A stretch of DNA of 64,000 bases from Falsibacillus albus. Lineage in GTDB: Bacteria; Bacillota; Bacilli; Bacillales; DSM-25281. The notes beneath the pieces are model-generated. The model was not told the origin of the DNA and made no database searches. It saw only the letters and a program-made list of their open reading frames with translations. This document shows, piece by piece, positions 1 to 64,000 of this stretch (position 1 is its first letter; every line of letters begins with the position of its first letter). The position numbers and the translations under genes are program-made. The DNA is taken from positions 186,001 through 250,000 of the forward strand of contig NZ_RCVZ01000001.1 of NCBI RefSeq assembly GCF_003668575.1, given 5' to 3'.

Positions 1-1667
1 TCTACCCAAATGTTCAATTGGGAATTGGTCCGGTCATTGAAGGCGGCTTTTATTACGATATCGATATGGAGGAGTCTTTGACACCGGAAGATCTACCGAA
101 AATCGAAAAAGAAATGAAAAAAATCATCGGTGAAAGCTTGGAAGTCGTTCGCAAGGAAGTAACAAGGGAAGAAGCAAAGAAATTGTATGAGGAAATCGGA
201 GATCCATACAAGCTGGAACTTTTGGATGCCATCCCTGAAGGCGAGACTGTCACGATTTATGAGCAGGGAGAATTTTTCGACCTTTGCCGCGGCGTGCACG
301 TCCCTTCAACGAATAAATTAAAGGAATTCAAGCTGTTAAGCATTGCAGGGGCATATTGGCGCGGTAACAGCGACAATAAAATGCTGCAGCGCATCTACGG
401 AACTGCTTTCTTCAACAAAGAAGGGTTGGCAGAACACCTGCGCTTATTAGAAGAAGCGAAAGAACGCGATCATCGTAAAATCGGGAAAGAGCTTAACTTA
501 TTTACTAATTCCCAAAAGGTTGGGCAAGGCTTGCCGATGTGGCTTCCGAAAGGCGCGACGATCCGCCGCATCATTGAAAGATATATCGTGGATAAAGAGG
601 AACGTCTTGGCTATGACCACGTTTATACACCGATCATGGGAAGCGTCGATCTTTATAAAACAAGCGGACATTGGGATCATTACCAAGAAGATATGTTCCC
701 AGTAATGGATATGGATAACGAACAGCTTGTCCTTCGTCCGATGAATTGCCCTCATCATATGATGATCTACAAAAATGATATTCACAGCTATCGAGAACTG
801 CCGATCCGCATTGCGGAGCTTGGGCTTATGCACCGCTATGAAATGTCCGGTGCCCTTGCAGGGTTGCAGCGGGTACGCGGCATGACATTGAATGATGCCC
901 ATATCTTTGTGAGACCTGACCAAATCAAAGAAGAATTCAAGCGAGTCGTACAACTCGTTCTAGAGGTATATAAGGACTTTGGACTGGATGATTACTCATT
1001 CCGCCTTTCCTACCGCGACCCAGAAGACAAAGAAAAATATTTCGACGATGACGAAATGTGGGAGCGTGCACAAAGCATGCTGAAAGAAGCGATGGATGAA
1101 AGCGGACTTGAATATTTCGAAGCAGAAGGAGAAGCAGCGTTCTATGGCCCGAAACTGGATGTGCAGGTTCGAACAGCGCTAGGAAAGGATGAGACACTAT
1201 CCACTGTCCAGCTTGATTTCTTGCTTCCGGAACGATTCGACCTCAACTATATCGGCGAGGATGGAAAGCAGCATAGACCGGTCGTCATCCACCGCGGCGT
1301 CGTTTCTACTATGGAACGATTCGTTGCATTCCTTATCGAGGAATATAAAGGGGCATTCCCTACTTGGCTTGCGCCTACACAAGTACAGGTAATTCCTGTA
1401 TCCCCGGAGGTCCATTTCGACTATGCGAAAAAGGTTCAAGAAAAGCTTCAATTGGAAGGCTTACGCGTTGAACTTGATGAACGGGATGAAAAAATCGGCT
1501 ACAAGATTCGTGAAGCACAAATGCAAAAGGTTCCATATATGCTTGTCGTCGGAGATCAAGAAATTGAAAACGATGCCGTAAACGTTCGAAAATATGGCGA
1601 ACAAAAATCCGAAACAATGCCTTTCGAGCAGTTCATTTCCGGCTTGAAAGACGAAGTAAAACGTTAA
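1..1667 (+). CDS. thrS: Threonyl-tRNA synthetase, 5' end outside the window
   Basis: Class II aminoacyl-tRNA synthetase that charges tRNA-Thr in the cytoplasm. The reading frame is open from base 3 and the window begins inside the gene. About 555 codons are present against roughly 640 in the family, so the N-terminal TGS domain is missing only because of the window edge. Visible parts are the end of the editing/SAD region ([11 protein letters not shown], then [12 protein letters not shown] near 470-505), the zinc-binding RPMNCPHH motif at 736-759, the catalytic block [16 protein letters not shown], motif 3 ([12 protein letters not shown] near 1287-1325) and a C-terminal anticodon-binding domain from about 1370 ([11 protein letters not shown]). 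In Bacillus thrS usually has a T-box leader, which would lie upstream of the window. A repeat element begins within a few bases of the stop codon. Identification is secure. Confidence 0.97.
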
Positions 1668-1670
1668 AAA

Positions 1671-1822
1671 AGAATAGCGGATTTGTAAAAGATGGTTGTT
1701 TATCACACTTTTGCGATGAATATTTCTTAAAGACGTTGATTTCCGCGGAAGGTGCGAGACTCCCTCTGTGGAAATCAACTTTACCTATTTTATGATGGGC
1801 AACAAACTTACAAAAAAGAGTC
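1671..1822 (-). mobile_element. MITE-like element, internally deleted copy (copy 1)
   Basis: The right end (1797-1822), read on the minus strand as GACTCTTTTTTGTAAGTTTG, matches the terminal repeat of the family defined by the copy at 54861-55216. The left end near 1673-1700 (GTAAAAGATGGTTGTT) is a diverged partner. Between them sits a collapsed core, 1730-1787, bounded by GTTGATTTCC and GGAAATCAAC. The copy starts only a few bases behind the thrS stop codon. No clean target duplication is visible because both flanks are A-rich. Confidence 0.6.
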
Positions 1823-1903
1823 AAAAAAATAAAATTCAAAAAACTATTGCTTCCATCGTGATTGTCTGATAAGATTATAAACGTTGTGAAATGAAGCGAT
1901 CAT

Positions 1904-1932
1904 TTGACATAGAAATATGCTTATGATATATT
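1904..1932 (+). promoter_or_regulatory. Sigma-A promoter of infC-rpmI-rplT
   Basis: TTGACA at 1904-1909 and TATATT at 1927-1932 are separated by 17 bp, close to the vegetative consensus. Transcription would begin near 1939, giving a leader of about 240 nt in front of infC, as expected for the L20-controlled operon. Confidence 0.8.
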
Positions 1933-1938
1933 ACTAAG

Positions 1939-2176
1939 GTAAATTGAATACTAGTTTGTGGTAAAAGAAGAAGCACCCGCTTCTCGCCTGATTGACGCGA
2001 TATATGCAGTTGGCAGGTTTTGCGATTCAATGTAATTCTTACGCTATTCGTATGTATACATGGTGCGGGTCTTCTACTACCCGCACTTTTTTTATGTTTT
2101 AAATACCTGTACAATGATGTGTCAAGACAATCTTGACCCAAACCGTGTATTCTTTAAAAAACCTTGGAGGTGGCTA
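1939..2176 (+). promoter_or_regulatory. L20 leader (autoregulatory 5' UTR of infC operon)
   Basis: A long structured leader lies between the promoter and infC. It holds the early segment GCACCCGC near 1972-1979, a central paired region, and a terminator hairpin (2063-2093). GCACCCGC is complementary to GCGGGT in the terminator's 5' arm and can form the alternative antiterminator. In B. subtilis ribosomal protein L20 binds this leader and promotes premature termination; the same role is inferred here from position and architecture. Confidence 0.8.
2063..2093 (+). terminator. Attenuator terminator of the L20 leader
   Basis: GTGCGGGT at 2063-2070 pairs with ACCCGCAC at 2079-2086 and is followed by seven T. 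It precedes the infC ribosome binding site (GGAGGTGG, 2167-2174), so it is a conditional terminator inside the leader. Confidence 0.85.
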
Positions 2177-2695
2177 ATTATTAGCAAAGACATGATCGTA
2201 AACGAAGGCATTCGTGCCCGTGAACTTCGTCTCATTGACCAAAATGGAGAGCAATTGGGCATCAAGTCCAAAAACGAAGCTCTTGAAATTGCAGCGCGTG
2301 TGAACTTGGACGTCGTATTGGTTGCTCCAAACGCAAAACCGCCAGTAGCCCGCATCATGGACTATGGTAAATATCGTTTCGAGCAGCAAAAGAAAGAAAA
2401 AGAAGCGCGCAAGAATCAAAAGATCATCAATTTAAAAGAAGTTCGCTTAAGTCCGACTATTGAAGAACATGACTTTAATACGAAGCTCCGCAATGCACGA
2501 AAGTTCCTTGAAAAAGGTGACAAAGTGAAAGCGTCGATTCGCTTTAAAGGACGTGCCATCACTCATAAAGAAATCGGCCAGCGCGTATTGGACCGTTTCT
2601 CTGCAGCGTGTGATGACGTTGCTACAATAGAATCGAAACCTAAGATGGACGGTCGCAGCATGTTCTTAGTATTAGCACCTAAAAACGAAAAGTAA
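2177..2695 (+). CDS. infC: Translation initiation factor IF-3
   Basis: IF-3 binds the 30S subunit, prevents premature joining of 50S and monitors start-codon and initiator-tRNA selection. The N-terminal domain (about residues 1-75, [20 protein letters not shown]), the lysine-rich linker ([13 protein letters not shown]) and the C-terminal domain ([33 protein letters not shown]) are all complete. The start is not ATG. Two successive ATT codons at 2177 and 2180 follow GGAGGTGG, and the family's N-terminus (ISKD..IVNE) begins there. AUU initiation is known for infC and lets IF-3 repress its own synthesis. The open frame continues further upstream into the leader but that part is untranslated. About 172 codons, the usual length. 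First gene of infC-rpmI-rplT. Confidence 0.97.
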
Positions 2696-2716
2696 TGGAT
2701 TGAGGAGGAATACAAC

Positions 2717-2917
2717 ATGCCAAAAATGAAAACTCACCGTGGTACAGCTAAGCGTTTCAAAAAGACTGGATCCGGTAAATTAAAACGTTCCCACGCTTAT
2801 ACAAGCCACTTATTCGCTAATAAATCTACGAAACAAAAACGCAAGCTTCGCAAAGCTGCCGTTGTTTCTAAAGGTGATTTCAAACGCATTCGTCATATGC
2901 TTGACATGATTAAGTAA
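2717..2917 (+). CDS. rpmI: 50S ribosomal protein L35
   Basis: Small basic protein of the large ribosomal subunit, 66 residues, exactly the family length in Bacillus. It begins [15 protein letters not shown] and is rich in Lys and Arg throughout ([20 protein letters not shown] at the end), the normal signature for this rRNA-binding protein. The ribosome binding site GAGGAGG lies 6-8 bases before the ATG. It sits 21 bp after infC and 28 bp before rplT with no terminator between, so the three are one transcript and share control by the L20 leader upstream of infC. Confidence 0.98.
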
Positions 2918-2945
2918 TTAGGATAAACATTAGGAGGGAAATAAT

Positions 2946-3305
2946 ATGCCACGTGTAAAAGGCGGTACAGTTACTCGCAGACGTCGTAAAAAAGTATTGA
3001 AATTAGCCAAAGGTTATTTTGGTTCAAAACATACATTATATAAAGTTGCTAACCAACAGGTTATGAAATCCGGAAACTATGCTTTCCGCGATCGTCGCCA
3101 GAAAAAACGCGACTTCCGTAAATTATGGATTACTCGTATCAACGCAGCTGCTCGGATCAATGGTCTTTCTTACAGCCGTTTGATGCATGGTCTAAAGCTT
3201 GCTGGCATCGAAGTAAACCGTAAAATGCTTGCTGACCTTGCTATTTATGATGCTAATGCATTTGCTGAACTAGCAAGCCAAGCAAAATCTCAACTTCAAA
3301 AATAA
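2946..3305 (+). CDS. rplT: 50S ribosomal protein L20
   Basis: L20 binds 23S rRNA early in large-subunit assembly and in Bacillus also represses its own operon by binding the infC leader. The 119-residue product has the extended basic N-terminal tail ([35 protein letters not shown]) followed by the globular C-terminal half ([39 protein letters not shown]), which is the part known to recognise both rRNA and the leader mRNA. It starts behind AGGAGGGAAATA. Last gene of the operon, closed by the hairpin at 3316-3349. Confidence 0.98.
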
Positions 3306-3315
3306 TGATTGAAAC

Positions 3316-3349
3316 CAGCCATTCTCTTAATCAAGGGAATGGCTTTTTC
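3316..3349 (+). terminator. Intrinsic terminator of infC-rpmI-rplT
   Basis: AGCCATTC (3317-3324) pairs with GAATGGCT (3337-3344), followed by TTTTTC. It lies 12 bases behind the rplT stop. A MITE-like element begins 13 bases further on. Confidence 0.8.
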
Positions 3350-3361
3350 AATTGCAATAGA

Positions 3362-3710
3362 CGCTCTATTCGTAAAGTAAGTTGCTAATCATAAAAATTG
3401 TGCAAGGTTGATTTCCACTGCAGGATGCTTGCTTTCCCAGGGGGCGGGGCACAAGAAGTGAGGCCGATCGATATTGGCACAGGACGAAGAACTCTTAGGC
3501 GGAGACACATCACCCTAGAACAATGCCTGGCTTTTTCGATGAGGTGACTAACTTAATCGAACATCCGCCTTTATCTCTTTGCTCCGCTGCGTGGTCTCAC
3601 CTGATTCGCTAATCCCTCGGGAGTCTCGCACCTTCCGCTCCAATCACCCTCACATGACTAATTTTTGTGAAGAAAAACCGTTAAAAGCAGCATTCTTTGC
3701 GAAAACAGCC
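3362..3710 (+). mobile_element. MITE-like element, long form (copy 2)
   Basis: About 350 bp with ends CGCTCTATTCGTAAAG at 3362 and, on the minus strand, GGCTGTTTTCGCAAAG at 3710. Inside are the family's inner landmarks: GTTGATTTCC near 3407, the CTTTCC..GGGG block, ATCGAACATCCGCC, and GAGTCTCGCACCTTCCGCTC near 3620-3642. No open frame encodes a transposase, so it would be non-autonomous. It lies between the rplT terminator and a second element, and fills most of the 619-bp gap before ysdA. Confidence 0.75.
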
Positions 3711-3718
3711 TGACAGAA

Positions 3719-3901
3719 GGCTCTTTTCCCATACATTGTTGCTTGAGCTAATAAAGTAGGATGGTTTAAGCAAAGTTTCAACTTCAAAATAGCGTATATA
3801 GGGGGAAAAGAGCTGGATAACTTTATTTTAACGAATTAAATAGCTATTATTACGTTAAAATCGGCATTAGGATTTTAACAACAATTTTTACGAAAACAGC
3901 C
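3719..3901 (+). mobile_element. MITE-like element, short form without the usual core (copy 3)
   Basis: 183 bp bounded by GGCTCTTTTCCCATACATTG (3719 on) and, on the minus strand, GGCTGTTTTCGTAAAAATTG (ending 3901), the same terminal repeats as the longer copies but with an unrelated AT-rich interior. Flanking 8-mers TGACAGAA (3711-3718) and TAATAGAA (3902-3909) differ at two transition positions and could be a decayed target duplication. It ends about 10 bp before the ysdA ribosome binding site, so the ysdA promoter must lie in or before the element. Confidence 0.7.
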
Positions 3902-3924
3902 TAATAGAAAGAAGGGGGAACGAA

Positions 3925-4197
3925 ATGATGGTCTTGTTGGTTGGATATGTGATTGTCATCAACATCGTCGGTTTTACTTTAATGAAAGTCGATAAGGATA
4001 AAGCGAGAAAAGGCAAATACCGCATCCAGGAAAAAACACTGTGGAACACTGCCATCCTTGGTGGGGCGATCGGGTCTTCCATTGGAATGAACTTGTTCAG
4101 GCATAAAACGAAACATCGCAATTTTAAATGGGGAATGCCGGTTCTTGCGTATGTGGAAGGCGTAATATGGCTTTATCTCCTTTGGAAGTTGTCATAA
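3925..4197 (+). CDS. ysdA: DUF1294 small membrane protein YsdA
   Basis: A 90-residue membrane protein of the DUF1294 family, function unknown. Three hydrophobic segments are visible: residues about 2-19 (LLVGYVIVINIVGFTLM), about 43-58 (TAILGGAIGSSIGMNLF) and about 70-88 (MPVLAYVEGVIWLYLLW). Between them lie the family's conserved basic stretches, KVDKDKARKGKYRIQEKTL and FRHKTKHRNFKWGMP, which probably face the cytoplasm. Two ATG codons (3925 and 3928) are available behind AAGGGGG at 3912-3918; the first is used here. Its place downstream of rplT is the same in B. subtilis, but here two repeat elements separate it from the ribosomal operon, so it needs its own promoter. Confidence 0.85.
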   Translation: MMVLLVGYVIVINIVGFTLMKVDKDKARKGKYRIQEKTLWNTAILGGAIGSSIGMNLFRHKTKHRNFKWGMPVLAYVEGVIWLYLLWKLS

Positions 4198-4231
4198 ATG
4201 CGAGAAACCATGTATAAGGTGTAATGAGGGC

Positions 4232-4834
4232 ATGAAGGGGCTTGGAGAGCGGGTGAGTCAATTGAACGAAAAGCTTGCATTGCTGTTTTCTTTTGTTGAA
4301 TCAGGCGGAATCTTTGCTCCAGTAATCTTTATTTTGTTCCATATACTTAGACAGTTCTTATTCATCCCCGTGGCGGTCGTATGCATGGCGGGCGGAATTC
4401 TTTTTGGAAGCCTGCTTGGAACGATCTATTCGCTGATTGGGCTGTTCCTTTTGTCTTGTTTATTTTATTTCTGTATTCATAAAATGCCCAGAACATACAA
4501 AAAACTCCTTCAGATCAAGCAGAAATGGTTTGGACATCATGCCAAGCTAACCGTTGGCCAAATTGCCATCCTTAAAATGGTTCCATTCTTTCATTATCAT
4601 TTACTCAATCTGTGCCTTATGGAGCGCAAGCCAAATTTCAGGGATTATGCAAAAAGTACGTTTTTTTCAAACATTCCCCTTGCTTTTTTTTATACGGTTT
4701 TTGGTGAATTCATCACACGGTTCACACCAAGTATGGTGGTCATGATCTTGCTTTCAATGTCAGTGCTGTTTTATTTGCTCAGGGAGAAAGTGGTCACAAT
4801 GACATGGAGGGAGTTTTTTCGTTCCGAATCATAA
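4232..4834 (+). CDS. TVP38/TMEM64 (VTT domain) membrane protein, YtxB-like
   Basis: Polytopic inner-membrane protein of the VTT/DedA-related superfamily, whose members are linked to membrane lipid transport; no specific role can be given. The VTT core is visible at about residues 40-150: a hydrophobic run with RQFLFIPVAVVCMAGGILFG, a second helix pair, then GQIAILKMVPFFHYHLLNL and FSNIPLAFFYTVFGEF. The C-terminus is a final helix and a short basic tail. The start is uncertain. ATG 4232 has GAGGG almost touching it, while GTG 4253 and TTG 4262 in the same frame have GGAGAG and GGGTGA upstream. The gene follows ysdA by 34 bp in the same direction. B. subtilis has a relative (YtxB) in the thrS neighbourhood; orthology is not established. 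Confidence 0.75.
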   Translation: MKGLGERVSQLNEKLALLFSFVESGGIFAPVIFILFHILRQFLFIPVAVVCMAGGILFGSLLGTIYSLIGLFLLSCLFYFCIHKMPRTYKKLLQIKQKWFGHHAKLTVGQIAILKMVPFFHYHLLNLCLMERKPNFRDYAKSTFFSNIPLAFFYTVFGEFITRFTPSMVVMILLSMSVLFYLLREKVVTMTWREFFRSES

Positions 4835-4857
4835 ATGATGGCAGTGTTGAAAAATAA

Positions 4858-4955
4858 GACTCTTTTCGTAATGTTTGTTGCTATTCATCAATACTTCTAT
4901 AAGGTTGATTTCCGCTGCAGGATGCTCGCTTTCCGAGGGGCGGGCAGTGAGCCGG
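4858..4955 (+). mobile_element. Truncated MITE-like element, left half only (copy 4)
   Basis: Begins GACTCTTTTCGTAATG at 4858, continues through TTTGTTGCTATTCATC and GTTGATTTCCGCTGCAGG (4903-4920), and reaches CTTTCCGAGGGGCGGGCAGTGAGCC, matching the left half of the copy at 37799. It then stops abruptly and the expected right half is nowhere in the next kilobase. The break leads straight into the hairpin, G-run and minisatellite at 4964-5830. Confidence 0.75.
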
Positions 4956-4963
4956 AAAATTTT

Positions 4964-5014
4964 AGACCATGTCAGTGAAGAAAATTTTTTTCTTCACTGA
5001 CATGGTCTTTTTTT
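4964..5014. terminator. 21-bp perfect hairpin, probable bidirectional terminator
   Basis: Arms at 4964-4984 (AGACCATGTCAGTGAAG plus four A) and 4988-5008 are fully complementary with a 3-base loop. The right arm is followed by six T. The left arm carries no upstream A-tract beyond its own AAAA loop edge, but the stem is strong enough to act both ways. It lies 130 bp behind the TVP38 gene. Confidence 0.65.
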
Positions 5015-5026
5015 GGGGGGGGGGGG
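5015..5026. repeat. Homopolymer of 12 G
   Basis: Twelve consecutive G between the T-tail of the hairpin and the start of the minisatellite. Runs of this length are rare in a moderate-GC Bacillus background and prone to slippage, either in the cell or during sequencing. Confidence 0.9.
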
Positions 5027-5035
5027 CTACCCTAG

Positions 5036-5830
5036 AATAACGGTAACCAGAAAGGAGATCAGATGCCCGTCAGAGTTGGAAAACGAAATAAAGGTAACCA
5101 GTATAGGGGTCAGGTGTCCGTCAGAGTAGAAAACCAAAATAACGGTAATCAGAATGGGAATCAGTATCCCGTCAGAGTTGAAAACCAAAAAAACGGTAAC
5201 CAGAAAGGAGATCAGATGCCCGTCAGAGTGGGAAAACAAAATAACGGTAACCAGAATAGGGGTCAGGTGTCCGTCAGAGTAGAAAACCCAAATAACGGTA
5301 ATCAGAATGGGGGTCAGATGCCCGTCAGAGTTGAAAACCAAAAAAACGGTAACCAGAAAGGAGATCAGATGCCCGTCAGAGTGGGAAAACAAAATAACGG
5401 TAACCAGAACGAGGGATCAGATGCCCGTCAGAGCAGGAAAACAAAATAAAGGTAACCAGAATGGGGGTCAGATGCCCGTCAGAGTGGGAAAACAAAATAA
5501 CGGTAATCAGAATGGGGGTCAGATGCCCGTCAGAGTTGAAAACCAAAAAAACGGTAACCAGAAAGGAGATCAGATGCCCGTCAGAGTGGGAAAACAAAAT
5601 AACGGTAACCAGAAAGGGGGATCAGATGCCCGTCAGAGCAGGAAAACAAAATAAAGGTAACCAGAATGGGGGTCAGATGCCCGTCAGAGTGGGAAAACAA
5701 AATAACGGTAATCAGAATGGGGGTCAGATGCCCGTCAGAGTTGAAAACCAAAAAAACGGTAACCAGAAAGGAGATCAGATGCCCGTCAGAGTGGGAAAAC
5801 AAAATAACGGTAACCAGAACGAGAATCTGA
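5036..5830. repeat. 51-bp minisatellite, 15 full units plus a partial first unit
   Basis: The invariant GTCAGAG recurs at 5069, 5120, 5171, 5222, 5273, 5324, 5375, 5427, 5478, 5529, 5580, 5632, 5683, 5734 and 5785. Spacing is exactly 51 bp except for two 52-bp steps (5375 to 5427 and 5580 to 5632). A partial unit precedes the first. Units fall into types, and units 8-11 and 12-15 are a duplicated 205-bp block that includes the extra base; units 1-3 and 4-6 form a 153-bp block pair. On the plus strand each unit reads as 17 codons (for example MPVRVENQKNGNQKGDQ), but the two single-base insertions break the frame and other frames are also open, so coding is doubtful. No spacers, so it is not a CRISPR. 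Confidence 0.97.
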
Positions 5831-5853
5831 TGCTGATCAATTTCTAAATCCAA

Positions 5854-5885
5854 AATAAAAGACACCAGAAGATTGTTCTGATGTC
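5854..5885 (-). terminator. Terminator of ysdB
   Basis: On the minus strand GACATCAGAA (5885-5876) pairs with TTCTGGTGTC (5870-5861) with one wobble, followed by TTTTATTTT. It lies about 65 bases behind the ysdB stop codon. Confidence 0.65.
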
Positions 5886-5948
5886 CTCATCCTCAAAAAA
5901 AAAACAAAATAAATGCCATTAGTTAACGTCAGTTCATTAAAATAAGCT

Positions 5949-6341
5949 TTATTCCGTATGCTTTTTCTCTAAAAATTCCTTGATGGGGCTTTTCCAATCG
6001 ATTTTGGCATTTTCATAAGCTCCTGAGATTTCATCTTCCAAAAACATGAAATCATCATAGGTCAGCCCTTGAAGCTTAGACGCATTTCTTGGCCAAACAA
6101 AAATCGAAACGACATCAAATGCATTTTCAGTTGTCCCAAGATATTTTTCCCCTTCAAACATAACCCCTTTATATGTGATCAGGAAGTTTTTTCTCACATT
6201 ATTCAAATCATCGAAAAAATAATATTCTTTTTTTTCATGGGCAAGTTCCAATTTTCTTTTTGGATCTATAATAAATTTTATGGCTTTGTACAATAAATAA
6301 AGAATCAAAGCAAAAATGGCAAATCGAAATAACCAGAGCAT
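5949..6341 (-). CDS. ysdB: Sigma-W regulon membrane protein YsdB
   Basis: A small protein with one N-terminal membrane helix (MLWLFRFAIFALILYLLYKA, residues 1-20) and a soluble, mostly charged remainder of about 105 residues (DPKRKLELAHEKKEYYFFDD to IKEFLEKKH). In B. subtilis YsdB is a sigma-W pathway protein of unknown biochemical role. The start chosen is ATG at 6341, giving 130 residues. It is preceded on the minus strand by a GGGGGG ribosome binding site (6351-6356), and the sigma-W promoter at 6382-6407 would start transcription near 6375. An in-frame ATG at 6371 would have almost no leader and no ribosome binding site. The gene is transcribed against its neighbours, divergently from the dUTPase. 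Confidence 0.85.
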   Translation of the reverse strand: MLWLFRFAIFALILYLLYKAIKFIIDPKRKLELAHEKKEYYFFDDLNNVRKNFLITYKGVMFEGEKYLGTTENAFDVVSIFVWPRNASKLQGLTYDDFMFLEDEISGAYENAKIDWKSPIKEFLEKKHTE

Positions 6342-6381
6342 ATGGATAATCCCCCCTATTCCAGAAAACATTTATCATATA

Positions 6382-6407
6382 TACGATTGAGAATGAAAAA
6401 GGTTTCA
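6382..6407 (-). promoter_or_regulatory. Sigma-W promoter of ysdB
   Basis: On the minus strand TGAAAC (6407-6402) and CGTA (6385-6382) are separated by exactly 16 bp, the canonical sigma-W pattern TGAAAC-N16-CGTA. It points at ysdB and predicts induction by cell-envelope stress. Confidence 0.9.
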
Positions 6408-6446
6408 TTCATTTGATATAATTTTTTTGAAAGAAAGGTGGTTTTT

Positions 6447-6938
6447 ATGGATTTGAAAGCAATGTTTTCAATGCAGAAGGAATTGGACAGCTTTATTAAA
6501 AAGGAACATGGACTTGAAAAAGAGGATCTCATCAGTCAAAAGGTGCTGGCACTATTGGTCGAGATCGGTGAATTGGCTAATGAAACCAGGTGCTTTAAGT
6601 TTTGGAGCCTCAAGCCCTCGGCTCCAAGGGAAAGGATCCTTGAAGAGTTCGTGGATGGTGTCCATTTCATCCTTTCATTGGGAATCGAATTGGGCTATGA
6701 CCAAGAGGAATTCATCTTCGAAGAAATAAAGGTGGAGACAGATAATGTACAAGCGTTTATTAACATCTATGGACAGGTGAATTCATTTTGGAATGACCCT
6801 TCCATCCTCCATTTCCATAAGCTTCTTGAAGGTTATTTAGGGCTGGCGCAAAATCTTGGATTCCATCCTGAAGAAATTGAACAGGCATATAGAGCTAAAA
6901 ATGATGTGAACTTTCAACGGCAGCATGAGGGATACTAA
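6447..6938 (+). CDS. All-alpha dUTP diphosphatase (dUTPase-2, MazG-like)
   Basis: Predicted to hydrolyse dUTP to dUMP and pyrophosphate, keeping uracil out of DNA and feeding thymidylate synthesis. It belongs to the dimeric, MazG-fold family rather than the trimeric beta-barrel dUTPases. The metal-binding helices are visible: LVEIGELANETRCFKFWS at about residues 34-51 with the E..E pair, then EEFVDGVHFILSLGIELG at about 66-83 with the E..D pair. Start ATG 6447 follows AAAGGTGG (6434-6441); an in-frame codon nine bases earlier lies inside that site. The product has 163 residues. It is divergent from ysdB and followed by ysdC, which has its own promoter. No gene symbol is given because B. subtilis names its related enzymes from phage regions. 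Confidence 0.85.
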   Translation: MDLKAMFSMQKELDSFIKKEHGLEKEDLISQKVLALLVEIGELANETRCFKFWSLKPSAPRERILEEFVDGVHFILSLGIELGYDQEEFIFEEIKVETDNVQAFINIYGQVNSFWNDPSILHFHKLLEGYLGLAQNLGFHPEEIEQAYRAKNDVNFQRQHEGY

Positions 6939-6950
6939 TTGGCTGAATTT

Positions 6951-6979
6951 TTGAACTTTTATTTCACCTCTAGTATAAT
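6951..6979 (+). promoter_or_regulatory. Sigma-A promoter of ysdC
   Basis: TTGAAC (6951-6956) and TATAAT (6974-6979) with a 17-bp spacer, 31 bp before the ysdC start. Confidence 0.8.
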
Positions 6980-7010
6980 GAGGCTATAAATAGAAATAGG
7001 GGGAAATTGA

Positions 7011-8096
7011 ATGACAAAGCTTGATGAAACATTACATATGCTCAAAGATCTTACTGATGCGAAAGGAATTCCGGGCAATGAAAAGGAAGTCCGGGAAGTG
7101 ATGAAGAAATATATTGAACCATTCTCAGATGAGATACAAACAGACGGTCTGGGAAGTTTGATCGCTAAAAAGGTCGGCGAAGAAAATGGACCGAAAGTAA
7201 TGATTGCCGGTCATTTAGATGAAGTCGGTTTCATGGTGACACAAATTGATGATAAAGGATTTTTGCGCTTTCAAACAGTCGGAGGCTGGTGGTCGCAGGT
7301 CATGCTTGCACAACGTGTCACGATCGTTACACGAAAAGGTGATGTGACGGGTGTAATCGGATCCAAGCCTCCTCATATCCTGCCTCCAGAGGCGCGCAGG
7401 AAGCAGGTTGATATTAAAGATATGTTCATCGATGTCGGTGCCTCTAACCGTGAAGAAGCCATGGAATGGGGTGTGAGGCCGGGAGATATGGTTGTCCCAT
7501 ATTTTGAATTCACGGTCATGAACAATGAAAAGATGCTTTTGGCTAAAGCTTGGGACAATCGGATCGGATGTGCCATCGCCATCGATGTACTGAAGAATTT
7601 AAAGGATGCCAGCCATCCAAATGTTGTCTATGGCGTGGGCACTGTCCAAGAGGAAGTTGGACTGCGTGGAGCGAAGACGGCTGCATCGGCTATTCAGCCT
7701 GATATTGCATTTGGCGTAGATGTTGGAATTGCAGGGGATACACCGGGTATTTCCGATAAGGATGCGCAAAGCAAAATGGGGAAAGGGCCGCAAATCATTC
7801 TTTATGATGCATCAATGGTTTCTCATAAAGGATTGCGGGATTTCGTCACGGATACAGCCGATGAACTGAATATTCCTTATCAATTCGATGCCATCCCTGG
7901 GGGAGGGACGGATTCTGGAGCTATCCATGTAACCGCCAATGGGGTGCCTGCGTTATCCATCACCATTGCCACAAGGTACATTCATTCACATGCCGCTATG
8001 CTCCACCGCGATGATTATGAAAACGCCGTGAAATTAATCACGGAAGTCGTGAAAAAACTGGATAGAGAAACAGTTGAAAAATTGACTTTTGTTTAA
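7011..8096 (+). CDS. ysdC: M42 family metallo-aminopeptidase YsdC
   Basis: Putative cytoplasmic aminopeptidase or endoglucanase-type hydrolase of peptidase family M42, which forms large tetrahedral complexes that trim peptides. The metal and catalytic residues are in place: [10 protein letters not shown] near residues 66-75 (His and Asp), [17 protein letters not shown] near 176-192 (Asp), [10 protein letters not shown] near 214-223 (Glu-Glu catalytic pair), [12 protein letters not shown] near 236-247, and the terminal metal His in [14 protein letters not shown] near 328-341. Length 361 residues, normal for the family. The ATG follows GGGGGAAATTGA. Monocistronic: own promoter at 6951-6979 and terminator at 8129-8162. 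Confidence 0.92.
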
Positions 8097-8128
8097 ACGA
8101 AGATTCAAGCTGAATATGTACAAACAAG

Positions 8129-8162
8129 AAAAAGGATGCCGTCAATGGGCATCCTTTTTTTG
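8129..8162 (+). terminator. Intrinsic terminator of ysdC
   Basis: AAAAAGGATGCC pairs with GGCATCCTTTTT around a short loop and runs into a T-tract (seven T), about 35 bases behind the stop codon. Confidence 0.9.
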
Positions 8163-8164
8163 TT

Positions 8165-8575
8165 TCGCCGGCTATCGACCAGCGGACTTCAGGATTCCTC
8201 CCTATGATAAGTCACCATCGATTCACTTCGTTCATCGTGATTCCTTTACAGGATGTACTAGCAAAGGCGTTGCCACAGGACAAGTAAAGCTTCGATTGCG
8301 ACACATCGCACGAAGAAAAATGACTGGCATTTTTCGAGGACGTGGCGTACTAAGCCTTTGTTCCAAATAGACAAGGAAAGTCCTTCTAGTCCGTACGTCG
8401 ATAAACAGCCGGCTCCACTTTTCTCTTTGTCCAGCTCCGGCAGCTAGAGGCTGTGAGATTTCCCTCAGCACGCTTACGATAAGTCAACATCGATTCGCTC
8501 CGCTCATCGTGTTTCCTTTATCTCGCGGTACTTCAGTCCAATCTCTACGCCTCTGAGCAAGCTGCCTGCACTTTT
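8165..8575. repeat. Gene-free repeat region, second dispersed family
   Basis: This 410-bp stretch between ysdC and sspI holds no credible gene. It contains a diverged direct repeat of about 58 bp: CTATGATAAGTCACCATCG.. at 8202-8259 and CTTACGATAAGTCAACATCG.. at 8473-8532, both continuing as GATTCxCTxCGxTCATCGTG. Between them is TTTGTCCAGCTCCGGCAGC (8417 on), which resembles the segment TGTCTAGCTCCAGG nested in the MITE-like copy at 54861-55216. A 93-codon open frame over it (8089-8370) has no ribosome binding site and is rejected. Confidence 0.55.
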
Positions 8576-8576
8576 C

Positions 8577-8783
8577 TTACTTCAAGCCTTCTTCGAGGGT
8601 TTCGAGCATCATGTGTTTTTCGTTTTCATCTGCATGCTTCCAAATGATTTCGAAAAGAACACCTAATCCTGGCAGCATTTTTTCTTCGCCGCTTTGTATG
8701 GCATCCATGATCGTGTCTTCAAGCTGCTCTTGGTTGTTGCCAGAAACGTTGTGGACGATTGCGTTTCGCAAATTTAAATTCAT
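8577..8783 (-). CDS. sspI: Small acid-soluble spore protein SspI
   Basis: Minor small acid-soluble spore protein found in the spore core and made late in the forespore. The 68-residue product, [22 protein letters not shown] at the N-terminus and [21 protein letters not shown] in the middle, matches the SspI family end to end from memory of the B. subtilis protein. The start at 8783 is chosen because GAGGTG lies seven bases upstream and the family begins M(D/N)LNLR; an ATG 15 bases further upstream has no ribosome binding site. SspI genes are usually read by sigma-G, but I could not find a convincing sigma-G promoter here. It stands alone on the minus strand between a repeat region and ysgA. 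Confidence 0.93.
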
Positions 8784-9017
8784 GCTTTTGCACCTCACAG
8801 AATTTTAGGTTCTCCAAAACCTTGAAATCGTCAACAAAATAAAAATGCCCAGAAGTTGACGCTTCTACTTATATCTTTTCACGAACTTGTTTTATTATGT
8901 ACGAAACAAGGGTATAATTAACATCGGCTGTTTTTGCATCCAGCAGAAAAGCTTATGAAATCATGTACGCAGACGACTAGTCTGGAATATGGAATAAATA
9001 TGAGAGGTGCAGTCGTT

Positions 9018-9773
9018 TTGAATTTTATTCAGTCGCCTAAAAACCCACAAATCAAGCAATGGAAAAAGCTTACTGCGAAAAAGGAACGGACCAAAACCGG
9101 GCAATATTTAATCGAAGGATTTCATCTTGTAGAAGAAGCATTGAAACAGGATGGACATGTCATGGAATTAATTGCTACAGAGAATATACAAATCCCTGCA
9201 TCATGGGATTTAAACAATATTTCTTTAACGTATATATCCGAGGATGCTTCCAGAGCAATTTCAGAAACGGAAGCGGCACAAGGCATTTATGCAGTATGCC
9301 TTCAGCCGAAAATGGAAATAGATATGAAAGATGTAAAAACAGCATTGTTCCTTGATGCCGTTCAAGACCCCGGAAACGTTGGGACGATGATCCGGACAGC
9401 GGATGCTGCAGGGATTGATTTGGTGGTACTTGGTGAAGGCAGTGCCGACCTATTCAATTCAAAGGTGATTCGGTCAGCTCAAGGCAGCCATTTTCATTTG
9501 CCCATCGGACGAGGTGATTTGAATGATTGGATCACTTCTTTTGAAAAACATGGGATCCCTATTTTTGGAACTGCACTTGAGAATGGTGTTCCATACAAAG
9601 AAGCGGATTCCGGAGATGCGTTTGCATTGATCGTAGGAAATGAAGGAAGTGGTGTTGCAAGCGAACTGCTTCAGCGGACGAAACAAAACTTGTTTATACC
9701 GATCTACGGGAAAAGCGAATCATTGAATGTTGCGGTCGCAGCAGGGATTCTTATGTATTATTTGAAGGGATGA
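9018..9773 (+). CDS. ysgA: TrmH-family (SPOUT) RNA methyltransferase YsgA
   Basis: Probable S-adenosylmethionine-dependent 2'-O-methyltransferase acting on rRNA or tRNA; the target nucleotide is not known from sequence. An N-terminal substrate-binding domain (about residues 1-95, KNPQIKQWKKLTAKKERTK and YLIEGFHLVEEAL) precedes the knotted SPOUT domain. Its three motifs are motif 1 LDAVQDPGNVGTMIRTADAAG, motif 2 ALIVGNEGSG and motif 3 IPIYGKSESLNVAVAAGI. The start is taken as TTG 9018, giving 251 residues, because AGAGGTG (9003-9009) lies eight bases upstream and the family begins there. The longer frame from 8934 adds about 28 residues without family similarity. It sits just upstream of the pheS T-box leader, as in B. 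subtilis. Confidence 0.9.
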   Translation: MNFIQSPKNPQIKQWKKLTAKKERTKTGQYLIEGFHLVEEALKQDGHVMELIATENIQIPASWDLNNISLTYISEDASRAISETEAAQGIYAVCLQPKMEIDMKDVKTALFLDAVQDPGNVGTMIRTADAAGIDLVVLGEGSADLFNSKVIRSAQGSHFHLPIGRGDLNDWITSFEKHGIPIFGTALENGVPYKEADSGDAFALIVGNEGSGVASELLQRTKQNLFIPIYGKSESLNVAVAAGILMYYLKG

Positions 9774-9793
9774 GCCTGATTTTCCAAAAAGGT

Positions 9794-9822
9794 TTGAAAA
9801 CAGCTTCTTAAAGTAATATAAT
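9794..9822 (+). promoter_or_regulatory. Promoter of pheST
   Basis: TTGAAA (9794-9799), 17-bp spacer, TATAAT (9817-9822). Transcription would begin near 9829, just in front of the T-box stem I. Confidence 0.8.
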
Positions 9823-9849
9823 ATAAAAATAATTGTACTAAATGAAAGC

Positions 9850-10097
9850 AATGACGGAGAAAAGTAGCTCGATAATGGCCTTTCAGGGATAAAATGCCGA
9901 AGACTGAAAGCATTTTAATGGTCCATTCAAGCGAAGTTCACCTCCGGAGCTGGCATCGGGACCACACAATGTGTAAAGATGCCACGGCACAGGACCGTTA
10001 TTCCAATGAAGATAACATACAGTTTTTATCGTATGTTAACAAGGGTGGTACCGCGATACATATCCTCGTCCCTTTTTTAGGGGCGAGGTTTTTTTAT
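9850..10097 (+). promoter_or_regulatory. T-box leader of pheST (tRNA-Phe sensing)
   Basis: The T-box bulge sequence AAGGGTGGTACCGCG is at 10041-10055, downstream of a stem-I domain starting near 9850. The likely specifier is TTC (Phe) in GAAGTTCACC near 9935, followed by the usual purine. Uncharged tRNA-Phe would pair with the specifier and with TGGT in the bulge, stabilise the antiterminator and allow pheST transcription; charged tRNA leads to the terminator at 10064-10095. Confidence 0.92.
10064..10095 (+). terminator. T-box terminator
   Basis: CCTCGTCCC (10064-10072) pairs with GGGGCGAGG (10080-10088), with wobble, followed by seven T. It competes with the antiterminator that contains the T-box sequence. 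Confidence 0.9.
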
Positions 10098-10120
10098 TTT
10101 TACTAATAGGAGGAAGAAAA

Positions 10121-11161
10121 ATGGAGCAGAAATTACTCGAACTTCAAAACGATGCCATCGAGCAAATTGAAAAAGCTGAAGATTTGAAGAGCCTGAATGA
10201 CATACGAGTGGCGTACCTGGGAAAGAAAGGCCCAATCACGGAAGTATTGCGCGGGATGGGGAAGCTTTCGGCTGAAGAACGTCCAAAGATGGGGGCGCTG
10301 GCCAACGATGTAAGAAGTGCAATCCAGGAAAAATTGGAAGAAAAGCAAGCAAAGTTGGAAAAAGAAGCAGTCCAAAAACAGCTTGAATCTGAAACAATCG
10401 ATGTTACTTTACCGGGACGTCCGGTAAAAGTAGGAAACCATCACCCTTTGACACGAATCATCGAAGAGATTGAGGATTTATTCATCGGAATGGGCTACCA
10501 AGTTGCTGAAGGTCCTGAAGTCGAACAGGATTATTATAATTTCGAAGCGTTGAATCTTCCAAAAGGACATCCGGCCCGGGATATGCAGGACTCCTTCTAT
10601 ATTACGGAAGAAACACTTTTGCGCACACATACATCACCGGTACAGGCAAGGACGATGGAAAGGCACGAAGGAAAAGGACCTGTGAAAATCATATGCCCTG
10701 GTAAGGTATATCGCCGCGACAACGATGATGCTACTCATTCCCATCAATTCATGCAAATAGAAGGTCTTGTCATCGATGAGAATATCACAATGGCTGATTT
10801 GAAAGGGACACTTGAAGTATTTGCGAAAAAGATGTTCGGCCAAGATCGTGAAATCCGCCTGCGTCCGAGCTTTTTCCCATTTACGGAACCTTCGGTGGAA
10901 ATGGACATTTCCTGTAAAATTTGTGGTGGAACAGGCTGCAGTGTATGTAAACGTACAGGCTGGATTGAAATACTGGGAGCTGGAATGGTTCATCCTAACG
11001 TCCTTGAAATGGCTGGCTTCGATTCGAAAAAATATACTGGTTTTGCATTCGGAATGGGTCCGGAGCGAATTGCGATGTTGAAATATGGCATTGACGATAT
11101 CCGCCATTTCTATACGAACGATATTCGATTCTTAAAACAATTTGCCAAATACGAAGCGTAA
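10121..11161 (+). CDS. pheS: Phenylalanyl-tRNA synthetase alpha subunit
   Basis: Catalytic subunit of the alpha2-beta2 enzyme that charges tRNA-Phe. An N-terminal coiled coil (about residues 1-90) that contacts tRNA precedes the class II core. Motif 2 region is [12 protein letters not shown] near residue 170. The binding pocket is [18 protein letters not shown] near 247-264. Motif 3 is [17 protein letters not shown] near 307-323. A CxxC pair of the bacterial type, [12 protein letters not shown], sits near 265-276. Length 346 residues, as expected. The ATG follows AGGAGGAAGAAAA. It is followed by pheT after 21 bp, and expression is controlled by the T-box leader upstream. Confidence 0.98.
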
Positions 11162-11182
11162 GAGAAGGGAGAGGACGACAAC

Positions 11183-13597
11183 ATGTTTGTATCATATAAG
11201 TGGTTAGAGGATTATGTAGAGCTGAACGGGATTTCAGCGGAAGAGCTCGCTGAAAAAATTACAAGAAGCGGAATTGAGGTTGAAGGTGTCGAGCATCCTG
11301 GAGATGGCATTTCCGGTGTGGTAGTCGGCCATGTATTGGAATGTGAACAGCATCCAAATGCAGATAAATTGAATAAATGCCTTGTGGATCTAGGTGAAGA
11401 TGCACCTGTCCAGATCATTTGCGGGGCTCCCAATGTAGCAAAAGGCCAGAAAGTGGCTGTTGCCAAGGTTGGTGCTGTACTCCCTGGGAATTTTAAAATC
11501 AAACGTGCAAAACTTCGAGGGGAAGAATCCAATGGGATGATCTGTTCCCTTCAAGAATTGGGCATAGAAAGTAAATTGGTGGCGAAGGAATATACGGAAG
11601 GGATCTTTGTATTCCCGAATGGTGTTGAGCCGGGCGCCGATGCATTGGTGCAGCTGAACATTGATGACCGTATTCTGGAATTGGGGTTGACACCGAATCG
11701 CTCAGACTGCTTAAGCATGCTTGGAGTAGCTTATGAAGTCGCAGCGATTCTCGGAAAGAGTGTCACGCTGCCAAGCATTGAAAAAAACTCATCATCAGAA
11801 AAAGCAACAGATTATATTTCCGTGAAGGTTGAGGAAACGGAAGACAATCCGCTGTATATTGCGAAAGTAATCAAAAACATCCAAGTAGGGCCGTCACCGC
11901 TTTGGATGCAAACGAGACTGATGGCAGCAGGCATACGTCCTCACAATAATGTCGTGGATATTACAAACTATATTCTTTTGGAATACGGCCAGCCGCTGCA
12001 TGCGTTCGATTATGACCGCTTGGGGTCAAAAGAAATCGTAGTGAGAAAAGCTCGTCCGAATGAGAAGATGGTGACACTCGATGATGTGGAAAGGGAGCTC
12101 TCGACAGACCACTTGGTCATAACCAATGGCAATGAGCCGGTTGCTCTTGCTGGAGTAATGGGAGGAGCCAATTCCGAGGTTCAAAAGGATACGGTGACTG
12201 TATTATTGGAATCTGCTTATTTCAAGGGCCAGACGGTTCGAAATGCTTCCAAGGATCATGGTCTCCGCAGTGAGGCCAGTGCCCGTTTTGAAAAGGGCGT
12301 GGACCCTAATAGGATTCAAGAAGCAGCTGATCGGGCATCTCAGCTCATGGCTGAGTATGCTGGCGGCGAAGTGTTGAGCGGGGAAGCGATCGTCAATGAA
12401 ATGCATATCGAGCCGGCTGTTGTCAGCACTTCTTTAACGAAGATCAATAAAGTTTTAGGAACGGATATTTCTTTGGATAAAGTACAGGAAATTTTCAATC
12501 GCCTTCAATTTGAAACCAGCATAGATGGAGAAGAAATCATCGTGACAGTCCCTACCCGCCGCGGGGATATTACGATTGAAGAAGATTTAATCGAGGAAGT
12601 AGCAAGGCTGTATGGCTATGACAACCTTCCAAAAACGCTGCCAACGGGTGCTGCGACTCCAGGAGGACTGACTCCGTACCAAAGCAAGAGAAGAACGGTC
12701 AGGAGATTTCTCGAAGGAGCAGGGTTAAACCAAGCCGTAACTTATTCATTGACTAGCTCGGATAAGGCTGTCCAATATGCATTGGATGTTAGGACGCCTG
12801 TCAAGCTTTCCATGCCGATGAGTGAAGAAAGAAGCTTTCTTCGTTTGAGCATCCTCCCGCAATTATTGGAGGTTGTGTCATATAATCTTGCGAGACAGAA
12901 CGACTCCATCGCGCTGTTTGAATTGGGTGCAACATTCTTGAACAATGGCGAAGGGGAGCTGCCAGAGGAGGAAGAACATTTAGCTGGTGCGCTGACTGGG
13001 AATTGGCATCTGCATTCTTGGCAAGCGGAGAAGAAGGCAATGGACTTCTTTGTGGCAAAAGGAGTTTTGGAAGGGCTGTTTGAAAAACTTGGCCTCCAGC
13101 AATCAATTGCTTATCGTGCGGTTAATATGGATGGGATGCATCCGGGAAGAACGGCTGAAATCATTCTGAATGGCGATGCCATCGGATTTATCGGTCAAGT
13201 GCATCCAAACGTCCAAAAAGCATTGGATCTAAAGGAAACATATGTATTCGAGATGAAGGTTGCACCGCTGTTCACGGCAGAAGTGCCAGCGCTTGCCTAT
13301 GATCCGATTCCACGTTTCCCATCGATTACCCGCGATATCGCACTTGTGGTGGATCAATCTGTCAGTGCAGGTAAAATCGAAGATACAATCATTAAATCCG
13401 GCGGTAAATTATTGAAAGATGTGCGCGTATTCGACTTATACGAAGGCGAACATATGGAACCGGGAAAGAAATCGGTCGCATTCTCATTGAAATACTACGA
13501 TCCGGAAAAAACATTGACCGATGAAGAAGTAGTCAAGGCACATGAAATAGTCTTGGCGGCTGTAAAAGAAGAAACTGGAGCGGAATTGCGAGGATAA
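11183..13597 (+). CDS. pheT: Phenylalanyl-tRNA synthetase beta subunit
   Basis: Large non-catalytic subunit of phenylalanyl-tRNA synthetase, 804 residues. Domain order is normal. The tRNA-binding OB fold is at about 40-150 ([19 protein letters not shown]). The B3/B4 editing domain is at about 210-400 ([36 protein letters not shown]). The B5 domain is at about 410-480 ([19 protein letters not shown]). A synthetase-like core follows. The C-terminal anticodon-binding FDX-ACB domain is at about 710-804 ([35 protein letters not shown]). The ATG follows GGGAGAGGA. It is the second gene of the T-box operon and is closed by a strong terminator at 13609-13639. Confidence 0.98.
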
Positions 13598-13608
13598 TAA
13601 AAGGAAAG

Positions 13609-13639
13609 GGCTGTGCAGATTACTGCACAGCCTTTTTTT
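13609..13639 (+). terminator. Intrinsic terminator of pheST
   Basis: GGCTGTGCAG (13609-13618), loop ATTA, CTGCACAGCC (13623-13632), seven T. A perfect 10-bp stem 12 bases behind the pheT stop. Confidence 0.95.
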
Positions 13640-13716
13640 ATGGTGGATAACAGAAAAATAATGTAGTGTGGAAAAGGTAATGTTGTAGAAATCCTTCAAA
13701 AGCTGTTTAATTAATG

Positions 13717-13834
13717 AGCGCTGTTTTAAAAACAAACTGAAAAGGATTCATCAATCAATTGACTCGAGCATCCTGGAGCGCAAAACAACTAATATAATGA
13801 TTTAGCAAGTGTATTAAATAATACGAAAACAGCC
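13717..13834 (-). mobile_element. MITE-like element, degenerate short copy (copy 5)
   Basis: Ends at 13834 with ATACGAAAACAGCC, the family's right end. A weak partner GCGCTGTTTTAAAAACAAAC lies at 13718-13737. The core keeps only ACTCGAGCATCCTGGAGCG, the minus-oriented inner landmark. It ends immediately before the stop codon of rnhC (minus strand), between the convergent pheST and rnhC transcripts, so any rnhC terminator would lie within it. Confidence 0.55.
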
Positions 13835-14773
13835 TTATTTCAAATTGATAATCCGCTTCGCTTTATCCGTATTGGCAAAATGAAGCTTTGTAAATTCAGT
13901 GAGGGCACCGACCCCTTTTTCGGAGATGAGTCTAGCAGCCGCTTTGTCGACTGCCGGGCCGGCTCCCTTAGGAATCGTAAATCCAGCCTTTTGGCTTAAT
14001 GCGTCCATCGCTTTCAAGAAAGCATACCTTGCCAAAATCGATGCCGCGGCAACTGCGATATGGATGCTTTCCCCTTTTGTGCTGAAGTATACCCTTTCTT
14101 TAATGATCTTTTTCTGACCTTGAATATGTTTGTAATATGTACTTGCCTCCACGAATTGATCGATCAAAATCGCTTCCGGGATTTCAGGCTCGATTTTCAC
14201 CAAAACGTTCTGGATGGCTTGATTATGAAGTAATGCTTTCATTTTGCCCTGGCTCATTCCTTTTGCCTGCCACTCATTATATTTTTGATTGGAGAGTGTC
14301 AACAGGCTGTATGGAAGGAATTTTAATAGCTCTTTGGCAATTGAGATAATTTGCGGATCAGATAAATTCTTGGAATCCTTCACCCCGAGTTCCTTTAAGA
14401 GTGGAATCTGTTTTTTCTCCACATATGCACTGACTACTGTAATCGGGCCGAAATAATCACCTGTACCCACTTCATCGGAGCCGATGAGAGAAAGAGCTGC
14501 GATGTTCTCTGGGAGCGGTGCACCCGAAGTTTTGGTTTTTGGCGATCCATTTTTAGCCTTTGAAGGCAAGGATGCACCCCATTTTTTGGCTTCAACCTCT
14601 CCGTTTTTTCCTTGGAAAAGAACCTTACCTGTATGGTAAGCAGTAATGGTGCACCCTTCGATTTTGGCAGTAAATGCTGCTCCGGCAGGAACTTTGGAAC
14701 CCAGTCCGAGTTTATAATGATTTTTCATTTGTTGAATGGTTGATTGATTTACTTTCAGTACGGCATGTGACAA
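13835..14773 (-). CDS. rnhC: Ribonuclease HIII
   Basis: Cleaves the RNA strand of RNA-DNA hybrids, removing R-loops and Okazaki primers. The N-terminal TBP-like substrate-binding domain covers about residues 1-80. A variable linker rich in Lys and Pro follows (KAKNGSPKTKTSGAPLP), then the catalytic domain. Acidic active-site residues are visible in IGSDEVGTGDYFGP (about 97-110), the conserved GVKDSKNLSD, and AILIDQF near 200. SIHIAVAAASILARYAFL marks the last core helix. Length 312 residues. The start is TTG at 14773, behind AAGGAG about ten bases upstream. It faces pheST and is divergent from zapA, the same arrangement as in B. subtilis. Confidence 0.95.
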   Translation of the reverse strand: MSHAVLKVNQSTIQQMKNHYKLGLGSKVPAGAAFTAKIEGCTITAYHTGKVLFQGKNGEVEAKKWGASLPSKAKNGSPKTKTSGAPLPENIAALSLIGSDEVGTGDYFGPITVVSAYVEKKQIPLLKELGVKDSKNLSDPQIISIAKELLKFLPYSLLTLSNQKYNEWQAKGMSQGKMKALLHNQAIQNVLVKIEPEIPEAILIDQFVEASTYYKHIQGQKKIIKERVYFSTKGESIHIAVAAASILARYAFLKAMDALSQKAGFTIPKGAGPAVDKAAARLISEKGVGALTEFTKLHFANTDKAKRIINLK

Positions 14774-14893
14774 AATATGCTATCTCCTTTCATATAGTGC
14801 TATGATACGGCATTATTGGACAAATTTCATTCCCTTCATTTTTTTTTCATGGTAATATAGGGATTAGGATTCTTTAGAATGGGGGAATAACGG

Positions 14894-15151
14894 TTGTCGA
14901 TAAATAGAAATAAAACAACTGTTACGATATACAATCAACAATATGACATTGTCAGTTCAGAATCAATAGAACATATACATTTGGTTGCATCAATTGTCGA
15001 TGAAAAAATTCGGGAGTTAAACGAAAAAAACCCCTATTTAGGACAAAATCGGCTGGCTATTTTAACAGCTGTCAACGCTGTGCATGATCTCATCAAGCTT
15101 GAGGAGAAAAATGCACAGTTGGAAGAGGAAATAAATAAGTTAAAGGGTTGA
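14894..15151 (+). CDS. zapA: Cell division protein ZapA
   Basis: Small FtsZ-associated protein that bundles FtsZ protofilaments and stabilises the Z ring. The 85-residue product has the globular N-terminal half (KTTVTIYNQQYDIVSSESIEHI, then VASIVDEKIRELNEKNP) and a C-terminal coiled coil (LIKLEEKNAQLEEEINKLKG) used for dimerisation. The start is TTG 14894 behind GGGGG at 14881-14885. It is followed by cvpA after 7 bp. In B. subtilis zapA, cvpA (yshB), polX and mutS2 lie in this order, and the spacing here is compatible with one transcript, with a longer 184-bp gap before polX. Confidence 0.93.
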   Translation: MSINRNKTTVTIYNQQYDIVSSESIEHIHLVASIVDEKIRELNEKNPYLGQNRLAILTAVNAVHDLIKLEEKNAQLEEEINKLKG

Positions 15152-15158
15152 AGAAATA

Positions 15159-15701
15159 ATGCTTGATTTAGTAATTATTGTTCTTTTTATTATTGGATTT
15201 TTTAATGGTTTGCGCAGGGGATTCATCCTTCAGGCGATCCATATGATCGGATTTGTGGCAGCATTCATTGCCGCCTACTTTTACTATGATGATTTGGCTC
15301 CGAAATTAAAGTTGTGGATTCCATACCCTTCATTGGATAATGCTGATTCATTCAATATGATCTTTCAGGGCGGGGGAATGGAAGACGCTTATTACCGTGC
15401 AATTGCGTTTGCCATCATCTTTTTCGCTGTGAAAATTGTTTTGCATATCTTCGGTTCAATGCTGGATTTTGTGGCACATCTTCCAATCATCAAGCAGCTG
15501 AACGTTTGGGCTGGCGGCATCCTTGGTTTTGTGGAAATATATTTATTGATTTTCATCCTTTTATATATTGGCGCACTGCTGCCTATCGAATCGATTCAGA
15601 ATGCATTGGATAAATCCTTCCTTGCTGAAGCCATGATCGAGAATACACCGATTTTTTCTGAGCGTTTGAAAGAATGGTGGATTGAATATGTAGCGTCCTA
15701 A
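15159..15701 (+). CDS. yshB: CvpA-family membrane protein YshB
   Basis: Integral membrane protein of the CvpA family. In other bacteria CvpA proteins are linked to colicin V production and to envelope stress resistance; the precise function in Bacillus is not known. Four hydrophobic segments are visible in 180 residues: about 2-15, 22-42 (ILQAIHMIGFVAAFIAAYFYY), 82-105 (AIAFAIIFFAVKIVLHIFGSML) and 120-145 (ILGFVEIYLLIFILLYIGALL). GLRRGF after the first segment is the usual family feature. The ATG is seven bases after the zapA stop, preceded by GGGTTGAAG, a weak ribosome binding site that suggests translational coupling. Confidence 0.88.
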   Translation: MLDLVIIVLFIIGFFNGLRRGFILQAIHMIGFVAAFIAAYFYYDDLAPKLKLWIPYPSLDNADSFNMIFQGGGMEDAYYRAIAFAIIFFAVKIVLHIFGSMLDFVAHLPIIKQLNVWAGGILGFVEIYLLIFILLYIGALLPIESIQNALDKSFLAEAMIENTPIFSERLKEWWIEYVAS

Positions 15702-15885
15702 ACGGAGCTGACCCGTAATCAGAGGCCAGGCATCTCCTCATAATTGGCGGACTCCACTTCCTGTGGACCTTCATATGAGTTGATGTACTTGTCTTGATGG
15801 GGTTGGTTCCGATTTTTTTCTTTTTCAGATGAATTTGCTACTATTATGGAAGAAGCATAAATCTTTGGAAGGTGATTGTTTAAAT

Positions 15886-17613
15886 ATGAATAAAAAGGAT
15901 ATCGTGAGATTACTTGAACATATAGCCATTTATATGGAATTGAAGGGGGAAAACTCCTTTAAAGTGTCTGCTTTCAGAAAAGCGGCGGCCGCATTGGAAG
16001 CGGATGATCGCAGTCTATCTGAAATGGAAGATTTCCAATCTTTGAATGGTATTGGAAAAGGAACTGCCGCCGTCATTGAAGAATACATAGAGAGCGGGAG
16101 ATCCTCTGTTTTGGAAGAGCTCCAAAAAGAAGTGCCAAAGGGCCTCATTCCGCTTATGCAGCTCCCTGGGCTTGGCGGAAAAAAAATCGCCAAGCTTTAT
16201 CACGAACTTGATGTAGTGGATATTGAAACTTTAAAAGCTGTCTGTGAAGAGGGAAAAGTAAAGGGGTTAGCAGGGTTCGGCAAAAAGACGGAGGAAAAAA
16301 TTCTGCAGGCCATCGAAGAAGTTGGATCCAGGCCAGAGAGATTACCGTTGGCATATATGCTCCCGATCGTCGATAAACTGGAGGAATGCATCAGCCGCAT
16401 GGAATACGTGGACCGGTTTTCCCGTGCAGGCAGCATACGGAGAATGAGAGAGACAGTCAAAGATCTGGATTTCATCATCGCCACTGATTCCCCTCAAAAA
16501 GTGAAAGATCAGCTTTTGAAGCTGCCTGATATAAAAGAAGCCATTTCAAATGGAATGACCAAGGTATCGTTAACCTTTTCCTTTGACTATGATGTTTCCG
16601 TAGATTTTCGATTAGTGGAACCAAAAGTCTATGCCACTGCCTTGCATCATTTCACCGGTTCTAAAGATCATAATGTCAAAATGAGGCAGATTGCCAAAGA
16701 ACGCGGAGAAAAAATAAGCGAATATGGTGTCGAAGTGGTGGAAACAGGGGAAGTGCTGACTTTTGAAACGGAAGAAGCGTTTTTTGATCATTTCGGCCTC
16801 CCGTTCATCCCACCTGAAGTCAGGGAAGACGGCAAGGAAGTAGAGACTTTTTCTTCTGAAACCCGACTTGTTTCCAAAGAAGGTATTAAAGGCGACTTAC
16901 ATATGCATACAACCTGGTCGGACGGTGCATTTTCTTTGGAGGAAATGATTGAGGCATGCAGGGAAAAAGGCTATAAATATATGGCGATCACCGATCACTC
17001 TCAATATTTGAGGGTCGCCAACGGACTTACATCTGAACGGCTAAGAAAGCAAAAGGAAGAAATTCGCCGATTGAATGAAAAGTATGATGATATATTAATT
17101 TTATCTGGGATTGAAATGGATATTTTACCGGATGCAACCTTGGATTATGATGACGATTTGCTTGCAGAAATGGATCTTGTCATCGCATCCATTCATTCGA
17201 GCTTCTCACAATCCCAGGAAAAAATAATGGAGAGGCTCACAGCTGCATTGAACAATCATCATGTTGATATCATTGCACATCCTACCGGAAGGCTCATTGG
17301 AAGAAGGGAAGGATACAGTGTCGATATGGACATGTTAATCGAGCTTGCCAAGAAGACCGATACAGTCCTGGAGTTGAACGCAAATCCGAACAGGCTGGAT
17401 CTTTCATCTGAACATATCAGGAAAGCAAAAGAGGCAGGCGTCAAAATAGTCATCAACACCGACGCACATAATATTAAAAATCTTGATTTCATGGAAATAG
17501 GTGTTTCTGCAGCACGGAAAGGGTGGGCATCCGCAGAGATGGTCCTCAACACATATTCTCCTGATGAATTGATGGAATTTTTAAGACGGAATGATGAAAC
17601 AACAAGCAAGTAG
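15886..17613 (+). CDS. polX: DNA polymerase/3'-5' exonuclease PolX
   Basis: Family X DNA polymerase with a PHP-domain 3'-5' exonuclease, used in base-excision repair and gap filling. The N-terminal part has helix-hairpin-helix modules ([16 protein letters not shown] near residue 50; [16 protein letters not shown] near 100) and the polymerase palm ([21 protein letters not shown] near 185-205, giving the catalytic Asp pair; [13 protein letters not shown] near 260). The PHP domain starts near residue 335 ([14 protein letters not shown]), continues with [15 protein letters not shown] and ends with [13 protein letters not shown]. The start at 15886 follows GGAAGGTGA and gives 575 residues like the B. 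subtilis protein; the extra 19 codons upstream are not family sequence. It overlaps nothing and mutS2 follows after 19 bp. Confidence 0.95.
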
Positions 17614-17632
17614 CAGGAGGGAGAAAACTTCC

Positions 17633-19993
17633 ATGTTTGAAAAAGTATTAAAAACATTGGAATTCGATAAAATTAAAAGTTTATTGCTCGAATTTGCATC
17701 CTCATCGTTGGGTGCAGACAAAATAAAATCGCTTTTGCCATCAACATCCTATGATGAAGTTGTAAAGCTGCAGGAAGAAACAGACGAAGCCGCTTCTGTC
17801 ATAAGATTGAAAGGAAATGTTCCTTTGAGCGGAATTTACGATATCCGCCCACATGTAAAAAGATCGGAAATCGGGGGAATTTTAAGTCCAAATGATTTTG
17901 TCCAAATTGCCAGTACAATTCACGCTAGCCGTGTAATAAAACATTTTATAGAGGATATCACTGATTCGAAGGACATACTCATTCCAATTTTGGTTAAAAA
18001 ATCGGATGGAATGTCGATCTTAACCCCTTTGGAGCATGAAATAAAAAATGCAGTGGACGAAAATGGTGAGGTACTCGATTCAGCAAGTACCGAATTGAGG
18101 CATATCCGTCAGCAGCTGAGGGCAAATGAATCAAGGGTCCGTGAAAAACTGGAAGGCTATATCCGATCAAAAAACGCACAGAAAATGTTATCGGATGCGA
18201 TTGTCACCATCCGGAACGACCGCTATGTCATTCCGGTCAAACAGGAATATAGAGGACACTACGGCGGGATTGTCCATGATCAATCTTCATCAGGGCAGAC
18301 ATTGTTCATTGAACCGCAGTCCATCGTTCAATTAAACAATCAGTTAAGGGAATTCAAGCTGAAAGAACAGCAGGAAATCGAGAAGATCCTTCAGGCACTG
18401 ACGGTTGAAATTGCAGCGGCCAGTCATGAATTACTTGAAATAGTGCGGATTATGGGCGAACTTGATTTTATCTTCGCAAAGGCAAAATTCGGTGCTTCCA
18501 TAAAGGCGACCAAACCGAAAGTGAACGATAATGGCATCGTTAAGCTCTTCAAGGCACGTCATCCACTTTTGGCAATGGATGAAGCCGTTGCAAATGATAT
18601 AGCAATCGGGGAAAATTACTCGACCATTGTCATCACAGGCCCAAATACCGGCGGAAAAACGGTCACCTTGAAAACAATCGGGATTTGTACCATCATGGCA
18701 CAGGCCGGGCTTCAAATCCCGACTCTCGATGGTTCGGAGATCAACGTCTTCAAGCAAGTCTTTGCTGATATCGGGGATGAACAATCCATTGAGCAAAGTT
18801 TAAGTACATTTTCCTCGCACATGGTCAATATTGTGGAAATCTTGAAACTTGTCGATCATGAGAGCCTTGTGCTTTTCGATGAACTGGGTGCCGGGACCGA
18901 TCCGCAGGAGGGTGCAGCCTTAGCGATTTCTATACTCGATGAGGTATATAATAGAGGGGCCAAAGTCATTGCGACCACCCACTATCCTGAATTGAAGGCA
19001 TATGGATATAATCGAGAAGGGGTCATGAATGCAAGTGTGGAATTTAATGTTGAGACGTTGAGCCCCACATATAAATTATTGATCGGTGTCCCTGGAAGGA
19101 GCAACGCCTTTGAAATTTCCAAGCGTCTCGGATTGAATGATGCAGTCATCGAGCATGCCCGCTCTTATATCGGTGCTGATACGAATGAAGTCGAAAACAT
19201 GATCGCTTCACTTGAACAGAGCAGGAGACTCGCAGAAGAAGAGCGGCTGGAAGCAAACGAACTGATGAAAAGTGCGGATAAACTCCATAAGGACCTTCAG
19301 AAACAGATGATCGAGTTTTATGAACAACGGGACAAAATGTATGAAAAGGCAGAAGCAAAGGCAGCAAAGGTCGTCGACAAAGCAAAAAGTGAAGCCGAAG
19401 AAATCATTCATGATTTGAGAAAGCTTCAGCAGAACAAAAAAGCGGAAATCAAAGAGCATGAACTGATTGAGGCCAGAAAGAGGCTGGAAGGTGCTGCACC
19501 TGAATTGGAGAAGACCAGCAAATCGGTCAAACGTTCAGCATCCAAACATGAATTTGCAGCAGGTGATGAAGTCAAGGTCCTGAGCTTTGATCAAAAAGGG
19601 CATCTGGTCGAAAGAGTTTCCAGAAATGAATGGCAGGTTCAGATCGGCATCATGAAAATGAAGGTGAAAGAATCCGACCTGGAATTCATTAAAGGCAAGC
19701 AAAAGGTTGAAACAAAGCCGCTCGCCACGGTTAAAGGCAGGGACTATCATGTCAGCCTTGAATTGGACTTAAGGGGCGAGAGGTATGAAGGTGCGCTGAT
19801 TCGAGTGGAAAAATACCTGGATGATGCCGTTTTGGCTGGTTATCCACGGGTTTCCATCATTCACGGGAAAGGGACCGGCGCATTGAGGCAGGGTGTTCAG
19901 GAATATTTGAAAAATCATCGAAACGTCAAAAGGATCCGCTTCGGGGAAGCTGGTGAAGGAGGCAGCGGCGTGACGGTTGTCGAATTGAAATAA
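17633..19993 (+). CDS. mutS2: Endonuclease MutS2
   Basis: MutS-like ATPase with a C-terminal Smr endonuclease domain. Recent work in Bacillus links MutS2 to rescue of collided ribosomes, and older work to suppression of homologous recombination. The clamp/lever region covers about residues 1-320. Walker A is [12 protein letters not shown] near 335 and Walker B is [16 protein letters not shown] near 408. A long charged coiled coil follows (about 515-640), then the KOW-like segment ([16 protein letters not shown]) and the Smr domain ([27 protein letters not shown]). The ATG at 17633 follows AGGAGGGAG; an upstream in-frame ATG inside the end of polX is not family sequence. Length 786 residues, normal. 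Confidence 0.97.
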
Positions 19994-20014
19994 CAGGGAG
20001 AGTGGTGTGGAAAA

Positions 20015-20425
20015 ATGAATGCGTCCTTTTGGGAAAATGAGTACGTACAGACAGCAGGTTATTACAGCGTAGTCATCCTTTGCATGGTATTATTTTTAGC
20101 CATATTTGAATTTGTTACGAAGTACAAAAATTGGGACGAAATCAAAAAGGGGAATTTGGCTGTTGCAATGGCCACTGGCGGGAAAATCTTTGGCATAGCC
20201 AACGTTTTCCGCCATTCAATCCTGCAGCATAATACCCTTTTGACCATGATTGGCTGGGGAGTATTCGGGTTTGTCCTGCTATTGATCGGCTACTTCATCT
20301 ATGAGTTCTTGACTCCGAAGTTTAAAATCGATGAAGAAATTCAACAGGATAACCGGGCGGTAGGATTCATATCGATGGTCATCTCCATCGGATTATCCTA
20401 TGTCATTGGCGCAAGCATATCGTAA
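20015..20425 (+). CDS. yshE: DUF350 membrane protein YshE
   Basis: Inner-membrane protein of the DUF350 family, function unknown. In 136 residues four hydrophobic segments can be seen: about 16-37 (YYSVVILCMVLFLAIFEF), 47-65 (NLAVAMATGGKIFGIANVF), 75-98 (TMIGWGVFGFVLLLIGYFIYEF) and 115-135 (AVGFISMVISIGLSYVIGASIS). DNRAVGF near 112 and the GxI/KIFGIA motif are family features. It lies 21 bp behind mutS2 in the same direction, as in B. subtilis. It is followed 12 bp later by a 27-codon hydrophobic ORF with a better ribosome binding site. Confidence 0.88.
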   Translation: MNASFWENEYVQTAGYYSVVILCMVLFLAIFEFVTKYKNWDEIKKGNLAVAMATGGKIFGIANVFRHSILQHNTLLTMIGWGVFGFVLLLIGYFIYEFLTPKFKIDEEIQQDNRAVGFISMVISIGLSYVIGASIS

Positions 20426-20437
20426 GGAGAGACTTGA

Positions 20438-20521
20438 ATGGATAAATTGGCAAAGGTATTGCTCACCTTATGCGGAGTGTTTTTATTAATTGGCATAATA
20501 TATATGATTATTTCAATGTGA
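20438..20521 (+). CDS. Putative 27-residue single-span membrane peptide
   Basis: Short open frame MDKLAKVLLTLCGVFLLIG.. ending IISM with a TGA stop. A near-perfect ribosome binding site AAGGAGA (20423-20429) lies eight bases before the ATG. Residues about 7-26 form one uninterrupted hydrophobic helix after a short positively charged N-terminus (KLAK), so a single-span inner-membrane peptide is predicted. It begins 12 bp after yshE and ends just before the operon terminator at 20545-20584, so it would be the last gene of mutS2-yshE. I do not recognise it. The context is better than chance for a coding sequence, but conservation would have to decide. Confidence 0.6.
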   Translation: MDKLAKVLLTLCGVFLLIGIIYMIISM

Positions 20522-20544
20522 AGATATAAATATTTTACCAGTCT

Positions 20545-20584
20545 GAATGGAGTTCTGCGAAACGCAGTGCTCCATTTTGATTTT
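20545..20584 (+). terminator. Intrinsic terminator behind yshE and the small ORF
   Basis: AATGGAG and CTCCATT form the base, CTGCG-AAA-CGCAG the top of one long stem with a 2x2 internal loop, followed by TTTTGATTTT. Confidence 0.88.
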
Positions 20585-20585
20585 A

Positions 20586-20857
20586 GGCAGTTTGAAAAAT
20601 CAATATTGTATCAATGGATTACAAGTAATCAAAAAATCTGCTGGATGCGTTGATGAATGTAAAGGATGATTTCAGTTACAGGATGATCGCTTTCCGAGGT
20701 GCGGGAGTTAGCCTTCTCATTCCGCTGTGGAGGGGGCTCACCTTGCACGCTGATCTCTCCGGAATTTCACGTCTTCCGCTCCAATCAGCCTTTATAAGAT
20801 AATTTCATTTCTATTAACACTCTAGTATAAAAACAATTTTTTAAAGTTATATCCGCC
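20586..20857 (+). mobile_element. MITE-like element, diverged copy (copy 6)
   Basis: A recognisable core, GATGATTTCAGTTACAGGATG at 20667 on, CTTTCCGAGGTGCGGG and CTTCCGCTCCAATCAGCC at 20771-20790, lies between weak ends near 20586 and 20857. It begins directly at the T-tail of the previous terminator. Together with AT-rich sequence it fills the 454-bp gap before lcfA; nothing else is visible there apart from the lcfA promoter. Confidence 0.55.
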
Positions 20858-20876
20858 AAATGCCAATTTTAATAAA

Positions 20877-20905
20877 TTGTATAGGGACTATGGATATATT
20901 ATAAT
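20877..20905 (+). promoter_or_regulatory. Probable promoter of lcfA
   Basis: TTGTAT (20877-20882), 17-bp spacer, TATAAT (20900-20905). No FadR-type palindrome was found between here and the lcfA start. Confidence 0.6.
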
Positions 20906-20975
20906 TGTAAAGAGAAATTTAAAAATTCTAATTTTTCGAGTAAAAATGATTTTGTGAGAAGAAAGGAGGATATGG

Positions 20976-22670
20976 ATGGAATCCAAACCGTGGCTTGAAC
21001 AATATCCTGAGGAAATACCTTCGGCCCTTGAATATGCCCCAATCCCGGTACATTCTTATTTGACCGAAGCGGCATCACACTTTCCAGACAAGACTGCCAT
21101 TCATTTTATGGGCAAGGAATTAAGCTACAGGGAAGTGTACGAAGCTGCTTTGAAAATGGCGAATTATCTTTGCTCCATCGGAATAAAGAAAGGCGACCGC
21201 GTTGCAATCATGCTGCCAAATACTCCGCAGTCGGTCATCAGCTACTATGGTATTCTCTATGCTGGCGGGGTAGTCGTACAGACAAATCCTCTATACATGG
21301 AGCGTGAATTGGAGTACCAAATGAATGATTCGGGAGCAAAAGCAATCATCACTTTGGATATCCTGTTTCCAAGAGTGATCGGCATCCTGGAATCAACATC
21401 ATTGGAGCATATAATTGTAACCGCTATCAAGGATTTTCTGCCATTTCCGAAAAACCTGATCTACCCATTCATCCAGAAAAAGCAGTACGGAATTGTCGTA
21501 GATGTCAAACATCAAGGAAACCATCATCTTTTAAAAAGAATTTTGGATGTTGCAGAAGCGAAGCCGTTGTCAATCGACTTCAACTTTGAGGAAGATTTGG
21601 CCTTGCTCCAGTATACAGGAGGGACAACAGGCTTTCCTAAGGGAGTCATGCTGACGCATAAAAATTTGGTTTCCAATGCATCGATGTGCGACGCTTGGCT
21701 CTACAAATGCAAAAAAGGTGAAGAAACGATTCTCGGCATCCTACCGTTTTTCCATGTATATGGGATGACTGCTGTCATGATCCTTGCTGTCATGCAAGCA
21801 TATAAGATGGTGCTGCTGCCCAAATTTGATCCGGAAACAACTTTAAAAACCATTCACAAACAAAAGCCTACGCTGTTCCCGGGGGCCCCGACCATTTATA
21901 TCGGACTCTTGAATCATCCAAAGCTCAAAGATTTTGATTTATCCTCGATTGAATCATGCATCAGCGGATCGGCGCCGCTTCCTATCGAAGTGCAGGAACA
22001 ATTCGAAAAGGCTACGAATGGAAAGCTGGTCGAAGGGTACGGTTTGACTGAATCTTCGCCAGTCACGCATGCAAACTTCTTATGGGGGCAAAAACGGATG
22101 AAGGGAAGCATAGGAGTCCCATGGCCGGATACCGATTCTGCCATTTTGTCATTAGAGGATGGGAGACCGCTTCCAGTTGGGGAAGTTGGTGAAATAGCTG
22201 TCAAAGGACCTCAAGTGATGAAAGGATATTGGAACCGTCCTGAAGAAACGGAGCAAATCCTTAAAGATGGCTGGCTCCGGACAGGAGATCTCGGCTATAT
22301 GGATGAAGAAGGGTATTTCTATGTGGTAGATCGTAAAAAAGACATGATCATAGCTGGGGGATTCAACATTTATCCCCGGGAAATCGAAGAGGTCCTTTAT
22401 GAGCATGAAGATGTTCAGGAAGTGGTCATTGCAGGTGTTCCGGATCCTTATCGTGGTGAAACCGTTAAAGCATATGTGGTGAGAAAATTAGGTTCAACCG
22501 TCACAGAGGATGAATTAAATATTTTCGCAAGAAAACATTTAGCCGCTTACAAGGTTCCCCGGGTATACGAGTTCCGGGAGGAGCTTCCAAAAACGGCTGT
22601 TGGAAAAATATTAAGGCGTGCGTTGATTGAGGAAGAGAAAAATAAACAAAAAGATGATAAACTAGGATGA
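20976..22670 (+). CDS. lcfA: Long-chain fatty-acid-CoA ligase
   Basis: Activates long-chain fatty acids with ATP and coenzyme A, the entry step of beta-oxidation. All adenylate-forming motifs are present in 564 residues: the ATP loop YTGGTTGFPKG near 210, the central motif GYGLTESSPVTH near 355, GDLGYMDEEGYFYVVDRKKD near 437-456 with the hinge residue, GGFNIYPREIEE near 463, and the catalytic Lys in PKTAVGKILRR near 540. The ATG follows AAAGGAGGA. Its own promoter lies at 20877-20905. fadR follows in the same direction after 156 bp with a separate promoter and FadR operator. In B. subtilis lcfA is also repressed by FadR, but no operator is obvious here. Confidence 0.95.
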   Translation: MESKPWLEQYPEEIPSALEYAPIPVHSYLTEAASHFPDKTAIHFMGKELSYREVYEAALKMANYLCSIGIKKGDRVAIMLPNTPQSVISYYGILYAGGVVVQTNPLYMERELEYQMNDSGAKAIITLDILFPRVIGILESTSLEHIIVTAIKDFLPFPKNLIYPFIQKKQYGIVVDVKHQGNHHLLKRILDVAEAKPLSIDFNFEEDLALLQYTGGTTGFPKGVMLTHKNLVSNASMCDAWLYKCKKGEETILGILPFFHVYGMTAVMILAVMQAYKMVLLPKFDPETTLKTIHKQKPTLFPGAPTIYIGLLNHPKLKDFDLSSIESCISGSAPLPIEVQEQFEKATNGKLVEGYGLTESSPVTHANFLWGQKRMKGSIGVPWPDTDSAILSLEDGRPLPVGEVGEIAVKGPQVMKGYWNRPEETEQILKDGWLRTGDLGYMDEEGYFYVVDRKKDMIIAGGFNIYPREIEEVLYEHEDVQEVVIAGVPDPYRGETVKAYVVRKLGSTVTEDELNIFARKHLAAYKVPRVYEFREELPKTAVGKILRRALIEEEKNKQKDDKLG

Positions 22671-22736
22671 ATGCTTCTCCATTGGAGCCGTCAATAAGGG
22701 GCTCTTTGTTTTTGGGAAGAAAATGCGTCCCGTTCC

Positions 22737-22790
22737 TTGACAGATGTGTGAATTCTATTTATTATAGAATTATGAATGACCATTCATTCA
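22737..22790 (+). promoter_or_regulatory. fadR promoter with FadR operator
   Basis: TTGACA (22737-22742), 17-bp spacer, TATTAT (22760-22765). The palindrome TGAATGACCATTCATTCA at 22773-22790 lies on the transcription start. It differs at one position from the B. subtilis FadR consensus TGAATGAMTANTCATTCA, so autorepression of fadR-fadB-etfB-etfA, relieved by long-chain acyl-CoA, is expected. Confidence 0.88.
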
Positions 22791-22826
22791 TTTTGAATCC
22801 AGGAAGAAAACTAGCAGGTGATAGCT

Positions 22827-23417
22827 ATGAAGCGAAACAAACCAAAATATAAACAAATTATCGATGCTGCTGTCATTGTGATCGCCGAAAATGGCTATCA
22901 TCAGGCACAAGTTTCAAAGATTGCCAAGCAAGCTGGTGTAGCAGATGGAACGATTTATTTGTATTTCAAAAACAAAGAAGACATATTGATTTCATTGTTT
23001 CAAGAAAAAATGGGATTATTTGTTGAAAAAATTGAAGAAGTTATAGCAGGAAAACAAAAAGCGGCGGAGAAATTATTAGTGATGGTAGAAAATCATTTTA
23101 AGATCTTATCAGAGGACCATCACTTAGCCATTGTTACCCAACTGGAGTTAAGACAGTCGAACAAAGATTTGCGCCTCAAGATCAACGATGTACTTAAAGG
23201 ATACTTATCATTGATGGATAGCATCCTTCAAGAAGGCATTGATAATGGAGAATTCCATTCATTGAATATTAGACTGGCAAGGCAAATGATCTTCGGTACG
23301 ATTGACGAAACCGTTACAACTTGGGTCATGAATGAACAAAAATACGATTTAGTCAAACAGGCTCCCGCCGTTCATCAGCTTTTGCTCAATGGATTCAGCG
23401 GGCAGAATGCAGACTAA
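22827..23417 (+). CDS. fadR: TetR-family fatty-acid degradation regulator FadR (YsiA)
   Basis: Repressor of beta-oxidation genes in Bacillus, released from DNA by long-chain acyl-CoA. An N-terminal TetR helix-turn-helix (residues about 5-55, IIDAAVIVIAENGYHQ, VSKIAKQAGVADGTIYLYF with the typical YxYF turn) precedes the TetR_C ligand domain (QLELRQSNKDLRLKIN, LARQMIFGTIDETVTTWVM). The start is ATG 22827 behind AGGTGA, giving 196 residues; a GTG nine bases earlier is not preferred. Its operator overlaps its own promoter at 22773-22790, and a second matching site lies in front of the thioesterase gene at 36799-36816. Confidence 0.93.
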   Translation: MKRNKPKYKQIIDAAVIVIAENGYHQAQVSKIAKQAGVADGTIYLYFKNKEDILISLFQEKMGLFVEKIEEVIAGKQKAAEKLLVMVENHFKILSEDHHLAIVTQLELRQSNKDLRLKINDVLKGYLSLMDSILQEGIDNGEFHSLNIRLARQMIFGTIDETVTTWVMNEQKYDLVKQAPAVHQLLLNGFSGQNAD

Positions 23418-23435
23418 AAAGTAAGGGGGATTGGC

Positions 23436-24209
23436 GTGCAATACTTGTCTTTAAGGAAAGAAAATCTCGTTGGTTATGTAACGATTAACCGGCCGCCAGC
23501 TAATGCATTGGCATCAGGGGTCATCGAGGAAGTATCGCTGGTGCTGGACGAAGTCGAAAAGGATGATGAAATTCGTGTCCTGCTGTTTCATGGAGAGGGA
23601 AGATTTTTCTCTGCAGGAGCAGATATTAAGGAATTCACATCTGTAAAGAATGAAGCCGATTTCGAAAAGCTTGGCGCAAACGGCCAAGAAGTTTTCGAGC
23701 GGATGGAAAACTTCCCTAAACCGATCATTGCTGCCATACACGGTGCAGCTCTCGGAGGTGGTCTGGAACTTGCGATGGCTTGTCATATACGCTATGTCAG
23801 TGAAAATGCCAAGCTCGGTCTGCCTGAACTTCAGCTAGGACTTGTTCCAGGTTTTGCCGGTTCACAGCGTCTCCCAAGATATGTCGGCGTAGCGAAAGCT
23901 GCTGAAATGCTGCTGACAAGCGATCCGATATCTGGCACAGAAGCTGTTGCTTGGGGGCTTGCGAATGCGGCATTCACAGAGGATGCAGTGTTTGAAGAAG
24001 CTGAAAAGCTGGCTCAAAAGGTTGCCCAAAAAAGCCCGATTGCCATGAAGGCAGCTATTGAACTTCTAAATTATGCTAAGGACGGCAGGTTTGAAGAAGG
24101 AGTGAAGCGTGAAGCTGAGCTTTTTGGCGAAGTGTTCATGTCTGAGGATGGACAGGAAGGAATCAGTGCTTTTATCGAAAAACGGAAGCCGAACTTCATA
24201 GGCAAATAG
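23436..24209 (+). CDS. fadB: Enoyl-CoA hydratase FadB (YsiB)
   Basis: Adds water across the trans-2 double bond of enoyl-CoA in beta-oxidation. The crotonase fold is complete in 257 residues. The first oxyanion-hole block is FFSAGADIKEF near 63-73 and the second is AIHGAALGGGLELAMACHIR near 101-120. The catalytic glutamates fall in KLGLPELQLGLVPGFAGSQR near 128-147. The start is GTG at 23436 with GGGGGA upstream. It follows fadR by 18 bp, so the two are co-transcribed. A diverged repeat remnant lies in the 190-bp gap before etfB. Confidence 0.93.
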   Translation: MQYLSLRKENLVGYVTINRPPANALASGVIEEVSLVLDEVEKDDEIRVLLFHGEGRFFSAGADIKEFTSVKNEADFEKLGANGQEVFERMENFPKPIIAAIHGAALGGGLELAMACHIRYVSENAKLGLPELQLGLVPGFAGSQRLPRYVGVAKAAEMLLTSDPISGTEAVAWGLANAAFTEDAVFEEAEKLAQKVAQKSPIAMKAAIELLNYAKDGRFEEGVKREAELFGEVFMSEDGQEGISAFIEKRKPNFIGK

Positions 24210-24211
24210 TT

Positions 24212-24325
24212 TTTCTCTAAAATAGCTCATCATATGATGTTGATTGGAGTGGAAGGTGCGATGCCGCTTGGAAAGCAAGCATCCTGAAGTGGAATTCAAC
24301 CTTACACAATTTAAAAAATAAAAAT
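24212..24325 (-). repeat. Remnant of the MITE-like family (copy 7)
   Basis: GTTGATTGGAGTGGAAGGTGCG at 24239-24260 and GGAAAGCAAGCATCCTGAAG at 24270-24289, then AATTCAACCTTACACAA, are the minus-oriented left and right core edges with the middle deleted. It sits between fadB and etfB without a terminator, so the operon probably reads through it. Confidence 0.5.
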
Positions 24326-24399
24326 ACAAATTTTTTTGAAGTGAATTTTCGAAATCTTTTAAACTAAAATAATGTTTTCATTATTGGGAGGGACAGAAT

Positions 24400-25173
24400 A
24401 TGAATATCTTCGTTTTAATGAAACGAACTTTTGACACAGAAGAAAGAATCACTATTTCCGGCGGACAAATCAATGAGGATGGTGCTGAATTCATCATTAA
24501 TCCTTATGATGAGTATGCGGTCGAGGAAGCAATCCAATTAAGGGATGAGCACGGCGGCGAGATCACGGTTGTGACAGTAGGCAGCGAGGAAAGCGAAAAG
24601 CAGCTGCGCACTGCATTGGCTATGGGTGCTGATAAGGCTGTTCTGATCAATACCGAGGATGATTTGGAATATGGCGACCAATTTACGACAGCTAAAATCC
24701 TTGCTGAATTCCTGAAGGATAAGGACGCAGATATTATTCTAGGTGGAAATGTAGCCATCGATGGGGGATCGGGGCAAGTTGGTCCACGTGTAGCCGAATT
24801 ATTGGATATCCCTTATGTAACAACCATCACGAAGCTTGAAATAGATGGGGACAAAGCGACTGTCGTACGTGATGTCGAAGGGGATTCTGAAGTGATTGAA
24901 ACAACACTTCCTTTGCTGGTCACTGCACAGCAGGGCTTGAACGAACCAAGATATCCTTCGCTTCCAGGGATAATGAAAGCAAAGAAAAAGCCATTGGAAG
25001 AATTGGAATTGGATGATTTAGATCTTGATGAGGACGATGTCGAAGCCAAGACAAAAACCATTGAAATTTATTTGCCGCCGAAGAAAGAAGCAGGAAAAGT
25101 GCTGGAAGGCGAACTAGAAGACCAAGTAAAAGAATTGGTGACTTTACTGAATAAAGAAGCAAAGGTTGTCTGA
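24400..25173 (+). CDS. etfB: Electron transfer flavoprotein beta subunit
   Basis: Small subunit of the FAD- and AMP-containing electron carrier that takes electrons from acyl-CoA dehydrogenases to the respiratory chain. The 257-residue product shows the N-terminal Rossmann-like fold (MNIFVLMKRTFDTEERI, NPYDEYAVEEAIQL), AMP-binding GADKAVLI and GGNVAIDGGSGQVGPRVAELL near 113-133, and the family signature VTAQQGLNEPRYPSLPGIMKAKKKPL near 169-194. It starts behind GGGAGGGACAG and is followed by etfA after 43 bp. It belongs to the fadR-fadB-etfB-etfA operon. Confidence 0.95.
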   Translation: MNIFVLMKRTFDTEERITISGGQINEDGAEFIINPYDEYAVEEAIQLRDEHGGEITVVTVGSEESEKQLRTALAMGADKAVLINTEDDLEYGDQFTTAKILAEFLKDKDADIILGGNVAIDGGSGQVGPRVAELLDIPYVTTITKLEIDGDKATVVRDVEGDSEVIETTLPLLVTAQQGLNEPRYPSLPGIMKAKKKPLEELELDDLDLDEDDVEAKTKTIEIYLPPKKEAGKVLEGELEDQVKELVTLLNKEAKVV

Positions 25174-25216
25174 AATAACTTCTATTGTGACGATGACAAA
25201 CAGGAGGGAATAAAAC

Positions 25217-26197
25217 ATGACTAGAAAAGTTTTAGTATTGGGTGAAGTCAGGGACGGCTCTCTGCGCAATGTATCCTTTGAAGCGATTGCAGCTGGGAAG
25301 ACGATTGCAGAGGGCGGAGAAGTAGTAGGCGTTTTATTGGGCGATTCTGTAAGCGCTTTAGGAGAACAGTTGCTCCATTACGGTGCGGATCGAGTCGTGG
25401 TCGTCGAAGATGAAAAGTTGAAGCAATACACTTCCGATGGCTTTTCACAAGCGTTTCAAGCAGTAGTGGATGCTGAAAGTCCTGAAGGAATCGTTTTCGG
25501 CCATACAGCGCTTGGGAAGGACCTATCACCGCGTGTAGCGGGCAAGCTTGGGACAGGCTTGGTTTCCGATGTGACAGCATTGGAAGAAGCAGGCGGAAAT
25601 CTGGTTTTCACCCGTCCGATCTATTCGGGAAAAGCGTTTGAGAAAAAGATCATCACAGATGGAATTATTTTTGCCACTATACGTCCTAATAACATCCCAG
25701 CTCTTGAGAAGGATGAAAGCCGCAGCGGAGAAGTAGGGTCTGTAACAGCTGAAATCAAGGATCTGCGTACGATCATTAAAGATGTTGTGCGAAAAGCGAG
25801 CGAAGGCGTAGATCTTTCTGAAGCAAAAGTCATTATTGCAGGAGGCCGCGGAGTGAAAAGCGAAGACGGCTTTGAGCCTTTAAAAGAATTGGCGAACGTG
25901 CTTGGCGGGGCGGTTGGGGCTTCCCGTGGGGCATGTGATGCAGACTATTGCGATTACTCCCTTCAAATCGGCCAGACTGGCAAGGTCGTAACACCTGACC
26001 TCTACATCGCATGCGGAATCTCCGGGGCGATCCAGCATTTGGCGGGAATGTCGAATTCCAAAGTGATAGTAGCCATTAACAAAGATCCTGAAGCCAACAT
26101 CTTCAAAGTTGCAGATTACGGAATTGTCGGCGATCTTTTCGAGGTAGTTCCGATGCTGACAGAAGAATTCAAGAAATTGAAGGTTGCAAGTTCTTAA
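25217..26197 (+). CDS. etfA: Electron transfer flavoprotein alpha subunit
   Basis: Large subunit of ETF, carrying FAD. The N-terminal domain (residues about 1-190) pairs with EtfB. The C-terminal FAD-binding domain is clear: VIIAGGRGVKSEDGFEPL near 208-225, GGAVGASRGACDADYC near 232-247, then QIGQTGKVVTPDLYIACGISGAIQHLAGM near 252-280 and the terminal NKDPEANIFKVADYGIVGDLFE. Length 326 residues, normal. The ATG follows CAGGAGGGAA. Last gene of the fad/etf operon, closed by the terminator at 26212-26240. Confidence 0.96.
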   Translation: MTRKVLVLGEVRDGSLRNVSFEAIAAGKTIAEGGEVVGVLLGDSVSALGEQLLHYGADRVVVVEDEKLKQYTSDGFSQAFQAVVDAESPEGIVFGHTALGKDLSPRVAGKLGTGLVSDVTALEEAGGNLVFTRPIYSGKAFEKKIITDGIIFATIRPNNIPALEKDESRSGEVGSVTAEIKDLRTIIKDVVRKASEGVDLSEAKVIIAGGRGVKSEDGFEPLKELANVLGGAVGASRGACDADYCDYSLQIGQTGKVVTPDLYIACGISGAIQHLAGMSNSKVIVAINKDPEANIFKVADYGIVGDLFEVVPMLTEEFKKLKVASS

Positions 26198-26211
26198 TAT
26201 GGTTTGAGATG

Positions 26212-26240
26212 AAAGCGGCCTAAGGGCCGCTTTCCTTTTG
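26212..26240 (+). terminator. Terminator of fad/etf operon
   Basis: AAAGCGGCC (26212-26220), short loop, GGCCGCTTT (26225-26233), then CCTTTTGG. Strong stem, short T-tail. Confidence 0.85.
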
Positions 26241-26358
26241 GATGAATACAAAACAGTGTTTTGGGTAAATTACGTACGAGCAAAATATTCGCATCATCGT
26301 ATAATGGATGGTATACTCTCCATATAAGTTAAGGATATTTCATTAGGAGGCAAAATTA

Positions 26359-26673
26359 ATGGCTATTACACACGCAACTGATCAAAATTTCTCTGCTGAA
26401 ACTGGGCAAGGCCTAGTATTGGCTGATTTTTGGGCGCCGTGGTGCGGACCTTGTAAAATGATTGCACCTGTTTTGGAAGAATTGGATTCCGAAATGGGAG
26501 ACAAAGTAAAAATCGTTAAAGTTGATGTAGACGAAAACCAAGAAACTGCAAGCAACTTTGGCGTAATGAGCATTCCAACTTTAGTCGTTCTTAAAGACGG
26601 CGAAGTTGTAGACAAAGTAATCGGATTCCAACCAAAAGAAGCGTTGGCTGAGCTTTTGAACAAACACGCATAA
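26359..26673 (+). CDS. trxA: Thioredoxin
   Basis: General cytoplasmic disulfide reductase; supplies electrons to ribonucleotide reductase and other enzymes after reduction by thioredoxin reductase. The 104-residue product is complete: active site WCGPC at residues 28-32 within FWAPWCGPCKM, the cis-proline loop MSIPTLV near 72-78, and the conserved GFQPKEAL at the C-terminal helix. The ATG follows TTAGGAGGCAAAATT. It is monocistronic between two terminators. B. subtilis trxA is under sigma-A and sigma-B. A TATAAT is present at 26300-26305 without a good -35, and no convincing sigma-B site was found. Confidence 0.98.
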   Translation: MAITHATDQNFSAETGQGLVLADFWAPWCGPCKMIAPVLEELDSEMGDKVKIVKVDVDENQETASNFGVMSIPTLVVLKDGEVVDKVIGFQPKEALAELLNKHA

Positions 26674-26701
26674 TACATTGAACGGTGCCTAAGCACAATA
26701 G

Positions 26702-26735
26702 TGGCTGTCGAATTTATTCGGCAGCCATTTTTTAT
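26702..26735 (+). terminator. Intrinsic terminator of trxA
   Basis: TGGCTGTCGAA (26702-26712) pairs with TTCGGCAGCCA (26717-26727), one mismatch, followed by six T. Confidence 0.9.
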
Positions 26736-26739
26736 GGCT

Positions 26740-27050
26740 GTAAAATAATTATGGCGGGGTGGGCCAACTGGAAATTGGTTGAAAAACTGAAGCATTTAGT
26801 AGTGTTTGAAAAGGGCTTGGAGTTTCAGTTGAACCGGATTCCTATTGAGTCATAGGGGAAGGAAAAGGGAACGAGCGGTTATCGTGCCCGAATGAGGGGC
26901 TCGCGGAAAAAAAAAGGGAACAAGAGGGCGGTGGCGTGCCCCACAAATCCGTTTAACGAACCGTCCCCGGATGGCATGAGTTATGCTGGTGCAATCCAGT
27001 TTATCTTTGACCGCACCGATTGTATAATACTATATAGAGGATAAGGCGAT
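26740..27050. other. Gene-free 310-bp stretch before uvrC
   Basis: No credible gene. Positions 26860-26980 are richer in GC than the surroundings and contain GGGAACGAGCGG..GGGGCTCGCGG and AACCGTCCCCGG, short segments of the kind often seen in scattered extragenic repeats. A TATAAT at 27023-27028 probably belongs to the uvrC promoter, but no good -35 box lies at the proper distance. Confidence 0.4.
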
Positions 27051-27068
27051 ATGGAGTTGGTTGTAGCG

Positions 27069-28841
27069 ATGAATGAACTAATTAAAAATAAATTGACCTT
27101 GCTTCCCGATCAACCAGGATGCTACTTGATGAAGGATCGCCAGGGAACGATCATTTATGTAGGAAAGGCGAAGGTTTTAAAAAATCGGGTCAGGTCTTAT
27201 TTTACTGGATCCCATGACGGAAAGACCCAAAGGCTTGTCAGTGAAATACATGATTTCGAATATATCATGACATCTTCTGACCTGGAAGCACTTATATTGG
27301 AAATGAATCTAATAAAAAAATGGGATCCAAAATATAATGTCATGCTTAAGGATGATAAAAGTTATCCTTTTATCAAACTTACTGCAGAGCGTCATCCAAG
27401 ATTGATCACGACTCGGAAAGTAAAAAAAGATAAAGGGAAATATTTCGGACCTTATGCAAATGTCGGTGCGGCAAATGAGACAAAAAAATTGCTGGACCGC
27501 TTATATCCTCTTCGGAAATGTTCCACACTGCCTGACCGTGTCTGCCTATATTATCATATGGGACAATGCCTGGCACCCTGTGTAAAGGAAGTAAAAGAGG
27601 ACACCTATAAGGAAATGACGGATGAAATCACCCGTTTCCTTAACGGAGGGTACAAGGATATCAAAGTGGAACTTACTAAAAAGATGGAGGATGCTTCGGA
27701 AAATCTGGAATTCGAAAGGGCAAAAGAATACCGGGACCAAATCATGCATATTGAAGCTACGATGGAAAAACAGAAAATGACGATGACCGATTTTACGGAT
27801 CGGGATATTTTCGGCTACGCTGTTGATAAAGGCTGGATGTGTGTCCAAGTGTTCTTCGTGCGGCAAGGGAAATTAATTGAACGTGATGTATCCCTTTTCC
27901 CTGTTTATGATGAGCCTGAAGGCGAATTCCTTACTTATTTAGGTCAATTTTACTCGAAAACGAATCATATTAAGCCAAATGAACTGTTCGTGCCGCAATC
28001 AGTTGATGAAAAATTGGCTTCGGAACTATTGGATATCAAAGTGTTAAAGCCAATGAGGGGACAGAAAAAAGAGCTTGTCAGACTGGCTGAAAAAAATGCA
28101 AAAATGGCATTGAATGATAAGTTTGCTTTAATTGAAAAAAATGAACAACGAACGATCAAAGCAGTTGAGAACCTTGGGGAGATCATGAATATTTACACCC
28201 CGCATCGGATTGAAGCCTTCGATAATTCAAATATTCAAGGGGCGGATCCCGTTTCTGCCATGATCGTTTTCATCGATGGCAGGCCGGAAAAAAAAGAGTA
28301 TCGAAAATATAAAATTAAAAGCGTCCAGGGGCCGGATGACTATGAATCCATGCGTGAAGTGGTGCGTCGCAGGTATTCAAGGGTTTTGAAAGAAAATCTG
28401 CCCATCCCGGATTTGATAGTGATTGACGGGGGAAAAGGCCAGATCGAGGCGGCAAAGGATATATTGCTCAACGAATTGGATTTAGAGATACCTGTCGCGG
28501 GATTGGCAAAGGATGAGAAGCATAGGACTTCACAACTTTTATACGGCGATCCGCTTCAAATCGTGCCGCTTGAACGGAGCAGCCAGGAATTTTATTTGCT
28601 TCAACGGATCCAGGACGAAGTTCACCGTTTTGCCATTACATTCCACAGGCAGGTTAGAGGAAAAACATCCTTTAAATCGCTGTTGGATGATATTGAAGGG
28701 ATCGGCCCGAAAAGAAAAAAACAGTTGTTGAAGCATTTTGGATCCATGAAAAAAATGAAGGAAGCGTCAATCGAGGATTTTATTGGTATGGGTCTTCCCC
28801 AAAAAGTCGCGGAAAACATTTTTGAAAAGTTAAAAGATTAA
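27069..28841 (+). CDS. uvrC: Excinuclease ABC subunit C
   Basis: Makes both incisions during nucleotide excision repair with UvrA and UvrB. Domains in order: GIY-YIG nuclease at about residues 10-95 ([30 protein letters not shown]), a Cys-rich segment ([22 protein letters not shown]), the UVR UvrB-binding motif near 200-235, the RNase-H-like nuclease ([40 protein letters not shown]), and the C-terminal double helix-hairpin-helix ([18 protein letters not shown]). ATG 27069 gives 590 residues and matches the family N-terminus. An ATG 18 bases upstream also has a possible ribosome binding site, so the start is not certain. In B. subtilis it also precedes lysC. Confidence 0.95.
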
Positions 28842-28862
28842 GCTTTACCTTCATGGAGGGTA

Positions 28863-28871
28863 TGTTATAAT
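28863..28871 (+). promoter_or_regulatory. Extended -10 promoter of lysC
   Basis: TGTTATAAT at 28863-28871 is an extended -10 element (TGn-TATAAT). Only a weak -35 is visible. Transcription would start near 28878, shortly before the riboswitch. Confidence 0.6.
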
Positions 28872-28912
28872 ATAGCAAACCTAATAAGCATAAATCACTT
28901 TTTATAACAAAG

Positions 28913-29090
28913 TGATGATAGAGGTGCGGGCTTCAATAGTAGGAACTCAGAGAAGAATGAGCTTCAGTGAAGAGTTTTGAAAGGGAATGTCTGCCGAAGT
29001 GAGAGGAAGCTCATCGTTCCTTTTGCTGGTTCTGCATTGAATAAATGCAGGATTGTCAAGATGTTAACATCTTGGAGGGCTATCTCACCA
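28913..29090 (+). promoter_or_regulatory. Lysine riboswitch (L box)
   Basis: The conserved 5' core GATAGAGGTGCGG (28917 on), the internal AGAGGAAGCTC block near 29003 and the 3' closing strand GGCTATCTCACC (29078-29089) fit the L-box architecture. P1 closes between GATAG and CTATC. Lysine binding would stabilise the aptamer and leave the 3' strand unable to pair with the terminator (29122-29151), switching off lysC. It lies exactly between uvrC and lysC. The open frame running through it (28977-29204) is untranslated. Confidence 0.92.
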
Positions 29091-29121
29091 ATGTATTGTT
29101 CGTTTTTTTCGTACATTACTG

Positions 29122-29151
29122 GCAATGGGATGAGATCTCATTGCTTTTTTT
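29122..29151 (+). terminator. Riboswitch-controlled terminator of lysC
   Basis: GCAATGGG (29122-29129) pairs with CTCATTGC (29137-29144), followed by seven T. ATCTCACCAATG of the aptamer's 3' strand can pair with the same region to form the antiterminator. Confidence 0.85.
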
Positions 29152-29204
29152 ATTGGTGGCCAGATTTCTCCAAAATAAATCCGTTAAAGAAAGAAGGAGA
29201 AACC

Positions 29205-30446
29205 GTGGGTATAGTTGTACAAAAGTTTGGCGGCACATCGGTAGGCAATGTTGAGCGGATATTGAATGCAGCCAGAAGAGTAGTGGAAGAAAAGGAAAAA
29301 GGAAATCAAGTCGTCGTAGTCGTCTCGGCTATGGGCAAATCTACCGATCAGCTTGTAGAATTGGCAAAACAAATAAGTCCGATACCGGATAAAAGAGAAA
29401 TGGATATGCTATTGTCCACCGGGGAGCAGATTACCATCTCCCTGTTATCAATGGCACTGAAGGAAATGGGACATGAAGCCATTTCTTTTACAGGCGGGCA
29501 GGCAGGGATTTTGACGGAATCCGTTCCGGGGAATGCGAGGATCAAACACATTTCCTCAGGAAAGATACAAGGTTGCTTGAATGAAAAAAAGATCGTCATC
29601 GTTGCAGGATTTCAAGGCATCGATGAAAATAATGAAATTTTGACGCTTGGCAGGGGAGGCTCGGATACAACCGCTGTTGCATTGGCCGCAGCCCTGAATG
29701 CGGACCGATGCGATATTTTTACGGATGTGACAGGCGTTTATACTACTGATCCCAGATATATAAAGGGAGCGCGTCAGTTAAAGTCCGTATCCTACGATGA
29801 AATGCTTGAACTGGCAAATTTGGGAGCGGGGGTGCTGCATCCTAGAGCAGTAGAATTTGCGAAGAATTATGGCATTGCTCTTCAGGTATGTTCAAGTATG
29901 GAAAAAGTGGAAGGTACAATCATTGAGGAGGCGGTTACGATGGAACAAAATCTTATTGTCCGTGGTGTGGCTTTTGAAGAAGATATTATCCGGGTGACAC
30001 TGGTCGGGCTAAAAAATGAAATTCAGCATTTATCAACAATTTTTACAAAACTTGCTGAAAATCATATCAATGTTGATATTATCATTCAAAGCCAAACGGA
30101 AGCACAAAAAACAAGCTTGTCTTTTTCGATAAAAAAAGAACAGCTGAATGAGACAATCAGCGTCCTGGAAAATTATAAAAAAGAGTTGGATTTTGAATCC
30201 GCAGAATATGAAACCGGACTTGCCAAGGTATCTATCGTTGGTTCAGGCATGGTTTCCAACCCTGGTGTGGCAGCACAAATGTTCAAGGCACTGGCCGATG
30301 AACACATCAAGATTAAAATGGTCAGCACATCTGAAATCAAGGTTTCAACGGTTATTGATGAGGGGCAGATGCTGAAGGCAGCGGGCATCCTCCACACCGC
30401 TTTCGGTTTGGATAAATTGAAAGCAGAAGCTGAAGTTTCCTCATAA
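29205..30446 (+). CDS. lysC: Aspartokinase II, alpha subunit (lysine-sensitive)
   Basis: Phosphorylates aspartate, the first committed step toward lysine, diaminopimelate, threonine and methionine. The catalytic kinase domain covers about residues 1-245 (VVQKFGGTSVGN at the start, VVVVSAMGKSTDQL, TLGRGGSDTTAVALAAALNAD, YTTDPRY). Two ACT domains follow and bind lysine. The start is GTG 29205 behind AAGGAG five bases upstream; 413 residues, matching the B. subtilis alpha subunit. Control is double: the L-box riboswitch upstream and feedback inhibition. The beta subunit is made from an internal start at 29940. Confidence 0.95.
   Translation: MGIVVQKFGGTSVGNVERILNAARRVVEEKEKGNQVVVVVSAMGKSTDQLVELAKQISPIPDKREMDMLLSTGEQITISLLSMALKEMGHEAISFTGGQAGILTESVPGNARIKHISSGKIQGCLNEKKIVIVAGFQGIDENNEILTLGRGGSDTTAVALAAALNADRCDIFTDVTGVYTTDPRYIKGARQLKSVSYDEMLELANLGAGVLHPRAVEFAKNYGIALQVCSSMEKVEGTIIEEAVTMEQNLIVRGVAFEEDIIRVTLVGLKNEIQHLSTIFTKLAENHINVDIIIQSQTEAQKTSLSFSIKKEQLNETISVLENYKKELDFESAEYETGLAKVSIVGSGMVSNPGVAAQMFKALADEHIKIKMVSTSEIKVSTVIDEGQMLKAAGILHTAFGLDKLKAEAEVSS
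29940..30446 (+). CDS. lysC: Aspartokinase II, beta subunit (in-frame internal start)
   Basis: In B. subtilis lysC encodes two proteins in one frame: alpha, and a beta chain equal to the C-terminal regulatory part. The same arrangement is visible here. The ATG at 29940 (MEQNLIVRGVAFEEDIIRV) is preceded by its own ribosome binding site GAGGAGG (29925-29931) with an eight-base spacing, better than that of many separate genes in the window. The product of 168 residues contains only the ACT repeats (VTLVGLKNEI, VDIIIQSQTEA, VSIVGSGMVSNPGVAAQMF) and would pair with alpha to form the allosteric site. That both are made is inference from the family plus this ribosome binding site. Confidence 0.85.
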   Translation: MEQNLIVRGVAFEEDIIRVTLVGLKNEIQHLSTIFTKLAENHINVDIIIQSQTEAQKTSLSFSIKKEQLNETISVLENYKKELDFESAEYETGLAKVSIVGSGMVSNPGVAAQMFKALADEHIKIKMVSTSEIKVSTVIDEGQMLKAAGILHTAFGLDKLKAEAEVSS

Positions 30447-30468
30447 AAAGATTCACATACAAACGTTA

Positions 30469-30506
30469 GGGCAGGCAGCGGATGGATAGTCGCTGCCTGC
30501 CCTTAT
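30469..30506. terminator. Bidirectional terminator between lysC and yslB
   Basis: GGGCAGGCAGCG (30469-30480) pairs perfectly with CGCTGCCTGCCC (30491-30502), followed by TTATTT on the plus strand. It serves two convergent genes. Confidence 0.88.
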
Positions 30507-30508
30507 TT

Positions 30509-30994
30509 CTAATCGTGCACTGGATCTTTTTTGTCCCATTTCACAATAATCTTCACTGATTGCTGTTTTTTGTGTATTTCTTCATAGGCCTCTGTAATTA
30601 CTTTTTTTTGCGATTGAATTTGCTGTGCCAAAAATCCGGTTTCCATCCTGAAGCATGAATCAGGATTGGATTTCAATCTGTTTTTGATGATGGAGCTGGT
30701 CAGTTCATATTCTGTTTCCAGCTTTCCTTCCTTCGTAATATGTAGGTATCCCCAGCCGGCCTCCACAAAAAAGGCATACAGTTCGTCGTGGGACAGCAGC
30801 GGAAATTTACGGGCTAAGTTCTTGCCTGCCCAATATAAAATGTCCGGAGCTTCTTTTCCAAGCAGGTCAGGGACCAGGATTTCACGAATCAGTTCATAAC
30901 CAAAGACCGATATCATATCTTTGGTTGTGGTTTGTTGCTCTTCCAGTTCTTGTTCGGTCTCAGCACTCAATAGTTCTTCAGTAGAAGCATTCAC
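30509..30994 (-). CDS. yslB: DUF2507 protein YslB
   Basis: Conserved Bacillus protein of the DUF2507 / V4R-like family, function unknown; 161 residues, predicted soluble. An acidic, Glu/Gln-rich N-terminus (EETEQELEEQQTT type) precedes the conserved region FGYELIREILVPDLLGKEAPDILYWAGKNLARKFPL, followed by FFVEAGWGYL, and SCFRMETGFLAQQIQ near 115-130, which are the family's usual blocks. The start is GTG 30994 with GAGGGG seven bases upstream. It is transcribed against lysC and away from sdhC. B. subtilis also has it between lysC and sdhC. Confidence 0.85.
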   Translation of the reverse strand: MNASTEELLSAETEQELEEQQTTTKDMISVFGYELIREILVPDLLGKEAPDILYWAGKNLARKFPLLSHDELYAFFVEAGWGYLHITKEGKLETEYELTSSIIKNRLKSNPDSCFRMETGFLAQQIQSQKKVITEAYEEIHKKQQSVKIIVKWDKKDPVHD

Positions 30995-30999
30995 GTAAT

Positions 31000-31340
31000 T
31001 CCCCTCTTTCTATAATTATATTATATACAAAAATCTACATTGTTTTAAAAGGAAAAAAGGACGAATTCATACTGGAATATTTTTTCACAATACCTTCTTG
31101 TTGAATAATGAACATAATCATAAGCTTATTTTCAGAACATTCCGGATAAAGAAGGGTAAAGAAATGTTTTAGAATAACAGTGATTTTGTGAATACGTTTT
31201 CTTGACGCTTCCACTACATGGGAGTAAAATGAACATGTCACATTATTGTTATAATTCAATAATGCATCGGATGTCGCACAATATCGAATTGTGTCCATTG
31301 AAAATCGATGCAAAGCATTCATCATTAAGGGGGGTAAATC
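31000..31340 (+). promoter_or_regulatory. sdhCAB upstream region with sigma-A promoter
   Basis: TTGACG (31202-31207) and TAAAAT (31225-31230) with a 17-bp spacer give a start near 31237 and a leader of about 100 nt. The sdhC ribosome binding site is unusually G-rich (AAGGGGGG, 31327-31334). In B. subtilis the small RNA FsrA represses sdh through such a G-rich site by its C-rich loops; the same is possible here. Apart from this the 340 bp hold nothing recognisable. Confidence 0.7.
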
Positions 31341-31949
31341 ATGGCTGGAAATCGTGAATTTAATTATCGCAGATTGCACTCTCTGCTAGGTGTTATTCCT
31401 GTTGGTTTATTCTTGACTCAACATTTAGTAGTGAACCATTTTGCAACACGCGGAGATCAAGCATTCAATGATGCTGCAGGCTTTATGGAGAAACTGCCAT
31501 TCCGCTATTTCTTGGAAATCTTTATTATTTTTCTGCCTTTGCTGTTCCATGCGATATACGGACTATATATTGCATTTACTGCAAAAAACAATGCAAGCAG
31601 ATTTGGGTACTTCCGTAACTGGATGTTTATGCTTCAGCGTGTATCCGGTGTCATTACACTTGCATTCGTTGCATGGCATGTTTGGGAAACACGGATTCAG
31701 GCAGCATTTGGTGCAGAAGTCAATTTCCAAATGATGCACAATATTTTATCAAATCCACTAATGCTTGCGTGGTACATAATCGGAGTTGTATCAACTGTTT
31801 TCCATTTCGCAAATGGACTATGGTCATTCTGCGTAAGCTGGGGAATCACTGTTTCTCCAAGATCACAGCTTATTTCAACTTATGTAACGTTATTGATTTT
31901 TATTGCGTTGTCTGTAGTTGGCGTTCAAGCGCTTCTTGCGTTCGTATAA
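31341..31949 (+). CDS. sdhC: Succinate dehydrogenase cytochrome b558 subunit
   Basis: Membrane anchor and di-haem subunit of succinate:menaquinone reductase, taking electrons from SdhB to menaquinone. The 202-residue protein has five membrane helices: about 12-30 (LLGVIPVGLFLTQHLVVNH), 58-80, 95-115 (VSGVITLAFVAWHVWETR), 135-155 (IGVVSTVFHFANGLWSFCV) and 170-200. Axial His candidates sit in FLTQHLVVNH, FHAIYG, VAWHVWE and VFHFANGL, the four-His pattern of the Bacillus two-haem type. First gene of sdhCAB, with its own promoter. sdhA follows after 67 bp. Confidence 0.95.
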   Translation: MAGNREFNYRRLHSLLGVIPVGLFLTQHLVVNHFATRGDQAFNDAAGFMEKLPFRYFLEIFIIFLPLLFHAIYGLYIAFTAKNNASRFGYFRNWMFMLQRVSGVITLAFVAWHVWETRIQAAFGAEVNFQMMHNILSNPLMLAWYIIGVVSTVFHFANGLWSFCVSWGITVSPRSQLISTYVTLLIFIALSVVGVQALLAFV

Positions 31950-32016
31950 GTTAATGTTCAGACTTGATAGATAGCATGTTTGAAAGAATGGACAATGGTT
32001 AGAAAAGGAGTGAGTC

Positions 32017-33789
32017 ATGATGAGTAAAGGAAAAGTCATTGTTGTCGGAGGCGGACTTGCCGGCTTGATGGCAACAATTAAAATCGCAGAATCAGGAACG
32101 CCAGTGGATCTGTTTTCACTAGTGCCTGTTAAGCGTTCTCACTCTGTGTGTGCACAAGGTGGAATCAATGGTGCTGTAAATACGAAAGGTGAAGGGGATT
32201 CTCCATGGATTCATTTTGATGATACGATCTATGGAGGCGATTTCCTCGCCAATCAGCCTCCAGTAAAGGCGATGTGTGAAGCTGCACCAGGAATCATCAA
32301 TTTACTTGACCGTATGGGTGTCATGTTTAACCGTACACCAGAGGGATTATTGGATTTCCGTCGATTTGGCGGAACAGAGCATCATAGAACAGCATTCGCG
32401 GGGGCAACTACTGGCCAGCAGCTTCTTTATGCATTGGACGAGCAGGTTCGCCGCCACGAAGTATCCGGCCTTGTAAATAAGTATGAGGGCTGGGAATTTC
32501 TAGGGGTAGTCCTAGATGATGATGGAGCAGGCCGAGGAATCGTTGCCCAGGATCTGAAAACGATGGAAATCAAATCATTTCCTGCAGATGCTGTCATCAT
32601 GGCAAGCGGCGGTCCTGGAATCATTTTTGGTAAATCAACCAACTCTGTAATCAATACTGGTTCTGCAGCTTCCATTTTGTATCAGCAAGGGGCTTACTAT
32701 GCCAATGGCGAATTTATTCAAATTCATCCGACAGCGATCCCTGGGGATGATAAGCTTCGCTTGATGAGTGAATCTGCCCGTGGTGAAGGTGGACGCGTAT
32801 GGACATATAAAGACGGGAAGCCTTGGTATTTCCTTGAAGAGAAATATCCTGCTTACGGAAACCTTGTTCCGCGTGATATTGCGACGCGTGAAATTTTTGA
32901 TGTCTGCGTCAATCAAAAATTAGGCATCAATGGAGAAAACATGGTGTATCTTGATCTTTCTCATAAAGATCCGAAAGAGCTTGATATCAAACTTGGTGGA
33001 ATCATTGAAATCTATGAGAAATTCATGGGTGATGACCCACGCAAGGTCCCTATGAAAATCTTCCCGGCCGTTCACTATTCAATGGGTGGACTATGGGTCG
33101 ACTACAATCAAATGACAAGCATTCCTGGCGTCTTTGCAGCGGGAGAATGTGATTATTCCCAGCATGGCGGAAATCGTCTCGGGGCGAATTCCCTTCTATC
33201 CGCAATCTATGGCGGAATGGTTGCAGGACCAAATGCAGTTAAGTATATTAAAGGTTTGGAAAAGCATGTTGACGATATTTCTTCTTCCATTTTCGATCGT
33301 CATGTACAGCAGGAAGAAGAAAAATGGAAAAATATCCTTTCCATGGACGGAAAAGAAAATGCCTATGTCCTTCATAAGGAGCTTGGTGAATGGATGACGG
33401 ATAATGTAACCGTGGTCCGCCATAACGATAAGCTTCTACAAACGGATGAAAAAATCCAGGAATTGATGGAACGCTATAAAAATATCAATATCAACGATAC
33501 GGCAAAATGGAGCAACCAAGGTGCATCATTCACGAGACAGCTTCATAATATGCTTCAGCTTGCACGAGTCATTACAATCGGAGCTTATAACCGTAATGAA
33601 AGCCGTGGAGCCCATTATAAGCCGGAATTCCCTAAACGTAATGATGAAGAATTCTTAAAGACGACAATGGCTAAGTATAATGCTGAAACAAATGCACCTG
33701 AATTCCATTATGAAGAAGTGGATCTTTCCTTGATCCCTCCACGCGAACGTGACTATACTAAAAGTAAGAAAGAGGCGAATAAAGGATGA
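32017..33789 (+). CDS. sdhA: Succinate dehydrogenase flavoprotein subunit
   Basis: Oxidises succinate to fumarate using covalently bound FAD, on the cytoplasmic side of the membrane. In 590 residues the FAD dinucleotide fold VIVVGGGLAGLMATIKIAE opens the protein. The flavin-linked His lies in RSHSVCAQGGINGA near residue 43. The substrate loop ESARGEGGRVW is near 250 and the active-site region HYSMGGLWVD near 352. AGECDYSQHGGNRLGANSLL is near 372-391. The ATG follows AAAAGGAGTGAGTC; a second ATG comes directly after. The last codons overlap the sdhB start by four bases (ATGA), so translation of the two subunits is coupled. Confidence 0.98.
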   Translation: MMSKGKVIVVGGGLAGLMATIKIAESGTPVDLFSLVPVKRSHSVCAQGGINGAVNTKGEGDSPWIHFDDTIYGGDFLANQPPVKAMCEAAPGIINLLDRMGVMFNRTPEGLLDFRRFGGTEHHRTAFAGATTGQQLLYALDEQVRRHEVSGLVNKYEGWEFLGVVLDDDGAGRGIVAQDLKTMEIKSFPADAVIMASGGPGIIFGKSTNSVINTGSAASILYQQGAYYANGEFIQIHPTAIPGDDKLRLMSESARGEGGRVWTYKDGKPWYFLEEKYPAYGNLVPRDIATREIFDVCVNQKLGINGENMVYLDLSHKDPKELDIKLGGIIEIYEKFMGDDPRKVPMKIFPAVHYSMGGLWVDYNQMTSIPGVFAAGECDYSQHGGNRLGANSLLSAIYGGMVAGPNAVKYIKGLEKHVDDISSSIFDRHVQQEEEKWKNILSMDGKENAYVLHKELGEWMTDNVTVVRHNDKLLQTDEKIQELMERYKNININDTAKWSNQGASFTRQLHNMLQLARVITIGAYNRNESRGAHYKPEFPKRNDEEFLKTTMAKYNAETNAPEFHYEEVDLSLIPPRERDYTKSKKEANKG

Positions 33790-34550
33790 GTGAAAATAAA
33801 AAAGTTCGCTTCATCATTACACGTCAAGATAGTCCTGAAGCGGCACCTTATCAAGAAGAGTTTGAATTAGATTATAGACCGAATATGAACGTGATTTCTG
33901 CATTGATGGAAATCAGGCGAAATCCTGTCAATGTCAAAGGCCAGGCAACGACTCCCATTACATGGGATATGAACTGCCTTGAAGAGGTTTGCGGAGCTTG
34001 TTCGATGGTCATTAACGGCAAGCCAAGACAGTCATGTACTGCGCTTGTTGATAAATTAGAGCAGCCGATTCGCCTTGAGCCGATGCGTACATTCCCGGTT
34101 GTCCGTGATTTACAGGTCGATCGCAGCAGAATGTTCGATTCTCTTAAAAAGGTAAAGGCATGGATTCCGATCGATGGAACTTATGATTTGGGTCCTGGTC
34201 CACGTATGCCTGAGAAGAAGCGCCAATGGGCATATGAGCTTTCTAAATGTATGACTTGCGGAGTCTGCCTGGAAGCATGTCCGAATGTGAATAGCAAATC
34301 GGACTTCATCGGGCCGGCGCCTTTATCCCAGGTCCGTCTCTTCAATGCACATCCAACTGGAGAGATGAACAGGGATGAACGTTTGGAAACGATCATGGGT
34401 GACGGTGGACTTGCGAACTGCGGAAACTCCCAAAACTGTGTTCAATCTTGTCCGAAAGGCATTCCTTTAACCACTTCCATTGCAGCTTTGAACAGGGATA
34501 CCACTTTCCAAATGTTCCGTAACTTCTTTGGAAGCGACAAAACTGTTTAA
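33786..34550 (+). CDS. sdhB: Succinate dehydrogenase iron-sulfur subunit
   Basis: Carries electrons from FAD in SdhA through three iron-sulfur clusters to the haems of SdhC. The 254-residue product has the plant-type ferredoxin domain with the 2Fe-2S cysteines in NCLEEVCGACSMVINGKPRQSC (about residues 59-80), and the bacterial ferredoxin domain with CMTCGVCLEACP near 155 and CGNSQNCVQSCPKGIP near 213. These cysteines supply the 4Fe-4S and 3Fe-4S clusters. It overlaps sdhA by four bases. It closes the operon before the terminator at 34564-34597. Confidence 0.97.
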   Translation: MSENKKVRFIITRQDSPEAAPYQEEFELDYRPNMNVISALMEIRRNPVNVKGQATTPITWDMNCLEEVCGACSMVINGKPRQSCTALVDKLEQPIRLEPMRTFPVVRDLQVDRSRMFDSLKKVKAWIPIDGTYDLGPGPRMPEKKRQWAYELSKCMTCGVCLEACPNVNSKSDFIGPAPLSQVRLFNAHPTGEMNRDERLETIMGDGGLANCGNSQNCVQSCPKGIPLTTSIAALNRDTTFQMFRNFFGSDKTV

Positions 34551-34563
34551 TATAAGTCACAAG

Positions 34564-34597
34564 AGCTTACAGCCGAACGCGGCTGTAAGCTTTTTTT
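34564..34597 (+). terminator. Intrinsic terminator of sdhCAB
   Basis: AGCTTACAGCCG and CGGCTGTAAGCT form a perfect 12-bp stem with a short loop, followed by seven T. Confidence 0.96.
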
Positions 34598-34764
34598 GAT
34601 TGTTTTCTCAATATCCCGCCCCGAGGAACGCGAACAACCTTCCTTGGCAATCAACCGTATCCATCCTTTTTTGAAGAGCTACAGATCTTTCGAAGAGAAC
34701 TTTCCACAAATTTTTCAGCTCCTTTCTTGGCATACTAAACGAAAAACTTCCAAAGGAGGCACGT

Positions 34765-36378
34765 ATGATGAACTTCAGGAAAATGCTGATAGGTGTTATC
34801 GCCACGCTTTCATTTAGTATGTTGAGCACGGTGGAATGGGAAGTTGCGCAGTCCAAAGAAGCGACTAATCAACTGGATCTTACCCTGCTATACACAAATG
34901 ACACTCACTCCCATTTGGAGAACATCCCTTTTTTGCATAGCGCCATAAAACAAGTTCGCCAGGAAAGTAAACATACATTGCTGTTCGATGCAGGAGACGT
35001 GTTTTCAGGAACATTATTCTTCAACCAATTTTTAGGTCAGGCGGATTTAGCGTTAATGAACAGAATCGGCTATGACGCGATGACTTTCGGCAATCATGAA
35101 TTTGATCGGACCTCAGCAGTCCTATCCCAGTTCGTCAGCAGAGCGAAATTTCCGTTTGTCAGCGCAAATATTGATTTTTCCCACGATCCCGACCTGTCCG
35201 GTCTCTATATAAATAAAATTGGAAACCCCGCAAAGGATGGCATGATCTATCCAGCGATCATCAAACAAATAGATGGACATCGAATTGGCATCATTGGAGT
35301 TACTACTGAAGAAACGCCTTTTCTCTCCAGCCCCGGCAAAACGATCATTTTCCAAAACGCAAAGGAAAAAATGGAGAAAATGATCCAGCAGCTCAGGAAA
35401 AACGGGATCAATAAGATAGTAGTCTTATCCCATCTTGGCTTCAATGAGGACAAAAAATTGGCCAAAGAGGTAGCTGGTATCGATGTCATCATCGGCGGGC
35501 ACTCCCATACAAAGCTGGATCAGCCAGTAGTCATAATGAATGGAACGACTCCGACAATCATCGTACAAGCGAACGAATATGCAAAATATTTAGGCGAGTT
35601 AAATGTGGTGTTCGACCCTAACGGAAAATTGGATAAATGGAATGGAAAATTGATCGATGTCCATGCGAAAGACAAAAATGGAAACGATATATATGAGCCA
35701 GATCAATTTGCCCAACAAAAAGTAAGAGAATACAGCAAGTCTGTGCAAGCGCTGGAAACTAAAATAATCGGGACATCCGCTGAGCGATTGAACGGCGATC
35801 GGCCGGATATCCGTATAAGAGAAACAAATTTGGGAGACTTGATTGCTGATGCCCTGCTCAATGAAGCCCGTAAAACTGATCATGTGGATATTGCCTTTCA
35901 AAACAGTGGGGGCATCAGAGCGTCTTTGGAAAAGGGGCCGATTTCTGTAGGAAATCTCCTTAATGTCCTCCCATTCGGAGATTCATTGATTGTTTTACCG
36001 CTTACAGGATACGAAATCATTTCTGCCCTTGAACATGGTGTTTCTGCATTGGAAGAACCATCAGGGCGTTTTTTGCAAGTGTCAGGCATTCACTTTGAAT
36101 TTGACCCGACTAAGCCCATCGGGAAAAGAGTAACTAATGTGAAGGTGAAATCCGATGATTCCTACAATCCCATTAATCCCAACCGAAAGTATTCCGTGGT
36201 CATGAATAAATTCATGGCAGATGGCGGTGATGGATACACCGTTTTCAAGGAAGCAGAGAGCCAGTCGAAAGAATTGCCAATGGTCGATTATGAGGCGGTG
36301 TCTTCGTATATCCAGAAAATGAAGACCGTCACTTCTCCAGAGGGCGGAAGGATTGTTCAATTGCCAAAAAAGGAATAA
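34765..36378 (+). CDS. Secreted 5'-nucleotidase / metallophosphatase (UshA-like)
   Basis: Predicted extracellular or cell-wall enzyme that removes phosphate from nucleotides for salvage. A signal peptide is likely at residues 1-31 (positive MNFRK, hydrophobic MLIGVIATLSFSMLSTV, then AQSKEA). The metallophosphatase domain has all five metal blocks: LLYTNDTHSHLE, FDAGDVFSGT, MTFGNHEFD, VVLSHLGFNED and IIGGHSHTKLD. The C-terminal 5'-nucleotidase domain has NLGDLIADALLNEA, QNSGGIRASLEKGPIS and NKFMADGGDGYTVF. There is no LPxTG anchor and no repeat domain, so at 537 residues it is a simple secreted form, shorter than B. subtilis YfkN. It does not occur between sdhB and gerE in B. subtilis as I recall, so it is an insertion in otherwise conserved order. 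Confidence 0.88.
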   Translation: MMNFRKMLIGVIATLSFSMLSTVEWEVAQSKEATNQLDLTLLYTNDTHSHLENIPFLHSAIKQVRQESKHTLLFDAGDVFSGTLFFNQFLGQADLALMNRIGYDAMTFGNHEFDRTSAVLSQFVSRAKFPFVSANIDFSHDPDLSGLYINKIGNPAKDGMIYPAIIKQIDGHRIGIIGVTTEETPFLSSPGKTIIFQNAKEKMEKMIQQLRKNGINKIVVLSHLGFNEDKKLAKEVAGIDVIIGGHSHTKLDQPVVIMNGTTPTIIVQANEYAKYLGELNVVFDPNGKLDKWNGKLIDVHAKDKNGNDIYEPDQFAQQKVREYSKSVQALETKIIGTSAERLNGDRPDIRIRETNLGDLIADALLNEARKTDHVDIAFQNSGGIRASLEKGPISVGNLLNVLPFGDSLIVLPLTGYEIISALEHGVSALEEPSGRFLQVSGIHFEFDPTKPIGKRVTNVKVKSDDSYNPINPNRKYSVVMNKFMADGGDGYTVFKEAESQSKELPMVDYEAVSSYIQKMKTVTSPEGGRIVQLPKKE

Positions 36379-36386
36379 GAGAGAAA

Positions 36387-36646
36387 GGCTATTTAAAAAC
36401 CTTCGTACTATTTATCAAGATTGAGTATGGTTGATTTCCGCTGCAGGATGCTCGCTTTCCGAGGGGCCTCACACGATGTGCCGACCTTAATCGAACATCC
36501 TCCTTACCTCTCCTCGGCTTTCGCCTGCTGGGTCTCATCTGACCCGCCAATCCCTCCGGAGTCTCGCACCTTCCGCTCTAATCAACAATAAATAGCAAAT
36601 TCTGCAAAAACAACGGTAAAAAAACAACAATCTCTGTTAAAAAGCA
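36387..36646 (+). mobile_element. MITE-like element (copy 8)
   Basis: Left end GGCTATTTAAAAACC at 36387, then TTCGTACTATTTATCAAG and GTTGATTTCCGCTGCAGG at 36430-36447, CTTTCCGAGGGGCCTCAC, ATCGAACATCC, CTCCGGAGTCTCGCACCTTCC and AATCAACAATA, ending near AACAACAATCTCTG. It begins 9 bases behind the 5'-nucleotidase stop codon. The rest of the 484-bp gap holds AT-rich sequence and the thioesterase promoter. Confidence 0.7.
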
Positions 36647-36759
36647 TTAAAAAAGTTAATTGATAAAAAGGTTATTTTGTGGAATAAACTCTCACTCTCA
36701 TCCAACCTTATCAGTAATCCAGGTTTAAACAGGGGGACAAAAAAGATCACCGTTTATTC

Positions 36760-36816
36760 TTTTCAAAGAATCAGAAAAGTTTTATAATAGTAAAAAAAAG
36801 AATGAACATTCATTCA
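36760..36816 (+). promoter_or_regulatory. Promoter with FadR-type operator before the thioesterase gene
   Basis: TTTTCA (36760-36765), 17-bp spacer, TATAAT (36783-36788). At 36799-36816 AGAATGAACATTCATTCA matches the FadR consensus at 16 of 18 positions counting the ambiguous ones. The site lies at about +4 to +21, nearly the same geometry as at the fadR promoter (22737-22790). Confidence 0.8.
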
Positions 36817-36862
36817 TTTTTAGATGAGATCATTGCTTAAAAGCATCAAGGAGGGGTTTCTA

Positions 36863-37342
36863 GTGTTAAACCGTGTAAATTATATAGATGAACCGGAGTC
36901 GTGGAAAGAGGCGTTTTCATTTTCGCATTCCATTAAGGTCAGATTTTCTGAGACCGATATGTTCGGCCATTTAAACAATACTGTACCATTCACTTATTTT
37001 GAAGAAGCAAGAATCGAGTTTTTTAAATTTCTTGGATTCATGCAGGATTGGGTTCATCCTGATAGTGGCGAGATCCCTGTTGTCGCTGATCTGCAATGCG
37101 ATTTTATCCAGCAGGTATTCTTCGGTCAAACGATCCAAGTTCATGTGAAGCCAGAATCGATCGGAAATTCTTCCATGGATCTTCATTATATGGGGACAAA
37201 CGAGGATGGCTGCATTTGCTTTGTTGGGAGAGGAACCATCGTGCAAATGTCAAAGAAGACTGGAAAAGGCGCCCCATGGACGGAGGACATGAAAGAAAGG
37301 ATGGCCAATGCAGGAAAACGGAGCAATTGCTATTCTTTTTAA
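36863..37342 (+). CDS. ysmA: Hotdog-fold acyl-CoA thioesterase (YsmA-like)
   Basis: Predicted 4-hydroxybenzoyl-CoA-type thioesterase that hydrolyses an acyl-CoA; substrate unknown. The hotdog fold is recognisable: RFSETDMFGHLNNTVPFTYFEEARIEFF near residues 27-54 with the catalytic Asp/Asn region, then the long strand pair VVADLQCDFIQQVFFGQTIQVHV and DLHYMGTNEDGCICFVGRGTIVQM. GTG 36863 is chosen because AAGGAGGGG (36848-36856) lies six bases upstream; 159 residues. B. subtilis ysmA has the same place before gerE. The FadR-type operator suggests the enzyme is induced together with beta-oxidation, perhaps to release coenzyme A from stalled acyl-CoA. Confidence 0.8.
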   Translation: MLNRVNYIDEPESWKEAFSFSHSIKVRFSETDMFGHLNNTVPFTYFEEARIEFFKFLGFMQDWVHPDSGEIPVVADLQCDFIQQVFFGQTIQVHVKPESIGNSSMDLHYMGTNEDGCICFVGRGTIVQMSKKTGKGAPWTEDMKERMANAGKRSNCYSF

Positions 37343-37360
37343 AAAAGAATAGCCTTTTTT
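37329..37360 (+). terminator. Terminator overlapping the ysmA stop codon
   Basis: GCTATTCTTTTT pairs with AAAAAGAATAGC, then seven T. The stop codon lies in the loop region of the hairpin. Confidence 0.85.
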
Positions 37361-37384
37361 TACATTATCAGCCATTCTAATGTC

Positions 37385-37412
37385 ACTTCAATTATTTAAA
37401 TCACATATGATA
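37385..37412 (+). promoter_or_regulatory. Sigma-K promoter of gerE
   Basis: AC at 37385-37386, 17 bp, then CATATGATA at 37404-37412, an exact match to the sigma-K pattern AC-N17-CATANNNTA. It lies 66 bp before the gerE start, consistent with late mother-cell expression. Confidence 0.85.
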
Positions 37413-37477
37413 ACGTGACGACCAAAATACCCATCCCCGCGGTTAGAAGCTGGCGAAGGCAAGGAGGGTTACAATAG

Positions 37478-37702
37478 TTGAAGGACAATGATTTCACTCA
37501 CAAACCGTTGCTCACAAAGAGAGAAAAAGAAGTATTCGAACTGTTAGTACAGGATAAAACAACCAAGGAGATCGCAGGCGAATTGTTTATTAGCGAAAAG
37601 ACAGTTCGAAACCACATTTCCAACGCCATGCAAAAGCTTGGAGTTAAGGGGCGTTCTCAAGCTGTAGTTGAACTTCTTCGAATGGGAGAGTTAAAGCTAT
37701 AA
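37478..37702 (+). CDS. gerE: Sporulation transcription regulator GerE
   Basis: LuxR-type DNA-binding protein that acts last in the mother-cell cascade, activating late coat genes and repressing some earlier sigma-K genes. The 74-residue protein is only the helix-turn-helix domain: LTKREKEVFELLVQDKTTKEIAGELFISEKTVRNHISNAMQKLGV, with the recognition helix SEKTVRNHISNAM near residues 39-51. It matches B. subtilis GerE almost throughout, from memory. The start is TTG 37478 behind AAGGAGGGTT. A canonical sigma-K promoter lies upstream, and a weak hairpin at 37708-37742 may end the transcript. Confidence 0.97.
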   Translation: MKDNDFTHKPLLTKREKEVFELLVQDKTTKEIAGELFISEKTVRNHISNAMQKLGVKGRSQAVVELLRMGELKL

Positions 37703-37707
37703 GTGAT

Positions 37708-37742
37708 GCCGGCTTCCTTATTTTTAAGGTGGCCGGTTTCCC
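37708..37742 (+). terminator. Probable terminator of gerE
   Basis: GCCGGCTTCCTTA and TAAGGTGGCCGG form an imperfect stem followed by TTTCCCATTTTT. The T-tract is interrupted. Confidence 0.5.
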
Positions 37743-37768
37743 ATTTTTAAGTGTAAATACAATGACTG

Positions 37769-38202
37769 GGCTGTTTTCGAGAAGATTGTTTTTTTCTTCG
37801 CTCTTTTCGTAAAGTTTATTGCTATTGGACAAAGGTTGTGTAAGGTTGATTTCCGCTGCAGGTTGCTCGCTTTCCAAGTGGCGTGCTGTGAGCCTCCTCG
37901 CTTCGTGGGGTCTCACCTGTCTAGATCCAGGCCAGAGCTTAGGGGATCGGTCATAAGCCCCTAGTCAAAGCCCTGCAGCTTTTCCAACCTGCGCGCTGAT
38001 CCCTCAAGAGTCTCACACCTTGCGTTCAAATCAACAATAATTTTCAGGAAAAACTGTTCTAAACAACAATCTTTGAGAAAAGAGTCTTTTTCTTTTATCA
38101 GTGAGAATTATTCATAAGGTCATTAATTGGAGTAAGCATATTTTCGAGTAATCAACTTTATTTTTTTTATGGATAATTGCAACCAACTTTAAGAAAGCAG
38201 CC
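37769..38202 (+). mobile_element. Outer MITE-like element carrying a nested copy (copy 9)
   Basis: GGCTGTTTTCGAGAAGATTG at 37769-37788 and, on the minus strand, GGCTGCTTTCTTAAAGTTGG ending at 38202 are a pair of family ends. They enclose the complete copy at 37799-38086. The flanking bases show no target duplication, so the outer pair could also be remains of two separate elements. Confidence 0.5.
37799..38086 (+). mobile_element. MITE-like element with exact 8-bp target duplication (copy 10)
   Basis: A 288-bp element with ends CGCTCTTTTCGTAAAGTTTA (37799 on) and, on the minus strand, GACTCTTTTCTCAAAGATTG (ending 38086). TTTTTCTT occurs on both sides, at 37791-37798 and 38087-38094. The interior has GTTGATTTCCGCTGCAGG, CTTTCCAAGTGGCGTGCTG, a nested hairpin block (37919-37985) and AATCAACAATA. 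It carries no gene. Confidence 0.85.
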
Positions 38203-38300
38203 ATTAATAAAAACTCATTTGAATTATTCTTTCTTGAAATTTCATAGAAAAAAAGGGACAATAATCGTAGAATGACACTAGTACTAGGGAGTTGCATGAA

Positions 38301-38756
38301 ATGATAAACAAAAGCGTCGATAAGGAAAAACTTGACGTCGTTGCCGATATAGAAAAAGATTTAAGATACATATCCGCAATCATAAAACAAAAAGGACGGG
38401 AAATCCTCAGCAATTATACGATCACACCCCCTCAGTTCGTTGCGCTGCAATGGCTTTTTGAGGATGGAGATATGACAATTGGCGATCTATCAAACAAAAT
38501 GTTCTTAGCATGCAGCACTACAACCGATTTGGTTGACCGTATGGAGAAAAATGATCTTGTGATGAGAGTGAAGGACCCTAATGACCGCCGGGTGGTAAGG
38601 ATCCATCTGCTAAAAGAAGGGGAACGGATCATTGATGAGGTAATCCAAAAGCGTCAGATTTATTTACAGGAATTGCTCCAAAACTTTTCAGCTGATGAAG
38701 TATTCAACCTGAAAGACAATTTGATGAAATTACACCAAGAAATGAAAGAAAAATGA
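38301..38756 (+). CDS. ysmB: MarR-family transcriptional regulator YsmB
   Basis: Winged-helix DNA-binding regulator, target and ligand unknown. In 151 residues an N-terminal dimerisation helix ([20 protein letters not shown]) is followed by the winged helix ([47 protein letters not shown], then the wing [19 protein letters not shown]) and a C-terminal helix. ATG 38301 is taken as the start because AGGGAG lies nine bases upstream; a TTG nine bases earlier would overlap the ribosome binding site. It ends 10 bp before murI, in the same direction, so the two are probably co-transcribed. B. subtilis has the pair here as well. Confidence 0.88.
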
Positions 38757-38766
38757 GGCGAGATGC

Positions 38767-39570
38767 TTGAGACAACCGATTGGCATTATTGATTCAGGAG
38801 TTGGAGGCTTGACGGTAGCGAAAGAAGTGATGAGGCAGCTGCCGAATGAAACCATATATTATTTCGGGGATACGGCAAGATGCCCATATGGACCGAGGCC
38901 AGTTGAAGAAGTGAAAGAGTATACATGGCAAATGACCCGTTTTTTACTGAAGCATGAAATTAAAATGCTGATCATTGCTTGCAACACCGCAACCGCCGTT
39001 GTCCTTGACGAGATAAGGTCGGAGCTCCAAATTCCCGTGATCGGGGTCATTTATCCAGGGGCTCGGGCAGCGCTGAAATTGACGAAGAATCACCACGTTG
39101 GGGTATTAGGAACGATCGGCACAATTAAAAGCAAAGCATATGAAAAGGCATTGACCTCCATAAATCAACGTGTATCTGTACAAGGATTGGCTTGTCCAAA
39201 GTTTGTCCCTCTTGTTGAAAGTGGAGAATATATGAGTTCGTTTGCAAAGAAGATTGTAGCCGAAACGCTGCAGCCAATAAGGAATTGGGGGATAGATACC
39301 TTAATATTGGGATGTACGCATTATCCATTGCTTCAGCCTGTGATTGAAAACATCATGGGCAAGACCGTCCAGGTAATCAGCTCAGGTGAGGAGACCGCAC
39401 GGGAAGTGAGTACAATCCTTTATTATTATGGGATGATGTCTGATTTGAAAGAAGAGCCGATGCATAGATTTTTCACAAGCGGTTCACGGCAAATCTTCTC
39501 GAGGATCGCTATGGATTGGCTGAATAAAGAAATGATCGAAGTAGAAACCATTCGTTTTAAGAGTGAATGA
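38767..39570 (+). CDS. murI: Glutamate racemase
   Basis: Interconverts L- and D-glutamate to supply D-glutamate for peptidoglycan (and for poly-gamma-glutamate where made). The two catalytic cysteines are present, in [15 protein letters not shown] near residue 73 and [11 protein letters not shown] near 184, each with its acidic partner ([11 protein letters not shown] near 7-17). [12 protein letters not shown] near 36 is also typical. The start is TTG 38767 behind GAGGCGAG; 267 residues, normal. The gene directly follows the MarR regulator and is followed by gerM, the order seen in B. subtilis. In B. subtilis the ortholog is called racE or murI. Confidence 0.95.
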
Positions 39571-39724
39571 ACGCTCTTAGGACGAAATGGTTTTTTTTCA
39601 GCCTTATGCCAGGAAGGCTTGCAACTATTGAGAATACGAAAAGAGTTTTTTTTGTCCAAGCGGTCTATTTTTTTATCAAGGCTCGTATATATGTAGTACA
39701 AACTGTCCTGAGGAGGGGTACTGC

Positions 39725-40789
39725 ATGTCTAAACGTGCGAAAGCAACCATTGCGATTACAGTCCTGGCTTCATCCATGTATTTATCCGGATGTGGATTAT
39801 TCGGAGGGAACAATAAAGAAAAACTCGATCCGCCGCAAGATGTTTCGTATTTGAAGGAAGGTAAATCTGTTGACGCTTCCGCAGATAAAAATTCCAACAA
39901 AGCAACCGAAAAGGCGATACAAACCGAGCTATATTTAATCAATAAAGATGGCTATGTCGTTGCCCAAACCTTTGCACTGCCGAATACCCAATCAATTGCG
40001 AAGGAAGCACTGGAATATTTGGTCGATGGGGGGCCGGTGACGGAAATGCTGCCAAATGGATTTAGAGCGGTATTGCCGGCTGATACCGAAGTCCTGGGTG
40101 TTGATATTAAGGATGACGGCAAAGCAGTAGTTGATTTTTCGAAGGAGTTCACTAAATATCAGGCAGCAGATGAACAAAAAATCCTTCAAGCGATCACCTG
40201 GACAATGACCCAGTTTGATACAGTGAAAAAAGTGGAACTGCGGGTCAATGGAACGCCATTAAAGGAAATGCCTGTTAAGGGAACTCCGATCAGTGCGGAT
40301 GGACTCAGCCGGGCGGATGGCATCAACATGGATACTTCCGGTGTGGCTGATATCACTAACACACATCCGATAACGGTTTATTACTTATCACAAAATGGAA
40401 AGGGCTATAATTATGTTCCGGTCACGAAAAGGGTGGATAACAGTGAACGGGATGATGTGGCAGCTGTCGTAAAAGAACTGGTTGATGGACCGGGCTATAA
40501 CAGCAACCTCGTCACTGATTTTCTTCCGGATGTCAAATTGGTCGATGCACCTGAATTTGATGCTGGCAAAGTCACTCTGAACTTTAATGAATCTGTACTA
40601 GGGAGCTTTAAAGAAAAGAAGATTTCCCAATACTTAATGAATTCGCTTGTCCTGTCCTTGACGGAACAGCCTGAGATCAAGAGTGTTGCAATTGAAGTGA
40701 ATGGAAGCACCAAACTTGTTGATGATCAAGGGGAATCATTGACAGAACCTGTCACAAGACCTGAAAAAGTGAACACAGGTAGTTTTTAA
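39725..40789 (+). CDS. gerM: Spore germination/sporulation lipoprotein GerM
   Basis: Secreted lipoprotein needed for sporulation and germination in B. subtilis, where GerM with SpoIIQ localises SpoIIIAG at the forespore. The N-terminus is a lipoprotein signal (SKRAKATIAITVLASSMYLSG, lipobox LSGC, lipidated Cys near residue 23). Two GerMN domains follow: about 65-180 (TELYLINKDGYVVAQTFALP, LPADTEVLGVDIKDDGKAVVDFSKEF) and about 215-335 (ITVYYLSQNGKGYNYVPVTKRV, LPDVKLVDAPEFDAGKVTLNFNES). Length 354 residues. The ATG follows GAGGAGGGGTACTGC. The 150 bp upstream hold no clear promoter. Confidence 0.95.
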   Translation: MSKRAKATIAITVLASSMYLSGCGLFGGNNKEKLDPPQDVSYLKEGKSVDASADKNSNKATEKAIQTELYLINKDGYVVAQTFALPNTQSIAKEALEYLVDGGPVTEMLPNGFRAVLPADTEVLGVDIKDDGKAVVDFSKEFTKYQAADEQKILQAITWTMTQFDTVKKVELRVNGTPLKEMPVKGTPISADGLSRADGINMDTSGVADITNTHPITVYYLSQNGKGYNYVPVTKRVDNSERDDVAAVVKELVDGPGYNSNLVTDFLPDVKLVDAPEFDAGKVTLNFNESVLGSFKEKKISQYLMNSLVLSLTEQPEIKSVAIEVNGSTKLVDDQGESLTEPVTRPEKVNTGSF

Positions 40790-40900
40790 AAAAAATTTTT
40801 TGTTATACTATATACTGAACTATGAAAGAGGATGGCAGACTGCCACCTCTTCTTTATTGTGAAGAACATAAACTGAAATACATTCAAGGAGGAGTTATAG

Positions 40901-41656
40901 ATGAGGCCAGACGGCAGGGAAAATCCGCTGCAGCTAAGACCCATACATATTGATACGAATTATTTGAAACACCCGGAGGGGTCAGTTTTGATTTCAGTGG
41001 GAGAAACAAAGGTCATTTGTACTGCCAGCGTCGAGGATCGAGTTCCTCCATTCATGCGAGGAGAAGGAAAAGGGTGGATCACAGCGGAATATTCCATGCT
41101 TCCCCGTGCCACAGAAACAAGGAACATTCGTGAATCCTCAAAAGGGAAGGTTTCCGGAAGAACAATGGAAATTCAGCGCCTGATCGGACGCGCGCTTCGT
41201 GCGATTGTGGATTTGAATAAAATTGGTGAAAGAACAGTGTGGATCGATTGTGATGTCATCCAGGCAGATGGCGGTACACGGACAGCTTCTATCACAGGAG
41301 CATTCGTAGCCATGGCGATTGCAATGAATAAACTTCAAGAAGCGAAAAAGCTGCCTTCATTTCCGATAAATGATTTCTTGGCAGCTACGAGCGTTGGTGT
41401 AATGGAGGAAAATGGCGTCGTATTGGATTTGAACTATGCAGAAGATAGCAGCGCCCTGGTGGATATGAACGTCGTTATGACTGGAAGCGGGGAGTTTGTA
41501 GAACTGCAGGGAACCGGTGAAGAATCCACTTTCTCCCATAGCCAGCTTCAATCAATGATCGATGCCGCCCAAAAAGGAATTAATGAATTGATTGAAATGC
41601 AGAAGCAGGTACTAGGGGATATCGCTCTTAAAATTGAGTCAAGAAAAGGTGAATGA
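40901..41656 (+). CDS. rph: Ribonuclease PH
   Basis: Phosphate-dependent 3'-5' exoribonuclease that matures tRNA 3' ends. The 251-residue product shows the PNPase/RNase PH fold: [17 protein letters not shown] at the start, the phosphate-site ARG-type stretch [40 protein letters not shown] near 67-106, and [25 protein letters not shown] near 112-136 with the metal-binding Asp. The ATG follows AAGGAGGAGTT. Followed by rdgB after one base, and then ysnB, forming a tight three-gene operon as in B. subtilis. Confidence 0.97.
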
Positions 41657-41657
41657 T

Positions 41658-42266
41658 ATGGGAAAGCAAGTGATTATCGCTACAAAAAATAAAGGGAAAG
41701 CGAAAGAATTTGTGAGCATGTTCTCCCCTTATGGAATTGAAGTGAAAACATTATTGGATATCCCGAATGCTCCGGATGTGGAAGAAACAGGGACAACCTT
41801 CAAAGAGAATGCAATTCTTAAAGCTGAAACGATCTCAGGGGAAATGAATACAATTGTAATTGCGGATGACTCAGGCCTTGCCATTGACGCGTTGGAAGGA
41901 AGGCCAGGGGTTTATTCGGCCAGGTATGCAGGCGAAGAAAAGAATGATGAAGCCAATATGGATAAAGTCCTTATGGAGTTGAAGGATATACCCGGCGAGG
42001 ATAGAACGGCTCGATTCCATTGTGCACTTGCTGTTGCAGTACCAGGAGAAGAAACGATTACAGTCGAAGGTACATGCGACGGGCATATTCTTTTTGAGCG
42101 CCAAGGGACAAATGGATTTGGCTATGATCCAATCTTTTTTGTAAAGGAACAAGGCAAATCGATGGCAGAGCTTTCTTCGTCAGAAAAAAATAAAATCAGC
42201 CATCGAGCAAAAGCTTTGCAGCAATTGAAGGATAGGATCGATACCATCATAGTTAAAGGGGAATAA
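41658..42266 (+). CDS. rdgB: Non-canonical purine NTP pyrophosphatase (RdgB/HAM1, YsnA)
   Basis: Hydrolyses ITP, dITP and XTP to the monophosphates, keeping deaminated purines out of DNA and RNA. Family motifs are present: [14 protein letters not shown] at the N-terminus, [16 protein letters not shown] near 40-55, [25 protein letters not shown] near 67-91, and [13 protein letters not shown] plus [11 protein letters not shown] at the C-terminus. The start is ATG 41658, one base after the rph stop, behind AAAGGTGA which lies in the end of rph; 202 residues. The in-frame codons upstream are inside rph and not part of the protein. Confidence 0.95.
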
Positions 42267-42268
42267 AA

Positions 42269-42778
42269 ATGAAATTATTAGTGGTAAGTGACAGCCACGG
42301 CTCTTCTGGTATTCTGGAGGATTTAAAAAGACGGTACGCTCAAAAGGTGGATGGCATGTTTCACTGCGGTGATTCAGAGCTTTCCCCTGATGATCCCGCA
42401 ATTACAGGATTCAAGGTCGTGAAAGGGAACTGTGATTATGGGCCAGGCTTTCCGGAGGAATCGCTGGAAGTCATCGACAATGAAAAAATCTTTGTCACCC
42501 ACGGCCACCTTTTCGGAATCAAAATGTCTTTAAATAAATTGTTCTACCATGCGAAAGAACAGGAAGCGGATTTTGTGTTTTTCGGTCATTCACATTTAGT
42601 AGGCGCTGAGATGATAGAGAACATCCTTTTTTTAAATCCTGGAAGCACCCTTCTTCCAAGAGGAAGAAATGAAGCGACGTATGCTATTGTAGAAAAAGAA
42701 AACAACCGCATAACCGTGAAAATTTTTGAAGACACCCATGAGGAAATGGTCGATTTGAGAATGGAATTTACGATATAA
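42269..42778 (+). CDS. ysnB: YfcE/MJ0936-type metallophosphoesterase YsnB
   Basis: Small calcineurin-like phosphoesterase; phosphodiesterase activity is known for relatives, but the physiological substrate is not. Metal-binding blocks are visible in 169 residues: VVSDSHGSSG near 5-14, FHCGDSEL near 31-38, VKGNCDYGPGFP near 51-62, VTHGHLFGIK near 75-84 and FFGHSHLVGAEM near 102-113. The ATG follows AAAGGGGAATAAAA two bases after the rdgB stop, so it is translationally linked to rph and rdgB. A hairpin without T-tail (42794-42831) follows. Confidence 0.92.
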   Translation: MKLLVVSDSHGSSGILEDLKRRYAQKVDGMFHCGDSELSPDDPAITGFKVVKGNCDYGPGFPEESLEVIDNEKIFVTHGHLFGIKMSLNKLFYHAKEQEADFVFFGHSHLVGAEMIENILFLNPGSTLLPRGRNEATYAIVEKENNRITVKIFEDTHEEMVDLRMEFTI

Positions 42779-42793
42779 TATAGATATTGTTCA

Positions 42794-42831
42794 GGTTTTA
42801 AGGAGGAATGAAAATTTCTCCTTAAAAACCT
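42794..42831. terminator. Hairpin between ysnB and tRNA-Arg
   Basis: GGTTTTAAGGAG pairs with CTCCTTAAAAACC with one bulge. There is no T-tract, but the stem is strong and may stop or stabilise the 3' end of the rph transcript. Confidence 0.4.
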
Positions 42832-42832
42832 A

Positions 42833-42861
42833 TTGACATTTAGACGTTTGATGAATATAAT
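42833..42861 (+). promoter_or_regulatory. Consensus promoter of tRNA-Arg
   Basis: TTGACA (42833-42838), exactly 17 bp, TATAAT (42856-42861): full agreement with the sigma-A consensus, as expected for a stable RNA gene. Confidence 0.95.
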
Positions 42862-42889
42862 AAAAAATGTCTTAAAAAACAGCAACTAA

Positions 42890-42963
<74 letters not shown>

Positions 42964-42980
42964 TAATAATTTTTACAAAC

Positions 42981-43008
42981 CAAGTTCACTGGCAAGTGGA
43001 CTTTTTTT
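42981..43008 (+). terminator. Terminator of tRNA-Arg
   Basis: AAGTTCACT (42982-42990) pairs with AGTGGACTT (42995-43003), one wobble, followed by TTTTT. Confidence 0.9.
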
Positions 43009-43020
43009 GTATTTCCAAAA

Positions 43021-43115
43021 GAGTCTTTTCTCACTAATTGCGCCATTTTAAAGGTGAAAAATTGCAATGACAATCCTATTTAGTAGCTGAGGCAACAATC
43101 TTTGAGTAAAGAGCC
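43021..43115 (+). mobile_element. MITE-like element, 95-bp minimal copy (copy 11)
   Basis: GAGTCTTTTCTCACTAATTG at 43021 and, on the minus strand, GGCTCTTTACTCAAAGATTG ending at 43115 are paired family ends enclosing only about 45 bp of unrelated sequence. It lies 12 bases behind the tRNA terminator. The rest of the gap to ysoA holds only a short palindrome ATGAACATATTCAT near 43163. Confidence 0.65.
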
Positions 43116-43226
43116 ATTATTAAAAATACGAAATTTGCAAAATGAAATAGATAAGTGAATAATGAACATATTCATCTGGTAATGTAGATTCCATGAAGAA
43201 TTTACTGAAAAAAGGACGGACTTTGC

Positions 43227-44258
43227 ATGTCAAAAGAAAAAAAGAACCAAGAAAATATTATTCTATTCCCGAATCTAAAAGAGCGGTATCTGGATATAGG
43301 GCTCGAGCATCTCAATCAGCACCGTTTCCATGAGGCGGTTGAATTTCTTCAGAAGGCCCTGCAACTGAGTGAGGGAAGGGGCGATGGCGATATTGAAATG
43401 GCACTTGCCATCGCCTTGTATGAGTCGCGCAGCTATAAGGAAGCCAAAAATATTTGCCAGGAGTTATTACATAAAGGAATCGGCGATTATTTTGAAGTGG
43501 TGGACCTGTATCTTATGATCCTTCTTCAATTGAATGAGCATCAGGAAATTGAATCGACCATCAGGGCGCTCCTGGAGGAAAGGGAAGTGCCTTCAGAGAA
43601 ACTGGAGCATTTTGAAAAGCTCCTCCAATTCAGTGAGAGGGCATTATACGCTTCCAGCCCGCAGGTGGAAGAAAATGACGATGACAATGAGGAATTAAAC
43701 CTCAGCAATCAGGTTTTATTGGAGGGCCGTAATGTACAGGAACAGGCGCTTCTCCTTGCGCAGCTGGCCCAAAAGAATATTCATCCCTACTTGAAGGAGC
43801 TGAAATCCTTCTTAAAAGATAATAAACAGCATCCTTTCCTGCAAACGATGGCTCTTAATGTTCTGAAGGAACATGCAATCGGGCACCCTGTAGAAATCTC
43901 AAAATTCGACTATACAGACGAAGTGATTCCTTCACAGCTGGATGAGGTGTTTGCAAACGATTTTTTTATCGAAATAAAGGAAGAATTGGAAAGGGAGATC
44001 GGACAGAGCAATCCGACTTTGTTTGACCAATGCATGGAATTGGTGAAAAGGCATGAATTTCTTTTATACCCGTTTGATCTGCCAGAAGCATCGCCAAAGC
44101 TTGCAGCCGCTGCATACCACTTATTGATGCTGGAATATTACGGTGAGGATCGACCTGCTGAAGTCATAGCAGAGCAATATGGGGCAGACGAAGAGGGCAT
44201 ACACAAACCATTGGCCGTTATAAGGAACCTAGAAGAAATTTCTTCTCCCATTATGTAG
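43227..44258 (+). CDS. ysoA: TPR-repeat protein YsoA
   Basis: Cytoplasmic protein with tetratricopeptide repeats, role unknown. In 343 residues the N-terminal third shows about three TPR-like helical pairs (YLDIGLEHLNQHRFHEAVEFLQKALQL near 20-47, MALAIALYESRSYKEAKNICQELL near 57-80, VDLYLMILLQLNEHQEIESTI). The remainder is an acidic linker (EENDDDNEELN) and an alpha-helical C-terminal part (LFDQCMELVKRHEFLLYPFDLP). The ATG follows a weak ribosome binding site, AAAAGGACGG. It lies upstream of tig and clpX as in B. subtilis, where the ilv-leu operon lies between the tRNA region and ysoA; that operon is absent here. Confidence 0.85.
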   Translation: MSKEKKNQENIILFPNLKERYLDIGLEHLNQHRFHEAVEFLQKALQLSEGRGDGDIEMALAIALYESRSYKEAKNICQELLHKGIGDYFEVVDLYLMILLQLNEHQEIESTIRALLEEREVPSEKLEHFEKLLQFSERALYASSPQVEENDDDNEELNLSNQVLLEGRNVQEQALLLAQLAQKNIHPYLKELKSFLKDNKQHPFLQTMALNVLKEHAIGHPVEISKFDYTDEVIPSQLDEVFANDFFIEIKEELEREIGQSNPTLFDQCMELVKRHEFLLYPFDLPEASPKLAAAAYHLLMLEYYGEDRPAEVIAEQYGADEEGIHKPLAVIRNLEEISSPIM

Positions 44259-44437
44259 CGCCGATGTTGAAACAAAGAAATCGTATGTTATAATGTAATG
44301 GTTGTAATATGTATTTATGAACATATTCCTTTTTTTCATTTTTTTACTAAGGTTTGATAATGTTTGGCAGCATCAGACCAAAAAGAAATGATCTTACTTA
44401 AAAAAACTATGAAATATAGATTGTTGGAGGGAAAAGT

Positions 44438-45724
44438 ATGTCTGTAAAATGGGAAAAATTAGAAGGCAACCAAGGTGTATTAACTGTTGAAGTTGATGCG
44501 GACACAGTTAAAGAAGGCTTGGATTCAGCGTTCAAAAAAGTCGTAAAACAAGTAAATGTACCTGGGTTCCGTAAAGGGAAAATGCCGCGCGGTATGTTCG
44601 AACAACGTTTCGGTGTAGAATCATTATACCAAGACGCATTGGACTTCATTTTACCTGAAGCATATGCGAAAGCAGTCGAGGAAACAGGAATCGAGCCTGT
44701 TGACCGTCCAGAAATCGACGTTGAACAAATGGAAAAAGGCAAAGAGCTTATCTTCAAGGCGACAGTTACAGTTAAGCCGGAAGTTAAATTAGGCGACTAC
44801 AAAGGTCTTGAAGTAGAAAAAATGGATACAGAAGTAACTGATGAAGATGTTGACAATGAATTGAAAACTCTTCAAGAGCGCCAAGCTGAATTAGTTGTAA
44901 AAGAAGAAGCAAAAGCTGAGAATGGTGATACTGTTGTCATCGATTTTGAAGGATTTGTCGACGGTGAAGCATTTGAAGGCGGAAAAGCAGAAAACTATTC
45001 AATCGAATTAGGTTCAGGCACTTTCATTCCTGGCTTTGAAGATCAATTAGTTGGAGCTGCTGCTGGAGAAGAGAAAGAAGTCGAGGTTTCTTTCCCTGAA
45101 GAGTACCATGCGGCTGAATTAGCTGGCAAACCGGCTACATTCAAAGTGAAAGTTCATGAAATCAAAGGCAAAGAGCTTCCAGAGCTTGATGACGAGTTTG
45201 CTAAAGATGTCGATGAAGAAGTTGAGACTTTGGCTGAACTTAAAGAAAAAATCAAAAACCGTTTGGTTGAAAGCAAGAAAAGTGAATCAGAACAAGCTCT
45301 TCGCGATACACTAGTAGAGAAAGCAACTGAAAACAGCGAAGTGGAAATCCCGCAAGTCATGATTGACGCAGAAGTTGATAGAATGATGCAGGAATTCGGA
45401 CAACGCCTTCAAATGCAAGGCATGAACCTTGAAATGTATTTCCAATTCTCAGGTCAGGATGAAGAAGCACTGCGCACGCAAATGAAAGAAGATGCTGAGA
45501 AGCGCGTTCGCACTAACTTGACTTTAGAAGCGATTGCCAAAGCTGAAAACTTCGAAGTGGCAGACGAGGAAGTAGAAGAGGAAATCAACAAAATGGCTGA
45601 AATGTATAACATGTCAGCAGACAACATTAAACAAGCTCTTGGAAATCTTGAAGGTTTGAAAACAGATCTTCAAATTCGCAAAGCTGTAGAATTCCTTGTA
45701 GAAAATAGCAAAACTGTAGCATAA
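44438..45724 (+). CDS. tig: Trigger factor
   Basis: Ribosome-bound chaperone and prolyl isomerase that receives nascent chains. The N-terminal ribosome-binding domain carries the signature [11 protein letters not shown] (about residues 40-50). The FKBP-like isomerase domain is at about 150-245 ([37 protein letters not shown]). The long helical C-terminal chaperone domain runs to residue 428. The ATG follows TTGGAGGGAAAAGT. It has its own upstream AT-rich region with a TATAAT at 44288-44293 and a terminator at 45747-45778, so it is transcribed separately from clpX. Confidence 0.98.
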
Positions 45725-45746
45725 TATATTATAATTAAGAATATTT

Positions 45747-45778
45747 AACAAGGCGCGAATTAATCGTGCCTTGTTTTA
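45747..45778 (+). terminator. Intrinsic terminator of tig
   Basis: ACAAGGC and GCCTTGT form the base of a stem with an upper part CGA..TCG, followed by TTTTATAC. Confidence 0.85.
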
Positions 45779-46010
45779 TACAAAAAAATAATACATAATT
45801 GGAATACAAAACGAGTTTTAGGGTAATGGCTGTAGAGTAAGTTTTTTTACATAATGCATCTGAGAGTTAACATTACTTGTCTTTGCAAGAAATGTGTTAA
45901 AATGCAATACATAACATTTTTTCTGGGCTTAATGACTGAGAATTAAGCTAATAAGGAAGCATCACAGATCCGCACAAAAAACATAGTAGTTTATATAAGG
46001 GGTGAACTCA

Positions 46011-47282
46011 TTGTTTAAATTTAACGATGAAAAAGGACAATTGAAGTGTTCCTTCTGTGGCAAAACACAGGATCAAGTCAGGAAGCTCGTGGCTGGACCT
46101 GGTGTTTATATATGCGATGAGTGTATCGAATTGTGCACAGAAATCGTAGAAGAGGAACTGGGAACGGAAGAAGAAGTAGAATTTAAGGACGTACCGAAGC
46201 CAAAAGAAATCCGTGAAATATTGGACGAATACGTCATTGGACAGGATCAGGCGAAAAAGTCCCTTGCCGTAGCCGTTTATAACCATTACAAACGCATCAA
46301 TTCAAATAGTAAAGTGGATGATGTTGAATTGGCAAAGAGCAACATTTGTCTGATTGGGCCGACTGGAAGCGGGAAGACGCTATTAGCCCAAACACTTGCA
46401 AGGATCTTAAATGTGCCTTTTGCAATTGCCGACGCAACTTCTTTGACCGAAGCTGGATATGTTGGTGAAGATGTAGAAAATATCTTGTTGAAGCTTATCC
46501 AAGCTGCTGATTATGATGTGGAAAAAGCTGAAAAAGGGATTATCTACATCGATGAAATTGATAAAGTTGCCCGCAAGTCAGAAAACCCATCGATTACGCG
46601 TGACGTTTCCGGTGAAGGTGTTCAGCAAGCCTTGCTGAAGATCCTAGAAGGAACTGTTGCAAGTGTTCCTCCACAAGGTGGAAGAAAACACCCGCATCAG
46701 GAATTCATTCAAATCGACACGACCAATATCCTCTTTATTTGTGGTGGGGCATTCGATGGCGTGGAACAAATCATTAAGCGCCGCCTTGGCCAAAAAGTCA
46801 TCGGTTTCGGATCCGAAACGAAAAAAGAAGAAGTGGATGAAAAAGCACTTCTTGCGAAGGTTGTACCTGAAGACTTATTGAAGTTTGGTTTGATTCCAGA
46901 GTTCATCGGACGTCTTCCTGTCATTGCCAGCTTGACTCCATTGGATGAAGCTGCTTTGATTGAAATCTTAACAAAACCAAAAAATGCGCTGGTCAAACAA
47001 TATCAAAAAATGCTTGAATTGGATGAAGTAGAGCTTGATTTCGAAGAAGGCGCATTAGTAGAGATCGCCAAAAAGGCAATCGAACGTAAAACCGGAGCCC
47101 GTGGTTTGAGGTCAATCATTGAAACCATCATGCTTGACGTAATGTTTGATCTGCCGTCACGGGATGATATCAAAAAATGCATCATTACAAAGGACACGGT
47201 CCTCGACAACAAGGCACCGAAGCTTCTTCTGGAAGATGGAACGATTGTATCTGCAAGTGAGGAAACGAAAACCTCTGCTTGA
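46011..47282 (+). CDS. clpX: ATP-dependent protease ATPase subunit ClpX
   Basis: AAA+ unfoldase that feeds substrates to ClpP. The N-terminal zinc domain has four Cys (CSFCGKTQ.., YICDECIEL, about residues 12-40). Walker A GPTGSGKT is near 115 and Walker [10 protein letters not shown] near 180. The ClpP-binding loop VIGFGSE is near 265. The C-terminal small domain ([22 protein letters not shown]) follows. TTG 46011 is taken as start because the family begins MFKFN and GGGGTGAAC lies just upstream; a GTG nine bases earlier falls inside that ribosome binding site. 423 residues. Terminator at 47349-47386. Confidence 0.97.
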
Positions 47283-47348
47283 TATTAAATCTCGGGGTGC
47301 TTGCTGGGTGAACACGACCTTTGCAGATTTAACCTGAAAAACATACTT

Positions 47349-47386
47349 TAAAAGCCTGGAAAAGGATATCTTTTCCGGGCTTTTTT
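47349..47386 (+). terminator. Intrinsic terminator of clpX
   Basis: AAAAGCCTGGAAAAG pairs with CTTTTCCGGGCTTTT (one wobble) around GATAT, with a T-tract. Confidence 0.93.
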
Positions 47387-47468
47387 AATGGGAAATTTGG
47401 TTTATTCCCTCATTCGCACGGAGATACTAACACGTATCAACAGAAAGTGACGACTTGGAGGGAAATGC

Positions 47469-49133
47469 ATGGGTTGGACAGGAATAGCATTATTGATACA
47501 GTTGTTTTTTGGAGTGATCATCGGGCTATATTTTTGGAATTTATTAAAGAGTCAAAGGTCGCAAAAGGTATCAATCGACCGTGAATCGAGAAAGGAAATG
47601 GACCAGCTTCGGAAAATGCGTTCCATCTCATTAACGGAGCCTTTGGCAGAAAAAGTACGCCCTGCCAGGTTTGATGATATTGTCGGGCAAAAAGATGGGA
47701 TTAAAGCACTGAAAGCGGCGCTATGTGGACCCAATCCCCAGCATGTCATCATCTATGGACCTCCTGGAGTGGGAAAAACGGCAGCGGCCAGATTGGTGCT
47801 GGAAGAAGCAAAAAAACAAACGAAATCCCCATTCCGTCCAAAATCTGTATTTGTTGAGCTTGATGCGACAACAGCAAGATTTGATGAACGGGGCATTGCA
47901 GATCCCTTGATTGGATCCGTGCATGATCCTATTTATCAAGGGGCAGGAGCCATGGGCCAGGCAGGAATTCCACAGCCAAAACAAGGAGCGGTTACCAATG
48001 CACACGGCGGAGTGTTATTTATCGATGAAATCGGCGAGCTGCACCCGATTCAAATGAATAAATTGCTGAAAGTACTCGAGGATCGCAAGGTTTTCCTCGA
48101 AAGTGCATATTATAGCGAAGAAAATACGCAGATTCCCACTCACATTCATGATATTTTCAAAAATGGGCTTCCTGCAGATTTCCGTTTGATCGGAGCCACT
48201 ACGAGGACACCGAATGAAATTCCGCCTGCCATACGTTCGAGATGCATGGAGGTATTCTTCAGAGAGTTGGAACAGGATGAAGTGAAGGTCGTCGCGAAAA
48301 AAGCAGCCGAAAAAGTCAGCCTTCATATTAGCGATGAAGGGTTGAATACACTTTCCAGTTATGCGAGAAACGGGCGTGAAGCCGTGAACATGGTCCAGAT
48401 CGCAGCAGGGATTGCGATTACGGAAGACAGGGAATTCATCCGTGATGAAGATATTGAATGGATGGTGCATTCGAGCCAGATGAATCCTCGGTTGGACCGG
48501 AAAATCGGCAAGAATGCCACAATCGGTTTAGTAAACGGACTTGCTGTTACAGGTCCGAACAGCGGATCATTGCTGGAAATTGAAGTGACTGTCATTCCCG
48601 CAAAGGATAAGGGCTCGATTAATATTACAGGAATAGTCGAAGAAGAAAGCATCGGGGACCGCAGTAAGTCGATCAGAAGAAAAAGCATGGCTAAGGGGTC
48701 GATTGAAAATGTGATCACAGTGCTTAGATCAATGGCGGTTCCCGCAGATCAATATGATATACATGTCAACTTCCCTGGAGGAATACCCGTAGACGGACCA
48801 TCGGCCGGCATTGCAATGGCGACTGGCATCTATTCGGCGATATACAAAATTCCGGTTGATCACACGGTGGCGATGACCGGTGAAATTAGCATCCATGGTC
48901 ATGTTAAGCCGATCGGAGGAGTATTTGCCAAAGCAAAGGCAGCGAAATTGGCCGGCGCTAAAAAAGTGATTGTCCCGAGTGAAAATATGCAATCGATGCT
49001 TGGAGAAATCGATGGAATCGAAATCATACCGGTTTCGCAGCTTGAAGAAGTCTTCAAGCATGCGCTCAAGGACGCAAGAGAAAGCATAGATTTGTTTAAG
49101 CAGCCAAACAGCCAAGATAAAAAGAGTGTGTAA
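47469..49133 (+). CDS. lonB: ATP-dependent protease LonB
   Basis: Membrane-anchored Lon-type protease; in B. subtilis it is made in the forespore under sigma-F. An N-terminal membrane helix (GIALLIQLFFGVIIGLYFW, residues about 4-22) precedes the AAA+ domain with Walker [16 protein letters not shown] near 96 and GGVLFIDEIGELHP near 180. The protease domain is C-terminal: catalytic Ser in DGPSAGIAMATG near 442 and catalytic Lys in HVKPIGGVFAKAKAA near 485. The ATG follows CTTGGAGGGAAATGC. Length 554 residues. It precedes lonA, separated by a hairpin and a possible short ORF. I did not find a clear sigma-F promoter. Confidence 0.95.
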   Translation: MGWTGIALLIQLFFGVIIGLYFWNLLKSQRSQKVSIDRESRKEMDQLRKMRSISLTEPLAEKVRPARFDDIVGQKDGIKALKAALCGPNPQHVIIYGPPGVGKTAAARLVLEEAKKQTKSPFRPKSVFVELDATTARFDERGIADPLIGSVHDPIYQGAGAMGQAGIPQPKQGAVTNAHGGVLFIDEIGELHPIQMNKLLKVLEDRKVFLESAYYSEENTQIPTHIHDIFKNGLPADFRLIGATTRTPNEIPPAIRSRCMEVFFRELEQDEVKVVAKKAAEKVSLHISDEGLNTLSSYARNGREAVNMVQIAAGIAITEDREFIRDEDIEWMVHSSQMNPRLDRKIGKNATIGLVNGLAVTGPNSGSLLEIEVTVIPAKDKGSINITGIVEEESIGDRSKSIRRKSMAKGSIENVITVLRSMAVPADQYDIHVNFPGGIPVDGPSAGIAMATGIYSAIYKIPVDHTVAMTGEISIHGHVKPIGGVFAKAKAAKLAGAKKVIVPSENMQSMLGEIDGIEIIPVSQLEEVFKHALKDARESIDLFKQPNSQDKKSV

Positions 49134-49136
49134 AAG

Positions 49137-49205
49137 ACCTGGCGCTTCCCTGTATATATCAGGAGGAATAACTTGATATGCTGTGGGGGAAAGCCAGGTT
49201 TTTTC
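49137..49205 (+). terminator. Long hairpin behind lonB
   Basis: ACCTGGC (49137-49143), with TCCC further in, pairs with GGGGGA and GCCAGGT (49193-49199), followed by TTTTTTC. The large loop contains AGGAGG and the start of the 25-codon ORF at 49178. Confidence 0.65.
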
Positions 49206-49255
49206 TATATAGCCATAGGGTCTGTGCATACTCCATGATGGACACCCATTGGTAA
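49178..49255 (+). CDS. Possible 25-codon ORF between lonB and lonA
   Basis: The ATG at 49178 is preceded by a perfect AGGAGG (49161-49166) with an 11-base spacing. The frame MLWGKARFFLYSHRVC.. ends MMDTHW with TAA. It is rich in aromatic and basic residues and has no clear membrane helix. Its first third overlaps the 3' arm of the terminator-like hairpin, so translation and hairpin formation would compete, as in a leader-peptide attenuator for lonA. I do not recognise the peptide and the spacing is on the long side, so this is only a candidate. Confidence 0.35.
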   Translation: MLWGKARFFLYSHRVCAYSMMDTHW

Positions 49256-49324
49256 ATGAGTTAGAATTGTACAAAGTATATTAACTAGTGAAAAGGAATT
49301 ATGCAGTTACGGAGGTGCGCTGAA

Positions 49325-51649
49325 ATGGCGAAAAAAAATGAAAACATCGTTCCCCTCCTTCCATTAAGAGGATTGCTTGTTTACCCTACGATGGTCCTTC
49401 ATTTAGACGTAGGTCGTGAACGATCTGTTCAGGCCCTTGAACAAGCAATGATGGATGATCATTTGATTTTTTTAACGACCCAAAAAGAGGTATCTATAGA
49501 TAATCCAGAGGAAGACGATTTATACAAAATGGGGACTTTAACAAAGGTAAAGCAAATGTTGAAGCTTCCAAATGGTACGATTCGGGTTCTAGTGGAAGGA
49601 CTTAATCGAGCGGAAATTGTTCAATTTTATGATGAAGAAGACTATTACGCAGTCGAGCTTAGCATCTATGAGGATGATGAATCTGCAAACGTTGAAAAAC
49701 AGGCTTTAATGAGAACGATGCTCGAATATTTTGAGCAATACATAAAGCTTTCGAAAAAAATATCTTCTGAAACATATTCCACAGTTTCGGATATCGAAGA
49801 GCCTGGAAGACTTGCAGATATTGTCGCTTCCCATCTTCCTATGAAGCTGAAAGATAAGCAGGAAATCTTGGAAATCATCGATGTCAAAGAACGTTTGGAC
49901 CGCGTAATTGAAATCATATTAAATGAAAAAGAAGTATTGAATTTGGAAAAAAAGATTGGCCAGCGTGTAAAAAGATCTATGGAGCGCACACAAAAAGAAT
50001 ATTATTTGCGTGAGCAAATGAAGGCCATCCAGAAAGAGCTTGGCGATAAAGAAGGAAAAACAGGCGAAATTTCTGAGCTTACCGAGAAAATAGAGGGAGC
50101 GGGTATGCCGGAATCGGCCAAAAATACCGCGATAAAAGAACTTGACCGCTATGAAAAAGTACCGTCCAGTTCTGCAGAAAGTGCTGTCATCCGAAATTAT
50201 ATCGATTGGCTGATTTCCCTGCCTTGGTCAAAGGAAACAAAGGATGATTTAAATATCCATAAAGCTGAAAGCATCCTTGAAAGAGACCATTACGGGTTGG
50301 AAAAAGTAAAGGAACGAGTGCTTGAATATTTAGCCGTACAACAATTGACGAACTCCTTGAAAGGACCGATTCTCTGCCTCGCAGGACCTCCTGGTGTAGG
50401 GAAGACGAGCCTTGCAAGATCCATCGCCGAATCACTCGACCGTAAGTTTGTCAGAGTATCCCTAGGAGGGGTGCGCGACGAATCCGAAATCAGGGGACAC
50501 CGCCGTACGTACGTAGGGGCTATGCCTGGCCGCATCATACAAGGCATGAAAAAAGCCGGAACAAACAATCCAGTATTTTTATTGGATGAAATCGATAAAA
50601 TGTCAAATGATTTCCGTGGTGATCCATCCTCTGCAATGCTGGAAGTGCTGGATCCTGAACAAAACCATAATTTCAGCGACCACTATATTGAAGAGCCATT
50701 TGATTTATCAAAAGTGATGTTCGTAGCTACAGCCAATAATTTAGGAACCATTCCTGCGCCATTAAGGGATAGGATGGAGATCATCACGATTGCCGGCTAT
50801 ACCGAACAGGAAAAGATTCATATTGCCAAAGATCATCTTCTTCCAAAACAGTTGAAGGAGCATGGACTGACGAAAGGGCAGCTTCAAGTGAGGGAAGATG
50901 CCATTCAAAGCATCGTACGTCATTATACGAGGGAAGCTGGGGTCCGCGGTTTGGAGCGCCAGTTGGCAGCTCTCTGCAGAAAGACTGCTAAAATATTGGT
51001 TTCAGGCGAGAAAAAACGAGTCGTCATATCTGGGAAGAAGCTTGTAGAGTTTCTTGGCAAGCCGATATTCCGATATGGCCAGGCCGAGCAGGAAAATCAA
51101 ATTGGGGTAGCCACTGGACTTGCTTATACGACAGTTGGGGGCGATACGCTTCAGATCGAAGTGTCCTTATCCCCGGGGAAAGGCAAGCTTGTATTGACAG
51201 GCAAGCTTGGCGATGTGATGAAGGAGTCTGCTCAAACAGCCTTCAGCCTTGTTCGTTCAAAGGCAAAAGAACTGCATTTGGATGAGAACTTCCATGAAAA
51301 GGTGGACATTCATATTCATGTACCCGAAGGAGCTGTCCCGAAGGACGGTCCATCCGCAGGAATTACAATCACAACCGCACTGATTTCAGCCTTGACAGAT
51401 AACCCGATCCGCAAGGAAGTGGGGATGACCGGGGAAGTGACCCTCCGCGGCCGTGTCCTCCCGATCGGCGGCGTCAAGGAAAAAACGTTGAGTGCGCATA
51501 GAGCGGGCTTGAAGACAATCATCCTTCCAAAGGATAATGAAAAGGATATAGATGACATTCCTGACTCCATTCGTGAAGAGTTAAGCTTTGTTCTTGTATC
51601 CCATATCGATGAAGTTTTGAAAATAGCATTAGCAGGTGATACAGAATGA
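49325..51649 (+). CDS. lonA: ATP-dependent protease LonA
   Basis: Cytosolic Lon protease that degrades damaged and regulatory proteins. The N-terminal substrate-binding domain covers about residues 1-200 ([23 protein letters not shown] at the start). It is followed by a coiled coil, the AAA+ domain with Walker [16 protein letters not shown] near 355 and [13 protein letters not shown] near 420, and the protease domain with catalytic Ser in [11 protein letters not shown] near 675 and Lys in [19 protein letters not shown] near 718. ATG 49325 follows GGAGGTG by seven bases and gives 774 residues, the B. subtilis length; eight extra in-frame codons upstream overlap the ribosome binding site. Its end overlaps the engB start by four bases. 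Confidence 0.98.
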
Positions 51650-52227
51650 AAGTAAACGATGTAGAATTAGTCATCAGCGCCGTCAGGCCAGAGCAATACC
51701 CGGAAGATCGATTGCCTGAATTTGCGTTGGCTGGACGATCCAATGTAGGTAAATCATCCTTCATCAATAAAATGATCGGGAGAAAAAGCATGGCCAGGAT
51801 TTCCTCGAAACCAGGAAAGACCCAAACGCTTAACTTTTACAAAATCGAAGAAACGTTATTTTTTGTCGATGTACCCGGATACGGTTTTGCGAAGGTTTCC
51901 AAAAAAGAAAGGGAAGCCTGGGGCAGGATGATTGAAACGTATATTACAAGCCGGGAAGAGCTTCAGGCCGTCGTCATGATCGTCGATTTGCGCCACCCGC
52001 CGACAAACGACGATATCATGATGTATGATTTCTTGAAACATCATGACCTTCCATGCATCATCATCGCGACAAAGGCGGATAAAATCCCGAAAGGCAAATG
52101 GCAAAAGCATTTGAAGGTGACAAAGGAGACCCTGGACCTTGAGAAGGAAGATCAAATCGTTCTTTTCTCATCAGAAACGGGTTTGGGGAAAGATGAAGCC
52201 TGGAATGCCATCAAAAGATTCATGTAA
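51646..52227 (+). CDS. engB: Ribosome biogenesis GTPase EngB (YsxC)
   Basis: Essential GTPase that acts late in 50S subunit assembly. All G motifs are present in 193 residues: G1 [12 protein letters not shown] near 31-42, G2 region [13 protein letters not shown] near 54-66, G3 [10 protein letters not shown] near 75-84, G4 [12 protein letters not shown] near 141-152 and the G5-type [13 protein letters not shown] near 173-185. The ATG overlaps the lonA stop (ATGA), so translation is coupled. A terminator follows at 52287-52338. The 306 bp after engB contain this terminator and AT-rich sequence without a clear promoter. Confidence 0.97.
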
Positions 52228-52286
52228 GTCATAAAGGCTTTGTTGTTGGGCGTTAGGAAAAAAAGTATAACTAAAAAATACATCCC

Positions 52287-52338
52287 AGACTGTAGGTGAA
52301 CCCGAAAAATATCGGATTAGCCTGCAGTCTTTTTATTT
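52287..52338 (+). terminator. Terminator of lonA-engB
   Basis: AGACTGTAGG (52287-52296) pairs with CCTGCAGTCT (52321-52330), one wobble, followed by TTTTATTT. Confidence 0.8.
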
Positions 52339-52533
52339 GTAAGTGAATGTAATTAAGAGGATTTTGCAATATCTGCAGGCATTTACAAGCAAATGGGAGG
52401 TAAAGTGTTTACAGCCCAAATTTTAAGGGTATATACAAAATAAACCATTTATATGAATTTTGAGAAAATTCTTATTTAATGGTACGCTTGTATAAGTCTT
52501 TATAAAAAGAGAGCCAAGGGGGAATTTTGAAAA

Positions 52534-53310
52534 GTGAAAAAAGCGATTAGCAGTTTACTCATCATCTTCACTGTGATGCTGATATCGGCATGTGGAGGGA
52601 AAACCACCACTAGCGATGGCGTCAAATTAGTAGAAAAAGGCAAATTTATCTATGCGACATCGGGAGAATACAAACCTTTTAGCGTGACAAATGACGATGG
52701 TACCATGTCAGGGTTTGACGTCGATGTGGCAGAGGCAGTTGCAAAGGAACTCGGGCTTGAACCCGTACAGAAAAAATTCAAGTTTGCCGGGATCGTCGAA
52801 GGTGTAAAATCAGGCCGTTTTGACGCCGCGGTGGCAAGCCACACAATCACCCCGGATCGCCAGAAAAAAGTCGATTTCACCACTCCATACTACTATTCAG
52901 GTCCACAAATCTTCACCCGTCCTGACAGCGATATTAAAACAGTCGATGATCTAAAAGGCAAAGAAGTCGCTGTATCCAAAGGATCTACTTATGCAGATAT
53001 TGCGAAAAAATACACGAAAAATATCAAGCAATATGACAGTGATGTCGTCGCATTGGAAGCATTGAGCAAAGGTAAGCATGATGCGGTCATCACTGATTAT
53101 CTTACAGGGAAAGAAGCCATCGGCTCTGGACTGGATCTTAAAGGACAGCAGCTGATCGAACGAAGTGAACAGGCCATCGCGGTTGCGAAAGATAATGATA
53201 AGTTGAAGGAAAAGATAAACAAAGCGTTGGAAAAGCTTCGAAAAGATGGCACATTGAAAAAAATCAGCGAAAAATACTTCAAGGATGACATCACGACCAA
53301 GCCGGAATAA
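52534..53310 (+). CDS. Polar amino-acid ABC transporter substrate-binding lipoprotein
   Basis: Captures a polar amino acid outside the membrane for the ABC importer encoded by the next two genes. The N-terminus is a lipoprotein signal, KKAISSLLIIFTVMLISACGG, with the lipidated Cys near residue 20. The rest is a family 3 solute-binding protein: YATSGEYKPFSVTNDDGTMSGFDVDVAEAVAKELG near 40-75, then FAGIVEGVKSGRFDAAVASHTITPDR and VAVSKGSTYADIAKKY, ending with LRKDGTLKKISEKYF. The start is GTG 52534; GGGGG lies about a dozen bases upstream. Specificity cannot be read from the sequence; glutamine, arginine or cystine are possible. This importer does not lie between ysxC and hemA in B. subtilis as I recall it. 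Confidence 0.9.
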   Translation: MKKAISSLLIIFTVMLISACGGKTTTSDGVKLVEKGKFIYATSGEYKPFSVTNDDGTMSGFDVDVAEAVAKELGLEPVQKKFKFAGIVEGVKSGRFDAAVASHTITPDRQKKVDFTTPYYYSGPQIFTRPDSDIKTVDDLKGKEVAVSKGSTYADIAKKYTKNIKQYDSDVVALEALSKGKHDAVITDYLTGKEAIGSGLDLKGQQLIERSEQAIAVAKDNDKLKEKINKALEKLRKDGTLKKISEKYFKDDITTKPE

Positions 53311-53387
53311 TAACACATTGAACAAGGGCGGGTGTGCATGAGGTACATTCGTCCTTTTTTAATCAAAAAGCCATTGGAGGGAATTGA

Positions 53388-54035
53388 GTGAATTTTTTTA
53401 GTACGTTTGCCGATACATATGACATATTTTTAAAAGGGATGAAACTTACTTTTGAACTTACTGTCATATCTGTACTTATTGCTATATTTATTGGGTTATT
53501 TTTCGCATTTTTAAAAATATCCCGAATAAGGATATTGGAAATCATAGCCGATTTGTATATATTCGTCGTACGAGGGACTCCTCTGATCGTTCAAATCTTC
53601 GTATTCTACTTTGGTTTAACCTCTCTCAACATTTCAGGTTTTTGGTCAGTAGTCATGGGACTTGCCTTCCATAACGGGGCCTATATTGCCGAAATCTTCC
53701 GCGGAGCAATTCAATCGATTGATAAAGGACAAATGGAAGCTGGCAGATCCTTGGGGATGTCACTCGGGCTGACTATGAGAAGGATAGTTCTTCCACAGGC
53801 TTTCAGACGCGCGCTGCCGCCGTTGGGCAATCAGTTTATCATCGCGCTGAAGGACTCTTCCTTAGCATCTTTCATAGGCATGTATGAGCTCTTCAGTGTC
53901 GCCACCACATTAGGATCCAACAACTTTGATTATATGACTTATTTATTGATTGTTGCAGTTTACTATCTAGTGCTTGTATTTGTATTCTCCATGGTTGTAA
54001 GCTTCATTGAAAAGAAAATGTCTGTTGGGGATTGA
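53388..54035 (+). CDS. Polar amino-acid ABC transporter permease
   Basis: Membrane channel of the importer, HisM/GlnP-type, 215 residues with about five membrane helices: 20-45 (LTFELTVISVLIAIFIGLFFAFL), 55-75 (ILEIIADLYIFVVRGTPLIVQI), 85-110, 145-165 and 185-208 (LLIVAVYYLVLVFVFSMVVSF). The EAA loop that docks on the ATPase is visible as GQMEAGRSLGMSLGLTMRRIVLPQAFRRALPPLGNQ near 115-150. The start is GTG 53388 behind GGAGGGAATTGA. It follows the binding protein by 77 bp and precedes the ATPase by 45 bp. Confidence 0.92.
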   Translation: MNFFSTFADTYDIFLKGMKLTFELTVISVLIAIFIGLFFAFLKISRIRILEIIADLYIFVVRGTPLIVQIFVFYFGLTSLNISGFWSVVMGLAFHNGAYIAEIFRGAIQSIDKGQMEAGRSLGMSLGLTMRRIVLPQAFRRALPPLGNQFIIALKDSSLASFIGMYELFSVATTLGSNNFDYMTYLLIVAVYYLVLVFVFSMVVSFIEKKMSVGD

Positions 54036-54080
54036 TGCAAAAACATTGCTGGGTATATGCATAGAAACGGAGGAATGAAA

Positions 54081-54818
54081 TTGAGTGGACAAGAAATGAT
54101 CAAAGTGGAAAAATTGAATAAATCTTTCGGGGACCTTCATGTCCTGAAGGATATCGATATATCGGTAAAAGAAAGTGATGTTGTCTGTTTGATCGGCGCA
54201 AGTGGATCGGGAAAGAGTACATTGCTGCGCTGTTTGAATTTCCTTGAAGTGAAAGACAACGGAAATATCATTTTTGAAGGAGAGAAGGTTGAACAGGAAA
54301 CACACAATATCAATAAAGTAAGAGAAAAGGTAGGCATGGTGTTTCAGCATTTTTATTTGTTTCCGCACAAGAGTGTGATTGAAAATATTATTGAAGCCCC
54401 CATACATGTTAAAAAAGTACCTAAAAAACAAGCTATTGAAGATGCGAAAGTCCTCTTGAAAAAAGTAGGTCTGGCCGATAAGGAAAACGTATATCCATCC
54501 AAGCTTTCTGGTGGCCAGAAGCAGCGTGTTGCAATTGCAAGGGCTTTGGCCATGAAGCCGGATATCATGCTATTTGATGAACCAACCTCCGCTTTGGATC
54601 CTGAGCTCGTCGGAGAAGTGCTGTCGACGATGAAAGAGCTTGCCAAAGAAGGGATGACAATGATCGTCGTGACACATGAGATGGGTTTTGCCAAAGAAGT
54701 CGCGGACTGGGTCGTCTATATGCACGATGGCAAAATCGTCGAAGTCGGCCATCCAAAAGACATATTCGAAAGCCCAAAAGAAATCCGCACAAAGGAATTC
54801 CTGGATTCGATCCTATAA
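54081..54818 (+). CDS. Polar amino-acid ABC transporter ATP-binding protein
   Basis: ATPase of the importer, GlnQ/HisP type. Walker [19 protein letters not shown] near residue 38, Q-loop [13 protein letters not shown] near 90, signature [17 protein letters not shown] near 140, Walker [16 protein letters not shown] near 162, and the H-loop [28 protein letters not shown] near 193-220. The start is placed at TTG 54081, seven bases after GGAGG, giving 245 residues; an ATG six bases earlier is too close to the ribosome binding site and the frame further upstream is not family sequence. Last gene of the three-gene operon, ended by the hairpin at 54824-54857. Confidence 0.93.
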
Positions 54819-54823
54819 CAAAC

Positions 54824-54857
54824 AAAAGAGGAAGCGATGATCCGCTTCCTCTTTTAT
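54824..54857. terminator. Terminator of the amino-acid ABC operon
   Basis: AAAAGAGGAAGCG (54824-54836) pairs perfectly with CGCTTCCTCTTTT (54843-54855). A MITE-like element is inserted right behind it, and its target duplication TTTATTTA takes in the T-tail. Confidence 0.93.
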
Positions 54858-54860
54858 TTA

Positions 54861-55216
54861 GGCTCTTTTTCGTAAAGTTTGTTGCTATTTATCAAGGTTT
54901 GGACAATGTTGATTTCCGCTGCAGGCTGCTCGCTTTCCGAGGGGCCTCACACCAAGTGAGGTCGTTCGATGTTGGCACATGGATGTGCCGAACTTAATCG
55001 AACATCCGCCCTACATCTCCTCGCTTTGCGGGGTCTCGCCTGTCTAGCTCCAGGGCTTAGGGGCTCGAGGTCATAAGCCCCTATGCAAAGCCCTGCAGCT
55101 TTTCCAAATGGCCCGCTGATCCCTCCGGAGTTTCGCACCTTACGCTCCAATCAACATCCTATGATGAATTTTTATTAAAATAACTATAAAAAACAACAAT
55201 CTTTGAGAAAACAGCC
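54861..55216 (+). mobile_element. MITE-like element, best full copy with exact 8-bp duplication (copy 12)
   Basis: A 356-bp element. Ends are GGCTCTTTTTCGTAAAGTTT (54861 on) and, on the minus strand, GGCTGTTTTCTCAAAGATTG (ending 55216), about 23 bp of imperfect inverted repeat. TTTATTTA flanks it at 54853-54860 and 55217-55224. Inner inverted edges are GTTGATTTCC (54908) and CAATCAAC (55149-55156). The interior includes a GTTCGATGTTGGCACA..TGTGCCGAACTTAATCGAAC inverted block and a nested hairpin (55041-55105). No gene, so it would need a transposase in trans. Confidence 0.9.
55041..55105. repeat. Nested hairpin block inside the MITE-like element
   Basis: TGTCTAGCTCC is followed by two concentric perfect stems: AGGGCTT (55052-55058) with AAGCCCT (55088-55094), and GGGGCT (55060-55065) with AGCCCC (55076-55081). 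The same block occurs in the copy at 37919-37985 and is missing at the matching place in the copies at 36387 and 62428, so it behaves as a separate unit. Confidence 0.75.
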
Positions 55217-55329
55217 TTTATTTATATCCTGTTCAGATAATAGTAATAAGAGAAAATATGTTTCAGCATACACTGGAAAAATTCGTTATATACAAATGGG
55301 GTTTTACTTCAGTAAATCGATAAGCTGAT

Positions 55330-55372
55330 TGAAGCGAGCATCCTGGAGCGGAAATCCACTCCTCTCAATTGC
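55330..55372 (-). repeat. Core remnant of the MITE-like family (copy 13)
   Basis: GATTGAAGCGAGCATCCTGG then AGCGGAAATCC reproduces the minus-oriented core edges fused by deletion. No terminal repeats could be assigned. It lies just behind the stop codon of the ysxD-like gene. Confidence 0.5.
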
Positions 55373-55402
55373 TTTAATTACAAATTAATTGCTGAAAAAC
55401 CT

Positions 55403-55888
55403 CTACTTCTTTTTAATAAATATCATATAAATGCCAATAATAATCAAAAGGATTGGCCAAAGCTGCCAAGCGATATTCACTTTGTTCTCCAGTAAACCGA
55501 ACCATGAAATGACCTTGTCATAGAACAATAGAAGAACGGCCAATAATAAAAACAAAATGCCTTGGAATAAGCCATTACCTGTTTTTTGATAGCGAAGCAA
55601 GAATCCTAGGGCGATGATCAGGATGAAAGTCCCGATATGGTCCGGCCAGATTGCTAATTTATTGACGACATGAAAATGAAGTCCGAACCCAACTAAAATG
55701 ACGCCGGGCAGGATCGCCTCATATTCCTTCGCCCAATACCCTTGGCCTAAGAAGGCAAGACCAACTATCATCAATAACGTTGGCCATGTATAAAATTCCT
55801 TGAAAACTTCCATGTTTGACTGCTGCAGATAGAAGTAAACACCGAAGCCGATTAAAATTATTCCCGGAAATACCTTTTGATTCTTCAT
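55403..55888 (-). CDS. ysxD: LiaI/LiaF-like (DUF5668) membrane protein, YsxD position
   Basis: A 161-residue integral membrane protein of unknown function with about six short hydrophobic segments. It shows an internal duplication: PGIILIGFGVYFYLQQ near residue 8 and PGVILVGFGLHFHVVNK near 61 share the pattern PG(I/V)ILxGFGxxF, and a third related stretch WQLWPILLIIIGIYMIF closes the protein. This repeated W/P-hydrophobic unit is typical of the LiaI-LiaF-like transmembrane region (DUF5668). The start ATG 55888 has AGGAAG about eight bases upstream on the minus strand. B. subtilis has a membrane protein gene, ysxD, between ysxC and hemA, so the symbol is given by position; sequence identity was not checked. 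It is divergent from hemA. Confidence 0.7.
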   Translation of the reverse strand: MKNQKVFPGIILIGFGVYFYLQQSNMEVFKEFYTWPTLLMIVGLAFLGQGYWAKEYEAILPGVILVGFGLHFHVVNKLAIWPDHIGTFILIIALGFLLRYQKTGNGLFQGILFLLLAVLLLFYDKVISWFGLLENKVNIAWQLWPILLIIIGIYMIFIKKK

Positions 55889-56092
55889 CGATTACCACTT
55901 CCTTATGTCATAAACTTGAAATTTCGTTCGTTTTTTGTTACTGTACAAAAGGACACAATTGTCGAATTTTTTGCACATAGTAGAGATTGAAAGTGCTTAC
56001 TTGGATACATCATCTTCTGCACTTTTGGTATAAATATTAACACAAGGTTTCATCTTCTGTTCACATTTTTTGCGAGATAGGAAAAATGGACG

Positions 56093-56101
56093 TGTTATAA
56101 T
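56093..56101 (+). promoter_or_regulatory. Extended -10 promoter of the hem operon
   Basis: TGTTATAAT at 56093-56101 is an extended -10 with no good -35 at the normal distance. It lies 36 bp before the hemA ATG. B. subtilis hemA is repressed by PerR; here TTATAATTTTAG overlaps the -10 but is a poor match to the PerR box. Confidence 0.55.
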
Positions 56102-56137
56102 TTTAGTAGAGATTTTAGTTGGGGGTGTCATTTCATT

Positions 56138-57484
56138 ATGCACATCATTGTGGTTGGATTAAATTATAAAACTGCCCCTGTTGAAATTCGTGAACGTTTG
56201 TCTTTCAATGAAGCGGATCTAGGTTCAGCAATGAAGAGGCTGAAGGATAAAAAAAGCATTTTGGAGAATGTGATCATTTCCACATGCAACCGGACGGAAG
56301 TCTATGCTGTCGTCGATCAGCTTCATACTGGGAGATATTATATAAAAGAATTTCTATCTGATTGGTTTCAGATCGAAAAAGAGGAGTTTACCTCCCATTT
56401 ATTTATTTACGAACAAGATGGGGCAATTGAGCATTTATTTAAATTGACATGTGGATTGAATTCAATGGTGCTTGGCGAAACTCAAATCCTGGGCCAAGTT
56501 CGCAGCAGCTTCTTGTTGGCCCAAGAAGTGGGGACTACCGGTACGGTCTTCAATCACTTATTCAAACAAGCCGTGACATTGGCCAAAAAAGCACATTCAG
56601 AGACTGAGATCGGTTCGAATGCGGTTTCTGTGAGCTATGCAGCAGTGGAACTGGCCAAAAAAATATTTGGTTCGTTGACTGATAAGCATGTGCTGATCTT
56701 GGGGGCTGGCAAGATGGGGGAACTTGCTATCCAAAATCTTCAGGGAAGCGGTGCTACGAAAGTTACAGTGATCAACCGCACCTTCGAGAAAGCTCAGTCG
56801 TTGGCAGATCGTTTCGATGGGCAGGCAAAGACGCTGCAAGAACTGCAGTGTGCACTTATCGATGCAGATATCCTTATCAGTTCTACCGGTGCTAAAGACT
56901 ATGTTGTCACGAAAGAAATGATGGACAGCGTTGAAAGCATGCGGAAAGGCAGACCTTTATTCCTTGTGGATATTGCGGTCCCTCGCGACCTTGATCCTGC
57001 CATTTCAGAACTGGAAGGTACATTCCTCTACGATATTGATGATCTTGAAGGAATTGTCGAAGCCAATTTGGCAGAACGCCAAAAAGCTGCCGATGCCATC
57101 ATGCTTCTCATCGAAGGGGAAATTGTCACCTTCAATGAATGGCTCCGCATGCTTGGTGTAGTTCCTGTCATTTCCGCTCTCCGTGATAAGGCATTAGCCA
57201 TACAGGCGGAAACGATGGAAAGCATCGAGCGCAAGATGCCTGACTTGACCGATCGCGAGCGAAAAGTATTGAACAAGCATACAAAAAGCATCATCAATCA
57301 GATGCTTAAGGATCCAATTTTACAAGCAAAAGAACTTGCAGGACTGCAGGATTCAGCTGAAAAGCTTGAACTATTCATGAAGATATTCAATATACAAGAG
57401 CAAGTGGAAAAGCAGACTTTCCAGCCGGCTGAAAATCGTAAAGCTTCATATGCCATAAAGCCACAGCCTTCTTTCCAATCATAA
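56138..57484 (+). CDS. hemA: Glutamyl-tRNA reductase
   Basis: Reduces glutamyl-tRNA to glutamate-1-semialdehyde with NADPH, the committed step of C5-pathway tetrapyrrole synthesis. Catalytic Cys50 is in [13 protein letters not shown]. The substrate domain continues with [17 protein letters not shown] near 110. The NADPH fold shows [12 protein letters not shown] near 187 and [10 protein letters not shown]. The long spinal helix and dimerisation domain ([18 protein letters not shown]-type) end the protein. Length 448 residues. The ATG follows GGGGGTG. It opens hemA-hemX-hemC-hemD-hemB-hemL, whose gaps are short or overlapping up to hemL. Confidence 0.98.
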
Positions 57485-57498
57485 GTGAGGTATCATTC

Positions 57499-58332
57499 AT
57501 GTTTGATCAAGTTATGACAAGGCTGCATGAAGTAATGGTCGTTTTATATGCGATCAGTATATTGCTATATTTTATAGATTATCTACATCAAAACCAGAAG
57601 GCGAATCGTTTTGCCTTCTGGATTCTTGCAATTGTTTGGGTTCTTCAAACAATTTTTTTATTTCTTTACATGATTCGGACAGGCCGCTTCCCTGTACTCA
57701 CCATATTTGAAGGGCTTTATTTTTACGCGTGGGTCCTGATTACACTTTCGCTTGGGATAAACAGGCTGCTGAAAGTGGATTTTACAGTATTCTTTACGAA
57801 TATATTAGGCTTTATCATCATGGCAATTCATACATTTGCCCCTGTTCAGATGCATTCGGATGCAATGGCGGAGCGGCTGGTATCTGAATTGCTGCTTATA
57901 CATATTACAATGGCGATTTTTTCATATGGGGCGTTTTCGCTCTCCTTCGTATTTTCACTTTTGTACATGATTCAATATAAGCTGTTGAAAGAAAAAAAAT
58001 GGGGACAGCGGCTGTGGCGGCTCAGCGATTTATCAAGGCTGGAAAAGATGTCTTACGTATTAAATCTGATCGGAGTACCGATGCTGTTATTAAGCTTGAT
58101 TCTTGGCTTGCAATGGGCTCTGATTAAACTATCAAGCTTTCATTGGTACGACCCGAAAATTGTAGGTTCTTTTGTTCTTTTAATTATTTACAGTGTATTT
58201 CTATATTTGCGCCTGCGCAGGGAACTTTATGGAAAGTCCTTGGCATTATTGAATATAGCAGCATTTTTGATCGTTTTGATTAACTTCTTTTTAATCAGTC
58301 AATTATCATCATTCCATTTTTGGAACTCATAA
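57499..58332 (+). CDS. hemX: HemX, cytochrome c assembly-family membrane protein
   Basis: Integral membrane protein with about eight helices in 277 residues, member of the CcsA/ResC-like cytochrome c assembly family. In B. subtilis HemX lowers the amount of HemA protein. Helices are visible at about 12-28, 37-55 (FAFWILAIVWVLQTIFLFLYMI), 66-84, 93-112, 132-158 (LLLIHITMAIFSYGAFSLSFVFSLLYMI), 190-212, 222-240 and 253-272. The ATG is 14 bp after the hemA stop. Its C-terminal part ends 18 bp before the hemC start, so all are one transcript. Confidence 0.92.
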   Translation: MFDQVMTRLHEVMVVLYAISILLYFIDYLHQNQKANRFAFWILAIVWVLQTIFLFLYMIRTGRFPVLTIFEGLYFYAWVLITLSLGINRLLKVDFTVFFTNILGFIIMAIHTFAPVQMHSDAMAERLVSELLLIHITMAIFSYGAFSLSFVFSLLYMIQYKLLKEKKWGQRLWRLSDLSRLEKMSYVLNLIGVPMLLLSLILGLQWALIKLSSFHWYDPKIVGSFVLLIIYSVFLYLRLRRELYGKSLALLNIAAFLIVLINFFLISQLSSFHFWNS

Positions 58333-58350
58333 ATGAGGGGGATATTAGCA

Positions 58351-59286
58351 ATGAGGAAAATAATCGTCGGTTCACGGAAAAGTAAATTGGCATTGACCCA
58401 GACAAATTGGGTGATTGATCAATTAAAAAAGCTCAACCTTCCATTTGAATTCGAAGTGAAAGAAATTGTCACAAAAGGAGACAAAATTTTAGATGTCACT
58501 CTTTCCAAAGTAGGCGGAAAGGGTCTTTTCGTGAAAGAAATCGAACAAGCCATGTTTGAGGAAGAAATCGATATGGCGGTACATAGCATGAAGGACATGC
58601 CGGCTGTTTTGCCGGAAGGCTTGACAATCGGATGCATTCCTGTGAGGGAAGACCACCGTGATGCATTGATCTCGAAAGGCCACGTGAAATTGATGGATTT
58701 GCCTGCGGGAGCAGTTGTGGGAACAAGCAGCCTCCGCCGAAGCGCCCAAATTCTTTCAGCGCGTCCTGACCTTGAAATTAAATGGATCCGCGGCAATATC
58801 GATACAAGGCTAGCAAAATTGGATACGGAAGAATACGATGCCATTATTCTGGCTGCTGCCGGTTTGTCCCGCATGGGCTGGACATCGGATGTGGTATCTG
58901 AATTTTTGGAGCCGGATTTATGTCTTCCCGCAGTCGGACAAGGTTCACTTGCGATCGAGTGTCGTGCAGATGATGATGAACTGCTTTCCGAATTGGCTAA
59001 ATTCACATGTGAGAAAGCAAAAATGGCATCCCTTGCAGAGAGGGCTTATTTAGACAAGATGGAAGGCGGCTGTCAAGTGCCGATTGCCGGTTATGCAACA
59101 ATTGCAAAGGATGACAGCATCACCTTGACTGCCCTTGTTGCTTCTCCAGACGGCAAGACCATCTATAAAGAAAGAATAGTCGGCAACGATCCGAAGAAGG
59201 TTGGAGAAGAGGCCGCAGCACTATTAAGCTCACAAGGAGCCAAAAAGTTGATCGACATCGTGAAAGAGGAGCTTGATCAATCATGA
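58351..59286 (+). CDS. hemC: Hydroxymethylbilane synthase
   Basis: Joins four porphobilinogen molecules into the linear tetrapyrrole. In 311 residues: N-terminal [15 protein letters not shown] near 5-19, [25 protein letters not shown] near 59-83 with the catalytic Asp in the second domain, [11 protein letters not shown] near 125-135, [13 protein letters not shown] near 147-159 and the dipyrromethane cofactor Cys in [13 protein letters not shown] near 236-248. ATG 58351 follows GGGGGATATT; six in-frame codons upstream reach back to the hemX stop and are not family sequence. The stop overlaps hemD by four bases. Confidence 0.97.
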
Positions 59287-60086
59287 CAGGTGATTTGCCG
59301 TTAGCCGGTAAATCGATTTTAGTAACAAGAAGCAAGTCGCAAGGAAAGAAAATGTGTGAAGAGTCTGCCAAGCTTGGCTGCAAACCGGTGCATATCCCGC
59401 TAATTGATTTTAAAAGAGTCAATGATGAAGTGGGGGAAGGGTTCATTCGAACGATCGGAGAATATGATTGGGTCATGTTCACAAGCGCCAATAGTGTCCG
59501 CTTTTTTTTCGAGGCATCCTCATCGGTTGGCATTGGCGGGTTTAAGCATTTAAAATGGGCAGTCGTAGGCTCGAAAACGAAAAAAGCATTGATGGAAAAA
59601 GGATTTCATCCGGACTTCCTGCCTACAGCCTTTACCGGCCAGCATTTTGTTGAAGAGTTTCTGAAGAGACACAGGCCGCGACATGTCTTGCTCCCTCAAG
59701 GAAACCTGGCCAGCAAACATATCGCTGCAGCCTTGGAGGCAAACAATGTTAAAATGGATTTGTGGGTGCTATATGAAACATTTTTGCCCTTACAAAGCAA
59801 AAAGGAGCTCATTGATTTCTTGACTGGTCATGAACATGCCATCATTACTTTTACTAGTCCTTCGACCGTTAAGAACTTTATGAAGATCATTAAAGAGTAC
59901 CGACTTGAAAGCCGTTTATCGGGACATGTTTTTGCCTGCATCGGCCCAGTTACGTATGATGCATTGACAGACCATGGGGTCGAGGCGCAAATTTGTCCTT
60001 CATCATATACCGTTGAAGATATGCTGGAAGGTATCGTTCAATACTTTCAGTGTACCGAAGAGGAGGAGAATGGAAGATGGAATTGA
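59283..60086 (+). CDS. hemD: Uroporphyrinogen-III synthase
   Basis: Closes hydroxymethylbilane to uroporphyrinogen III with inversion of ring D. The family is poorly conserved, but two alternating alpha/beta domains are recognisable in 267 residues: [18 protein letters not shown] near 6-23, [18 protein letters not shown] near 59-76, [18 protein letters not shown], then [18 protein letters not shown] and [15 protein letters not shown] near 185-199. Position between hemC and hemB confirms the identity. The ATG overlaps the hemC stop (ATGA). Its own stop lies 10 bases inside hemB. Confidence 0.93.
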
Positions 60087-61054
60087 ATTTCAAACGTCAT
60101 CGGAGATTGCGTCAATCAGCTTCTATGAGATCGCTTGTCCGTGAAACCTATTTGCACCACGAAGATTTGATTTATCCTCTATTTATCGTGGAAGGGGAAA
60201 ATAAAAAGAATGCGGTGGCATCCATGCCGGGAGTTTATCAAGTATCGCTTGACCTTTTGCCTGCCGAGATGGACGAGATCGCAGCTTTGGGGATCAAATC
60301 GGTGATCCTGTTCGGTGTGCCCGCCGAAAAAGACAGCACAGGGACAGGGGCGTACCATGATCATGGTATTGTGCAAGAAGCAACCAGGATCGTGAAAGAA
60401 CACCATCCGGAAATGATCGTCATTGCGGATACATGTTTATGTGAATATACAGATCATGGCCATTGCGGAGTAGTAGAGGGTGCGAAAGTGCTGAACGATC
60501 CTTCACTGGATCTTTTGGCTAAAACGGCTGTCAGCCAGGCTAAAGCGGGTGCTGACATAATTGCGCCTTCCAATATGATGGATGGTTTCGTTGCCGCCAT
60601 CCGTAAAGGTTTGGATGACGCGGGCTTTGAAGATGTGCCGATCATGTCCTATGCAGTCAAGTACTCTTCAGCGTTTTATGGTCCATTCCGTGACGCTGCG
60701 GATAGCACACCGCAATTCGGCGATCGCAGGACATATCAAATGGATCCCGCCAACCGCTTGGAAGCGTTGAGAGAAGCTCAATCTGATATGGATGAGGGGG
60801 CGGACTTCCTCATCGTCAAACCGGCACTTGCCTATTTGGACATCATGAGAGATGTGAAAAATGAGTTTAATGCACCGCTTGTTGCTTATAACGTAAGCGG
60901 AGAGTATTCCATGATCAAGGCAGCTGCCCAAAATGGCTGGATCGATGAAAAAGCCGTCGTCATGGAGAAGCTGCTTGGAATGAAGCGCGCAGGTGCCGAT
61001 TTGATCATCACGTATCATGCAAAAGATGTTGCTCAATGGTTGAATGAGAAGTAA
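60077..61054 (+). CDS. hemB: Delta-aminolevulinic acid dehydratase (porphobilinogen synthase)
   Basis: Condenses two 5-aminolevulinates into porphobilinogen. Zinc-type metal site [15 protein letters not shown] near residues 116-130. The first active-site Lys is in [21 protein letters not shown] near 193-213, the Schiff-base Lys in [12 protein letters not shown] near 245-256, and [16 protein letters not shown] near 270. Length 325 residues. ATG 60077 is preferred over an upstream in-frame ATG because GGAGAATGG lies before it and the family begins just ahead of KRHRRLR. It overlaps the end of hemD by ten bases. Confidence 0.97.
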
Positions 61055-61080
61055 GTGAATTAGAAGAACGGAGGTTGAAC

Positions 61081-62370
61081 ATGCGCTCATTTGAAAAGTC
61101 GAAAGCTGCATTTAAAGAAGCAAAGGAATTGATGCCAGGCGGTGTGAACAGTCCTGTCCGTGCATTTAAGTCCGTCAAGATGGACCCGATCTTCATGAAG
61201 GAAGGGAAAGGTTCGAAAATATACGATATTGATGGAAATGAATACATCGATTATGTCCTTTCCTGGGGGCCGCTTATTTTAGGGCACGCGAATGATCAAG
61301 TCGTAGAGGGCATAAAAAAAGTAGCTGAGCAAGGAACAAGCTTCGGTGCACCGACAATCATCGAGAATGATCTTGCTCGATTGGTGCAGGAGCGTGTGCC
61401 TTCCATTGAAATCGTACGGATGGTTTCCTCCGGTACGGAAGCAACGATGAGTGCGCTCCGCTTGGCAAGGGGATACACAGGCAGGAATAAAATCCTGAAA
61501 TTTGAAGGCTGCTACCATGGGCATGGAGATTCCCTGCTCATCAAAGCTGGTTCCGGCGTTGCGACACTTGGGCTGCCAGACAGTCCTGGTGTCCCTGAAG
61601 GTGTGGCTAAAAATACGATTACAGTTCCATACAATGATTTAGAGAGCGTCCGCTATGCCTTCCAACAATTCGGAGAAGATATTGCCGGCGTCATTGTCGA
61701 ACCGGTAGCAGGAAATATGGGAGTCGTGCCGCCAAAGCCTGGTTTCTTAGAAGGATTGCGTGAAATTACAGCTGATTATGGTACGGTTTTGATTTTCGAT
61801 GAAGTGATGACAGGCTTCCGTGTAGGCTACAACTGTGCTCAGGGCCATTATGGCGTAACCCCTGACCTTACCTGCCTTGGTAAAGTGATCGGAGGAGGGC
61901 TTCCGGTCGGTGCCTATGGAGGAAAGGCAGAAATCATGGAGCAGATTGCACCAAGCGGACCAATCTATCAGGCGGGCACCCTTTCAGGGAACCCATTGGC
62001 CATGACAGCAGGCTTTGAAACTTTGAGCCAGTTGACACCGGAAACATATGAAGAATTCAGCCGCAAAGCGGACCTACTTGAAAAAGGCCTCCATGATGCG
62101 GCACAAAAACACGGCATTCCACATACAATCAACCGTGCCGGTTCCATGATTGGAATCTTCTTCACCGAAGATGAAGTAGCTAATTATGAAGGGGCGAAAT
62201 CATCCGATTTGGAACTATTTGCGGATTACTATCGTGAAATGGCCAACGAAGGCATCTTCCTGCCGCCGTCACAATTTGAAGGTCTATTCCTCTCAAGTGC
62301 CCATACAGATGAGGATATCACCAAAACAATTGAAGCTGCAGAAAGAGTATTCAGCAAAATAAAAAGATGA
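61081..62370 (+). CDS. hemL: Glutamate-1-semialdehyde 2,1-aminomutase
   Basis: PLP enzyme that moves the amino group of glutamate-1-semialdehyde to give 5-aminolevulinate. In 429 residues: [15 protein letters not shown] near 17-31, [22 protein letters not shown] near 114-135, [19 protein letters not shown] near 141-159, [11 protein letters not shown] near 237-247 and the PLP Lys in [18 protein letters not shown] near 263-280. ATG 61081 follows GGAGG by six bases. It is the last gene of the hem operon and is ended by the terminator at 62392-62426. It works on the product of hemA, the first gene. Confidence 0.97.
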
Positions 62371-62391
62371 TTGATAAAGAACGTACACCGG

Positions 62392-62426
62392 AGTATAAAA
62401 CCATTTTGGTTTTATACTCTTTTTAT
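62392..62426 (+). terminator. Intrinsic terminator of the hem operon
   Basis: AGTATAAAACC (62392-62402) pairs perfectly with GGTTTTATACT (62408-62418), followed by CTTTTTATTT. Confidence 0.95.
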
Positions 62427-62427
62427 T

Positions 62428-62693
62428 TGCCAATTTTTAATAAGATTGTTGTTTTGAGCGGTATTTAAACAAAATAATTTGTTGTTGATTGAAGCGGAAG
62501 GTGCGAGACTCCGGAGGGATCAGCGGGCAGGGGGAGACCCCGCAGCGAAGCGAGGAGAGGTTGGACAGATGTTCGATTAAGTTCGGCACATCCGTGTGCC
62601 AACATCGAACGACCTCACTTCGTGTGAGGCCCCTCGGAAAGCGAGCATCCTGCAGCGGAAATCAACCTTGCACAACTTTTGAAGAAAGCTGTC
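62428..62693 (-). mobile_element. MITE-like element, minus orientation (copy 14)
   Basis: Core landmarks in reverse order: GTTGATTGAAGCGGAAGGTG (62483 on), GAGACTCCGGAGGGATCAGCG, GGAGACCCCGCAGCGAAGCG, ATGTTCGATTAAGTTCGGCACA, TGTGCCAACATCGAAC and CATCCTGCAGCGGAAATCAAC ending near 62675. Ends are diverged: TGCCAATTTTTAATAAGATTG at 62428 and GAAGAAAGCTGTC to 62693. It begins inside the T-tail of the hemL terminator and fills most of the 422-bp gap before spoVID. Confidence 0.75.
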
Positions 62694-62710
62694 TTATTTT
62701 TGATTTGTTA

Positions 62711-62739
62711 TTCATAAAATAAACAAAAGATTCATAGAG
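62711..62739 (+). promoter_or_regulatory. Sigma-E-type promoter of spoVID
   Basis: TCATAAA (62711-62717), 14 bp, CATAGAGT (62732-62739). Compared with the sigma-E pattern KMATATW-N14-CATACANT, six of seven and seven of eight positions agree. It fits the known mother-cell expression of spoVID and places the start about 45 bp before the gene. Confidence 0.7.
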
Positions 62740-62792
62740 TGTAACTGACATAATGTTTTTTTACGTAATGGATCTGAAAGGAGGAGTCCATC

Positions 62793-63947
62793 TTGTCAGA
62801 AAGTCAACAATCGTTTTTGCGATTTTCATTAGAAGAATCGGTTTGGTTCAAAAAAGGACAGGAAGTAGAAGAATTGCTATCGATCTCCCTTGACCCTTTT
62901 ATCTCCATCCAGGAGCAGGAACAGTATGTACTGATCAGGGGGAATCTGGAGCTGACAGGAGAATACAAACTTGAAGCAAGCGAAGAAGTGGAGGTTTTCC
63001 AGCAAGCTGGAAAGTACATGGATGAAGTAGAGTTGAGGGAGGATGGGAATGGTGGATTCAAGCACCATTTTCCTGTAGATATCACCATCCCAAAGAATCG
63101 AATTCAAGAAATGGAACAGATTGATGTAGCCGTGGAAACCTTCGACTATGTCCTTCCTGAAAAAGGCTGTCTGAAATTGACCGCAGATCTGAAAATATCC
63201 GGGATCTACGGAGAGCAGCAGACAAAAATCGAGCAGGAAGTAGAAGAGGCAGAATTTGAACCAATGTATCGCACTACCGCGGTGGAAGTCGAAGAGGAAC
63301 AAGAACAAGATCAAGCTGTTTTTCAATATTCCGGAGAGATGGAAGAAGAACATGATGAAGAGGACTATGAAGAGCCATCATTTTATTCCCCATTTTCGGC
63401 GGAAGCAAGAAAACCATCTGTCCCTGACCAGGAGAAAGATGAAGAAGTTCCAGTCCAAATCCATTACGACATGAATGAGCTGCCGTATAATCAAAGTGAA
63501 GAAGACCGTTTTGCCGAAAGCAATCCCGTTTTTCAAATGCCTGAACCGGAAGTAAATGAATCATCGAGCAGTTCTTCCTCAAGCTACTATGATCATGGGC
63601 ATCAAGCCCAGCCGCAAGAAATGGATCATGGCCATGCACATCCTTACGAGCAGGAGGAGGAAGAGCAGCAGCCGGTAAAGGGTAAAAAGCAGGATGCTGA
63701 TAAAAAAGCAAAAAAGAAGAAAGATCAAGGAATCTCATTGGCTGATTTTTTTGCCAGGAAGGAAGAGGAGCGCGCGGCCAAATTAAAGGTGTGCATTGTG
63801 CAGCAAGGCGATACGCTCGATCTCCTAGCTGAGAAATATGACATCAGCGTACAACAGCTGCTTCGGGTGAATGACCTGGAAATGAATCAGGATGTATATG
63901 AAGGGCAGGTTCTATATATCCCTGAGTCATTTGTGTTTAAAAATTAG
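62793..63947 (+). CDS. spoVID: Spore coat morphogenetic protein SpoVID
   Basis: Directs encasement of the developing spore by the coat, together with SafA and SpoIVA. An N-terminal domain of about 130 residues (FLRFSLEESVWFKKGQEVEELLSISLDP at the start) precedes a long low-complexity acidic middle with Glu, Gln and Ser runs (VEVEEEQEQDQ, SSSSSSSYYDHG, EQEEEEQQP) and a Lys-rich stretch. A C-terminal LysM domain follows at about residues 335-384 (CIVQQGDTLDLLAEKYDISVQQLLRVNDL, GQVLYIPE), which in B. subtilis helps SpoVID localise. The start is TTG 62793 behind AAAGGAGGAG. 384 residues, shorter than the B. subtilis protein; the middle part is the variable region. A sigma-E-type promoter lies upstream. 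Confidence 0.92.
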   Translation: MSESQQSFLRFSLEESVWFKKGQEVEELLSISLDPFISIQEQEQYVLIRGNLELTGEYKLEASEEVEVFQQAGKYMDEVELREDGNGGFKHHFPVDITIPKNRIQEMEQIDVAVETFDYVLPEKGCLKLTADLKISGIYGEQQTKIEQEVEEAEFEPMYRTTAVEVEEEQEQDQAVFQYSGEMEEEHDEEDYEEPSFYSPFSAEARKPSVPDQEKDEEVPVQIHYDMNELPYNQSEEDRFAESNPVFQMPEPEVNESSSSSSSSYYDHGHQAQPQEMDHGHAHPYEQEEEEQQPVKGKKQDADKKAKKKKDQGISLADFFARKEEERAAKLKVCIVQQGDTLDLLAEKYDISVQQLLRVNDLEMNQDVYEGQVLYIPESFVFKN

Positions 63948-63967
63948 TGAAGAAATAAAAAATGGTG

Positions 63968-64000
63968 AGCAGGGTGGAAGGCCACCTTGCTTTCATTTTA
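63968..64000 (+). terminator. Terminator of spoVID
   Basis: AGCAGGGTGG pairs with CCACCTTGCT (one wobble) around AAGG, followed by TTCATTTTA at the window end. Confidence 0.8.

What the first reader, a model, noticed from the sequence alone, without database searches (positions are those of the whole stretch)
54853..55224. MITE-like family proven by terminal inverted repeats and an exact 8-bp target duplication
The 356-bp block 54861-55216 has about 23-bp imperfect terminal inverted repeats (GGCTSTTTTxxxxAAAGWTTGTTG) and is flanked by TTTATTTA on both sides. Related ends or cores recur at 1671, 3362, 3719, 4858, 13717, 20586, 24212, 36387, 37799, 43021, 55330 and 62428. The set is about thirteen copies in 64 kb, ranging from 95 bp with only the ends to 356 bp. 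None carries a gene. This is the signature of a non-autonomous transposon still recognisable in several decay states. Scattered extragenic repeats are known in Bacillus; I cannot say if this family has been described.
Basis: partly seen in the sequence, partly recalled or inferred. Interest (0 to 1): 0.65.

Follow-up and report, generated by a model that had tools for sequence, protein, structure and literature searches.

The report
Transposase-less jumping DNA with RNA cargo
This 356-base block is one of a few hundred short, gene-free "hitch-hiking" transposons in this bacterium; their ends match those of complete IS1595-type transposons found in other Bacillales, and many copies carry a piece that databases list as a separate RNA of unknown function.

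Summary
Window 54861-55216 has 23/24-bp terminal inverted repeats and an exact 8-bp target duplication (TTTATTTA). The genome holds 292 such ends (reversed-pattern control 0). Of 40 paired elements, 19 have a 7/8 or 8/8 duplication, against 2.9% of random pairings. In sister Rossellomorea genomes, MITEs with the same ends sit where the sister has the unoccupied site.

The missing partner was found in other genomes: IS1595-family transposons of 1.6-2.0 kb (PF12762/NF033547) with the same ends, four of four with perfect 8-bp duplications, carrying passenger genes besides the transposase. ISL3 and IS6, also 8-bp families, were tested; their ends do not match. This genome has no detectable transposase of any of the three families, so the window copies are orphan MITEs. 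The end pattern occurs in 231 of 397 sampled genomes of the order (97 of 135 genera), up to 532 sites per genome.

The interior is a mosaic. About 120 copies per genome (extrapolated) carry Rfam's orphan Bacillaceae-1 RNA (RF01690); 18 of 19 sampled lie inside this repeat. This suggests RF01690 is transposon cargo, at least here. No sign of post-insertion selection on the RNA fold was found.

The parts
54853..54860 (.). target-site duplication, left copy (TTTATTTA), directly behind the intrinsic terminator of the upstream ABC-transporter gene
   Evidence: duplication statistics
54861..54884 (+). left terminal inverted repeat GGCTCTTTTTCGTAAAGTTTGTTG
54861..55216 (+). whole MITE, 356 bp, no gene
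54907..54945 (+). core, left half (TTGATTTCCGC... module)
54946..55013 (-). Bacillaceae-1 RNA module (RF01690)
   Evidence: 44.8 bits, gathering score 35;
55041..55108 (+). optional hairpin module, absent from about half of the aligned copies
   Evidence: occupancy 8 of 15
55109..55157 (+). core, right half (...CGCTCCAATCAACA)
55194..55216 (-). right terminal inverted repeat GGCTGTTTTCTCAAAGATTGTTG; with 5 more bases identical to the distal end of the autonomous IS1595 elements in G253 and G248
55217..55224 (.). target-site duplication, right copy (TTTATTTA)
37799..38086 (+). second copy with exact 8-bp duplication TTTTTCTT
3719..3901 (+). 183-bp copy of another subfamily with the same ends, without the core, directly beside the copy 3362-3710
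3362..3710 (+). copy with both ends, duplication not recognisable
1676..1822 (-). degenerate 147-bp copy, 7/8 duplication
62442..62670 (-). core remnant with a second Bacillaceae-1 module (62561-62628, + strand), ends decayed

Best explanation
The block is a MITE: gene-free DNA held between the end sequences of an IS1595-family transposon. An IS1595-type DDE transposase supplied in trans recognises the GGCTSTTTTCKYAAAGWTTGTTG ends and inserts the element at A+T-rich intergenic sites, making an 8-bp duplication. Shown: ends, duplications, copy number, empty sites for MITEs with the same ends, and IS1595-family elements with the same ends and the same duplication length in other genomes. Inferred: the trans-mobilisation itself, and that such a transposase was once present in this lineage, since none is detectable now. 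The interior is a mosaic of modules, including the Rfam Bacillaceae-1 RNA, gained and lost between the ends; I read these as passengers amplified by transposition.
For: 292 ends versus 0 in the control; 8-bp duplications far above random pairing; unoccupied sites in a 92%-identical sister genome, one exact with 98% identical flanks; window copy absent at the orthologous locus of G001 and R. aquimaris JM7. Four elements with a full or broken IS1595 transposase between the same ends, all with 8/8 duplications: G253 L199:1245-3124 ATAATTAA, G248 L200:1328-3098 TTGACTAA, G063 L211:1676-3300 AAAAATAA, G068 L227:1140-3148 TAATATAA; transposases are NF033547/PF12762. Shuffled control: one end-like site at 5 or fewer mismatches in 95 kb. 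The window's right end equals the autonomous distal end over 28 nt. Transposases with these ends form one group (at least 62% identical); IS1595 transposases without them are about 40-47% identical to it.
Against: No IS1595 transposase in this genome or its congener, so the partner is known only from other genera, and mobility is inferred from sequence. The clean empty sites concern core-less MITEs with the same ends in Rossellomorea, not the window copy; at the window locus the relatives are too distant to align the exact site. Many copies are too decayed to show a duplication.
Confidence: 0.92

Rival explanations
1. The MITE was mobilised by an ISL3-family transposase (ends beginning GGCTCT, 8-bp A+T-rich duplications).
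For: Start of the ends and duplication length resemble ISL3 (ISL3 loci in the order show ends such as GGCTCTAAAATATATGTTGG with 8-bp duplications).
Against: No PF01610 match in this genome or its congener; none of 30 ISL3 loci in the order has ends like the MITE's bracketing the transposase, whereas IS1595 elements match over all 23 positions of the pattern.
Confidence: 0.02
2. The MITE was mobilised by an IS6-family transposase (ends beginning GGTTCTG..GCAAA, 8-bp duplications).
For: Partial similarity of ends (GG-TCT-TT...AAAG) and equal duplication length.
Against: No PF13610 match in this genome or congener; IS6 loci in the order end in GGTTCTGGTGCAAA....
Confidence: 0.01
3. The repeat is retained mainly for the host: core and Bacillaceae-1 act as an RNA or transcript-end element, and the transposon ends are only the historical means of spread.
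For: Core and Bacillaceae-1 are better conserved (pairwise identity 0.72-0.91) than the ends (about 0.5) in the same set; the Bacillaceae-1 fold is kept although many pairs differ on both sides from the Rfam consensus; none of 17 classified elements lies between divergent genes.
Against: Among 15 copies no pair has a compensatory change and covariation does not exceed shuffles, as expected of repeats drifting after a recent spread. End conservation is understated because several copies in the set have lost or different ends. No Bacillaceae-1 match in 755 kb of related genomes, several of which carry the same MITE ends.
Confidence: 0.12
4. Bacillaceae-1 plus core is a separate mobile or recombining unit that was captured by several different terminal frames.
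For: Some Bacillaceae-1 copies lie between other ends (GGCTYTGTTAAACA...; L022:9452, L005) or without recognisable ends.
Against: No duplication or ends of its own could be defined for the core; decay of the outer ends explains some cases.
Confidence: 0.35

Closest known systems
IS1595 family insertion sequences (Siguier et al. 2009; features taken from PMC8101967 and PMC12561309)
   Same: ends starting with GG, 8-bp A+T-rich duplications, mostly intergenic insertion; the autonomous relatives found here carry Zn_ribbon_IS1595 and DDE_Tnp_IS1595
   Different: the window element has no transposase; the autonomous relatives carry passenger genes; which IS1595 subgroup they belong to could not be tested
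Bacterial MITEs in general
   Same: short, gene-free, inverted ends, duplications, high copy, related autonomous elements elsewhere
   Different: mosaic interior with an Rfam-listed structured RNA module; no partner transposase left in the genome; the same ends across most sampled genera of an order
bcr1-bcr18 repeats of the Bacillus cereus group (PMC6542083)
   Same: 100-400-bp interspersed intergenic repeats of Bacillales, tens to about a hundred copies
   Different: [quoted passage not shown] here GG-terminated inverted ends and 8-bp duplications with varying sequence. bcr sequences were not at hand for comparison
Bacillaceae-1 RNA, RF01690 (Weinberg et al. 2010, PMC2864571)
   Same: module 54946-55013 matches the Rfam model above its gathering score
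   Different: listed there as a candidate RNA of Bacillaceae, probably not cis-regulatory; here it is a module inside a transposable repeat

Membership tests
MITE | terminal inverted repeats on a short element without a transposase gene | tested here: met
MITE | target-site duplication of constant length | tested here: met
   8 bp; 19 of 40 at 7-8/8 versus 2.9% by random pairing
MITE | insertion polymorphism / empty sites | tested here: met
   for MITEs with the same ends in R. vietnamensis; for the window copy only absence at the orthologous locus
MITE | autonomous element with the same ends | tested here: met
   four IS1595-family elements in other genera
IS1595-derived | cognate transposase with DDE_Tnp_IS1595 and zinc ribbon | tested here: met
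   PF12762 2.7e-18 and 2.8e-17, PF12760 (one above, one just below cut-off), NF033547 3.4e-63 and 1.3e-61, in other genomes
IS1595-derived | cognate transposase in the same genome | tested here: not met
   no NF033547 match in G000 or G001; not a requirement for origin
IS1595-derived | mobilisation in trans by that transposase | not testable with these tools
   needs an assay
ISL3-derived | ends equal to those of an ISL3 element | tested here: not met
IS6-derived | ends equal to those of an IS6 element | tested here: not met
Bacillaceae-1 RNA (RF01690) | covariance-model score above gathering threshold | tested here: met
   44.8 and 48.9 bits versus 35 in the window; up to 58.6 in other copies
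Bacillaceae-1 RNA (RF01690) | expression as a small RNA | not testable with these tools
   no transcript data
bcr repeats | sequence identity to bcr1-18 | not tested
   consensus sequences not at hand

The most novel reading that the evidence does not exclude
Rfam's orphan Bacillaceae-1 RNA is not an ordinary ncRNA gene family but a structured cargo module of mosaic MITEs mobilised by one clade of passenger-carrying IS1595 transposons, whose ends occur throughout the order, often in genomes with no detectable transposase of this family.
Probability: 0.5. Interest if true: 0.58.

Novelty: new member of a known kind. Interest (0 to 1): 0.5.

Why it matters
It names the likely transposase behind a very abundant class of intergenic repeats in Bacillales: the ends occur in 97 of 135 sampled genera, at up to 532 sites per genome. 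It offers a concrete alternative reading of an orphan Rfam RNA, and it shows a high-copy MITE persisting without a detectable transposase. The trans-mobilisation test is simple. No paper linking these ends or RF01690 to IS1595 was found in the open-access library searched; ISfinder and subscription literature could not be checked.

Tried and rejected
ISL3 and IS6 as autonomous partner: absent from the genome, and ends do not match. First end pattern with a 4-base spacer: wrong register, near control level; replaced by the 3-base spacer. Preference for intrinsic-terminator T-tracts, suggested by eye and true of this copy: 6 of 19 elements versus 13% of matched intergenic controls in this genome (p = 0.03), 4 of 17 versus 17% in the Rossellomorea set (not significant), so not claimed. 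RNA-level selection on Bacillaceae-1 copies: no covariation. A fuzzy-regex scan timed out and was replaced by mismatch counting.

Full report
Observation. The block 54861-55216 has 24/23-nt imperfect terminal inverted repeats and TTTATTTA on both sides. Within the genome (G000, 4.49 Mb, window = C1:186001-250000) the corrected end pattern GCTSTTTTCKYAAAGWTTGTTG occurs 292 times at 3 or fewer mismatches; the reversed pattern occurs 0 times. In 850 kb of the genome I found 91 clusters of similarity to the element (about 60 kb of it was chosen because it held copies), which scales to several hundred in the genome. In 40 elements with two ends (35 from G000) the flanks match at 8 of 8 positions in 11 and at 7 of 8 in 8; pairing left and right flanks at random gives 0.5% and 2.4%. 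The 8-bp duplication is thus a property of the family.

Empty sites. Rossellomorea genomes carry the same ends. In the R. vietnamensis pair G005/G006 (92% identical), a 189-bp element flanked by TATACAAA in G005 corresponds to a single TATACAAA in G006 with 98% identical flanks. A 192-bp element in G005 (94% flanks) and a 166-bp element in G006 (89% flanks), each with a 7/8 duplication, also face unoccupied sites. These are MITEs with the same ends but without the core. For the window copy, the orthologous intergenic space in the same-genus genome G001 (about 77% identical) and in R. aquimaris JM7 (about 72%) lacks the element; identity is too low to align the exact site.

The autonomous partner. 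ISL3 and IS6, both with 8-bp duplications and partly similar ends, were considered first. Neither is detectable in this genome or its congener, and their ends in the order differ. A scan of 397 genomes of the order for the end pattern (2 or fewer mismatches) found it in 231, across 97 of 135 genera, up to 532 sites in one genome, with 0-1 control matches per strand; single matches in a genome may be chance. Two places had facing ends 1.8-1.9 kb apart. Both hold an IS1595-family transposase (335/336 aa; NF033547 3.4e-63 and 1.3e-61; PF12762 2.7e-18 and 2.8e-17) and exact 8-bp duplications. Two more turned up, one with a broken transposase. Decayed relatives in G036 and G383 also lie between such ends with 8/8 and 7/8 duplications.

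Ends and transposase belong together. The distal end of G253 and G248 is identical to the window's right end over 28 nt, beyond the inverted repeat. One end of the decayed G383 copy equals the MITE's usual left end (GGCTCTTTTCGTAAAGTTTGTTGCT). Transposases with these ends are at least 62% identical to one another and about 40-47% identical to the IS1595 transposases tested that lack them. The elements also carry other genes: an HTH-type regulator with a small membrane protein (G253), a 2'-5' RNA ligase-like protein (G248, PF13563), an alpha/beta-hydrolase-like protein (G068, named from sequence only) and an unknown protein (G063). The literature gives 8-bp duplications and zinc-ribbon/DDE transposases as features of the IS1595 family and terminal GG for the related Merlin elements (PMC8101967), and A+T-rich, mostly intergenic 8-bp sites for ISApl4, whose IRs also start with GG (PMC12561309).

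Orphan state. No IS1595 transposase is detected in G000 or G001, nor in several genomes with over 200 MITE ends (G030, G034, G136, G371). Either the transposase was lost after amplification or it visits transiently; the data do not decide.

Interior. The window copy is a mosaic: outer frame, core halves, Bacillaceae-1 module, an optional hairpin module, and in some copies a further insert of about 60 bp at position 119/121. Rfam finds two Bacillaceae-1 matches in the window and fifteen in 146 kb of chosen loci of this genome, one of which (L001) is the window copy again. In a 724-kb sample, a model made from those copies finds 19, of which 18 lie in this repeat's clusters; the model was trained on such copies, so this is not fully independent. 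It finds none in 755 kb of G001-G006. Rfam finds one in 107 kb of Rossellomorea and other-genus loci, 0.4 kb from a perfect end. Of 16 distinct copies examined in this genome, 9 have recognisable ends on both sides within about 400 bp. The module is well conserved (mean pairwise identity 0.905) but shows no compensatory change among copies, so no selection on its fold after insertion is visible. Relative to the Rfam consensus, many pairs are changed with pairing kept.

Position. All 19 elements of this genome with 7-8/8 duplications lie outside ORFs of 150 aa or more, although 75% of the sampled DNA is in such ORFs; none of the 17 classified lies between divergent genes. This fits purging of harmful insertions, A+T-rich target preference, or both.

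Verdict. The additions are the IS1595 partner, the orphan state, the order-wide spread of the ends, and the Bacillaceae-1 cargo. The kind of object is known; the family and its link to RF01690 were not found in the papers searched, which cover open-access papers only.

Noticed in passing
L199:1245-3124, L200:1328-3098, L211:1676-3300, L227:1140-3148: Four related IS1595 elements each carry different passenger genes (HTH regulator plus membrane protein; 2'-5' RNA ligase-like; unknown protein; alpha/beta-hydrolase-like) beside the transposase.
   Followed up: partly
window 54820-54860 and other copies: Several copies sit directly on the T-tract of an intrinsic terminator (about 30% versus 13% of matched controls in this genome, p = 0.03; not significant in the Rossellomorea set).
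   Followed up: partly
L022:9452-9924, L024:12666, L011:9487: A second terminal frame (GGCTYTGTTAAACA...) carries the same kind of core, so the core is shared by more than one repeat family.
   Followed up: no
window 3362-3901 and 37769-38086: Copies lie side by side, 8 bp apart at 3710/3719 and with an extra end at 37769, suggesting insertion of one MITE beside another's end.
   Followed up: no
G005/G006 joined stretches, about 4209-4880 and 41909-42424: Tandem repeat arrays (about 52-bp units in the first) that differ between the two R. vietnamensis genomes.
   Followed up: no
L162, L164-L166 (weak PF13610 matches): A high-copy transposase family of about 490 aa with ends GGTAGTGTCAAAAG and 8-bp duplications appears in several genomes of the order.
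   Followed up: no
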